39,383 nt of DNA from Kiritimatiellota bacterium. Lineage in GTDB: Bacteria; Verrucomicrobiota; Lentisphaeria; Oligosphaerales; JAADHN01. The position numbers and the translations under genes were made by a program. This document shows, one piece after another, positions 1 through 39,383 of the stretch. Positions within the stretch are counted from its first letter, which is position 1. Every line of letters starts with the position of its first letter. Under the pieces are notes generated by a model. That model saw only the letters and a program-made list of their open reading frames with translations, was not told the DNA's origin and ran no database searches. Location of the stretch: positions 1 to 39,383 of the forward strand of contig JAADHN010000105.1 of the NCBI GenBank assembly GCA_013151865.1, written 5' to 3'.

Positions 1-2
1 CC

Positions 3-56
3 GACCCGTACCCCGTCTCCCTGCTCACGGCCTATTGGGTGTACGTATCCCAGTGA
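3..56 (+). CDS. C-terminal end of an unknown gene cut by the window edge
   Basis: An open frame enters from the left edge and stops with TGA. It reads DPYPVSLLTAYWVYVSQ. Third codon positions are mostly G or C, as in the real genes of this window. Nothing in 17 residues identifies a family. It would converge on the minus-strand porin gene. It could equally be a chance open frame, so confidence is limited. Confidence 0.35.
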   Translation, partial: DPYPVSLLTAYWVYVSQ

Positions 57-111
57 AAAAGCGTGGCGCGAACCATGCGGGAGCCATGGGAACGCACACT
101 CCCGGAGACGG

Positions 112-153
112 AAAAAAGCGCCGCCGGTGAACCGAGCGGTCCGGTCGACGGCG
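112..153 (-). terminator. Probable intrinsic terminator of the porin gene
   Basis: Read on the minus strand, a GC-rich hairpin lies about 30 bases past the porin stop codon. CGCCG (153-149) pairs with CGGCG (123-119), and CCGG segments (144-141 and 127-124) can extend the stem across a small bulge. A run of six T follows within one base (117-112). This is the classic stem plus U-tract arrangement, although the stem is interrupted. Confidence 0.5.
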
Positions 154-182
154 ACAGGGACGGGGAAGCGCGAAGAATCGGA

Positions 183-1511
183 TCAGAACTTGTACTTGGC
201 GTCGAACTGGTACAGTTGCGCTTCCTTGTTGCCCTCGATCTCCTGAACGAACATGGCGGTGAGCCCCAGCGAGAAGTGCGGGGTAACGGCGTAGCTCAGG
301 CCGAGTTTGTGCCCCTCGAGGTTGGTGTCGGACAATCCGGCGGTCTCGCCGAAGTCGCTGTCCTTCATCGGTCCGAACACCCCGTCGGCTTCGATGCGGG
401 CGTAGCTGTAACCAAGCTTGATCCTGTCGTACTTGAAGGCGAAACCCAGGAGCCAGGCGAGGTCGTTGTCACTCGGGTCGATTGTGCCGCCCTGCTGACT
501 GTTGGCGCCGTCGGCGCCGAAGTTCTTGACGGCGTGCCCGTAGGCCTTGACGCCCACCATGCCGATTTTGCCGGTCACCTGGGTGTACACGTCGCCGAGC
601 TGGACGCCGTAGCTGCTGTCCACGCTGTAAAGACCGGAGGAGTGTTTGTAAGGGTCCGTACCGCCGCCCGCGGCGGTAGCGGCCTCCCGGAACGAGTCGG
701 TGAAAAGATATGTGCCGGCAGCGGCGAGAAAGCCGATCCCGTCCTCGGTCTCGTACTTCACCCCGATTTGTCCGGCGAACATTTCCACACTGTAGTCGTC
801 CGCGTTGCCCTGGAGATTGGCCCCCCAGAGTACGCTGTAATACCCCAGCGTGGCGAACACGATGTCGGCGTGGACCTGGGCCGTGAAGCCGGTCGGGCGC
901 AGGTCGCTGTCCCACAGAATGTAGGACGTGACAAACGGGTTCTTCTGTTGCCCGAGGGTAATGGCGAGGTTGTCCCATTTGTGTTTGGCGTAGGCGTAAT
1001 CGAGGCGGATGTCCCCGGTCTCGAAGAGCTTCTTCTCGTTCCAGGTGTCGTTGGTGCTGCGCCCGTCGTCCCCGCCGGTGGCCAGACCGGCGCCGATCTC
1101 CCAATCCTCGGTGCTGTTGGTCCAGACGAAGCCGAGACGGAAGCGGGTCCGCATGCGATCCCGGTTCTCTTTTGTGGCGACGGTCTTATCGCGGGTGCGA
1201 CGTTCATACCGGACGCGCAGGTCGCCCTTGAGCTTGAGTGAATCGATGTTGCCGTTGCCCAGGCGAATGCGATTTCCCGCAACTTTCCCCAGCTTGTCTT
1301 CCACCACCCGCTCCACATCTTGCCGGGTTATACCGGCGCTCTGAAGCTTGCGTTGAAGCAAACGAATCTGTTCGTGTTGAGTCTGGATCTTCTGTTGCAG
1401 TTCCTGCAACTGCTGGAGCACGGCCTCAAGGGTCGCGTCCTGACAGAAAGCGGTCGGCACGGCGAGCGCCGCCATGACCAGGGACCATACTTTCAACGTT
1501 CGGTGTCTCAT
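183..1511 (-). CDS. Putative outer-membrane porin (Porin_5-like)
   Basis: A 442-residue protein begins at ATG 1511, preceded by AGGGAGG about ten bases upstream; the longer open frame to 1820 has neither this site nor a signal sequence. The N-terminus is a signal peptide (residues 1 to about 23). A Q/L-rich coiled-coil stretch follows at roughly 25-60 (LQQLQELQQKIQ and onward), and then a segment with KLKGDLRVRYERRT that commonly opens the barrel in Porin_5-type putative porins. The rest alternates short aromatic/glycine strands typical of a beta barrel. The last residue is Phe (QFDAKYKF), the usual C-terminal aromatic for Bam-dependent insertion. Inferred role: passive uptake of small solutes through the outer membrane, with the coiled coil possibly reaching into the periplasm. 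Substrate is unknown. It implies a Gram-negative envelope. It is monocistronic as far as can be seen, with a terminator-like hairpin behind it. Confidence 0.8.
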   Translation of the reverse strand: MRHRTLKVWSLVMAALAVPTAFCQDATLEAVLQQLQELQQKIQTQHEQIRLLQRKLQSAGITRQDVERVVEDKLGKVAGNRIRLGNGNIDSLKLKGDLRVRYERRTRDKTVATKENRDRMRTRFRLGFVWTNSTEDWEIGAGLATGGDDGRSTNDTWNEKKLFETGDIRLDYAYAKHKWDNLAITLGQQKNPFVTSYILWDSDLRPTGFTAQVHADIVFATLGYYSVLWGANLQGNADDYSVEMFAGQIGVKYETEDGIGFLAAAGTYLFTDSFREAATAAGGGTDPYKHSSGLYSVDSSYGVQLGDVYTQVTGKIGMVGVKAYGHAVKNFGADGANSQQGGTIDPSDNDLAWLLGFAFKYDRIKLGYSYARIEADGVFGPMKDSDFGETAGLSDTNLEGHKLGLSYAVTPHFSLGLTAMFVQEIEGNKEAQLYQFDAKYKF

Positions 1512-1890
1512 TCGGTTCAAACCTCCCTTTCGAACTGTGCGGGTGCGGGGGGGGTCCCCTTCCCGCTCTTGTGAGCTTCTCCGGTCCCGTTTCGGTCCCG
1601 CTCGCGCAAAGTCGGACACCGGCGGGACGCTCCCTCGATCACGATCTGTTCCGCTTTCCCGTTTCCCGGTTCTCCTTCCGTGGTTGCGGCCGACTAGGTG
1701 TGTCGGCCAATGCGTGCACCTGTACACCGCCGGGACCGGCAACGGCCCCGCCAACAAGACACCAAACAGTTTACGGGAGAAGTATTCGGAACGGGTGAAG
1801 GCCCCGTGAGAAGACGGCAAGATCGACCAGATTGATCGCTAGCACAGAACAGTGTCCGGGATTCCGTCAGGAAAAAGGAGGCGATTAAGC
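1512..1890. other. Intergenic region upstream of the porin, with hairpins
   Basis: No gene is supported in this stretch. On the porin side it contains a perfect 7-bp inverted repeat, GGCCGAC (1688-1694) and GTCGGCC (1702-1708), with a 7-base loop. A second GC-rich hairpin, GCCGG-GA-CCGGC, lies at 1729-1740. If porin transcription starts near 1800 these would sit in a long 5' leader. I see no convincing sigma-70 promoter and no known riboswitch pattern. Confidence 0.35.
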
Positions 1891-1960
1891 GCAACTAAGG
1901 GACAGTTGTTTTTTGATTCGGCAACTAAGGGACAACTAAGGGACAGTTGTTTTCTGATTG
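1891..1960 (+). repeat. REP-like direct and inverted repeats before the transposase
   Basis: The core CAACTAAGGGACA occurs three times, at 1892-1904, 1922-1934 and 1933-1945. The first and third copies continue with GTTGTTTT and a TGATT tail. Each extended copy folds into a small hairpin: in the third, ACAACT (1932-1937) pairs with AGTTGT (1945-1950) around AAGGGAC. Short palindromes next to a Y1 transposase of the RAYT class are the expected recognition sites of that enzyme, so I read these as REP-like elements associated with the following gene. Confidence 0.7.
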
Positions 1961-1991
1961 ACAGCGATTGACGGGGCGGGAGGGGCGGAGT

Positions 1992-3056
1992 ATGGTGTTA
2001 AAGGCAGACCTCAAAGACAAGGAGTCGGCACGGTTGCGGTATGATCGGGGGTTGTGCTATTACCACCTGCTGAACCGGGTGGCGGGGACGCGGAGTTTTT
2101 TGCCGTTCGGAGACGCGGAGAAGGAACAGTTCTTCCGGTTGGCGCTGGAGCTGTCGAAGTTGTATTGCCTGGAATTGATCTCGGTGGTGGTGATGTCGAA
2201 CCATTACCATATCGTTTGCGCGGCGCCGGCGGCGGAGCCGGAAGGAGAGAGCGCGGCGGTCCAGGGGTCGGATGTCGGCCCGCGGGGACGTCCGCACTGC
2301 CGGGGGGACGCCGGGGAGATCAAAAGGCGGTGGCGGGCGTATTACGGCGACAAGCGGATCGAGCCGAACTGGGACGATCCGGAGGTCGTTGCGGCGTGGC
2401 GGGCGCGCATGCGGGATATTTCGAAGTTCATCCACGACCTGCAGCAGCGGTATACGTGCTGGTACAATCGAACGCGGCCGGAACGGCGCCGGGGCCGGTT
2501 GTGGGCGGACCGCTACAAGAACGTGATTCTGGAAACGGGCGAGGCGGTGTGGGACTGCGTTCGTTACGTGGAAATGAATCCGGTCCGGGCCGGTTTGTGC
2601 TCGAACCCGGCGGAGTATCGTTTCTCGACCTGGGGCCGGTTCGCCGGCAGCGGCGCGCATCCGTTTGCGGAGTCCGCAGCCCGACATTTGCGTCCGTTCC
2701 TGTACACGTTTTTCGGGGATCGCGCGGCGGGGTTGACGGACCGTGAGGTTTTGTTCGAATTTCAAGCGGACATGGCGCGGGTACTGACTGGGGAGAGCGG
2801 TGGAAGTTCGGAAGAAATCGCCCAGGCCCAACAGGCGGCGCGGAAGGGATCCGGGTTCGTACTGACGGTCCGGCGCCGGGTGCGGTACTGGTCGGACGGC
2901 GCGATCATCGGATCGAAGCTGTTCGTGCGCACCGTGGGGGCGGAATTGATCGGCCGCGAGCGAGCGACGAGGAAGCAATTGGCGCGGTCGCGGTCGGCCG
3001 GTGGGGGAAATTTGGCCGCGCTGTATTCCTGGCGGTTCCTGCGGGTGGATGTGTAG
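1992..3056 (+). CDS. REP-associated tyrosine transposase (Y1_Tnp, IS200-like)
   Basis: A 354-residue protein starts at ATG 1992, behind a GGGAGG at about 1978; a TTG at 1968 is an alternative. The HUH metal-binding motif is visible as MSNHYHIV (His71 and His73). A likely nucleophilic tyrosine lies in QRYTCWYNR (Tyr154, with Tyr158 as second candidate). The typical RAYT block YVEMNPVRAGL follows near residue 190. The protein is about twice the length of E. coli RAYT; the extra C-terminal part (from about 260) contains VRYWSDGAIIGSKLFVR, also seen in longer transposases of this group. Expected role: single-strand DNA cleavage and joining at REP palindromes, which occur immediately upstream. The frame is intact and the catalytic residues are present, so it may be active or domesticated. 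Confidence 0.88.
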   Translation: MVLKADLKDKESARLRYDRGLCYYHLLNRVAGTRSFLPFGDAEKEQFFRLALELSKLYCLELISVVVMSNHYHIVCAAPAAEPEGESAAVQGSDVGPRGRPHCRGDAGEIKRRWRAYYGDKRIEPNWDDPEVVAAWRARMRDISKFIHDLQQRYTCWYNRTRPERRRGRLWADRYKNVILETGEAVWDCVRYVEMNPVRAGLCSNPAEYRFSTWGRFAGSGAHPFAESAARHLRPFLYTFFGDRAAGLTDREVLFEFQADMARVLTGESGGSSEEIAQAQQAARKGSGFVLTVRRRVRYWSDGAIIGSKLFVRTVGAELIGRERATRKQLARSRSAGGGNLAALYSWRFLRVDV

Positions 3057-3333
3057 GGCAGTGCGGCCCCGAATCATCGGCCTACCGAGATGAACCTGCG
3101 ACGTTACTATTGACTTGTACCATGTACCAAAGCCGGGGCAATGGTTGGGCCCCGGATGTCCGCCCGTAAGAAGGCGCAGCAACACATTCGGTTGGCGAGG
3201 CTAGAGAAACACTTTCCCTGCTGTTCGACCGGGGCCCGAGGGCCCGAAGAATGTCGATATTGGCACATTTTACACCAGTTTGACATCAACCATAGCGTAA
3301 TGTATAGCAATTGGCAGAGTAAAGGAGCTGCCG

Positions 3334-3834
3334 ATGAGACGACCAGTCGGAGTGCGGCCGTGGTTTTCTGAAATCGAGTTGCTGGCGTGGCTGCGGGAAG
3401 CGTCAAGTGCCGAAGAACACCGGAGGCGAATGGTGATCTGGCTGACGCATTTTCGGCGGTGGCATGCACGCGAGATCGCAGAGATGGTCGGCGTTTCGGT
3501 CCAGGCAGTCTGGAAATGGGTTGGTCAGTACAATAGGCATGGTTTTGCTGGGTTGATCCGCCGAGGGCGTGGGGGGCGCCGCTGGTCGTACTTGAGCGAA
3601 GATCAAGAACGCGATTTACTGCACTCGTTGGAGGAACGGACCCAGCGCGGTGACATTTTGACCGCCAAGCAGATCTTGCCGCTGGCCTGCCAAGCCGCGG
3701 GTCGCAAAGTGTCGCTGGGCTATGTTTATGCTCTTCTGCATCGCCATGACTGGCGCAAACTGGGCCCGCGGCCCCACCATGCGAACAGCGATCCCGAGGT
3801 CCGGAAGCGCTTCAACAAAAACAGCCAGAATTGA
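3334..3834 (+). CDS. IS630-family transposase, N-terminal frame
   Basis: This 166-residue frame encodes the DNA-binding half. ATG 3334 has AGGAG six bases upstream. A helix-turn-helix lies around residues 40-70 (EIAEMVGVSVQAVWKWVGQY), followed by the winged-helix region of IS630 transposases (QILPLACQAAGRKVSLGYVYALLHRHDW). The frame ends at TGA 3832-3834, where the following frame continues at -1. The end of this frame (RFNKN) joins smoothly to QPELIGEYA in the -1 frame, as expected for one continuous IS630 transposase of about 350 residues. Confidence 0.85.
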   Translation: MRRPVGVRPWFSEIELLAWLREASSAEEHRRRMVIWLTHFRRWHAREIAEMVGVSVQAVWKWVGQYNRHGFAGLIRRGRGGRRWSYLSEDQERDLLHSLEERTQRGDILTAKQILPLACQAAGRKVSLGYVYALLHRHDWRKLGPRPHHANSDPEVRKRFNKNSQN

Positions 3835-4394
3835 TCGGCGAATATGCCGCGCAAGCTCCAAAAGGGATGAAGGTGCGCTTGCTTTTTGAAGACGAAGGAC
3901 GTTTCGGTCGGATCAGCGACCGCCGTCGTTGCTGGGCGCCCCTTCCATTGCGTCTCATCGTCGGACATCAGGTCATACGGCAATATATGTGTGCCGTTGT
4001 TGCTCATTGCCCCTTCGACGGTCGGATTGCCGGCCTGATCCTGTCATGGTCAGATACGGTCACCATATCGATCTTCCTGGCCCATACCGCTCGCCAATTC
4101 GCCGACGGTTTCTGCATCATCATTACGGACGGGGCGGGCTGGCACCGCGCAAACGAACTCCGCATACCTGACCATATCCGCTTGCTTTTTCTGCCGCCCC
4201 ACAGCCCTGAACAGAATCCCGTCGAGCATGTATGGGAGCATCTGCGGGAATACCATTTCCGCAATGCCGCATTCCCAGCTCCGGACAGCGTCGAAGCCGC
4301 GCTGATGTCTGGGATTCGCAGCTTGATCGGCAACCCCGAACTCGTCAAATCATTCGCACTATTCAACTGGATCAAAACTCCACTTTTGACGTAA
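3831..4394 (+). CDS. IS630-family transposase, C-terminal DDE frame
   Basis: This frame holds the DDE catalytic domain (DDE_3). The first Asp is in LLFEDEGRFGRIS, the second in FCIIITDGAGWH, and the Glu in LPPHSPEQNPVEHVWEHLRE. All three catalytic positions look intact. A TTG at 3831 overlaps the upstream stop as TTGA, but independent initiation there would give a protein without a DNA-binding part. It is more likely reached by -1 frameshifting at the A-rich site near 3814-3821 (AACAAAAAC), or it marks a disabled copy with a single-base indel. Confidence 0.82.
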   Translation: MIGEYAAQAPKGMKVRLLFEDEGRFGRISDRRRCWAPLPLRLIVGHQVIRQYMCAVVAHCPFDGRIAGLILSWSDTVTISIFLAHTARQFADGFCIIITDGAGWHRANELRIPDHIRLLFLPPHSPEQNPVEHVWEHLREYHFRNAAFPAPDSVEAALMSGIRSLIGNPELVKSFALFNWIKTPLLT

Positions 4395-4436
4395 AAGTGC
4401 TATCACGCTCAGTTTACTGAGGGCTGGGACAAAACA

Positions 4437-4484
4437 GAAACGGCCTGTAATTGTGGGACGATACGGCAAGACAGACCCCGTTTC
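4437..4484. repeat. Imperfect long inverted repeat before the transglutaminase gene
   Basis: GAAACGGCCTGT (4437-4448) is mirrored by ACAGACCCCGTTTC (4471-4484) around a 22-base loop containing GTGGGACG. The arms match except for two extra bases and one mismatch. The right arm abuts the ATG at 4486, so a folded transcript could hide that start. The GGGACA/ACAGACCCC flavour resembles REP-like palindromes associated with Y1 transposases, so this may be a mobile-repeat remnant. Confidence 0.5.
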
Positions 4485-4485
4485 C

Positions 4486-6009
4486 ATGATGCCCCGTTTA
4501 AAGGGGGCAATCGGACTCGCCCTTTTGGGGCTGTTGGGTGCTGTTTGCATTCCGGCGACCCCGGCGGAGACGCCGCCGGTCGGCCCGACGCCCTTCCGCA
4601 CTGCCCTGTTCGTCGCCCGGATCCGGTCCGTGGTCTCGACGGCACTTCCCCGCGCGATTGTGCGTCTTGCCGTGCCCGTGACCAATGAGTACCAGCGCAT
4701 CCACCGGGTGACGATCGTCCCCACTCCGTTCCGCCTCGAGAACGTCCCGTCCGGCGGCCGGGTCGCGTACCTCGAGTACCGCGATGTCCAACCGGGTGAA
4801 GTCCGCTGGGCCTGGATGCTGGTCCGCTGTCGATTGCGATCCTTCACACCGAAACGCAAGAAGCGCCTGCTCCCCATTCCGTGGGAGGTCAAAGCCCGCT
4901 GCCTCGGGAACGCCGACAAGGTCAACGTGCGTTCGCCCCTTCTGCAGCGGCAGGCCGCTCTCCTCGTGAAGGCCGAAAAAACGCCCAGCATGGAACGAAT
5001 CAAGGCCATCAACGAGTTCATCACACGGGAATTCGAGTACAAGCTGGACGACCGTCAAGTGGACGCGGATGCCACCCTGGCAGCGCGTTCCGGATCCTGC
5101 AGCGAGCTGTCGCGGCTCTTTGTCGCCCTGGCCCGTGCCTGCAACGTGCCTGCGCGGTTTGCAGCAGGCAGCATTGTCCGCCGGAGGCGGACGGCTTGTG
5201 TGGATCTCGTCCACCACAGGTGGGTCGAAGTTTTCCTACCCGACTACGGCTGGTTCCCCATCGACATCAGCACGAATGTGACGCGGAAAGATCCAAGCGC
5301 TCGGTTCGGCGCTTTGGCTCCGAAGTGTCTGGTTTACACCCGCAACGCGGGATTGCGAGACAGTCCACTGTATGCCACCGCATTCACCTTGGCCGGCCCA
5401 CGTGACACCCTTGCCCGGAAAGTGCGCACCTACTGGTTTCTCCAGGCCGAGCTGTTACCGGAAATGCTGCGCGTGCTTCGCCGCGGCACTCGCGGGAGGA
5501 AGGCCGAGGAGCGGGTCCGCAGAGCCGTCGCCCTGATGCGCGGGGTGTACGCGGTCCCGTTTCTCGCCGTGGCATTATACGAACCCATCGCCGGGGGACA
5601 TCCGGAAAAGGCGGTCGCCGGCCTGGTCCGAACGAGGGTGCGCACGGCCATCGTGCCGCTGGCGGATTTTGCGGAGTTCGCCACACCGAATCAATGGCCG
5701 GCCGTGACCCAGGGATTGAAGCAATTGACCACGCTCGAATTCGAGACGCCCGACGCCTGGCACGACTGGCTGTATTCCAAGGCAGGCCGCCGCTTCCTCT
5801 CCGGCGGTCCGCCCCGCAAGACCTTGCCCGAATCCCTGCCCGCCGAGAAGCTCCCACAGCCGTCCGCGAGATCTATTACTCCCTCCATTCCGACGGGGGC
5901 GCCGTCGGAACCTCCGGCCGGCGGCTTGATCGACAACTCCCCGGCGTTGCCAAAACGGCAAAGTCCACAACGCCGGAAGCCGGCGCCACTGCCTCGAAAC
6001 CGACCATGA
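4486..6009 (+). CDS. Exported transglutaminase-like cysteine peptidase family protein
   Basis: A 507-residue protein. I start at ATG 4486 because a signal peptide (MMPRLKGAIGLALLGLLG, cleavage near ATPA/E) follows at once; a GTG at 4453 and a second ATG at 4489 are possible, and no strong Shine-Dalgarno site is seen. Residues 30-170 form a beta-rich N-terminal region like those preceding bacterial transglutaminase cores. The core contains the full catalytic triad: Cys205 in SGSCSELSRLF, His243 or His244 in HHRWVEVF, and Asp260 in WFPIDIS. The C-terminal 190 residues are helical and end in a Pro/Arg-rich tail. Bacterial members act as peptidases or amidases on peptides or cell-surface substrates; the substrate is not evident. 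The last 134 bases overlap the convergent heparinase gene. Confidence 0.75.
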   Translation: MMPRLKGAIGLALLGLLGAVCIPATPAETPPVGPTPFRTALFVARIRSVVSTALPRAIVRLAVPVTNEYQRIHRVTIVPTPFRLENVPSGGRVAYLEYRDVQPGEVRWAWMLVRCRLRSFTPKRKKRLLPIPWEVKARCLGNADKVNVRSPLLQRQAALLVKAEKTPSMERIKAINEFITREFEYKLDDRQVDADATLAARSGSCSELSRLFVALARACNVPARFAAGSIVRRRRTACVDLVHHRWVEVFLPDYGWFPIDISTNVTRKDPSARFGALAPKCLVYTRNAGLRDSPLYATAFTLAGPRDTLARKVRTYWFLQAELLPEMLRVLRRGTRGRKAEERVRRAVALMRGVYAVPFLAVALYEPIAGGHPEKAVAGLVRTRVRTAIVPLADFAEFATPNQWPAVTQGLKQLTTLEFETPDAWHDWLYSKAGRRFLSGGPPRKTLPESLPAEKLPQPSARSITPSIPTGAPSEPPAGGLIDNSPALPKRQSPQRRKPAPLPRNRP

Positions 6010-7804
6010 CCGTATTGGGATTGGGCGAGTCCCACGGGTTGGGCGGCGTTGCCGTCTCCCACGTCCGCCAGTCTGTCTTGGCCGGCGACATATCGTGCAG
6101 GGTCAAGCGGGCGTTGTCCAGCCTCAATTCGAGAGCGGGGCCGGCCGATTCTCCCGGTTTCCCCGGAGTAATCATGCCCCAGCGGACAACGGCCCCCGGT
6201 TTGAGCCCGGTCAACCGGTCCCGAATGAAGACCTCGCCGGAAGACAGGAGGGCCACCCCGCGACGGACCGTTTCGGCCTGGCCGGCGTACACGGGGCTCA
6301 TATCGACCACTGCATGGGGGAAAGGGGACGCGGCCGAAAACCGAATGATCTCGGCAAATCCTCGTGCGATTTGGAGACGCCCGTCGATCACCAGCGTGTT
6401 GTGTCCCAGGTTGCTCTGACGGAAAATCTTCCATCGGTCGGACCTCTGGGCGCTACTCCAAAGACTCATGCCGCGTGATTCGATTCGGTGATAGCCCTCC
6501 GCTCCCAAATCGACGGCCCAGCGCACACCGTCGGCATCGAGAACAAATGTCCCGATATCCATTTGGCCGTGCGGTGCGGAAGGCGAGCCGGCTTTCAGCG
6601 CCACGAAAGTCGCATTGGGGTCGCTCCACGACGCACGAAAGACGGCGATGGGCGTACGTCCCTCCCCCTTCCAAGACAAGGGCATGCGGACCGAAACATT
6701 GGCGGGGGCCTTCTCCATCCACAGCAACGCCGTCGGGAGAAGGCGGTCGCTTTGGCCCGCGGCCGTCTTGGGGTCCAGGCGACGCAGGCGTTTGGCCAGG
6801 ATGCCCCGCTCGAGCAGGAGCCAGTCGGGCCGCTCGAACCGCTTCGACAGCCAGTACAACGGCGGTTCCGGGCCACGACCGGCGCCACCGTCCGAGTAGT
6901 TGAAGAACAGTCCGGAGGGTCCAGTGACCACGTTGATGTATTCGCCGGTGCGGTCGAATCCCGGGGCCTTGCTCAGGCCGAAGTCCGTTCCGAGGGCGCT
7001 CTCGAGTTCCGCGATGAGGAGCACGTTGTAGGTAGTCCCGTATCCCCAGTATCCGGGTCCTTCCGGGTAACTCCCATTGGGCGCGAATGCGGCCATGGAA
7101 CGCGGCACGTTTCGGAGGGCGCGTAACACGGTTTTCGCCGCCAACTCCGGTTCGTCTTCCATCACGGCCAGTGCGCCGGCGACCATGCCGCCGTGGCAGA
7201 CCTGTCCCCAGTTGTTCGACGCCCGGACCCAGTGCCGATAACGCCGGTTGTTCGGAACGCGGAGCGCCTTGTCCAAGATCGCATCACGGATGGTTTCGCG
7301 ACTGGCCGGATCGAGTTCGTTGTATAGCCAGTCATAGCCCAAAGCAAGGCCGAAAGCCATTTCCGCCACATCCAGGTAATGGCTCGGGTTCCAGTCCGCG
7401 AACCGTGCCGCGGCCAACATCTCCGTGCGGCAGCGGTCTGCGTATTCACGTTTGCCGGTAAGGTGATAAGCCGTGGCGAGCCAAACCACGCGTTTGAGGC
7501 AGGTCCTCGAGACGCCCAGGAGCCGGCGTCCCCGTTTGATGCGCCGGACCGGGGCGACCGGCAGAATGGCATCCGCCTGCTCGATCACTGCTCTGGCAAG
7601 CGCCGAGCGTTCCGCTGTTCGACGGACGTATTCGGGCAGGGCGGCCAAAGTTGCGGTGTCCGCAAGAATACGCGGGTGTTTCTTGGGCGCGCGCCGCACC
7701 CATTCTCGGACTTGGTCCAATTTGATCTTGGGCGGGTAAATCCAGTCGGCGCCGGCCGTGACGGTCGAGGCGGCGGCAACGCCGGCAACGGCAATGGCAT
7801 TCAT
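5876..7804 (-). CDS. Heparinase II/III family protein, exported
   Basis: A 642-residue protein from ATG 7804, with AAAAGGAG eight bases upstream; the longer frame to 8014 runs through a tandem repeat and is rejected. A short signal peptide precedes ADWIYPP. Residues 40-340 match the alpha-helical toroid of heparinase II/III lyases, with NNWGQVCHGGMVAGAL (Asn198, His204) and SYPEGPGYWGYGTTYN (Tyr252, Tyr255). Residues 385-620 match the beta-sandwich domain, with PHGQMDIGTFVLDADGVRWA (His412) and LGHNTLVIDG (His468). Family members cleave uronic-acid glycosidic bonds by beta-elimination (heparin, heparan sulfate, alginate, other uronates), giving unsaturated sugars; the GH88 gene 4 kb away uses such products. 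Family members often have HGHxD where this protein has HGQMD. Substrate cannot be assigned. Likely periplasmic. Confidence 0.85.
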   Translation of the reverse strand: MNAIAVAGVAAASTVTAGADWIYPPKIKLDQVREWVRRAPKKHPRILADTATLAALPEYVRRTAERSALARAVIEQADAILPVAPVRRIKRGRRLLGVSRTCLKRVVWLATAYHLTGKREYADRCRTEMLAAARFADWNPSHYLDVAEMAFGLALGYDWLYNELDPASRETIRDAILDKALRVPNNRRYRHWVRASNNWGQVCHGGMVAGALAVMEDEPELAAKTVLRALRNVPRSMAAFAPNGSYPEGPGYWGYGTTYNVLLIAELESALGTDFGLSKAPGFDRTGEYINVVTGPSGLFFNYSDGGAGRGPEPPLYWLSKRFERPDWLLLERGILAKRLRRLDPKTAAGQSDRLLPTALLWMEKAPANVSVRMPLSWKGEGRTPIAVFRASWSDPNATFVALKAGSPSAPHGQMDIGTFVLDADGVRWAVDLGAEGYHRIESRGMSLWSSAQRSDRWKIFRQSNLGHNTLVIDGRLQIARGFAEIIRFSAASPFPHAVVDMSPVYAGQAETVRRGVALLSSGEVFIRDRLTGLKPGAVVRWGMITPGKPGESAGPALELRLDNARLTLHDMSPAKTDWRTWETATPPNPWDSPNPNTVMVGFEAVAPASGVVDFAVLATPGSCRSSRRPEVPTAPPSEWRE

Positions 7805-7843
7805 CGCTCGAACTCCTTTTTTGCCGAGACCGCGCGACCCCTT

Positions 7844-7902
7844 GGACTGCTGTTTGGGGGACAGCCCCTGCGACCTGGACTGCTGTTTGGGGGACAGCCC
7901 CT
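7844..7902. repeat. Two identical 26-bp tandem repeats (33-bp period)
   Basis: The unit 7844-7869 recurs exactly at 7877-7902; both begin GGACTGCTGTTTGGGGG and end ACAGCCCCT, and the GCGACC that separates them recurs after the second copy. Each unit contains the self-complementary core GGGGACAGCCCC. The pair lies about 40 bases upstream of the heparinase start, in its presumed leader. It resembles the GGGACAG palindromes at 1891-1960 in core but not in flanks, suggesting REP-like elements of a second type. Confidence 0.75.
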
Positions 7903-8060
7903 CTTGCGACCTCCCCCCCCTTGGCGGTCGTCCTGAACGGTTTTGAGCGCGGATGGACCCGACCGCCCTCCACTTTCTTTCTGTGCGCGCAGTCCCGGGG
8001 GGGGCGCACAGCACCTTCTTGGGTGGGGGCCGCTCCGCGTATCGCGCGCCGTCTCCGCTG

Positions 8061-11000
8061 TCATTGCCGGGCTTGCTGGAGATTCAACTCGACCCCGCAG
8101 AGCAGGGGTGGGCGTTTCGAGCCCGGCGTCTGGGTCAGAGAAATCGTCAAGTCCTTCCGCACGGCTACATTGCGGAATTCGCGCACCAGCGTTCGATCGG
8201 GTCCGCCCGCGGCCTTGCAGACGTCCAACGCACCGACCACACGTCCGCCTTGGAGGGCCACATCGAACAGGCGCTCGCCCGGCGCGGCGCCTGCGAACTC
8301 CGCAAAAAAGAGGCGAACGGTATACAGGGCCGGAGTCGAGAATTCCCCGCGAACCTTTGACTTGTCGAAAACCGGCCCCAGAGTGGAGACATTCCGCGTC
8401 CAGGCCTCGACCCGACTGTTCTTCTTACCCGACGCCGGCTGCCGGAAGGGACGGATTACAAGGGAGCGGAGTCCTTCCGCTCCGGAAGCAGCGACCCAAC
8501 GATATGGACCGGACACGTACAAGCTATAGCGCCGGAACCATCGCGGTCGTTCGGGGTCGGTCCAGACCGGAATGTCCGGAGACGGGCCGCCCACACTGGG
8601 CACCTCGAGCCAGAGCACTCCGGCACTGTCGGTGTGGTTGCCCGGCGCTCCCAGGTTCAGGCCCACGCGCTTGACCGGGGTGGGTGCGGCTGGCGGCGGG
8701 AACCACTCGAAAGACCATTCCTCCACATCGTCGGCATTGACCAGCGCCAGGGACGCTTGGTTGGGGTAGGCGCAAGTGCATGTGCGGGTGTAATCGGGCG
8801 CGTTGAGCACACCATCGGCCGGGACAAGGTTCGAGGTGCAACCGGATTTGAATCCACCCAGACTCACGACCCCGTGGCCGGCGCGCAAATCGAGGTATGA
8901 AGCAGTGGCGGAACGGAAGGTGAGCAGGTCTTCCCCGCCGATCGCGGTATTGCACCCATAGAAGCGCACCCAAGCCCACGGGATCGAGGCGCCCGTCAGC
9001 GGATCTTCGGCGAGGATCGGCTCGCCCGTACGCAGGGAGTACGCTCCGCCGGGGGAGGCGGACTTGGTTCCATACCGGACTTGAGTGATAATCCGGTCAC
9101 GGTAAATGATGCACGGGCCGAGGTACTTCGCTTGGTTCCGCCACAGCAGCTCCCCGGTGCGCCCCCGGAACGCGGCCATTCCTTTGCCGACCTCGTCTCG
9201 CAGCCGGTCGGAAGAACGACTCCCCGCCTCGAGCAGCACGTCGAACTCGGCGGAATAGCCGAGCCAAGTGCCGAACACGTCCTTGCGCGTGCTCCACACC
9301 TTCCGCCCGGTGCGACTGTCCAGGGCCATGAGTTCGGCCGGAGCATCGGACCGGATACCCCGACGACGAAGCAATCCCAATCGTTCCGGCGTCATGCCGT
9401 CGATACAGAAGACCCGTTTACCCGCCGCCACAACGGTATTGTGCCGGAAGTTATACTGTGCGGGACGTCGCCAAAGGACTGTCCCATCATGCCGATCGAG
9501 AGCCACCATCCAACGGCTGCCCCGCCCGAACCGGGAGTTGAGTTCCATTGTTTTTGAAGTGCTGAAGACCGGCACGGCCCCGACAAGAAGCAGGTCGTCC
9601 AGCACTCCGATATAGCCCCATCGGGGTCGGGCAATGTCGCCCAACGGCGGTAGTCGAAAGGTTGCTTTCAGTGCCCCGGTCGCCGCGTCGAGGACCCGGC
9701 ACTGCTCACCCGCAGCGATGTAGACCCGATCCGCCGTAGCGGCGAAATTGGTGCCGTATGCGTTGGCGCCGGGAATATGGACTTGATTGTACGAGAGATC
9801 GTACGGGTCCGGCCGGTACGTCGCGTCGTAATACATGCCGAAGGTGTCCATTTCCGGCAGTTTCGCCTGCCACAGAATCTTCCCTGTATAGACGTCCCGT
9901 GCGCTCAGGAGCCGAATCCCCTCGATGAACAGACGGCCGCCGACGACCTGCTCGGGGGGACCGTGACCGTGGCGCGGCAGGACGTCCCGGTTCGGCGGGC
10001 CGCCGAACCAGAGGACGCCGAACGGGGGGCGGACGAGCTGGTCGGTCGAGCGGACCGTATTAGCCGCATTCCCATACTGGAGCACCCACGTCCCCGCGCC
10101 GGGCAGGGCGCCCGAGCGAACCAACTGCACCCACTCGCCCCGAACTCGAAGGTCCGCGTTGGCCAAATCCGCTTTGCGAACGGTCTCGGCAAAAGCGCGA
10201 CGGTCCTCGGGCCGAAGCCGCAACCAAGCGCTGCCGCCGTACGGCCGGAGCACCTCGAATACGGCCTTTGCGAACTCCGCGCCGCGCGCGAAACCGATGG
10301 CACGCGGGGCAGGCGCCACGACAAGCGCCGCGCAATAGGGCGCAAGCTTGAGCGACAGGAGTGTCCCCGGCAGCACGGCGGCCCGGACGCCGTAGATGCC
10401 GGATAAACTCCACGCCTCTCGCGTCCGGCGGGTTTCCGTCTTGTCCTCCGAAATCAACACCAACTGCTCGATGTCCGGCGAAGTGTCCAGGAGGGCCTCC
10501 GCCAGGGGTCGGCCTCTGCTGCCAAGCACGAGGGCGCGTCCGCCGGTCAGGTCCGAGTCCGCGAGGATCCGTCGGGCATCGGCGAGGTCCGATGTCGGCG
10601 GCTTCTCCGGGACGGCCGTGGCCCGCGCCACCGCCGGCGGCCCCGCGCCGGGAGGGCCGAAGCACAGGATGTCTCCGGCAACCGTCGCCACCACCAACCG
10701 CCCTGCCCCCGCCAACATGGCGCCGGCGGCGGCAGGGAGCTTGTACTGCCACGAAACGCGCACATCCGCGGCTGCATTAGGCGGCCGAGGGACTGGGACC
10801 GCAAACGCCGTTCGGTCGGCGGCCGCACCGAAGATCTGCCTGCCCGCCTGCAAGAACAGGCGCACCGGTTTGACATCGAGCTGCAGGCGCTGCAACAGGA
10901 CCGGACTGCGGACGGTCTTTGTTCGGTTGCGGCCGCGGCGGTCTTTCCTGACGACACGCTTTTCCCGGACCGTTCCCAGGGCCCAAAAGTCGATGGTTCC

Positions 11001-12026
11001 CCCATCGCCGAGTCCGATGGCGGCGGATTCCGAGAGAATGTCCACCGGAAGCGAGAAGAGATGGTCGCCCGATTTCAAGTCATACACTTCGCCGTGATTG
11101 ACGAACCACGACCGACGCGCAGCGACACCGAAACCGCCGTATTTTTTGTTCGCGGCGTGATGGTAATAAAGAAACTCTCCCGTGCCGCGATCATACGCTG
11201 CCGGCACCGAGCGCCCGCCGGGCACCAAGAGCGTACCGTCGCAAACGGCCAGGGGCCCCTGTGGGGCAACGCCCCCAAACGCGGGACTGGAGTGCGGCTG
11301 GAGGGAGTAAATCTGACCGCTGCCCGTGTTGGACCACCGGGGCCGACCATTCCTCGGATCCACGGCATGAATGAAAGTCCCCATGAACGGCCATATGCCC
11401 GCGGCGAAGTAAACTGTTCCGTCGAATACCACCGGCCCGCCCCGCGCCGGACGCGAAGAGATCAACCGCCCATTGCCGAGCACGCGCCGCGACTCCGGTG
11501 CGCCGGCGGTTTTCCAGACGAGCCGCCCCGTCGTCGGGTCAAGACAATACAGGCTCCCGTCGTCACTGGTAAAAAAGAGGCGGTCGCCATACACCGCCGG
11601 GGCAAACCGCACGGGCCCGTCAGCGTAGAATCTCCAGCGTTCTTGCCCGGTCTCAATGTCGTAGGCCGTTACACTGTCCTGCACCATAGAAGAGACGAAC
11701 AGCAGGCGCCCCGCAATCACGGGCTCGTAGGACGCGTCGAAGCGCAGCTTGTACTGGGTCCACGGCCAGCAGGGCCGAGGCCGAGGCAATCGGATCCGCC
11801 AGCGCAATACGAGACGGTCCGGCAACGGGGCCGGGGTGTAGGCCGTGCGTCCGGCGTCGAACCGCCACATGGGCCAGTCGGCGGCCCCGGCGGCAAGCGC
11901 TTGCAGAATAAGGACAAGCGTCAGGGCGAAATCCGCCGAGAAACGCCGGCAGGGGCCGCGTCGTCGATGCGCGAGACGCGGGACAGCTGAGGGCGGGACG
12001 TTGCAACGAATCGAGTAAGACGCCAT
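8061..12026 (-). CDS. Exported PQQ-like beta-propeller protein with Rossmann-like insert and malectin tail
   Basis: A 1321-residue protein from ATG 12026. The open frame extends 576 bases further but runs antisense into the GH88 gene. A long n-region is followed by a signal core (ALTLVLILQALAAGA) before ADWPMWRFDAGRTAY, the common opening of PQQ-like/BamB-type propellers. Residues 50-460 and roughly 690-1110 hold repeated blades (LYCLDPTTGRLVWK, VYIAAGEQCRVLDAATGAL). Between them, 495-605 resembles a class I methyltransferase Rossmann fold (GGRALVLGSRGRPLAEALL, EVLRPYGGSAWLRL) but lacks the glycine-rich SAM motif. A Cys-rich block (GCTSNL, YTRTCTCAYPNQASLAL) precedes a C-terminal malectin-like domain (about 1112-1321; VGLNLGAPGN, ERLFDVALQGG). 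Proteins of this layout are known mainly from planctomycete-like genomes; the function is unknown. Periplasmic or surface carbohydrate binding is an inference from malectin and the neighbouring enzymes. Confidence 0.82.
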   Translation of the reverse strand: MASYSIRCNVPPSAVPRLAHRRRGPCRRFSADFALTLVLILQALAAGAADWPMWRFDAGRTAYTPAPLPDRLVLRWRIRLPRPRPCWPWTQYKLRFDASYEPVIAGRLLFVSSMVQDSVTAYDIETGQERWRFYADGPVRFAPAVYGDRLFFTSDDGSLYCLDPTTGRLVWKTAGAPESRRVLGNGRLISSRPARGGPVVFDGTVYFAAGIWPFMGTFIHAVDPRNGRPRWSNTGSGQIYSLQPHSSPAFGGVAPQGPLAVCDGTLLVPGGRSVPAAYDRGTGEFLYYHHAANKKYGGFGVAARRSWFVNHGEVYDLKSGDHLFSLPVDILSESAAIGLGDGGTIDFWALGTVREKRVVRKDRRGRNRTKTVRSPVLLQRLQLDVKPVRLFLQAGRQIFGAAADRTAFAVPVPRPPNAAADVRVSWQYKLPAAAGAMLAGAGRLVVATVAGDILCFGPPGAGPPAVARATAVPEKPPTSDLADARRILADSDLTGGRALVLGSRGRPLAEALLDTSPDIEQLVLISEDKTETRRTREAWSLSGIYGVRAAVLPGTLLSLKLAPYCAALVVAPAPRAIGFARGAEFAKAVFEVLRPYGGSAWLRLRPEDRRAFAETVRKADLANADLRVRGEWVQLVRSGALPGAGTWVLQYGNAANTVRSTDQLVRPPFGVLWFGGPPNRDVLPRHGHGPPEQVVGGRLFIEGIRLLSARDVYTGKILWQAKLPEMDTFGMYYDATYRPDPYDLSYNQVHIPGANAYGTNFAATADRVYIAAGEQCRVLDAATGALKATFRLPPLGDIARPRWGYIGVLDDLLLVGAVPVFSTSKTMELNSRFGRGSRWMVALDRHDGTVLWRRPAQYNFRHNTVVAAGKRVFCIDGMTPERLGLLRRRGIRSDAPAELMALDSRTGRKVWSTRKDVFGTWLGYSAEFDVLLEAGSRSSDRLRDEVGKGMAAFRGRTGELLWRNQAKYLGPCIIYRDRIITQVRYGTKSASPGGAYSLRTGEPILAEDPLTGASIPWAWVRFYGCNTAIGGEDLLTFRSATASYLDLRAGHGVVSLGGFKSGCTSNLVPADGVLNAPDYTRTCTCAYPNQASLALVNADDVEEWSFEWFPPPAAPTPVKRVGLNLGAPGNHTDSAGVLWLEVPSVGGPSPDIPVWTDPERPRWFRRYSLYVSGPYRWVAASGAEGLRSLVIRPFRQPASGKKNSRVEAWTRNVSTLGPVFDKSKVRGEFSTPALYTVRLFFAEFAGAAPGERLFDVALQGGRVVGALDVCKAAGGPDRTLVREFRNVAVRKDLTISLTQTPGSKRPPLLCGVELNLQQARQ

Positions 12027-12296
12027 TTTGACAACCTGGAACCGGGATTGAGTGAAAGGCAATGGCAGGGACGGTGCAAACGTAGCCCGCGCACGTCGCA
12101 TGGCAAGGCCCGAGCCGGGCTTTGTTCGATCTCCGGTTCCGGGGTCCGTCCATTCCCGTCGTCTCCTATTCTGGCCTGAGGCCGAGGCCGCAACTTCGCT
12201 TTGTCGGGGTATAGTTCCCGGTTGGAGACAGAGTTGTTTTCGCCTGCCGTAGAGACGGGGGCGTTGCCCTCTCGGAAAACGAGGAATCCGTACGCA

Positions 12297-13682
12297 ATGC
12301 AAATCGAGCGGCACATCGAGGCGCAGGCTCTCCTGCCCTTGCTGAAACGCTTTTGGGCCGTTTCGGCGGCCAAGCTCCGCCTGATCGACGCCGAGTACGA
12401 TCCGTCCCGGGGCTCGCCGGTGTTCACCGCGAACGGGAAATACACCACTCGGGGCTGGACCGAGTGGACCCAAGGCTTCCAGTACGGGGCCTGGCTGCTG
12501 CAGTTCGACGCCACGGACGAAGTCGAATGGATCGAACGAGGTCGGGGGCTGATTCTCGAGCACATGGCGCCTCATCTGACTCACACCGGCGTGCACGACC
12601 ACGGCTTCAACAATGTGAGCACCTACGGCAACCTCCTGCGGCTAATGAACGAAGGCCGCATTCCGGAAGTCCCGTGGGAGCGTCGGATGTACGTGCTGGC
12701 CCTCAAGTGTTCCGCGGCCGTTCAAGCTTCACGTTGGACGCCCCTCCGCGACGGCTCGGGCTTCATCTATTCGTTCAACGGACCCCATTCGCTTTTTGCC
12801 GACACGATTCGCTCACTCCGTGTTCTCGCTTTGGGACATCGCCTCGGCCACGTGCTTATGGCCGAAAACGACACGCCGGTTTCGCTGCTCGAGCGTTTGG
12901 TGGCGCACGCACGGACCACGGCGGCGTATTCGGTTTATTACGGAAAGGGCCGGGACGCTTACGATGTGCGCGGCCGGGTGGCGCACGAGAGCATTTTCAA
13001 CATCAACGACGGCCGATACCGCTGCCCGAATTCGCAGCAGGGCTTTTCGCCGTTTACCACGTGGACCCGCGGCCTCGCCTGGGTCATGCTCGGGTTTGCG
13101 GAACAGCTCGAATTCCTGGAAACCTGCCGGGACGAGGACTTGGTTCTTTTGGGCGGTCGGGAGGACGTCGCGGGGACCTTGCTTGAAGCGGCGTATTCGA
13201 CCTGCGATTTCTACCTGGCAAACACGGCGGCGGACGGCGTTCCATACTGGGACACGGGAGCGCCGGAACTTCATCGCCTGGGCGACTGGCGCACGCGCCC
13301 GGCGGAGCCTTTCAACGATTGGGAACCGGTGGACAGTTCCGCGGCCGCCATTGCCGCGCAGGGCCTACTGCGACTGGGCCGGTATCTGCGGAAAACCGAC
13401 CGGAACGCGAGGCGGGCCGACGCCTATCTCCGGGCCGGCCTGGCCCTGGTGCGAACCTTGATCGAGCCTCCATACCTTGCCCTGGCGCCCGACCACCAGG
13501 GGCTGCTGCTGCACTCCGTGTATCACCGTCCCAACGGCTGGGATTTCGTACCGGCGGGGAGGCAGGTGCCGTGCGGGGAATCGAGCATGTGGGGCGATTA
13601 CCATTTGCGCGAAGCCGCCCTTCTGGCCCAGCGCCTCGCGGAGGGCAAACCATACCTGACATTTTGGGGGCCTTCAGCATGA
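12297..13682 (+). CDS. GH88 family unsaturated uronyl (glucuronyl) hydrolase
   Basis: A 461-residue protein from ATG 12297, with GAGGAA 11 bases upstream; an in-frame TTG at 12201 lacks support. It has no signal peptide, so it should be cytoplasmic. GH88 hallmarks are spread through the protein: HDHGFNNVSTYGNL (Asp101), SLFADTIRSLRVLALGH (Asp169), SIFNINDGRYRCPNSQQGFS, TTWTRGLAWVMLGFAEQ, DSSAAAIAAQGLLRLGRYL and GESSMWGDYHLREAAL. By analogy with the Bacillus enzyme, Asp101 and Asp169 are candidates for the acid/base pair. The reaction is hydration of the C4=C5 double bond in unsaturated uronic acid ends left by polysaccharide lyases, releasing a keto-deoxy-uronate. The stop overlaps the start of the cupin gene (ATGA). 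It diverges from the propeller gene across 270 bp, where only a lone -10-like TATAGT (12210-12215) is visible. Confidence 0.9.
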   Translation: MQIERHIEAQALLPLLKRFWAVSAAKLRLIDAEYDPSRGSPVFTANGKYTTRGWTEWTQGFQYGAWLLQFDATDEVEWIERGRGLILEHMAPHLTHTGVHDHGFNNVSTYGNLLRLMNEGRIPEVPWERRMYVLALKCSAAVQASRWTPLRDGSGFIYSFNGPHSLFADTIRSLRVLALGHRLGHVLMAENDTPVSLLERLVAHARTTAAYSVYYGKGRDAYDVRGRVAHESIFNINDGRYRCPNSQQGFSPFTTWTRGLAWVMLGFAEQLEFLETCRDEDLVLLGGREDVAGTLLEAAYSTCDFYLANTAADGVPYWDTGAPELHRLGDWRTRPAEPFNDWEPVDSSAAAIAAQGLLRLGRYLRKTDRNARRADAYLRAGLALVRTLIEPPYLALAPDHQGLLLHSVYHRPNGWDFVPAGRQVPCGESSMWGDYHLREAALLAQRLAEGKPYLTFWGPSA

Positions 13683-14137
13683 CGATTACAGACCTCGAGA
13701 AGATCCCTGGCCGCAGTTATCCGGCCGGCCGGCACACCCGGAACCTTGCCGGGGGCGTCGCGCCCATTCAGACCAAGAACTTCTCCATGGGGTACGTGAC
13801 GCTCGCTCCAAAAGGCGGGCAGGTTCCCTGGCACAACCACGAGCAGGAAGAAGTTTACTTCATTCTGGCCGGCACGGGCGAGATGTGCGTCGGCACCGAA
13901 CGCCGACTCCTGCACGGCGGCCAGGCGGTCCACATCCCTCCCGGCGAATTCCACCAACTCACCAACGTGGGCGATGCCCCGTTGACCATGGTGTACTGCT
14001 ACGGCCCGGCCGGACCGGTCGAGCACTGGCGGCAGGAATTGGAGGGGTCCCTTCCGAAGGCGGGGGTGGATGCCCCGCCTTTGCCTCCCGGCGCTCGCCC
14101 TCAATGCACAGCCCCGGCCGCGAAAACGAACCGCTGA
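13679..14137 (+). CDS. Cupin-domain protein, possibly KdgF-like
   Basis: A 152-residue protein from ATG 13679, overlapping the GH88 stop by four bases, which implies translational coupling; GGGGG lies ten bases upstream. Both cupin motifs are complete: motif 1 GGQVPWHNHEQEEVYFILAG (His52, His54, Glu58) and motif 2 GGQAVHIPPGEFHQLTN (His92). These four residues would bind a divalent metal. The last 30 residues are Pro/Ala-rich and probably disordered. KdgF cupins open the cyclic 4-deoxy-5-keto-uronate that unsaturated uronyl hydrolases release, so the coupling with GH88 suggests the same role here; this is inference, since small cupins are functionally diverse. A mannose-6-phosphate-isomerase-like or sugar-isomerase cupin is the main alternative. 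Confidence 0.8.
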   Translation: MTITDLEKIPGRSYPAGRHTRNLAGGVAPIQTKNFSMGYVTLAPKGGQVPWHNHEQEEVYFILAGTGEMCVGTERRLLHGGQAVHIPPGEFHQLTNVGDAPLTMVYCYGPAGPVEHWRQELEGSLPKAGVDAPPLPPGARPQCTAPAAKTNR

Positions 14138-14441
14138 CCGCTCCGCCCACCCGTTCGGTTTCGGACGCCGAACGTTCCCTTTGCGACGGCACTCGAGGTG
14201 TGTCTCGCCCCACCTCAGGCATCGACGGTCGCGAGCACCCCGGGACCGCCTCCCGATTCTCAAAAATGCAAGTTTTGCGGAACTTGCGAACTTGCAAATG
14301 ACTGCCTTCCGTCTAAAGTAAGTAGTTCGGGCGTGTGCCGCGGCAAAGTCGAGGCGACGGCGGTTCGGGCGCTCCGCGGCAGATGGGGTGCAAGGGGCTC
14401 TTTCTGCAAGGTCCTGCACGGACGAAAGAGGATGTACATCC
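14138..14441. other. Intergenic region with an inverted repeat
   Basis: No gene is supported between the cupin and the response regulator. The notable element is TGCAAGTT (14267-14274) mirrored by AACTTGCA (14289-14296), a perfect 8-bp inverted repeat with a 14-base loop that itself carries one more AACTTGC (14281-14287). No U-tract follows, so it is not a standard terminator; it could be an operator for the response regulator gene or a terminator-like structure for the cupin. I found no clear sigma-54 (GG-N10-GC) site. Confidence 0.4.
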
Positions 14442-15812
14442 ATGGCTTCCAAGCCCAGAATCCTCGTTGTCGACGACGAGCTGAGCATAGTCGAAGTACT
14501 GAAAGCCCTGCTCAAGCGCGAGGGATACATGGTGCGAACGGCCTCGGACGGCGAGGAAGCCATCGCGCTCCTCTCCAAGGAGGAATTCTCCTTGATGATC
14601 TCGGACATCCGGATGCGTCCGATGGACGGCATCACGCTCCTGAAGAAAGCGCGGGAAATCCATCCCCATATTGCGGTGATCATGATGACCGCTTACGCGG
14701 CGGTCGAGACGGCGGTCGAGGCGATGAAACACGGGGCCTTCGACTACATCTGCAAGCCGTTCAAAATCGACGAACTCCTGCTCACCGTCGAGCGTGCCCT
14801 TTCCTATGAAAACGTACTGGCGGAAAACGAGGCGCTGAAAGAGAGCCTGCGGACCAAGTACCACTTCGAGAACCTCGTGGGCGACAGCGAACAAATGCTC
14901 AAAGTCTACGAGATGATCGAGAAAGTCGCGCGGACGGAGAGCACTGTGCTGATTTTGGGGGAGAGCGGAACCGGCAAGGAATTGGTGGCCAAGGCCCTGC
15001 ACTGCACCAGCCGGCGTGCCGAAAGGCCGTTCGTTGCAGTGAATTGCGCCGCCCTCCCGGACACGCTTCTCGAGTCCGAGCTTTTCGGCTACGTCAAAGG
15101 CGCCTTTACCGGGGCGAACAAGTTCAAGAAGGGCCTGTTTGAGAGCGCGGACGGCGGCACGCTCCTGCTGGACGAAATCGGTTCGGTCCCCATGAACGTG
15201 CAGCTCACACTCCTGCGCGTGCTTCAGGAACGCGAAATCCGGCCTGTAGGCGGTACGGCGAGCATCCCGGTGGACGTTCGCATCATTGCGGCCACCAACG
15301 AGCGGCTCGAAGAGAGAGTTCGGGCGGGTCTGTTCCGCGAGGATCTGTATTACCGTCTCAGCGTGATCCCGATCGAACTGCCGCCGCTGCGGGACCGCGT
15401 TTCGGATATTCCGTTGCTGGTGAACCATTTTCTGAATCTCTTCAACGAACGGGAGAAGAAGAGCGTCTCCATCGAGCGTCAGGCACTGGCGGCCCTCGAA
15501 AGACACAAATGGCCCGGGAATGTCCGAGAGCTGGAAAACGTCATCTTCCGCGCCGGCACCCTTTGTGAGGACGGCACGATCCGGGTCAAGGACTTGCCCG
15601 AGCCGATCCAACAACTCGCCGCCGAGGCAGGCGGGGCGGGGGCCGGGGACTATGCCAAGTTTCGGGGCGCGTCGCTGCGGGCTTTTCTCCGGCAGAAGGA
15701 ACGTGAGTACATTCGGTTCGTTCTGGCCCAATGCGGCGGGGACAAAGAAGCGGCGGCCAAAGCCCTCGGCATCAGTCTGGCCACGTTCTACCGAAAATAC
15801 GGGGAGAACTGA
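14442..15812 (+). CDS. Sigma-54-dependent response regulator (NtrC/AtoC type)
   Basis: A 456-residue protein from ATG 14442, with AGAGGA about ten bases upstream. Residues 1-125 are a receiver domain with the acidic pair Asp11/Asp12, phospho-acceptor Asp55 (MISDIRM), Thr83 and Lys105. The AAA+ domain has Walker A GESGTGKE (173-180), the sigma-54 contact loop GAFTGA (220-225), and Walker B TLLLDE ending at Glu245. The C-terminus is a Fis-type helix-turn-helix (DKEAAAKALGISLATFYRKYGEN). Phosphorylation would trigger ATP-driven opening of sigma-54 promoters. The partner kinase is not in the window, so it is an orphan here and its regulon is unknown. All activation motifs are intact. Confidence 0.93.
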   Translation: MASKPRILVVDDELSIVEVLKALLKREGYMVRTASDGEEAIALLSKEEFSLMISDIRMRPMDGITLLKKAREIHPHIAVIMMTAYAAVETAVEAMKHGAFDYICKPFKIDELLLTVERALSYENVLAENEALKESLRTKYHFENLVGDSEQMLKVYEMIEKVARTESTVLILGESGTGKELVAKALHCTSRRAERPFVAVNCAALPDTLLESELFGYVKGAFTGANKFKKGLFESADGGTLLLDEIGSVPMNVQLTLLRVLQEREIRPVGGTASIPVDVRIIAATNERLEERVRAGLFREDLYYRLSVIPIELPPLRDRVSDIPLLVNHFLNLFNEREKKSVSIERQALAALERHKWPGNVRELENVIFRAGTLCEDGTIRVKDLPEPIQQLAAEAGGAGAGDYAKFRGASLRAFLRQKEREYIRFVLAQCGGDKEAAAKALGISLATFYRKYGEN

Positions 15813-16024
15813 TTCCCCTGCCGGCGCCACCCCCGGTCGTTCTCTTTCCAGGCCCGGCCCTTGAGACGCGCACGCGTCCCCGTGCCCTCCACCCCGTTCC
15901 GCGCCCGCCACCCGCCATGACGCGGGGAGACGGTTCGAGGCACACGGGTTCCGTTGGCCCTCAGTTTTTTTGGAGGGGGCAGGCGGACGAAGCCGGCCGC
16001 CGCACCGGATCGAGGAAAGTTCGC

Positions 16025-16603
16025 ATGCACAGCCAGCACCGGATTCTGCCATACCGCTGGAAAGGACGCGGCTTGCGGCTCTTGTTCAGCCTGGGGGCGG
16101 TGTTGCTCGCCGCCGGCGGTTGCAGGACGTTTTCGGGGCTTCCGTGGGGGCGCGGCCCGGACGACATGGACGGAATCGTGGCCTTGTATCCGCTGGTGGA
16201 TCCGCGGACCCCTTCCACCGGCCGTCTGTTTCGCAGCGTCCCGGACGAGCATGGTGGAACCGTTCGGGTCCGCGCCTTTCCGATTATATGGTCCGCCAGT
16301 TTTTACACTGCCCAGGCCGTGGAACAGAACGGAGAACGCCGCCTGGACGCGTTCCTCGACCCCCATGGGCGGATGCTCTGGCAGCAGGCAAGGACGGGAC
16401 GCCCGGTCGAGCGGGTGGCGGTTGTCGTGGACGGCGTGTTTCGGTTTTTCCTCCGACTCACCCCCGGAGAAACACGTTGGGATCGCGTTTCGATACCCGG
16501 CCCCTGGCGCGCGGAAGAATTGCGACGGATCGCCCGGCGGGCGACGGAGAACTACCGCGCCATCAACCGAAAGGGCGGGTACCGCAGCGCGTTTCTGGAG
16601 TGA
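16025..16603 (+). CDS. Putative lipoprotein of unknown function
   Basis: A 192-residue protein from ATG 16025, with GAGGAAAG eight bases upstream. A basic n-region (RWKGRGLR) and hydrophobic core lead to LLAAGGC, a plausible lipobox with Cys33 as the lipidated residue. The mature part is about 160 residues with no motif I recognise; it has a hydrophobic stretch near VAVVVDGVFRFFLRL and a basic helix ending NYRAINRKGGYRSAFLE. It sits alone between the response regulator and greA, 163 bases before the latter. Envelope localisation is inferred from the lipobox; no function can be assigned. Confidence 0.7.
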   Translation: MHSQHRILPYRWKGRGLRLLFSLGAVLLAAGGCRTFSGLPWGRGPDDMDGIVALYPLVDPRTPSTGRLFRSVPDEHGGTVRVRAFPIIWSASFYTAQAVEQNGERRLDAFLDPHGRMLWQQARTGRPVERVAVVVDGVFRFFLRLTPGETRWDRVSIPGPWRAEELRRIARRATENYRAINRKGGYRSAFLE

Positions 16604-16766
16604 CCCGGACATCGCGGGCGGCCGTCGTCCCGTCTCGTGAAGTTCGGCGGCGCAGGTGCGCCGGAGCCACGGGATGCTGCGGACCTTGACACGACGCACG
16701 CCCCGTCACCCCGGGCGGAAAGCACGCCCCCTTTCTCGGGGATGCCCCGAGAAATCGGAGAAACGG

Positions 16767-18917
16767 ATGGAGCCAATGGCCCAACACCGAACCAAATCCG
16801 CCCCGCCTCTGCTGGACGCCATGAACGGCGTCGATGTGGAAGAGCGGTTCATGGCCGCCGCGGACGGCTGTCGGGAAAGCGCTGAGATGCTTTGTCGCGC
16901 GGCGGATGCGGTGCGACCGGCGAGCTTGTCGACATGTCCGGCCCCCGTACGAGAGGCCTGGAACGCAGGGGCGGAACTCTTCTGCGAATCCCTGGAGGTC
17001 ACTGCCGACAATGCCGACTGGGCCTCGGGACTCTATCTGGCGCTGGCGCGAATCGGTGTGGAACTTCCTCTGCTCAGAGATCGTCTGGCCCAGGCGGCCC
17101 GACGTCGTTTTCCCGAATATGCCGATCCGTCCGGCTTGCTCCGTGCCCTGGGCGTTCACAATCGGGAAGTGCCTTTGGCGGAAATCGCCCGACGCTGGCG
17201 CCTTTTCGAAGCCCTGGCCCCGGGACGCAGGTGCTGGCTCCCGGCTCAAGGCTTCGGAGAAATTGCGGGGCTGGATGCGGTCCAGAATGAAGTCGTCATC
17301 GAATTCGCCCGACGTCGCGGCGTTTCGCTCCAAGTTTGCCTCGCGGCCCTCGTGGTGGTCGCGCCCGGCAGTCTTTTTGCCGATCTCCTTGAGAACAAGC
17401 CCCGACCGGAGCCCAAGAAAACCGGCCCCGAAATCCGGGACGAACTGCTCGGGGCACTGATTCCGGCGGGGCGCTTGAGAGAGAAAGACCTCGAAGCCCT
17501 CCTGGTTCCCTCGATATGGACTGCGGCCGAATTCCACGCAAGACTCTACCCCGAAAACGCCACGGACACCGAGGCGACCCCCGAGAGGGACACGGCCGGG
17601 CGCTCGGTGGAACAGGCCCGTGATTTGCAGGAACTCGTGGAGGCTCTGAGGAATGCGGCGTCCGACTGGGCCCCCGGGCCCCGAGAAACCGCCCGAATGG
17701 CCGAACTGCTGCGCAACGGCGCTCGTCGCGACAAGCAGGAGACGCGGATGGTTGAAGCCCTGGCCCGCGTCCAGAGCCTCTGCGCGGACCAAGCCTGGTG
17801 GGCCGATCTGCTGCGGGAATTGAGTGCGTCCGCCTTGTGCTGGCAGGCGGAAGACTCTTTCGTGCGCTTGTCGCTTGGCCTGGCCGGAAAACTCCAGCTC
17901 TCCTGGTTCGAGGCGGTCGTCGGCGCCAGGGGGGCCGAATGGTTCGCGGCCGCGGCCCTCGGATTACCTCTGAAACTCCTCGGTCGTGCTGCGGAAGCCC
18001 TCGCGACCACGGACCGGGAGCACCTTTTGGAGGAAAAGATCCTGGCACAGGCCCGAAGCGGTACCGCCCCGGCCGATGTGCTGGTTTGGCTGTGGCGTAA
18101 AGGCGGCCCAGAGCGGGAGGCGCTCCGCGACCCTTCTCTACTGTTTCGGGCACTCGGCGCGGACACTCGGCGCGGACCGTTCATCGAAGCGCGCAAGGTC
18201 CTCAGAAAACTGCTGGTGGACGATGCCGGATTCCAGCGTTTCATGGTCCGGGACGGGGATGCGGACGCCGCCGGCACGCTCGTCCGTGCCGTGCGGCACA
18301 CCGCCGCCCTGACCCCGGGCGAACGCCAAAGCATCTTGGTGAAACTCGTGCGACTCTACCCGGGACTCAAGAACGTGGTCGAGCAGAAAACCACCGTTGC
18401 CGCCGCACCGACACAGCGGCCGCAAACGTCTTTCCGAAGCTATGAATTGCGACGCCGCGAACTCGAGGAAATCATCAACGTCCGGATTCCCGCGAACAGC
18501 CGGGCCATCGCCCATGCCCGGAGCTACGGCGACCTGCGCGAAAACGCCGAGTACAAAACCGCCAAAGACGAGCAGCGCCAACTCGGCCGACGGCGCACCG
18601 ACCTCGAACAGATGTTGCATGAAACCATGCCGACCGACTTCTCGGATGTCCGTATTCAAAACCGGATCCTGCCCGGCTGCACGGTCGTCCTCGATTGCGG
18701 CCCGCACGGAGAGGAAACATACCATGTACTCGGACTTTGGGACAGCGACCCGGAACGGCGGATTCTCGCCTACGGGACCCCGATGGGCCAAGCCCTGCTC
18801 GGGCTCAGCGTCGGCGATTCCGTCGAACTGCCCGACGGCACGCCGGCCGTGATCCGCGAGATTCGCCCACTGTCGAAAGAATTGCAGGCCTGGGTGCGCG
18901 GGGAAGATCTCCACTGA
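16767..18917 (+). CDS. greA: GreA/GreB-family transcription elongation factor with long N-terminal extension
   Basis: A 716-residue protein from ATG 16767, with GGAG six bases upstream; a longer frame back to 16656 lacks such a site. The C-terminal 155 residues are a GreA module: an N-terminal-type coiled coil (YELRRRELEEIINVRIPANS) with the acidic tip GDLRENAEYKTAKDEQ (Asp589, Glu592), which stimulates transcript cleavage in backtracked RNA polymerase, then the FKBP-like globular domain (TPMGQALLGLSVGDSVELPDG). The first 550 residues are a helical extension rich in Ala, Leu, Arg and Glu, without a recognised domain. Usual GreA is about 158 residues; a 715-residue GreA with a similar layout is known in Chlamydia, supporting a PVC affinity. 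The extension's role is unknown. Confidence 0.85.
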   Translation: MEPMAQHRTKSAPPLLDAMNGVDVEERFMAAADGCRESAEMLCRAADAVRPASLSTCPAPVREAWNAGAELFCESLEVTADNADWASGLYLALARIGVELPLLRDRLAQAARRRFPEYADPSGLLRALGVHNREVPLAEIARRWRLFEALAPGRRCWLPAQGFGEIAGLDAVQNEVVIEFARRRGVSLQVCLAALVVVAPGSLFADLLENKPRPEPKKTGPEIRDELLGALIPAGRLREKDLEALLVPSIWTAAEFHARLYPENATDTEATPERDTAGRSVEQARDLQELVEALRNAASDWAPGPRETARMAELLRNGARRDKQETRMVEALARVQSLCADQAWWADLLRELSASALCWQAEDSFVRLSLGLAGKLQLSWFEAVVGARGAEWFAAAALGLPLKLLGRAAEALATTDREHLLEEKILAQARSGTAPADVLVWLWRKGGPEREALRDPSLLFRALGADTRRGPFIEARKVLRKLLVDDAGFQRFMVRDGDADAAGTLVRAVRHTAALTPGERQSILVKLVRLYPGLKNVVEQKTTVAAAPTQRPQTSFRSYELRRRELEEIINVRIPANSRAIAHARSYGDLRENAEYKTAKDEQRQLGRRRTDLEQMLHETMPTDFSDVRIQNRILPGCTVVLDCGPHGEETYHVLGLWDSDPERRILAYGTPMGQALLGLSVGDSVELPDGTPAVIREIRPLSKELQAWVRGEDLH

Positions 18918-19130
18918 CGGTGTATTGCGCCAACACCGCCCGCCGCCGATTGTTGGACGCGATATAGTGAGACGCGCGGACGTTCTCCACACCGATGGAG
19001 TGGGCCGTGGCGGTATCAAACCCCGCCCCGAGAACGGGGCGTCCCCGGCTTTGTCCAAACGATTCTGCAGCGGCTGACAGTTCGCCTGCGCTGCAGACTG
19101 TCTCGCAGTGATCGGCAACCAACAACAACC

Positions 19131-21023
19131 ATGTGCGGTATCGCAGGCATATTCAGGACCGACGGCGGCCCAGTTTCCGCTGCCGCCCTGCAGCAAATGG
19201 CCGCCGCGATGATGCATCGCGGTCCGGACGCGGGGGGGAGTTGGGTGGGGGACGGGGCCGGTTTGGCCCACCGGCGTCTCGCCATCATCGACATTGCGGG
19301 CGGCAACCAACCCATGGCGAACGAAGACGGCACGGTGTACGTTGTCTTCAACGGCGAAATCTACAACTTCCCGGAACTGCGTCGCCGTCTCGAAATCCGG
19401 GGCCATGTTTTTCGGTCGAACAGCGACACGGAAGTCTTGGTGCATTTGTACGAAGAACACGGCCCGGACATGCCGGCCGAACTCAACGGCATGTTTGCTT
19501 TCGCTGTGATGGACGTATCGCGCCGCCGGCTGCTGCTGGCCCGGGACCGTTTGGGCCAGAAACCCCTGTACTACTTCTTCCGAAACGGACGGCTGGCTTT
19601 CGCGAGCGAACTGTACGCACTGAGCAAAGCCCCCGCTTTTCCGCGGGACATCCGTCCCCAGTCCATTCATGACTATCTGACATTCCAATACGTACCCGAC
19701 CCGCACACTGTCTACTGTGGAGTCCGCAATCTGCCGCCGGGCTCTCTGCTGCTCAGCGCCGCCGATGCTCCCGAACCGCGCGTCAAAAGGTTTTGGCGGC
19801 TCGATTTCCAACGCAAGACCGCCGAGTGCTTCTCCGATTGCGCCGCGCACCTTCGGGAACTCCTCCGCGACGCGGTGCGACGACGCCTCATGGCCGACGT
19901 CCCGCTCGGGGCTTTCCTTTCCGGCGGGATCGATTCGACGATCACGGTCGGACTCATGACCGAGGTGGCCGAACGCCCCATCGACACCTTTTCCATCGGC
20001 TTCCCGGAACCGAAGTACGACGAACGCCGCTTCGCCCAAACGGCCGCGGAACGTTTCCGGACACGGCACCATGTGCGCGTGGTCGACCCCGGGGATTTCG
20101 GGGTCGTCCGCCGTTTGGTCCGTCACTTCGGGGGTCCCTTCTCGGACGCCTCCATGCTGCCCACGTTCCTCCTCGCCGGCTTCACCCGGGAGCACGTCAC
20201 GGTCGCCCTGAGCGGAGACGGTGCGGATGAGCTTTTCGGCGGCTACTACCGCTATGCCGTCATGCACTGGACGCGCCTCTACGATCTGCTCCCCGCCGCG
20301 TTCCGCCAGCCCGCTGTCGCTGTGCTGTTGCGTGCCGCGCCACGCCGGACTGAAGAACGCACCTTTGGCGGCAGGCTGCGCCGCGTGCTCGAATTGGGTG
20401 CGACCCGCACTTTCCCCCGGCGCTACCTTGACCTGATCAGCCGCTTCCCGGAGACGCTCAGAGAGCGCGTTTACGGTCCGGCCCTCTCCCGGGTGGACCT
20501 CGAACCTTCTTATGCGATCATGGACGCCGCCTTCGCCGCGGCCGGCAGCGTCCACGCCGCCGAGCGTGTGTCCGAAGTGGACATCCACACTTACCTACCG
20601 GGCGACATCCTGCAAAAAGTCGACATCGCTTCGATGGCGAACTCGCTTGAAGTGCGCAGTCCTTTCCTTGACCATCGGGTTGCGGAGTTCGCAGCCGCCT
20701 TGCCTTGGCGCTTCAAGCAAGGCCGGGGACAACGCAAGCGCATCCTTCGCGCCGCGTGCGCCGATCTGCTGCCGCCGAGCGTGGCCCGGCGCCCCAAGAT
20801 GGGGTTCGGCGTCCCTTTGGCCCGCTGGTTCCGAGGCGAATGGGAACGCCCTCTTCGAGAACTTCTGCTCGATTCGAGGGCGCGCGCGCGCGGTTTTTTC
20901 CGCACTGACGCTGTGGAAGCGCTCATCCGCGAACACTGCGAAGTCCGCACGGACCACAGCTACGCCCTGTGGGCATTGCTCGTGCTGGAGCTCTGGTTTC
21001 AGGAAGTGCACGACCGTCTGTAG
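19131..21023 (+). CDS. asnB: Asparagine synthetase, glutamine-hydrolysing
   Basis: A 630-residue class II amidotransferase. MCGIAGIF fixes the start, because Cys2 becomes the N-terminal glutaminase nucleophile. The glutaminase domain shows RRLAIID, VVFNGEIYN and SNSDTEVL. The synthetase domain has the PP-loop FLSGGIDST (264-269) that binds ATP, then SGDGADELFGGYYRY and KVDIASMANSLEVRSPFLDHRV, typical of AsnB. It should make asparagine from aspartate, glutamine and ATP; homologues of this length in envelope clusters can instead amidate sugars or surface polymers, which cannot be excluded. There is no Shine-Dalgarno sequence before the ATG (ACAACAACC). Its nitrogen theme fits the PII/GDH block, but it is separated from it by the minus-strand transport cluster. 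Confidence 0.92.
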   Translation: MCGIAGIFRTDGGPVSAAALQQMAAAMMHRGPDAGGSWVGDGAGLAHRRLAIIDIAGGNQPMANEDGTVYVVFNGEIYNFPELRRRLEIRGHVFRSNSDTEVLVHLYEEHGPDMPAELNGMFAFAVMDVSRRRLLLARDRLGQKPLYYFFRNGRLAFASELYALSKAPAFPRDIRPQSIHDYLTFQYVPDPHTVYCGVRNLPPGSLLLSAADAPEPRVKRFWRLDFQRKTAECFSDCAAHLRELLRDAVRRRLMADVPLGAFLSGGIDSTITVGLMTEVAERPIDTFSIGFPEPKYDERRFAQTAAERFRTRHHVRVVDPGDFGVVRRLVRHFGGPFSDASMLPTFLLAGFTREHVTVALSGDGADELFGGYYRYAVMHWTRLYDLLPAAFRQPAVAVLLRAAPRRTEERTFGGRLRRVLELGATRTFPRRYLDLISRFPETLRERVYGPALSRVDLEPSYAIMDAAFAAAGSVHAAERVSEVDIHTYLPGDILQKVDIASMANSLEVRSPFLDHRVAEFAAALPWRFKQGRGQRKRILRAACADLLPPSVARRPKMGFGVPLARWFRGEWERPLRELLLDSRARARGFFRTDAVEALIREHCEVRTDHSYALWALLVLELWFQEVHDRL

Positions 21024-21174
21024 AGGGAGGACAGCTCGGGAGAGCGCGCGTCCGAAAGCGCACAGGGACCGCCCGGGTGGGGAATTGTTTTTTTGCGGGG
21101 GGGACAAACATCGACTCTCGGACCGGACGACAGCCTCAAGGGCTGCGGGGCATCGAAGCACGGTACGGGTCGGG

Positions 21175-22056
21175 TCAGCGGGTTTCGAACGGCCGCGTCA
21201 GGTCCACGCGTCGTCCCACGAGGAGTCGGACGATAAAGAAAACTCCCAGGCAGACGGTCAGCATGATCACGGACAACACGATTCCGGCCTGCAGGTTCTG
21301 CTGCATCATGGTCAAGATCGCCAGCGGCATGGTCTGAGTACGGCCGGGAAAGTTGCCGGCAAACATGATGGTGGCCCCGAATTCCCCCATTGCCCGGGCC
21401 CAGGTAAGCACGAGGCCGGCCAACAGGAGTCTGCGACAGAAGGGCAGCGAAACGCGGAAAAACGTACCGATGGGCCCTGCCCCGAGCGTTCTGGAGGCGT
21501 TCAGAAGATGCGGGGGGACGGTCTCGAACGCACCGATGGCGGTCCTCACGTAGTACGGTGCGGCGACCGCGAACTGGGCCAGGACCACGGCGGCCCGGGT
21601 GAAAGAAAGTTGAATCCCGAACACTGAAAGGTGCCGTCCCAGGAAGCCCTGCCGCCCGAACACCAGCAGCAACGCCACGCCCGCCACGATGGGCGGCAAG
21701 GTAATGGGCAATTCGATGAGCGTTTCGAGGACCCGCCGGCCGGGAAACCGGTTTCTGGCAATCGTGTAGGCCACGGGCGTACCCACCGTAAAAGCCAGAA
21801 ACGTGGTAAACAGACTGGTGGACAGCGAGAGCCCGAGGGCTTGCCCCGCCACGAAGCAGCAGCGGCCGATACGGAGCAACCGCAGGGGCGCATAGCAATA
21901 CAACGCCGCCAGCGGAAGCGTGAGGAAGCCCGCAAAAGAAACCGCCAGCGCCAGCCCGACCCAGAAAAGCCGGGAGCGAGGCTCCGAACGCATAGCGGGG
22001 GCGGCAGGGCCCGACTCGTCGGATCCGCTCTCAGGGGTTGTCAATGGTATATCCAT
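21175..22056 (-). CDS. ModB/TupB-type ABC permease (second in cluster)
   Basis: A 293-residue inner-membrane protein. ATG 22056 overlaps the end of the upstream binding-protein gene by 26 bases and has GAAGGA about 14 bases upstream; ATG 21993 is a weaker alternative. It has about six hydrophobic segments. The binding-protein-dependent permease loop reads TWARAMGEFGATIMFAGNFP, very close to molybdate/tungstate permeases (ModB, WtpB, TupB), and ELPITLPPIVAGVALLLVFG is also typical. It would form the channel for an oxyanion with an ATPase encoded in the same cluster, since no ATPase of its own is present. It is the last gene of the minus-strand series and converges on asnB. Confidence 0.87.
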   Translation of the reverse strand: MDIPLTTPESGSDESGPAAPAMRSEPRSRLFWVGLALAVSFAGFLTLPLAALYCYAPLRLLRIGRCCFVAGQALGLSLSTSLFTTFLAFTVGTPVAYTIARNRFPGRRVLETLIELPITLPPIVAGVALLLVFGRQGFLGRHLSVFGIQLSFTRAAVVLAQFAVAAPYYVRTAIGAFETVPPHLLNASRTLGAGPIGTFFRVSLPFCRRLLLAGLVLTWARAMGEFGATIMFAGNFPGRTQTMPLAILTMMQQNLQAGIVLSVIMLTVCLGVFFIVRLLVGRRVDLTRPFETR

Positions 22057-22915
22057 GCTTGCGAAAAATGTCCTTCCCCTGCGGCCCGGCCAGGAAATCA
22101 ACCAACCGCTGGGCTTCCTGGGGGCGCTTCGAGTACACAATGACGGCGGCCGGAATGTTGACGGGAGTACCGCCCTCGATCAAAACGACATCGAGCAACT
22201 CCGGGGACTGCCGGCCGAATACGGCATAGCCGATGGCCGCATCCACCTCGCCGAGTCGGATCAAGTTGATGATCTGCTGACAATCCGAGGCGTACGTGAC
22301 GATATTGGAACGGACCTTCCCGTAAACGCCGGCTCGCCGAAAAGCGGCCACCGCGATGCGGCCCAAACATACGGAGCCGGGATCGCCGATGGTCAGACGA
22401 AGACCGGGCCGAGCCAGATCCGCCACGGATCGAATCCCGAGAGGATTGCCGGCCGCGACACAAATCGCCGGTACCAAACGGCAGATGACCCGGCGGGTTT
22501 TGGGCAGCACCAGCCCGTCTTTCTCCGCCACGTCCATGTATTCGTTCGATCCCGGCAGGTAAATGTCGCCGAATCGTTCTATCCGCACTTGGTTCAGCAC
22601 GGCCCCCGAACCGCCGAAAGTACACTCGACGGGGGTCCCGTACAGCTTCTCGTAGAGGGCCACCGCTTCGGTTGTCGCCGGCTGGCTCGCCGCACCGGCA
22701 AAGATGACCAGGGCCTTCTTGCTCCGAGGTGCAGGAAGCGGCGCATCCACGGTCCCCTGCGGCTTCTCGCGGGCACAGGAAACGCCCAGGAGCGCCATCG
22801 CCGCCGCCGAGAACAGGCCCTTGCGCCAAGAACGCTCCGGCCGACGTCGCGAGGTTCGGCGGCAGTGAGGCAGCGACGATCCGGCGGCGCGATGATAGGC
22901 GAACTTCACGACCAT
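22031..22915 (-). CDS. ModA-like substrate-binding lipoprotein (third binding protein)
   Basis: A 294-residue protein from ATG 22915, with GGGGAG 11 bases upstream. A long basic n-region leads to MALLGVSC, a lipobox with Cys47. The mature protein has ModA-like features: VIFAGAASQPATTEAVALYE, TFGGSGAVLNQV, GDIYLPGSNEYMDVAE, and the C-terminal LVDFLAGPQGKDIFRKHGYT. It would present an oxyanion, most likely molybdate or tungstate, to the overlapping permease gene behind it. It is clearly paralogous to the first binding protein of the cluster (27348-28178): both share GSG, GD(L/I)Y(L/M)PG and the IF(R/E)KHGY terminus. Phosphate or sulfate binding is less likely given the ModB-type permease. Confidence 0.85.
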   Translation of the reverse strand: MVVKFAYHRAAGSSLPHCRRTSRRRPERSWRKGLFSAAAMALLGVSCAREKPQGTVDAPLPAPRSKKALVIFAGAASQPATTEAVALYEKLYGTPVECTFGGSGAVLNQVRIERFGDIYLPGSNEYMDVAEKDGLVLPKTRRVICRLVPAICVAAGNPLGIRSVADLARPGLRLTIGDPGSVCLGRIAVAAFRRAGVYGKVRSNIVTYASDCQQIINLIRLGEVDAAIGYAVFGRQSPELLDVVLIEGGTPVNIPAAVIVYSKRPQEAQRLVDFLAGPQGKDIFRKHGYTIDNP

Positions 22916-22994
22916 GTTTTTCGGGTCTCCCCATTTGCAGCCGACGTATTCGGAAAACAGAGGCCGACCGGCGCACCGGGACCGAGCGCCCCCG

Positions 22995-23753
22995 TCAGTC
23001 CCACAAGCGGCGGCACACCGGACAATTCGGATCCCGGCGGACCTTCATCTTGCGGAACGTCATGTGGCGCAAGTCCATCAAGAGCATTTCACCGAGAAGG
23101 GGCTGACCGAAGTCGGCCAAGACTTTAATTGCTTCGATGGCCCCGATGCAGGCTGCCGTGCCGGATACACCCCCGAAAACGGGAAACTGCCGCTTCCAGG
23201 CCGGAGGTTTCTCGGGGAACAGGCAGGCCAGGCATGGCGTCCGCCCCGGAATAACTGTGGTGACGTTGGCGTCCATATCGTACATGGCGCACTCGACCAG
23301 GATCTTGCCCTGGGCCACGACTTCCCGGTTCATGAGCAGACGCTCTTCGAACAATGGAGCGGCGTCCAAGACGAGGTCGACGCGCCCGACGAGTTCGGCC
23401 GCATTGCTTTCGTTGATGTTCTCCGGCACACCTTCGATTTCGAGGGTGGGGTTCAATTCCCGCAATCGACGGACAGCAGACTCGACCCGGGGTTTGCCGA
23501 GCCAGTCGTGGGTCATGAGCAATTGCCGATTCAAATCGCTGGGCTTCACATTTCCGGCGTGGGCGATGACCAAACGCCCAACCCCGGCTGCGGCAAGTTC
23601 GTAGGCTGCGGGACTGCCCAACCCCCCGCATCTCGAAATCAAGACGGAAGCTCCTTTCAGTTTCTCCTGCCCGGCCTCGCCGAAGCCGGGCGTCCACATC
23701 TGCCATTCGTATCGCGCTCTATCTTCCGGTGTGAGAGGACGAGGTGTACCCAT
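22995..23753 (-). CDS. MoeB/ThiF/HesA-type adenylyltransferase (E1-like)
   Basis: A 252-residue protein from ATG 23753, with GAGGAA about 12 bases upstream. It has the nucleotide loop RCGGLGSPAAYELAAAGVG (Gly-rich 42-47), SDLNRQ with Arg76, Asp130 in LVLDAAP, and a zinc site made of CLAC (174, 177) and CPVC (244, 247), all as in MoeB. It should adenylate the C-terminal glycine of a small ubiquitin-like carrier, matching the MoaD-like gene immediately upstream. An oddity: where MoeB has LLDFD before the SNLQRQ block, this protein has IAHAGN, so the usual ribose-contacting Asp is His65. It lacks the rhodanese domain of longer MoeB proteins. Context suggests molybdopterin or tungstopterin sulfur transfer. 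Confidence 0.87.
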   Translation of the reverse strand: MGTPRPLTPEDRARYEWQMWTPGFGEAGQEKLKGASVLISRCGGLGSPAAYELAAAGVGRLVIAHAGNVKPSDLNRQLLMTHDWLGKPRVESAVRRLRELNPTLEIEGVPENINESNAAELVGRVDLVLDAAPLFEERLLMNREVVAQGKILVECAMYDMDANVTTVIPGRTPCLACLFPEKPPAWKRQFPVFGGVSGTAACIGAIEAIKVLADFGQPLLGEMLLMDLRHMTFRKMKVRRDPNCPVCRRLWD

Positions 23754-23931
23754 AATGCTGAATTCCTCGTTTTGCTCGTTTTGCTGGATCTTGTCTTGCC
23801 GTGATGGCGTACCGATCTCGGAGCCCTGCCGCCCGGGCGCGAACCGACTGTCGTTGCGGCTTGGTCTCCGCACGTTTCGGAGACGCTCCGTCCCAACGGA
23901 GGGGGCCGGTCCACCGCCGTGCGCCGCGACC

Positions 23932-24213
23932 TCAACCGCCGGCCAAAGGCGCGAGAAACGTGACTTTGGCGGAGTCCGACAGTTCGGGCGGACATTCCCA
24001 ATCCACCTGCTCCTCGCCCACGAATACCAGCGTGCTCGACCGAGGCCGGCCGTCCTCCGCGAGGAGCAGTGCGGCCAATGTGTCTCCGTGGCGGTTCGCA
24101 AGGTGCGCCACCAAGTCACGGACAGTGGCGCCTTGGGCGAGTGTGACGGTTTCGCGGGTGGCCCCCCCCGCCGCACTGCGCATCTGGGCCACGTACTCGA
24201 CTTCGATCTGCAT
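23932..24213 (-). CDS. MoaD/ThiS-family sulfur-carrier protein
   Basis: A 93-residue beta-grasp protein from ATG 24213, with GGGAG ten bases upstream. It ends LAPLAGG, the exposed diglycine needed for adenylation and thiocarboxylation. Internal features fit MoaD: MQIEVEYVAQMRSAAGG, ETVTLAQGATVRDLVAHLA, and VFVGEEQVDW before the final strand KVTFLAPLAGG. The acyl-adenylate would be made by the MoeB-like enzyme encoded 178 bases downstream. MoaD (molybdopterin synthase small subunit), ThiS and related carriers cannot be separated from sequence alone, but neighbouring molybdate/tungstate transporters favour MoaD. No MoaE partner is in the window. Confidence 0.87.
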   Translation of the reverse strand: MQIEVEYVAQMRSAAGGATRETVTLAQGATVRDLVAHLANRHGDTLAALLLAEDGRPRSSTLVFVGEEQVDWECPPELSDSAKVTFLAPLAGG

Positions 24214-24397
24214 GATTTCCGTTCTCCCTTGTTGTCCATTCCCCGGCGACAGCCGGCATGTCGCAGACGGGGCCGGCGTTCGAACGCAGCACAAAACCGG
24301 CGTGCGACATCCCCTTGGGCAGGGGGTTGCGCCGCAACCTCCGTCCGACTTCCAAAGCAGTCGGGCGAGTCTGCCGCCCGACACCGTCTCGAGACGA

Positions 24398-25468
24398 TCA
24401 GGTTCCGCGCGGGAGGGGCGTATCCGAGAACACGTGCAAGTCCTCCGGCGGGATGGCCAACCGAATGCGCCGGCCGGCCGCGATGCCGTGGCGCACCAGT
24501 TCCGGCCGAGTGGCCAGGAAAGTCAGGTCGGGCGGTCCGGCAGTCCGAACCATGAACCCCGCGCCCACATCCTCGACCGACGCCACGTCGGCCGGAAACA
24601 CGTTCACGTCCCGGTCTGCGGCGGCATCGTTGTCCGCCGGACCGATCCGGTCCGCCCGCACGGCCACCCAAACCTGCCCGGCACAGGGCACCGCCGCGCG
24701 CAATTCCAGGCCGTTCACCAAAACGCGACCGGCCCCGCCCACGGCCGTGGCCCGACCGGGGAGGAGGTTTTCCGTTTGCATGAACTCGGCGGCGAACCGG
24801 CAGGCCGGGCGGCGCAAGAGATCGGCGGGGCAGCCGACCTGGAGGATGCGACCGGCCGACATCAACGCCACCCGGTCGGCCAAATGAATCATTTCGTCGA
24901 AATTGTGGCTGATATGAATACAGGTGATCCCCGTCTCGTCGTGAATTCGGCGCAGTTCGCTGCCGATGTTTCGTCGTGTCGCGGCATCGAGTGCGGCCAG
25001 CGGTTCGTCCAGGAGCAGCACTCGAGGCTCGATGGCCAGGGCGCGTCCGAGGGCCACACGCTGCTTTTCTCCGCCGCTCAAATGCACCGGGGAGCGCGCC
25101 AACAGGTGCGTCACGCCCAAAAGCTTCGCCAGGGCGGGAACCCTCGTGGCGATCTCACTGTCCCGACCGCTGACCCGAAGACCGAATTCGAGATTCTCCC
25201 GGACGTTCAGGTGCGGAAAGAGAGCGTAATCCTGAGGGACGTACCCCAATCGGCGTGCCTCTGGCGGCAACCCCGTCACATCCTCGCCGTCCAGCAGTAC
25301 GCGTCCGCTGCTCGGGCGCAGCAGACCGGCGAGGCATTCGAGGAGGACGCTCTTGCCGGCGCCGGTGGGGCCCACCAGAACGAAATACTCGTGCCGGTTC
25401 ACCCGCAAGGACACGTCGTCAAGCACGAACTCTCCCAGGCGAAGACGAATGTTACGGGCTTCGATCAT
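24398..25468 (-). CDS. ModC/WtpC-type ABC transporter ATPase
   Basis: A 356-residue protein from ATG 25468, with GAGG six bases upstream. All nucleotide-binding elements are present: Walker A GPTGAGKS (33-40), Q-loop Gln79, signature LSGGEKQ (130-136), Walker B LLLDEP (Glu155) and switch His188 (HISHNFDE). The C-terminal 110 residues form a TOBE/MOP-like regulatory region (VRADRIGP onward), usual in molybdate and tungstate ATPases. It should energise oxyanion import and is the only ATPase gene in a cluster with two permeases, so it may serve both. The gene order permease, ATPase, carrier, E1 keeps it in one transcription unit, with gaps of 124-184 bases. Confidence 0.9.
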   Translation of the reverse strand: MIEARNIRLRLGEFVLDDVSLRVNRHEYFVLVGPTGAGKSVLLECLAGLLRPSSGRVLLDGEDVTGLPPEARRLGYVPQDYALFPHLNVRENLEFGLRVSGRDSEIATRVPALAKLLGVTHLLARSPVHLSGGEKQRVALGRALAIEPRVLLLDEPLAALDAATRRNIGSELRRIHDETGITCIHISHNFDEMIHLADRVALMSAGRILQVGCPADLLRRPACRFAAEFMQTENLLPGRATAVGGAGRVLVNGLELRAAVPCAGQVWVAVRADRIGPADNDAAADRDVNVFPADVASVEDVGAGFMVRTAGPPDLTFLATRPELVRHGIAAGRRIRLAIPPEDLHVFSDTPLPRGT

Positions 25469-25592
25469 GGACAGCCTCTGCTCAGCGGGTGCTGCGAGCC
25501 GCGGCGCCAAGCGCGAGAACACGGGCCGGGCGTTCCCCCGCCTCAGCCGGACGGTCGGCCGAGGCTGCGAGTTTTCCTGGGCACAACCCGCC

Positions 25593-26429
25593 TCAGAGGC
25601 TCAGCCGCCGGCCGCCGAGCAGCTTAAAACAAACCAGTGCACCGGCGGCCATGACAATCAACACCACACTCGTAACCACACCGGCGGCAATATCGCCGGC
25701 CGAATTGTAAAGAAACACGCGGATCGGCAGCACGGCCGTCTTCTCGGACGCGCTGCAGAAAATCAGGATCGGCCCGAATTCGCTCACCGCCCGCGCCCAG
25801 GTCATGATCGCCCCGGCGAGGATCCCGTTGCGAGCCAGGGGCAACCCCACCTTCACAAACGCCTCGAACCGCGTACAGCCCAGCGTACGCGCCACGGCCT
25901 CGTACCGAGGCGATGTATCGTCGAACGCCGACTTCACCGCACGAATGGCAAACGGTCCGGCAATGAAAAGCTGGGCCAAGACGATACCGCGACTGGTGTA
26001 GTGAATCTGAATGCCAAGCGCATCGAAGAAGGGCCCCAGCCAGTATCTGAGGACCGTGAGCAGCGCCACGCCGGCAACGAGCGGCGGCAGAACGATGGGC
26101 AAATCCAGGATTGTGTCCACCACAATTGGGAAAGGCACCTTGAACCGGGAGAGCACATAGGCAATCGGGACGCCGAACACCAGGGCGATGACCGTGGTCG
26201 CGCCGGACGTCAAAATACTGAGGCGCACCGAGTGGCCGATCTGCCGGAGAAATCGCCCGCCCGCCGGAGTCGTGAAAGTCCAGCGGATCCATTGGGGCCA
26301 GTTGACGTAAGCCGCCATTCCCACCAGGGCGCCCGCCACCAGGAGCAAAGCCACGACCAGCATGCCGGCGAGCAAACGCGTAAACAGCCGTTCCGTCTCG
26401 ACGATCCCTGTCTCAGGCGGCTTCTTCAT
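25593..26429 (-). CDS. ModB/TupB-type ABC permease (first in cluster)
   Basis: A 278-residue integral membrane protein from ATG 26429, whose start overlaps the preceding gene's stop as ATGA; AGGGG lies about seven bases upstream. It shows around six hydrophobic segments and the permease coupling loop TWARAVSEFGPILIFCSA. LPIVLPPLVAGVALLTVL matches the equivalent stretch of the second permease (ITLPPIVAGVALLLV), so the two are paralogues. The EFGP loop with LPIRVFLYNSAGDIAAG resembles the tungstate/molybdate permease group. Coupling to the divergent binding lipoprotein gene just upstream suggests those two work together. Confidence 0.88.
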   Translation of the reverse strand: MKKPPETGIVETERLFTRLLAGMLVVALLLVAGALVGMAAYVNWPQWIRWTFTTPAGGRFLRQIGHSVRLSILTSGATTVIALVFGVPIAYVLSRFKVPFPIVVDTILDLPIVLPPLVAGVALLTVLRYWLGPFFDALGIQIHYTSRGIVLAQLFIAGPFAIRAVKSAFDDTSPRYEAVARTLGCTRFEAFVKVGLPLARNGILAGAIMTWARAVSEFGPILIFCSASEKTAVLPIRVFLYNSAGDIAAGVVTSVVLIVMAAGALVCFKLLGGRRLSL

Positions 26430-27370
26430 TTCCGGCCCCTGTCCCGACGGACAGTGCGGACCCCGCACGCTTGAAGGGCGGCCGTCGCTTCAGCACTGCG
26501 GGCCGCACGCAGAACGGCCTCGGCATCCGCCCGGGGCAACCGACTGCACGCCAGTCGGACCAGAAACACGTCACATCGGTCGCCGGGGGACGCGAAACGG
26601 AGAAGCCGGTACTTCTCTGCGAGTTTCGGCGTCTCCCAAACAAGAACGGCATCCAGCCCGCCCAAGTCCAACAAGCGAAGCAGTTCGCCCGTCCGCTCCG
26701 AGTGGAAGCCGATGTTCGCCCAAATCGCCCCTGCCATATCCGGCGGCAGAGCACGTTTCAGCGTCTCACCCAACGGTCCCGACGCTTTGCCGCCGCCGAT
26801 CTTCCAGTCGGAACGCCCCAAGTCGGCCAGGGAAAAAGGACGGCGCGACACGGCAACCACGGACATCGTGCCAAGCAGGACAGATGCCGCAGCAAGTTTC
26901 TCGCGCTCGAGCCGACGGCGGAATGCCCCGTCGCGACAAATGACCAAATCGCCTTCTCGGAGCCCCTTGATGGCCGACAGCAGGTCCGCGCCCCGCATTG
27001 GGGCCAGAATCATCTCGCGTCGTGAGGCCGACTCGATCATGGGCTTCAAAGCCAGGGCCACCGCACGGGCCGGACGCGGGCAATACACCAGCAGACGTGA
27101 ATCGGCGCCCGCAGAGCGCCGCGGAGACCGTCCGCCGCAACCGGTGAGCGCCGCAACCGCAATCAGCGCCAAAGCCCAGCGCCAAAACCCGCAAGCAGAA
27201 CAAACGCGCCGCGATTGTTGCGGCGTGCCGCTCCAAGCCCTCCGCGGGCTTCCCGGATCGGGGACCGGTCCCAGACCGACCCAGCCCTTCGAGGGGTCGC
27301 CCACGCCCTCGCCCGACAGCGCCGAACCGGCCGAAAGGCTGTCCGAATTATTCGAGGGTAAAATCGCCAT
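26426..27370 (-). CDS. Divergent substrate-binding lipoprotein (second binding protein)
   Basis: Taken as 314 residues from ATG 27370, but the start is uncertain: no Shine-Dalgarno site is seen, and about 50 residues before the signal core look non-coding in style (GDPSKGWVGLGPVPDPGSP). A GTG at 27304 is possible. The signal core LALIAVAALTGC is a strong lipobox (Cys78 in this numbering). The mature part keeps a periplasmic-binding fold pattern (LLVYCPRPARAVALALKP, MRGADLLSAIKGLREGDLVI, LGTMSVVAVSRRPFSLADLG, LDLGGLDAVLVWE) but lacks the GSG and DxYxPG motifs of the other two binding proteins here. The ATGA overlap ties it to the first permease. Ligand is unclear; an oxyanion or a regulatory accessory role are both possible. 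Confidence 0.75.
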   Translation of the reverse strand: MAILPSNNSDSLSAGSALSGEGVGDPSKGWVGLGPVPDPGSPRRAWSGTPQQSRRVCSACGFWRWALALIAVAALTGCGGRSPRRSAGADSRLLVYCPRPARAVALALKPMIESASRREMILAPMRGADLLSAIKGLREGDLVICRDGAFRRRLEREKLAAASVLLGTMSVVAVSRRPFSLADLGRSDWKIGGGKASGPLGETLKRALPPDMAGAIWANIGFHSERTGELLRLLDLGGLDAVLVWETPKLAEKYRLLRFASPGDRCDVFLVRLACSRLPRADAEAVLRAARSAEATAALQACGVRTVRRDRGRK

Positions 27371-28178
27371 AATAGGACAACTTGTACGGCTCGGAAGAGG
27401 TGTGATATCCATGTTTCTCGAAGATCTTGCGCCCGTCTTCGGAGGCCACAAATTCAATGAAACGCCGGGCGTCTTCCTTGTGCTTGCTCCAGTTCAGCAT
27501 GGCCAAAGGCACCTCGACCTCGAGGTTCTCGCGGCGGGGAATCACCAGGATATCGACTTTATCCAGAGCCAAATACGCCATGGCATCCCAATTGATGGCC
27601 GCGTCCAACGCGTTCAAGGCAATCGCATTGGTGAGTTCCACCGCTGTGCCCGTGTAAGCGCCGCGTTCCTTGATGTTCTTTCGGACGGCGTCCCACAGCC
27701 CGGCCCGCTCCAAAAGTTCCTGTGACACGCGCCCGCAGGCGACGGCCCGGGGCTGCCCGATCCCCACTCGAACGTCGGACCGGGCGAGATCTTTGAGCGA
27801 CCGAATGTTCTTCGGGTTGCCTTTGCGGACCATCACCACGGGCACGAAACGCGCCACCACACGGTCAGAGGTGATGTGTCCCGCCGCCTGGGCCTGTTGC
27901 GTATAATACCGTTCCCCCGGCATATAGAGGTCCCCGCTGCGGGCGAATGTCAACATGGAAAGCAGACACCCGGAGCCCGCGTAGGTGACCTGGATCGGAA
28001 CCCCGGTCCGTTTGGTGAACTCGCTCCGGAGATCCTCGACGGCCGGACGCAACCCCGCACCGCAGTAAAGGAACAGGCCTTCCGGTTTCGGGCGTGGCTT
28101 CAAGATCGCGTATGCCGCGCTGAGCGCGGCGACGGCAGCCACAAGGACCAGCAGGAATTTTCGTGTAACAGGTCGCAT
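27348..28178 (-). CDS. ModA-like substrate-binding protein (first binding protein)
   Basis: A 276-residue protein from ATG 28178, with GGGAGG eight bases upstream, the best ribosome site in the cluster. An N-terminal basic-hydrophobic segment (KFLLVLVAAVAALSAAYAI) with no Cys suggests a membrane anchor or uncleaved signal. The periplasmic part has FLYCGAGLRPAVEDLRSEF, VTYAGSGCLLSML, SGDLYMPGERYY, VVMVRKGNPKNIRSLKDLA and the C-terminal FIEFVASEDGRKIFEKHGYH, all ModA/WtpA-like. It leads the minus-strand operon and overlaps the following reading frame by 23 bases if that gene starts at its ATG. Expected role: capture of molybdate or tungstate. No adjacent molybdenum or tungsten enzyme is in the window to decide which. 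Confidence 0.86.
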   Translation of the reverse strand: MRPVTRKFLLVLVAAVAALSAAYAILKPRPKPEGLFLYCGAGLRPAVEDLRSEFTKRTGVPIQVTYAGSGCLLSMLTFARSGDLYMPGERYYTQQAQAAGHITSDRVVARFVPVVMVRKGNPKNIRSLKDLARSDVRVGIGQPRAVACGRVSQELLERAGLWDAVRKNIKERGAYTGTAVELTNAIALNALDAAINWDAMAYLALDKVDILVIPRRENLEVEVPLAMLNWSKHKEDARRFIEFVASEDGRKIFEKHGYHTSSEPYKLSYYGDFTLE

Positions 28179-28281
28179 TTCAACGGCCTCCCGAGTTTCG
28201 ACCGAACCGCCCGAAGACCACCCGGTTGTCGCATCTTCCCGCCCTACAACATGCCCATCTTTCTGCATGAAGCCAATAAAC

Positions 28282-28309
28282 ATTATTTGAATAATCGGTG
28301 AAGTATACT
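28282..28309. promoter_or_regulatory. AT-rich palindromic control region between divergent operons
   Basis: The gap 28179-28489 carries no gene and separates the transport cluster from glnB. An AT-rich island interrupts GC-rich DNA. ATTATT-TG-AATAAT (28282-28295) is a perfect inverted repeat, and AGTATACT (28302-28309) is a perfect palindrome that contains a good plus-strand -10 (TATACT, 28304-28309). A poor -35 (CATTAT, 28281-28286) would be 17 bases away and overlaps the first palindrome, so a regulator bound there could block glnB transcription. The pattern is not the known ModE box. Confidence 0.5.
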
Positions 28310-28400
28310 CCGGAAACCGAGGCGCCGCGCACGGAACGGAGCCAGGGAGACTTGACGGCGGCCCTCGAAATGTCCGCCCGACTCTGTTATGGTATTCATC

Positions 28401-28428
28401 GCTGCAGTCGGGCCGTTGCAGTCGCGCC
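28401..28428 (+). repeat. 14-bp imperfect tandem repeat in the glnB leader
   Basis: GCTGCAGTCGGGCC (28401-28414) is followed directly by GTTGCAGTCGCGCC (28415-28428), identical at 12 of 14 positions. The pair lies 62 bases before the glnB start, downstream of the candidate promoter. Head-to-tail repeats of this size can be binding sites for a dimeric regulator, but chance in GC-rich DNA is possible. Confidence 0.35.
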
Positions 28429-28489
28429 GAATAATCGCAATACCGATCCCCATTCGTCCGAAACCCCCCTGAACGAGGAGGTGGGCGCC

Positions 28490-28831
28490 ATGTTGAAAAA
28501 GATCGAGTGCTTCATACAACCGTCTCGACTCGAGGCGCTGAAAGACGCCTTGATCGAGGCCGGCGTCGGCGGAATGACCGTCACAGACGTCCGCGGTTTC
28601 GGTCGCCAGCGCGGTCGGCGCGAAGATGAAACGGGGGCGCCGGAAGTCCGGTTTCTCGAAAAGAACAAGATTGAAATCGTGGTCGAAGAAGAAATCGTCG
28701 ATCATGTCTTGGACTTGATAAAGAACGCTGCCCGCACCGGAACGATCGGCGCCGGCAAGGCCTTCGTCCTTCCGGTTGAGGACGCGCTGCGCGTCAGTAC
28801 GTCCGAGACCGGCAAGCGCGCCCTGAGCTGA
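28490..28831 (+). CDS. glnB: Nitrogen regulatory protein PII
   Basis: A 113-residue PII-family protein from ATG 28490, with a strong GAGGAGGTG site seven bases upstream. The fold signatures are present: MLKKIECFIQPSRLEALKDAL, MTVTDVRGFGRQRG, and the nucleotide-binding RTGTIGAGKAFVLPVEDALR (Lys90). The T-loop (about 37-55) is one residue shorter than in E. coli GlnB and has no tyrosine; the whole protein contains none, so uridylylation at Tyr51 is impossible. It would instead sense ATP/ADP and 2-oxoglutarate directly. It lies 68 bases before a glutamate dehydrogenase gene, an arrangement suggesting control of, or coexpression with, ammonium assimilation; amtB and glnA are absent from the window. 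Confidence 0.92.
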   Translation: MLKKIECFIQPSRLEALKDALIEAGVGGMTVTDVRGFGRQRGRREDETGAPEVRFLEKNKIEIVVEEEIVDHVLDLIKNAARTGTIGAGKAFVLPVEDALRVSTSETGKRALS

Positions 28832-28899
28832 GCGTTGCCGGACCTCGGCAACCCAGTCAACCCGCTGTTCGACCCTGCCCGTGACGCGGAGGTGCAAGC

Positions 28900-30153
28900 A
28901 TGCCGAAATACAACATCGATCCTTGGGAAATGGCCCTGAACCAACTAGGCGAAGCGGCAAGGCGGCTCGATCTGCAGAAAGACATTCTGCGGGTGTTGTC
29001 TTTCCCGCGCCGGGAATACACGGTCAACTTCCCGGTGCGCATGGACGACGGCTCCATTCAGGTGTTCACCGGCTACCGTGTGCAACACAATGCGGCGCGC
29101 GGCCCGAGCAAGGGCGGTATTCGTTTTCATCCACAGGTGACCTTAAACGAAGTGAAGGCCCTGGCCATGTGGATGACCTGGAAATGCGCCGTGGTGAATA
29201 TTCCGTACGGCGGCGCCAAAGGCGGGGTCATCTGCGACCCGAAAAAACTGCAAGTCTCCGAACTCGAACGCCTCGCTCGCCGCTATGCCTTTGAACTGAT
29301 TCCCATCATCGGTCCCGAACAAGACATTCCGGCGCCGGACGTCAATACCAACCCGCAGGTCATGGCCTGGATCATGGACACTTACAGCATGCACGCGGGG
29401 TACAGCGTGCCGGGGATCGTGACCGGGAAACCGGTCAGCATCGGCGGATCACTCGGCCGCAACGAGGCCACGGCGCGCGGCTGCGTGTTTGTGGTGCTGA
29501 ATGCCCTCAAACACCTCGATCTCCCCATCGAGGACCTCCGTGTCGTGGTGCAGGGGTACGGAAACGCGGGCTCGATCGCCGCCCGCCTTCTCGCCCGCGA
29601 AGGGGCGACCGTCATTGCGGTCAGCGACAGCCGCGGCGGCATCTATAATCCCAAAGGCCTCGACCCCGGGGCAGTGCTCGAATACAAAGCCGAGTCGGGC
29701 TCCGTGGTCGGTTTTGCCGGCGCCGACAGCGTGACCAACGCCCAACTCCTCGAACTCGATTGCGATCTGCTCGTTCCAGCCGCACTCGAAAAGCAGATTA
29801 CCGCCGACAATGCCCCGCGTATAAAGGCAAGACTGATCGCCGAGGCCGCCAACGGCCCCACCACCCCCGAGGCCGACTGCATCCTGGCCGAAAAGGGCGT
29901 CACCGTCATCCCCGACATCCTCGCCAACGCGGGTGGGGTCACGGTGTCGTATTTCGAATGGGTCCAAAGTACGCAATCGTACTTCTGGACGGAACGCGAG
30001 GTCAACCTCAAATTGCGGGACGTGATGGACCGCGCTTGGGCGGCGGTGGCCGCAAAGGCCGAGGACGCGCAGGTCACACTTCGCACAGCCGCCTTGATGC
30101 TGGCGGTCGAACGCGTGGCCGACGCCATCGCCATTCGCGGGGTCTATCCGTAG
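28900..30153 (+). CDS. gdhA: Glutamate (Glu/Leu/Phe/Val) dehydrogenase
   Basis: A 417-residue protein from ATG 28900, with GGAGG seven bases upstream. It shows the hexameric GDH pattern: substrate-binding GPSKGGIRFHP (Lys71), the catalytic lysine in IPYGGAKGGV (Lys107), PAPDVNTNPQVMAWIMDTYS, the GGSLGRNEATARG hinge, a dinucleotide fold with VVVQGYGNAGS, and PAALEKQIT. It interconverts 2-oxoglutarate plus ammonium and glutamate. The length and NAD-fold wording fit the 410-420-residue class that includes NAD- and dual-specific enzymes; coenzyme choice cannot be decided by eye. Location after glnB and before argJ makes a glutamate-centred unit. Confidence 0.94.
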   Translation: MPKYNIDPWEMALNQLGEAARRLDLQKDILRVLSFPRREYTVNFPVRMDDGSIQVFTGYRVQHNAARGPSKGGIRFHPQVTLNEVKALAMWMTWKCAVVNIPYGGAKGGVICDPKKLQVSELERLARRYAFELIPIIGPEQDIPAPDVNTNPQVMAWIMDTYSMHAGYSVPGIVTGKPVSIGGSLGRNEATARGCVFVVLNALKHLDLPIEDLRVVVQGYGNAGSIAARLLAREGATVIAVSDSRGGIYNPKGLDPGAVLEYKAESGSVVGFAGADSVTNAQLLELDCDLLVPAALEKQITADNAPRIKARLIAEAANGPTTPEADCILAEKGVTVIPDILANAGGVTVSYFEWVQSTQSYFWTEREVNLKLRDVMDRAWAAVAAKAEDAQVTLRTAALMLAVERVADAIAIRGVYP

Positions 30154-30270
30154 GCATGTGCACTCTCGACGGACTGTCCGACCCCCGTGCTCTGCTCGCG
30201 CGGTGGGTCCGGCCGATCCGGTCGAGGCAAGAAGAAACCGGCGTCACAATGCAGGAGAGACTGGATCTTG

Positions 30271-31500
30271 ATGAACTGGACCGTAATCGACAACGGCGAC
30301 GTCACGTCCCCTCGTGGTTTCCGCGCCGCGGGAGTGGCGGCAGGCCTTAAACAGAGCGGACGGCCGGACTTGTCCCTGGTGTTCAGCGACCGGCCGGCAT
30401 GGGCTGCGGGCGCCTTCACCTCGAACCGATTCGCCGCGGCGCCGGTCGCGTATGACCGTGCACTCCTGGCCCGGAAGGCGCCGGTGCGCGGCGTGGTGGT
30501 GAACAGCGGCAACGCCAACGCCTGTACAGGGGCACGCGGGCTCGCAGACGCGGAGGCCACCGCGGCCGAAGCGGCCCGGTTGCTCGGCGTATCCCCGACC
30601 GAAATCCTGGTCTGTTCCACCGGTCGCATCGGCGTCCCTCTATCTCTCCCCGTCCTCTTCCGTGGCCTGAACGCCGCGACCGCCGCGCTGAGCCCGGACG
30701 GCGGGGCCGCCGCGGCGGAAGCCATTCTCACCACCGACACCCGCCCCAAGGCCCTCGCCCTCGAAGTTCGGGAAAACGGCGCAACTTACCGGATCGGCGG
30801 AATGGCCAAAGGCGCAGGAATGATCGCGCCCAAGCTCGAGCCGCCGCACGCGACCATGCTCGCCTTCTTGACCACCGACGCCGACGTCGAGCCCGGTTTT
30901 CTCCAGGCGTGTCTCACGGACGGGCTCGACGGCTCGTTCAATCGGATCACGGTGGACGGCGACACGAGCACGAACGATACCGTCCTGCTTTTGGCCAACG
31001 GCGCCGCGGGCGGAAACGTCTTGAACCAGACCTCACCCGGCGCCACGCGTTTCCGCGCGGCCGTGGCCCATGTTATGGCCGTGCTGGCGCGAGAAATGGT
31101 CCGGGACGGCGAAGGCGCAACGCGTTTCATAGAGCTGTGTGTGTCCGGCGCCGCTTCTCGCGGAGAAGCTCGCCGGTGTGCTGAGGCCATTGCGAACTCC
31201 GCACTTTGCAAGACCGCTTGGTTCGGCGGCGATCCGAACTGGGGACGCCTCCTGGCCGCCGCCGGATACGCGGACGTACAGGTCAATCCCGAGCGCGTAA
31301 GTCTGGACTACAACGGAGTGCCCATCGTGCGAGAAGGTCGGGACGCCGGCACGCCCGAGACGGAGCAGGCCGCCGCCCTGAAAGGCCCCGAATGCCGAAT
31401 CGAACTCGACCTCGGAACCGACGGGACGGGCACGGCCGTTGTCTGGACATGCGACCTCAGTTACGAGTACGTCAAGATCAACGCCGAGTACCACACCTGA
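30271..31500 (+). CDS. argJ: Bifunctional ornithine acetyltransferase / N-acetylglutamate synthase
   Basis: A 409-residue ArgJ from ATG 30271; TTG one codon upstream fits the AGGAGAG site slightly better. The self-cleavage site is clear, Ala194-Thr195 in PPHATMLAFLTTD, with the oxyanion residues in STGRIGVPL and the KGAGMIAP loop. NSGNANACTG, DGDTSTNDTVLLLANG and the terminal DLSYEYVKINAEYHT are hallmark segments. The heterotetramer transfers acetyl from N-acetylornithine to glutamate (arginine biosynthesis, cyclic route). Whether it also uses acetyl-CoA cannot be seen. It follows gdhA by 117 bases and needs glutamate, which fits its position. No other arg gene is in the window. Confidence 0.95.
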   Translation: MNWTVIDNGDVTSPRGFRAAGVAAGLKQSGRPDLSLVFSDRPAWAAGAFTSNRFAAAPVAYDRALLARKAPVRGVVVNSGNANACTGARGLADAEATAAEAARLLGVSPTEILVCSTGRIGVPLSLPVLFRGLNAATAALSPDGGAAAAEAILTTDTRPKALALEVRENGATYRIGGMAKGAGMIAPKLEPPHATMLAFLTTDADVEPGFLQACLTDGLDGSFNRITVDGDTSTNDTVLLLANGAAGGNVLNQTSPGATRFRAAVAHVMAVLAREMVRDGEGATRFIELCVSGAASRGEARRCAEAIANSALCKTAWFGGDPNWGRLLAAAGYADVQVNPERVSLDYNGVPIVREGRDAGTPETEQAAALKGPECRIELDLGTDGTGTAVVWTCDLSYEYVKINAEYHT

Positions 31501-31546
31501 AAACGGCAACCGCCCTCTCCCCCCCGCCGCGAGGAGAACCCGCCGA

Positions 31547-32701
31547 GTGCGCCTGCTTTTGATCATCGAGGATTTTTCGGCCCGGACCGGCGGCGCCGAA
31601 GGGTTTGCCGTCGCCGTATTCCGGCGATTGGCGCAGCGGGGACACGACGTGCACGTCCTGACGCGGAACGGCGCTCCCCTACCGGACATCACTCTCCATT
31701 CGGCAGCCTCTCAACCCGACGCAACCCGAGTCGCCCGCGAACTTCGTCCGGATGTGCGCATTGATTGGGGACTGACGGCCCCCGCCGACCTGCACCGGCT
31801 CGGCGGCGGTGTGCACGCCGAGTTCCTGCGCTTCAACCGGCTGCGGCGGAAGGGGCCGATGCTCCTGGCCAAACTGCTCGAGGAACAGTTGCCCAAGCAC
31901 CGCCGAATCCTTGCCCGGGAGCGCCGCCTTCTGGAAGCACCGGACACGCACGTACTGGCGGTTTCGCAGTTCGTGGCACAGCAGGTTCGACGCGTCTCGA
32001 CGTTGCCGGACGAAAGGATCACCGTATTGCTCAACGGGGTTGACATCGAGCGGTTTCGTCCTCCCCGGGACGAGGCCGAACGCCGCGAGACACGGCAGAG
32101 GATTGGGATCGCACCGGATCAAACGGCCTTTCTCTTCGTCGGGCACAACCTGGGCTTGAAGAACCTCGACCTCATTACCGGCATCTTCGGGCGATTGGCC
32201 GCGTCCGTCCCCGGCGCCCGTTTGCTGGTGGTCGGCAAACGTCGCCCGCGGCGCACCTGCCCGCAGCTTTGCTGCCTCGGGACCACCGCCCGCATCGAGG
32301 AAGTCTATCGCGCCGCCGATGTTCTGGTCCACCCCAGCTACTACGACGCGTGCGCCAACGCGGTGCTCGAGGCCCTCGCCTCCGGCCTGCCCGTCGTTTC
32401 GAGCCGCTACAACGGCTCGGCCGAAATCATCACCCCGGAAAAGGAGGGGTTCGTCCTGCCGGTGGCCCACCAGCCGCCGGCGGAAATCCAACAGGTCTGG
32501 CTCACTGCCCTGCTGCGGCTCGGCCGAAACCGTCGGTTGCGGCAGGAAATGGGACGCCGGGCACGAGAGCTGGCCGAACTTCACTCGATCGACGCCTACA
32601 CCGACGCCTTCGAAAATCTGCTCGATCGCATTGCCCGGCGCTCCCGGGCAATTGGGGCGGACACTCGAGCCGAACGCGACTTGGAGCAAGAACATGAGTA
32701 A
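31547..32701 (+). CDS. GT4 family glycosyltransferase (GT-B fold)
   Basis: A 384-residue protein starting at GTG 31547, ten bases after GAGGAG; an earlier in-frame start would overlap argJ and lacks a site. The N-terminal half opens RLLLIIEDFSARTGGAEGFAV, the usual acceptor-domain start of GT4 enzymes. The C-terminal half has FLFVGHNLGLKNLDLI and the donor-binding EX7E region DVLVHPSYYDACANAVLEALASGLPVV. Closest in style to WaaG-type lipopolysaccharide core glucosyltransferases, also cytoplasmic or peripheral. The sugar and acceptor are unknown. The gene follows argJ by 46 bases and overlaps the next gene by eight, so the two are probably cotranslated. Confidence 0.87.
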   Translation: MRLLLIIEDFSARTGGAEGFAVAVFRRLAQRGHDVHVLTRNGAPLPDITLHSAASQPDATRVARELRPDVRIDWGLTAPADLHRLGGGVHAEFLRFNRLRRKGPMLLAKLLEEQLPKHRRILARERRLLEAPDTHVLAVSQFVAQQVRRVSTLPDERITVLLNGVDIERFRPPRDEAERRETRQRIGIAPDQTAFLFVGHNLGLKNLDLITGIFGRLAASVPGARLLVVGKRRPRRTCPQLCCLGTTARIEEVYRAADVLVHPSYYDACANAVLEALASGLPVVSSRYNGSAEIITPEKEGFVLPVAHQPPAEIQQVWLTALLRLGRNRRLRQEMGRRARELAELHSIDAYTDAFENLLDRIARRSRAIGADTRAERDLEQEHE

Positions 32702-33527
32702 TTGCAGGATCATGGTCCGTTGCGATATGGAAGGCGTCAGCGGAGTGGTCAGCCCGACCCAAGCCGAACCCGGGGCGGCCGAGTTCGATTTCGGACTGCG
32801 AATGTTCCGGTCCGATCTGGTCGCCTGCCTCGAAGGACTGAAGCGTGCAGGAGTCACCGAAACGGTCGTCTACGACGAGCACTATTACGGGCGGAACGTG
32901 GATCCGGCCTGGTTGCCCGACGGCGTGTCCGTAATTGCAGGCAAACCGCCCTATCGTCCGGACTGGGCGGGCGGCCTGGACGAGACGTTCTCCGGCATGG
33001 TGCTTCTCGGGTTTCATAGCATGTGCGGCACCGGCGAACTGTTGCACCACACGTACGAACCCGACATCCGCGAACTCCGCATCAACGGCGTCACAGTCGG
33101 AGAGATCGGCATGGAAGCCGCCGTCGCCGGCGACTTCGGGGTTCCCGTGATCTTGGTCACGGCCGACTCGGCAGGCGTCCGCGAAGCCCGACAATTGCTA
33201 CTCGGCGTACCCGCAGTACCCGTCAAGGAATCGTTGGGCGAAACCGCCGGACGCTGCCTGCCATTGCGGGAAACCGCCGCGGCGATTCGGGCCGCGGCCG
33301 CCGAGTCGATGACGGTCGCCGCGGGCATCCGGCCGTTCCGGGTGGCGTCCCCGGTCCGACTTGAAGTATCGTTCAATCCGGGTCCGTACTTCGAGGCTGT
33401 CAAACGCGAGTTCGCCGAGAGCCTGACGCCCGCACACAGCATGGTGATTGAAGGCCGGAACGCCACGGAAGTGTGGGCGCTCTACTGGCAGCGAAAGCTC
33501 GTGGCCCAGGCGGCTGTGCAGAAATGA
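32694..33527 (+). CDS. M55 family D-aminopeptidase (DppA-like)
   Basis: A 277-residue protein from ATG 32694, with GGAG seven bases upstream. The five zinc ligands of Bacillus DppA align well: Asp11 and Glu13 in VRCDMEGVSG, His62 in DEHYYGRN, His107 in LLGFHSMCGT, and Glu136 in VTVGEIGMEAA. The segment near HHTYEPDIRELRING is also typical. DppA forms a decameric, self-compartmentalised peptidase that removes D-amino acids from short peptides, for example peptidoglycan fragments. No signal peptide, so cytoplasmic. Its overlap with a glycosyltransferase suggests an envelope-recycling theme, which is inference. Confidence 0.9.
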   Translation: MSNCRIMVRCDMEGVSGVVSPTQAEPGAAEFDFGLRMFRSDLVACLEGLKRAGVTETVVYDEHYYGRNVDPAWLPDGVSVIAGKPPYRPDWAGGLDETFSGMVLLGFHSMCGTGELLHHTYEPDIRELRINGVTVGEIGMEAAVAGDFGVPVILVTADSAGVREARQLLLGVPAVPVKESLGETAGRCLPLRETAAAIRAAAAESMTVAAGIRPFRVASPVRLEVSFNPGPYFEAVKREFAESLTPAHSMVIEGRNATEVWALYWQRKLVAQAAVQK

Positions 33528-33750
33528 TCTCTGCCTTGGAAGGACCGCTCCCCCTCGGGCGCCGAAGACAGGATACGGCGCAAACCGCTCGAATCGCGTC
33601 GGAAGGTCGAGGAATTGGGCTGTGCCGGACCCGGCGGGACGTGGCGGCAGGACGTCCGGCGCCGCCAACCTCCAGGCAGAGGAGCACAGTCGCCGGGCCC
33701 GACGACAGATCGGTCCCTTTGAAGCTCGAACGAACCCGGGGTGACGCCGC

Positions 33751-34389
33751 ATGACGCAACCGACGGGACAAGGGGGCACGACGCCCGAACTGGTCCGTGC
33801 CTGGATCGCCCGTGGCGAAGACCGCGCGACAGAATTCAAGCTCCGGCCGACGGCCGCACGGAAAATGGCCGTCGAATGTGCGGGACTGGCCAACTCCGGC
33901 GGGGGCCGGCTCCTGCTGGGAATACGAGACGACGGCGAGGTCGCCGGTTGCGACATATCGAGGTCGGACATTGCAGAATTGGTCGGCCGCATCCGCGCTC
34001 TGACGGAACCGCCCGTGCCGGTGCAGGTCGAGTTCTGTCGGATCGACGGGCGCCGCGTCGTGGTCCTGCACATCCGGGGGGACATATCGCCCCCGTACGA
34101 AGTGGACACCGCCGCCGGCCGGCGGTGCCCCGTCCGCGCCGGGGAACACAACATGGAAGCCTCGGCCCTGATGCGGCGCAGCCTCTCCCGCGTTGCTGCG
34201 GCCGGCGGAGAACGACGCCTGCCGCCCCGGTTACGGCAACTCCTTCAGCGGCAAGGCCGGCTCACCGCGCCCGATTACGCGCGTTGTTGCAACATGTCCG
34301 CCCGCCGGGCCCGTCGGGAACTCGTACGGCTCGTGCGGGAAGGCCGGCTCACGAGCTATTGCGATGGTCCCCACGAGTACTTCTGTTGA
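33751..34389 (+). CDS. AlbA_2 (Schlafen-type) putative DNA-binding protein with winged-helix tail
   Basis: A 212-residue protein from ATG 33751, with GGGGTG about eight bases upstream. Residues 15-125 match the AlbA_2 domain: EDRATEFKLRPT (Glu28, Lys30), then ECAGLANSGGGRLLLGIRDDGEVAG. The last 55 residues look like a winged helix (QLLQRQGRLTAPDYARCCNM). Many AlbA_2 proteins are 400-550 residues with an ATPase-like middle domain; that part is absent here. Role is probably DNA binding and transcriptional control, but no target is known. The 223 bases before it contain no gene. Confidence 0.75.
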   Translation: MTQPTGQGGTTPELVRAWIARGEDRATEFKLRPTAARKMAVECAGLANSGGGRLLLGIRDDGEVAGCDISRSDIAELVGRIRALTEPPVPVQVEFCRIDGRRVVVLHIRGDISPPYEVDTAAGRRCPVRAGEHNMEASALMRRSLSRVAAAGGERRLPPRLRQLLQRQGRLTAPDYARCCNMSARRARRELVRLVREGRLTSYCDGPHEYFC

Positions 34390-34448
34390 AAACACGGACT
34401 CCGGGGGTACCCCAGGACAAGACTTGAACAAAGAAACCGGAGGACCCC

Positions 34449-35360
34449 ATGAGAGACGACATCCGCGAATTTGCCCGGATCGGCTTGGTGCATCACATGC
34501 TCTACCCCGCCTGCATGGACGATGCCCGTCTGCATACTGAAACACTTGCGGAGTTCGCAACACGGGACGACATCGAGACTTTCGACTGCTGTCTGCCGTT
34601 CGACCGCGAGGCAGAGAAACGTCTGGCGCCAATCATCCGGGACGCGGGAAAGACCGACGTCACTTTTGCCACGCATCTGTTTCCGCTGCGGAAACTCTCC
34701 TTCTGTTCCACTTCAGACAGCGAGCAGGGCCTGGCCCGACTGGTGGTCGAGGAAATGATCCGGCAGGCCGCGGCCATCGGTGCAACTGGGTTCATCTTTG
34801 CCTCGGGCGGCCCCAGCCCGGACTTGGCCGCAGTCGACAATGAGCAGGCCTTTGCGGAGTTCGCACGGTGGCTGTGCGGCCGGCTCGCACCCCACGGCAT
34901 CACTGCCCAGCTCGAACCGTTCGACACCGACGTGGACAAATGTTTTCTGTACGGCTCGACCTCGAAATGCGTGCAATTGATCGAGTCGCTCCGGCCCGAA
35001 GTGGACAACCTCGGCATCGAACTTGACGTGGCCCACCTGCCCTTGATGGGCGAGTCTTTCGAGAGCGCGATTCGCACGTGCGCACCGCACCTGAAGCGGG
35101 TGCACCTGGGCAATTGTGTTCTCCGTGACACGACCCACCCGCGGTACGGCGACACCCACCCGCCCGTCGGTTTTCCGGGCGGCGAGATCGATGTCCCCGA
35201 GATTGCCGAAATCCTGGCCTTACTCTTGGACATCGATTTTCTGGACCGGACGGCGCGGGGCAACCTGGTCATTGAAATGACTCCGTGGCCCGGCAAGACG
35301 GTCGAAGAGACCGTGGCCGACAACTTCGCGCGTCTCGAGGAAGCTTGGCGGCGGGTCTGA
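34449..35360 (+). CDS. Xylose-isomerase-like TIM-barrel sugar isomerase/epimerase
   Basis: A 303-residue protein from ATG 34449, with GGAGG five bases upstream. Metal-binding positions of the AP_endonuc_2/xylose isomerase-like family are visible: Glu156 (AQLEPFD), Asp193 and His196 (ELDVAHLPLMG), His219 (RVHLGN) and Glu276 (VIEMTPWPG). Members isomerise or epimerise sugars, inositols or hydroxypyruvate; the substrate is not evident. It precedes a TIM-barrel hydrolase-like gene by 21 bases, suggesting a joint sugar pathway. No signal peptide, so cytoplasmic. Metal dependence is inferred from the ligand set. Confidence 0.86.
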   Translation: MRDDIREFARIGLVHHMLYPACMDDARLHTETLAEFATRDDIETFDCCLPFDREAEKRLAPIIRDAGKTDVTFATHLFPLRKLSFCSTSDSEQGLARLVVEEMIRQAAAIGATGFIFASGGPSPDLAAVDNEQAFAEFARWLCGRLAPHGITAQLEPFDTDVDKCFLYGSTSKCVQLIESLRPEVDNLGIELDVAHLPLMGESFESAIRTCAPHLKRVHLGNCVLRDTTHPRYGDTHPPVGFPGGEIDVPEIAEILALLLDIDFLDRTARGNLVIEMTPWPGKTVEETVADNFARLEEAWRRV

Positions 35361-35381
35361 TTGTGACGACCGGGAGGAACA

Positions 35382-36887
35382 ATGATGGTGAAGCCGTCCT
35401 ATCGCTGCCTCTACAACCACGAAATGCTGATCCTGTTCACCTCCCAAACCCCTTGGCAACCGTATTGCGAACCGGTCGGGGATGAACAGGTTCGGCGGTA
35501 CGTCCGGGAACTCGAAGGCACCCAGGTGGACGCCCTGATGTGTTGCCCGACGGCTTGGCGCGCCGTGTTGTGGCCATCGGAAGTGGACCCGCGCTGGGAG
35601 ACCGAGGACGTAGAGCGAGTCGAACCTCCCCGACAATGCGACCTCAAGTACTATGAGAAGGCCTACTGGCGAGTCCGAGAGTACATGCTGCAAGGAAAAG
35701 ACCCGGTACGTCTGACGCGGGACACGGCCCGGGCCCAGGGCTTGGCTTTCTTCTTCTCCTACCGTATGAACGATCACCATTACCTCTGGAATGAAACATG
35801 CCCAACTCACGACCGGTTCTGGCGCGGGCACCCGGAATTCCGCCTCGGGAGCGGGGCTGGTGCGCATTTCAACTATCAGCATCGTGAGGTCCGAGATTAC
35901 TACCTGGCCCTGTTGACCGAACTCTGCACGCGCTATGCCCCCGACGGCCTGGAGCTGGATTTCATGCGCTCGCCCGTCTATTTCCCCAGGGGATCCGAGT
36001 CCGAGGGACGCGACGTGATGACCGGGTTCGTCCGCCGCGTCCGGAAAATGCTGGACGAGACAGCCGGAGAGCGCGGCAGACTACCGCTTTGCGTACGGGT
36101 CCCGCATACTCTCGAACGTGCTCTCAAGGCCGGGCTCGACGTGGAAGCGTGGGCACACGAGGGACTGGTGGACATGGTGAACATTTCGCCGTTTTTCCGA
36201 TCTACGCCAGAAGTCGCCGTCGAGCAGTTCCGCGAACACCTGCCTGCGGACACGGCGGTGTATGCCGAACTCCACTTCATCACGCAGCAAGGCCGGAACC
36301 CAGTACATGGTTTTACCAACAACTACCTGCAGAAAACCACGGTCGAACAGTACGAGACCCTGGCGTTCGAATTCTGGGAACGCGGTGCGGACGGCCTCAG
36401 TTTCTTCAACTTTGCGTATTGCCGGGACCATTCCTTCGGGGAGCCGCGCCGGCTCGAGTTCCCGGGGGTCGAACCGCCGTTCGACATGCTGCGCACGATT
36501 TGCGACCGAGACGCTCTGGCGGGCAGACCGAAACACTACGTGATCGGAGCCGGGTTCGACCTGTTGCCGCGGCCCATCCGACCGGATGTGCCGGCGGAAC
36601 TCGAGTTTCTGGTGCACGCGAATGTTTCGGACGGCGGGCCGCACGAAACCGCCGCGCTGCGTATCGAGACCGCCGAGCCCTGCTGGCGGGTCCCCTTCGA
36701 AGTGGAACTCAATGGGTGCGCGCTCGAGCACAGCAACTATGTAGGGGAGTTGTTCGTGCCGTTTACTCGGGAAGGACTGCCGGCGGCCCGAAATGTCGAA
36801 CACTTCATTGTACCCCTCGGACTCCTGCGACACGGCAAGAATCACGCACGAGTGTCGACGAAAAACCGGGCGCCGGCGCGGCTTTGA
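35382..36887 (+). CDS. TIM-barrel glycoside-hydrolase-like protein (GHL10-like), hypothetical
   Basis: A 501-residue protein at ATG 35382 or 35385; GGAGG at 35373 fits the second ATG slightly better. No signal peptide. Features suggest a TIM barrel of the GHL10-type group: FFFSYRMNDHHYLW, YAPDGLELDFMRSP (GLELDF 189-194, with acidic residues at the usual strand-end catalytic place), LVDMVNISPFF, and ADGLSFFNFAY. The last 120 residues are beta-rich (ELEFLVHANVSDGG), probably a sandwich module. Hydrolase activity is unproven and the substrate unknown. It directly follows the sugar isomerase gene, so a shared catabolic role is likely. Confidence 0.65.
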   Translation: MMVKPSYRCLYNHEMLILFTSQTPWQPYCEPVGDEQVRRYVRELEGTQVDALMCCPTAWRAVLWPSEVDPRWETEDVERVEPPRQCDLKYYEKAYWRVREYMLQGKDPVRLTRDTARAQGLAFFFSYRMNDHHYLWNETCPTHDRFWRGHPEFRLGSGAGAHFNYQHREVRDYYLALLTELCTRYAPDGLELDFMRSPVYFPRGSESEGRDVMTGFVRRVRKMLDETAGERGRLPLCVRVPHTLERALKAGLDVEAWAHEGLVDMVNISPFFRSTPEVAVEQFREHLPADTAVYAELHFITQQGRNPVHGFTNNYLQKTTVEQYETLAFEFWERGADGLSFFNFAYCRDHSFGEPRRLEFPGVEPPFDMLRTICDRDALAGRPKHYVIGAGFDLLPRPIRPDVPAELEFLVHANVSDGGPHETAALRIETAEPCWRVPFEVELNGCALEHSNYVGELFVPFTREGLPAARNVEHFIVPLGLLRHGKNHARVSTKNRAPARL

Positions 36888-37078
36888 GTTGGCCCTGTAC
36901 ACCCCACAGGACCGCGGTGGCCCGTGTTGACCCGCCATCTCCCCGCCCTCTTGTCCCATGATGCCCAGGCGCCGTCTGTCCGGCTCCGGTTTTTCGTTTC
37001 CTTCAGGGGCGGAATCGGTATCGGCGCCGACTCTTCCGCTCGATCGCCGTTTTCGCAGCCGTTCGCCGTCGTCCGGTT

Positions 37079-37921
37079 TTGCCCGGACCGGACAACCCGC
37101 AACAACCGATTTTGCCCAGAACGGGCAGGCGAATACTGGATGTGAGGTCCGGCTGCGGCTGCGCCGTTATCGACCTTGCCCGTAAGATACTGGCGCCCGG
37201 GCAACGGACGGAGCTTCGAACGCGCCTGGTTCTCAAGGGACTGCGCGGACCGTTCAGAAAGAGGTTCTCGGTTCGCTCGAATGCCTCGAACGCACCCCGC
37301 CTCGACCTGTGGGTGACCGGTTCGGTTGTGTACGACCTCACTCTCGAACCGGTGCGCGTAAACTTCGGCGCAATCCCCCCGAACGCCGACCTGACCCGGG
37401 AAGTCGTTTTGTCCGGGAGGAAGAAAGCCGGTGTGAACATCACCGCGGTCCGGACGGAAACCCCCGTGATCCAAGTGGAGCGCGAGGTCGATGGCGGCGG
37501 TCGGTGCAGCCGCTTTTTGATTCATACGGCGCCGCCCTTGCCGGCGGGGGTGTTTCGCGCAACCGTTTTCGTGTCGACCGATTTCCCGAAGTATCGACGC
37601 CTCGAAGTGGGTGTGGCGGCGTTCGTGCTGCCGGAAGTCCGGATTGTGCCGCGCGTCCTGGTTTTCCGGGGCGTTCCGGCGCGGCCGGTCTGGCGCAGAC
37701 TCCTGCTGTTGCCCGGATCGGAGACCGAGTTCCATGTCCTCTCTGTCCGCGTTCCGGTCAAAGGGGCCAAGGTTGAAATCCAGTCCCGGACCGTCGGTCC
37801 CAGCAAGATCCTGTTGACAAACCTGCGGGTATCGGCGGACTTGGATGGGAAAACGATCCACATCAAGACGGACCTGCCGAAAATGAAGGACATCGAAGTG
37901 CCCATCCGGGTACTGCCATGA
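37079..37921 (+). CDS. DUF1573 protein with doubtful N-terminus
   Basis: The frame is open from 36962; the first possible start is TTG 37079, giving 280 residues with no signal peptide or ribosome site. The conserved DUF1573 core is clear: LDVRSGCGCAV, ILAPGQRTELRTRLVL, RGPFRKRFSVRSNAS and LDLWVTGSVV. Two further Ig-like stretches follow (VRVNFGAIPPNADL, EVRIVPRVLVF). What is missing is the N-terminal part with FxxxNxGxA that normally precedes the Cys motif; a match (GQPATTDFAQNGQA) exists in a different frame just upstream at about 37090-37130. A one-base change there, real or a sequence error, may have separated the start. Family members are periplasmic and of unknown function. The stop lies seven bases before the next gene. 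Confidence 0.65.
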   Translation: MPGPDNPQQPILPRTGRRILDVRSGCGCAVIDLARKILAPGQRTELRTRLVLKGLRGPFRKRFSVRSNASNAPRLDLWVTGSVVYDLTLEPVRVNFGAIPPNADLTREVVLSGRKKAGVNITAVRTETPVIQVEREVDGGGRCSRFLIHTAPPLPAGVFRATVFVSTDFPKYRRLEVGVAAFVLPEVRIVPRVLVFRGVPARPVWRRLLLLPGSETEFHVLSVRVPVKGAKVEIQSRTVGPSKILLTNLRVSADLDGKTIHIKTDLPKMKDIEVPIRVLP

Positions 37922-37928
37922 TGCCGCC

Positions 37929-39167
37929 ATGCGCCGCTTTCCCCGAAATGATCTGATTGCCTTGGTCGCACTGACTGTAATTCTGCTCCCGGCCCCTGCA
38001 CGAGAAGGGGCCGACCCGCCCGCCGGTTTTCGGAAGAACGCCGGACCGGATGGCGTCACCCCGCGCGTTACCGTCGAGTATTTCTATGAGAAAGGCTGTC
38101 CTGTCTGTGAGCGGATTACGGCCGAAATCCTTCCGGTCCTCCAACACGAGTACGCCGGGGTTTGCAGAGTTCGGAAACGGGATACGGCGGAAGAGGCGAA
38201 CTATGTCGCGCTCGTGCGGTACATCGAGAAGTTCGGGATTGAAACGAACACTTCGGCCGTCATGGTCGTGAACGGACGATATGTCTTTGCCGGATGGTCT
38301 CGAATCCGGGACGGGGTCGTACCGAAAGTCGAAGAATTGCTCTCCGCGGGGCCGGCCCCGGACGAATCGGTTTCGGCGGCCGGCGGCCCCGAACGGGCAG
38401 GAGACGAACAGGCCGGAGAAATCCTTTCCCGCCGTCTCCGCAGTTTCACACTGCTCGGGGTCATCGGGGGCGGACTCGCGGACGGCATCAATCCGTGTGC
38501 GATCTCGACCCTGGTCTTTTTCCTCAGCCTGCTTTCCGTACTGAAAATCCGCGGTCGGCGCCTGATCATGGTAGGGGTCGCCTTCTGCGCGGCGTCGTTC
38601 CTCACCTACACGGCCCTGGGGCTCGGCCTGTTTGAAATCCTGGGCGTCCTGGACCGAATCGGGGCCTTGCGGAGACCTTTTGAAGTCACCATGGCCGTCG
38701 TGCTCGCGGTCCTGGCTTTCTTATCGTTTCGGGACGCCCTGCGCTTCCACCGGACCCGCGACCCGGCTGCAGTCAGTCTTCGACTTCCCGACGCAATCAA
38801 GCGCCGCATTCATCGCATCCTTCACCGGGGAATCGAGAGCAAACGCCTCCTCATCGGTTCCGCCTTTGCGGGCATTGCCGTGACCGGCCTGGAAGCGGCA
38901 TGCACGGGGCAGGTGTATGTGCCCACCCTGGTCCTGATCGTCAAAGGCGCGGGAGTGGAACACGGACGAAAAGGGCTGGCCCTGGTCTACCTCTTGCTGT
39001 ACAACACCATGTTCATCCTGCCGTTGGTCGCCGCCTTCGTCGTCACTTACCAAGGGCTCAAAACGCATCGATTGCTGCGCTGGAGCCGCCGAAACGTTGT
39101 GGTCGGAAAAGTCGCCCTGGGCTGTTTTTTCGCGGCTCTTGCAGTGTTGTTGTCAGTGCTGCACTGA
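37929..39167 (+). CDS. Thioredoxin-like domain fused to CcdA/DsbD-type membrane domain
   Basis: A 412-residue protein from ATG 37929. Residues 1-23 are a signal or anchor segment. A thioredoxin-like region (45-140) has YEKGCPVC (Cys57, Cys60). From 172 a six- to seven-segment membrane domain shows the CcdA pattern: GLADGINPCAISTLVFFLSL (Cys190) and TGLEAACTGQVYVPTLVLI (Cys325), the two membrane cysteines that pass electrons in DsbD/CcdA. The likely role is carrying reducing power from the cytosol to periplasmic thiols, the fused thioredoxin accepting them. It is coupled to the DUF1573 gene, whose cysteine motif GCGC is a conceivable partner. No strong ribosome site. Confidence 0.85.
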   Translation: MRRFPRNDLIALVALTVILLPAPAREGADPPAGFRKNAGPDGVTPRVTVEYFYEKGCPVCERITAEILPVLQHEYAGVCRVRKRDTAEEANYVALVRYIEKFGIETNTSAVMVVNGRYVFAGWSRIRDGVVPKVEELLSAGPAPDESVSAAGGPERAGDEQAGEILSRRLRSFTLLGVIGGGLADGINPCAISTLVFFLSLLSVLKIRGRRLIMVGVAFCAASFLTYTALGLGLFEILGVLDRIGALRRPFEVTMAVVLAVLAFLSFRDALRFHRTRDPAAVSLRLPDAIKRRIHRILHRGIESKRLLIGSAFAGIAVTGLEAACTGQVYVPTLVLIVKGAGVEHGRKGLALVYLLLYNTMFILPLVAAFVVTYQGLKTHRLLRWSRRNVVVGKVALGCFFAALAVLLSVLH

Positions 39168-39220
39168 GAGAACCGCCGTCCCCGCGGCGCCTGGATGTCG
39201 GTCGAAAAGGCGAGACATGA

Positions 39221-39240
39221 CGATTTTTTCCGGAAAATCG
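39221..39240. promoter_or_regulatory. Palindrome just upstream of a promoter
   Basis: A 12-bp perfect palindrome, TTTTCCGGAAAA (39226-39237), is nested in a wider inverted repeat, CGATTTT (39221-39227) with AAAATCG (39234-39240). It ends one base before the -35 box of the next promoter, so it could be an operator; as RNA it could also form a terminator-like hairpin for the preceding gene, about 55 bases past its stop. Confidence 0.4.
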
Positions 39241-39241
39241 C

Positions 39242-39271
39242 TTGACTTTTCGGGAAGTGCGAGTGTAGATT
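39242..39271 (+). promoter_or_regulatory. Candidate sigma-70 promoter
   Basis: TTGACT (39242-39247) matches the -35 consensus at five of six positions, and TAGATT (39266-39271) is an acceptable -10 at 18-base spacing. It faces the start of the gene cut by the right edge, about 60 bases upstream of that gene's ATG. Confidence 0.55.
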
Positions 39272-39332
39272 GGATCGCCGGTCGGGTTGCATCTTGACGT
39301 CGACCCGGCAGGGAAGGAGGTTGCAGGGTGGG

Positions 39333-39383
39333 ATGACACGGGGGAACGAAATCGGTCGGGACCGCAAGACAAGGTCTGCCGCA
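39333..39383 (+). CDS. N-terminal start of a gene cut by the right edge
   Basis: ATG 39333 lies 12 bases after AAGGAGG, the strongest Shine-Dalgarno match in this stretch, and behind a good promoter. The visible peptide is MTRGNEIGRDRKTRSAA, basic and hydrophilic, still open at the edge. Nothing identifies it. Confidence 0.4.
   Translation, partial: MTRGNEIGRDRKTRSAA

Follow-up and report, generated by a model that had tools for sequence, protein, structure and literature searches.

The overlapping GH88-like and cupin genes of the window (the whole 39,383-nucleotide stretch of DNA analysed here) belong to a dispersed gene module in which the cupin accompanies a Gfo/Idh/MocA oxidoreductase (hereafter Gfo) and is exchanged, one for one, with an unrelated TIM-barrel protein. 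This cupin/TIM exchange around the Gfo partner is the new part of the analysis. Our reading of the module, to which we give a probability of roughly 0.55, is that a GH88-like protein, a cupin or TIM-barrel isomerase and a reduction by Gfo and an SDR would lead to KDG, which a kinase and an aldolase would then process.

The overlap of the GH88-like and cupin open reading frames is confirmed. Both frames were chosen independently by a codon-usage gene caller, with the coordinates and the ATGA overlap that the first-pass annotation had given. That annotation had also described GH88 and cupin as fused, which does not hold: the genes overlap and are not fused. The features are as follows.

12297-13682, + strand: GH88-like (alpha/alpha)6-barrel protein, 461 aa, from a divergent clade and predicted to be an unsaturated uronyl hydrolase
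12597-12599, + strand: Asp101 codon of the GH88-like protein, aligning with UGL Asp88 and SagUGL Asp115
12801-12803, + strand: Asp169 codon of the GH88-like protein, putative equivalent of UGL Asp149 from a weak profile alignment, invariant in 37/37 sequences
12984-12986, + strand: His230 codon of the GH88-like protein, aligning with UGL His193
13679-13682, + strand: ATGA start/stop overlap of the GH88-like and cupin genes, read in the sequence
13679-14137, + strand: cupin of a single domain, 152 aa, for which a sugar isomerase or ring-opening activity following the GH88-like protein is predicted
13832-13840, + strand: His52-Asn53-His54 codons of the cupin, predicted metal motif
13850-13852, + strand: Glu58 codon of the cupin, predicted metal ligand
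13952-13954, + strand: His92 codon of the cupin, predicted metal ligand

Relatives of the GH88-like protein align with it from its first residue, which supports the ATG at 12297 as the start of the gene. Because both proteins have close relatives (57-69% identity for the GH88-like protein and 50-71% for the cupin in the aligned sets, with a maximum of 75% for the cupin in a scan of named genomes), the pair is more than a chance arrangement. A script placed a GH88-like gene directly before the cupin at 13 loci, window included; the two genes overlap by 4 nt in the window and at four further loci and by 7 nt at two, and are separated by 15-167 nt at the remaining six. The pair is conserved, recurring within the dispersed module.

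To describe this module we surveyed 240 genomes of the window's phylum, in which the counts and Fisher tests take every genome as an independent case, without regard to phylogeny. The GH88-like gene was found in 53 genomes, the cupin in 33, Gfo in 71 and the SDR in 118. Gfo is present in 52 of the 53 GH88-like genomes and in 32 of the 33 cupin genomes, and the SDR in 51/53 GH88-like and 60/71 Gfo genomes. The cupin occurs in 26 of the 53 GH88-like genomes, and the GH88-like gene in 26 of the 33 cupin genomes. The strict partner of the cupin is the Gfo/Idh/MocA protein, and its association with the GH88-like gene is looser. Scanning named genomes with the cupin gave 59 loci, mostly from Poribacteria; the other titles name Rhodothermales/Rhodothermia, Balneolaceae, Fodinibius, Salinivenus, Bacteroidetes, Chthoniobacteraceae, Armatimonadetes, Chthonomonas, Terriglobia, Acidobacteria and Spirochaetaceae. 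Members of the Gfo/Idh/MocA cluster lie near the cupin at 56 of the 65 loci read, and where a GH88-like gene is linked the SDR is usually linked too. Whole-genome searches covered 25 of the 59 cupin-bearing named genomes and found the GH88-like gene in 19, among them the 13 Poribacteria selected, in all of which it lies away from the cupin. The window genome has its Gfo (contig C91, 146973-148109), its SDR (contig C27, 5195-5956) and its KDPG aldolase on other contigs, among unrelated neighbours.

Operons that do not contain the cupin have, in the same slot between the GH88-like gene and Gfo, a gene of 256-280 aa. Pfam assigns this replacement to the AP_endonuc_2 TIM barrels, which are unrelated to cupins. 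With about 277 aa, the gene in the cupin slot has the length of KduI, which was considered as the replaced enzyme but rejected on this Pfam assignment. The TIM barrel was detected in 38 of the 240 genomes, always with Gfo and never with the cupin, so that the 71 Gfo genomes divide into 32 with the cupin, 38 with the TIM barrel, none with both and a single one with neither (G106, in which the GH88-like match is split and contains stops). Among the 27 GH88-like genomes that have no cupin, 25 have the TIM barrel. Both proteins are closely linked to Gfo, lying within 1.5 kb of it on one strand in 30/38 genomes for the TIM barrel and 24/32 for the cupin. The exclusion is also seen in the 19 Gfo genomes without a GH88-like gene (6 with cupin, 13 with TIM barrel), which indicates that the cupin reaction belongs more to the Gfo step than to GH88. 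Twelve of these 19 genomes are also without any Pfam GH88/105 match, and in them the core formed by Gfo and cupin or TIM barrel has to draw its substrate from elsewhere or serve a different purpose. A tree of 85 Gfo proteins, the one correction for phylogeny applied to the survey, was built by a quick method and has the window's own Gfo on a long branch; on it the cupin/TIM label switches at least six times, and at least three of these switches are forced by starred branches. The best explanation for a slot that is filled once per genome, by either of two unrelated folds, and that has switched repeatedly is that both proteins catalyse the same reaction. Metal-dependent sugar isomerases are known with the cupin fold as well as with the TIM-barrel fold. 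Together, the exchange with the TIM barrel and the linkage to Gfo over GH88 suggest an isomerase step for the cupin.

The cupin is a single domain (Cupin_2, E 1.8e-18, Pfam) with a predicted model of pLDDT 94. The first-pass annotation had credited it with a complete metal set, and His52, His54, Glu58 and His92 are indeed present in the window protein; the set is however not family-wide, since His52, Glu58 and His92 are invariant in 43 aligned cupins, of which 26 have Gln and 17 have His at position 54. At E<=0.1 the Pfam listing for the cupin has nine families, and the KduI family PF04962 is not one of them. The same annotation had proposed a KdgF-like role, and we consider it unlikely that the cupin is a KdgF analogue that accelerates opening of the unsaturated monouronate ring, with the TIM barrel doing the same elsewhere. 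The window cupin has the metal ligands of KdgF (His, His, Glu/Gln, His), their spacing (+2, +6, +40) is identical to that of BeKdgF, and its model matches the KdgF structures with VIA Z of 14.5-15.1 and Foldseek TMt of 0.86-0.88; a GH88-linked cupin has also been named KdgF, by annotation only, in a published account (PMC13274419). Fold scores of Z about 15 are however also obtained for DddK, TM1459 and others, so that KdgF is not set apart. The catalytic residues reported for BeKdgF are Asp102, Phe104 and Arg108 (PMC11381880). When positions are matched by their distance from the metal His, with no superposition, the first corresponds to Met, Phe or Leu at position 104 of the 43 cupins, the second keeps an aromatic residue as Tyr106 (43/43) and the third corresponds to Pro110 (43/43). 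Alignment columns 52-110 are gap-free, and residues 98-123 contain no invariant Asp or Arg in the 43 sequences. Because the Asp and Arg positions hold Met/Phe/Leu and Pro, the cupin would not be filed as a KdgF. The PDB matches of the cupin are many and shallow; no KdgF was found among the 60 PDB sequences listed of the 67 matched by the cupin profile, and a search of plasmids for KdgF with a 4e2g fragment returned one archaeal cupin only. The window cupin itself gave only partial matches of 37.5% identity on plasmids, on four cyanobacterial ones. Moreover KdgF ring opening also occurs spontaneously, and an obligatory slot that two folds can fill would fit an isomerase better. What stands of the proposed KdgF-like role is that the pair lies in a uronate-type module; the catalytic Asp and Arg of KdgF are missing by position and the strict partner is Gfo.

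Small cupins can also act as sensors. An HTH_3-cupin regulator is found in the module, adjoining its genes, at 10 loci (family checked for three), and one could imagine that the single-domain cupin is likewise a regulator or sugar sensor and not an enzyme. We regard this as very unlikely, since the cupin has no DNA-binding domain match and many invariant residues, is replaced by a TIM barrel, and would duplicate a regulator role in which an HTH-cupin already serves.

The GH88-like protein scores 16.6 bits against Pfam GH88 (PF07470), under the curated cut-off of 26.6, and one of its relatives scores 18.1; NCBIfam gave no match for it. A profile built from 37 relatives nevertheless reached the Bacillus UGL 1vd5 at E 5e-17. 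Its AlphaFold2 model (pLDDT 92) was compared with the PDB using Foldseek, and the 12 best rows were all UGL structures, with TMt of 0.83 for 1vd5, 0.84 for 2fv0 and 0.85 for 3wiw. Trp57, Phe61, Asp101 and His230, invariant in 37/37 sequences, align with UGL Trp42, Phe46, Asp88 and His193, which are named together with Asp149 as important residues (PMC4528949). Asp169 is a putative counterpart of this Asp149, as it falls on the Asp of the GH105 motif WLDGLYM in an hhalign alignment with a probability of only 49%; phmmer with a fragment, run to map Asp169, returned only ribosomal-protein noise. We infer that the first gene encodes a divergent GH88-type protein, with a hydrolase activity predicted from fold and active-site residues. 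The earlier call of an unsaturated uronyl hydrolase is thus consistent with the UGL fold and the aligned residues, although the Pfam score remains below the family cut-off.

The gene neighbourhood points to uronate processing, as had been proposed, since the module in which the conserved pair occurs also includes reductases, a KDG kinase and a KDPG aldolase. The KDPG aldolase was clustered at nine loci, eight of them near module genes (L028, L132, L140, L141, L142, L147, L190 and L192), the ninth (L182) being the unlinked copy of the window genome. A KDG-type kinase is present at three loci (L028, L141 and L142). The Pfam/NCBIfam check covered seven of the nine aldolases and all three kinases, and no kinase scored over its equivalog cut-off. 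Searches of the window genome for KduI (threshold E<=1e-30) and for Pfam GH88/105 (threshold E<=1e-15) gave no match. Because the aldolase and kinase are linked and this genome is without KduI or Pfam GH88/105, KDG is the probable end of the module, which likely converts an unsaturated uronate to this compound. In the proposed route the GH88-like enzyme, judging from its fold and active-site residues, would hydrate the 4,5 double bond and release 4-deoxy-5-keto-uronate. The cupin, a predicted metalloprotein, would isomerise or ring-open this product, most probably as an aldose-ketose isomerase of the KduI type. Where the cupin is absent the AP_endonuc_2 TIM barrel would do its job, as exclusion and switching suggest. 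Gfo and the SDR would then reduce the product to KDG, and the KDG kinase and KDPG aldolase, encoded beside the module at several loci, would finish the route. Against this proposal, a route of the KduI/KduD type would require only one of Gfo and SDR, the cupin is tightly tied to Gfo, the module genes of the window genome are scattered over contigs, and KduI is not clearly depleted in Gfo genomes (8/71 versus 30/169 others, p 0.14).

A different chemistry could be envisaged in which Gfo oxidises a sugar to a 3-keto-glycoside, and the cupin or TIM barrel eliminates or isomerises, with hydration of an enol ether by the GH88-like protein and reduction of the product by the SDR. The NCBIfam model closest to Gfo is levoglucosan dehydrogenase, at 64 bits far below its cut-off of 650. 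A TIM-barrel sugar isomerase-like protein has been described as a beta-eliminase in an operon with oxidoreductases (PMC10628242), and a combination of oxidoreductases with TIM-barrel isomerase-like proteins is also the layout of 3-keto-glycoside routes. The 19 of 71 Gfo genomes that have the core with no GH88-like gene would also fit. We nevertheless find this chemistry improbable, as uronate chemistry agrees better with the UGL residues that the GH88-like protein keeps and with the KDPG aldolase and KDG kinase genes linked to the module.

Several further genes were recorded around the module. A PRK12745-type SDR is enriched in the KduI genomes of the 240-genome survey (29/38, Fisher p 2e-4); in the few genomes compared by eye it lies on a different contig from KduI. 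The loci L057 (Rhodothermales) and L060 (Rhodothermia) share two PhyH dioxygenase-like genes beside the module, as well as a Meth_synt_2-like gene and a protein of about 630 aa that has no Pfam assignment; the families were determined at L057. A FAD_binding_2 (fumarate-reductase-like) protein is found near the Gfo core at L138 (8734-10821; family assignment checked for this locus), L147 (gene 11) and L191 (gene 1), and relatives of D-2-hydroxyacid dehydrogenases recur at L012, L140 and L191.

A heparinase-like lyase nearby in the window had been taken as the maker of the GH88 substrate. We rejected this neighbour as a pathway partner: the gene (5876-7804) is on the - strand, opposite to the GH88-like/cupin pair, a 1321-aa gene (8061-12026, -) lies between them, and no match to the heparinase-like gene was found at any other locus fetched. 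The 6.2-Mb window genome has 12 matches to the heparinase II/III C-terminal family (PF07940), so a single nearby copy says little. The family was found in 32 of 40 GH88-like genomes (out of the 53) and in 15 of 40 controls (out of 151 listed), all picked by hand ahead of the result (p 1e-4); as GH88-like genomes tend to be larger, we give this difference little weight. Elsewhere in the window, the 1321-aa protein, divergently encoded from the GH88-like gene, has PQQ/BamB-like propeller repeats and a C-terminal malectin domain. A 713-aa protein (16776-18917, +) has GreA/GreB domains only at its C-terminal end (residues 555-685), its long N-terminal part having no Pfam match at E<=1e-4. Transposase genes or remnants lie at 1992-3056 and 3352-4394 (both +), with an IS200-like Y1_Tnp and an HTH and DDE_3 pair.

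We found no description of the module as a whole in the open-licence literature searched, where PMC12838403 and PMC13274419 were the relevant papers retrieved for it. Tentatively, and at less than even odds, the cupin and the TIM barrel would join KduI and DhuI as two further unrelated isofunctional isomerases of the GH88 product. Each would act with a new Gfo-type uronate reductase and, together with a divergent GH88 clade, they would make up a so far undescribed pathway to KDG, widespread in groups that include Poribacteria, Rhodothermota and Verrucomicrobia. Some genomes, the window's included, have the module with neither KduI nor a Pfam-recognised GH88, so annotation would miss their likely use of acidic polysaccharides. 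The one-for-one swap of cupin and TIM barrel, repeated on the tree of their partner, makes a clear case in which to test how unrelated folds would come to share a reaction.

Compared with known systems, the GH88-like protein has the fold of UGL (CAZy GH88; 1vd5, 2fv0, 3wiw), with four aligned functional residues and a plausible fifth in Asp169; its identity to these structures is 18-22% in the Foldseek alignments and it is longer (461 versus 377 aa). The cupin resembles KdgF (YeKdgF, HaKdgF, BeKdgF) in being a single small cupin with the same ligand spacing at the same predicted stage of the pathway. In contrast to KdgF, the window cupin has an extra C-terminal segment, and its family has Gln54 in most relatives and Gfo/Idh as strict partner. 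In Verruconatronum alginivorum, 002468 encodes a cupin, 002469 a GH88, 002470 an HTH-3/cupin regulator and 002471 a KDPG aldolase, and loci 02465-70 were upregulated on alginate in one proteome replicate (PMC13274419). Its region 002465-002471 has neighbouring cupin, GH88, regulator and aldolase genes, possibly orthologous to those here, and this likeness of layout speaks for the proposed uronate route; unlike the module described here, the available part of that account mentions neither a Gfo partner nor a TIM barrel in place of the cupin (PMC13274419). KduI and DhuI are reported as non-homologous isomerases for the GH88 product, and the KduI/KduD and DhuI/DhuD clusters combine an isomerase and a reductase on it (PMC12838403), as we propose for the present module. 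The difference from these clusters, as far as they are described there, is that the candidate isomerases are here a small cupin or an AP_endonuc_2 barrel and that the strict redox partner is a Gfo/Idh/MocA protein.
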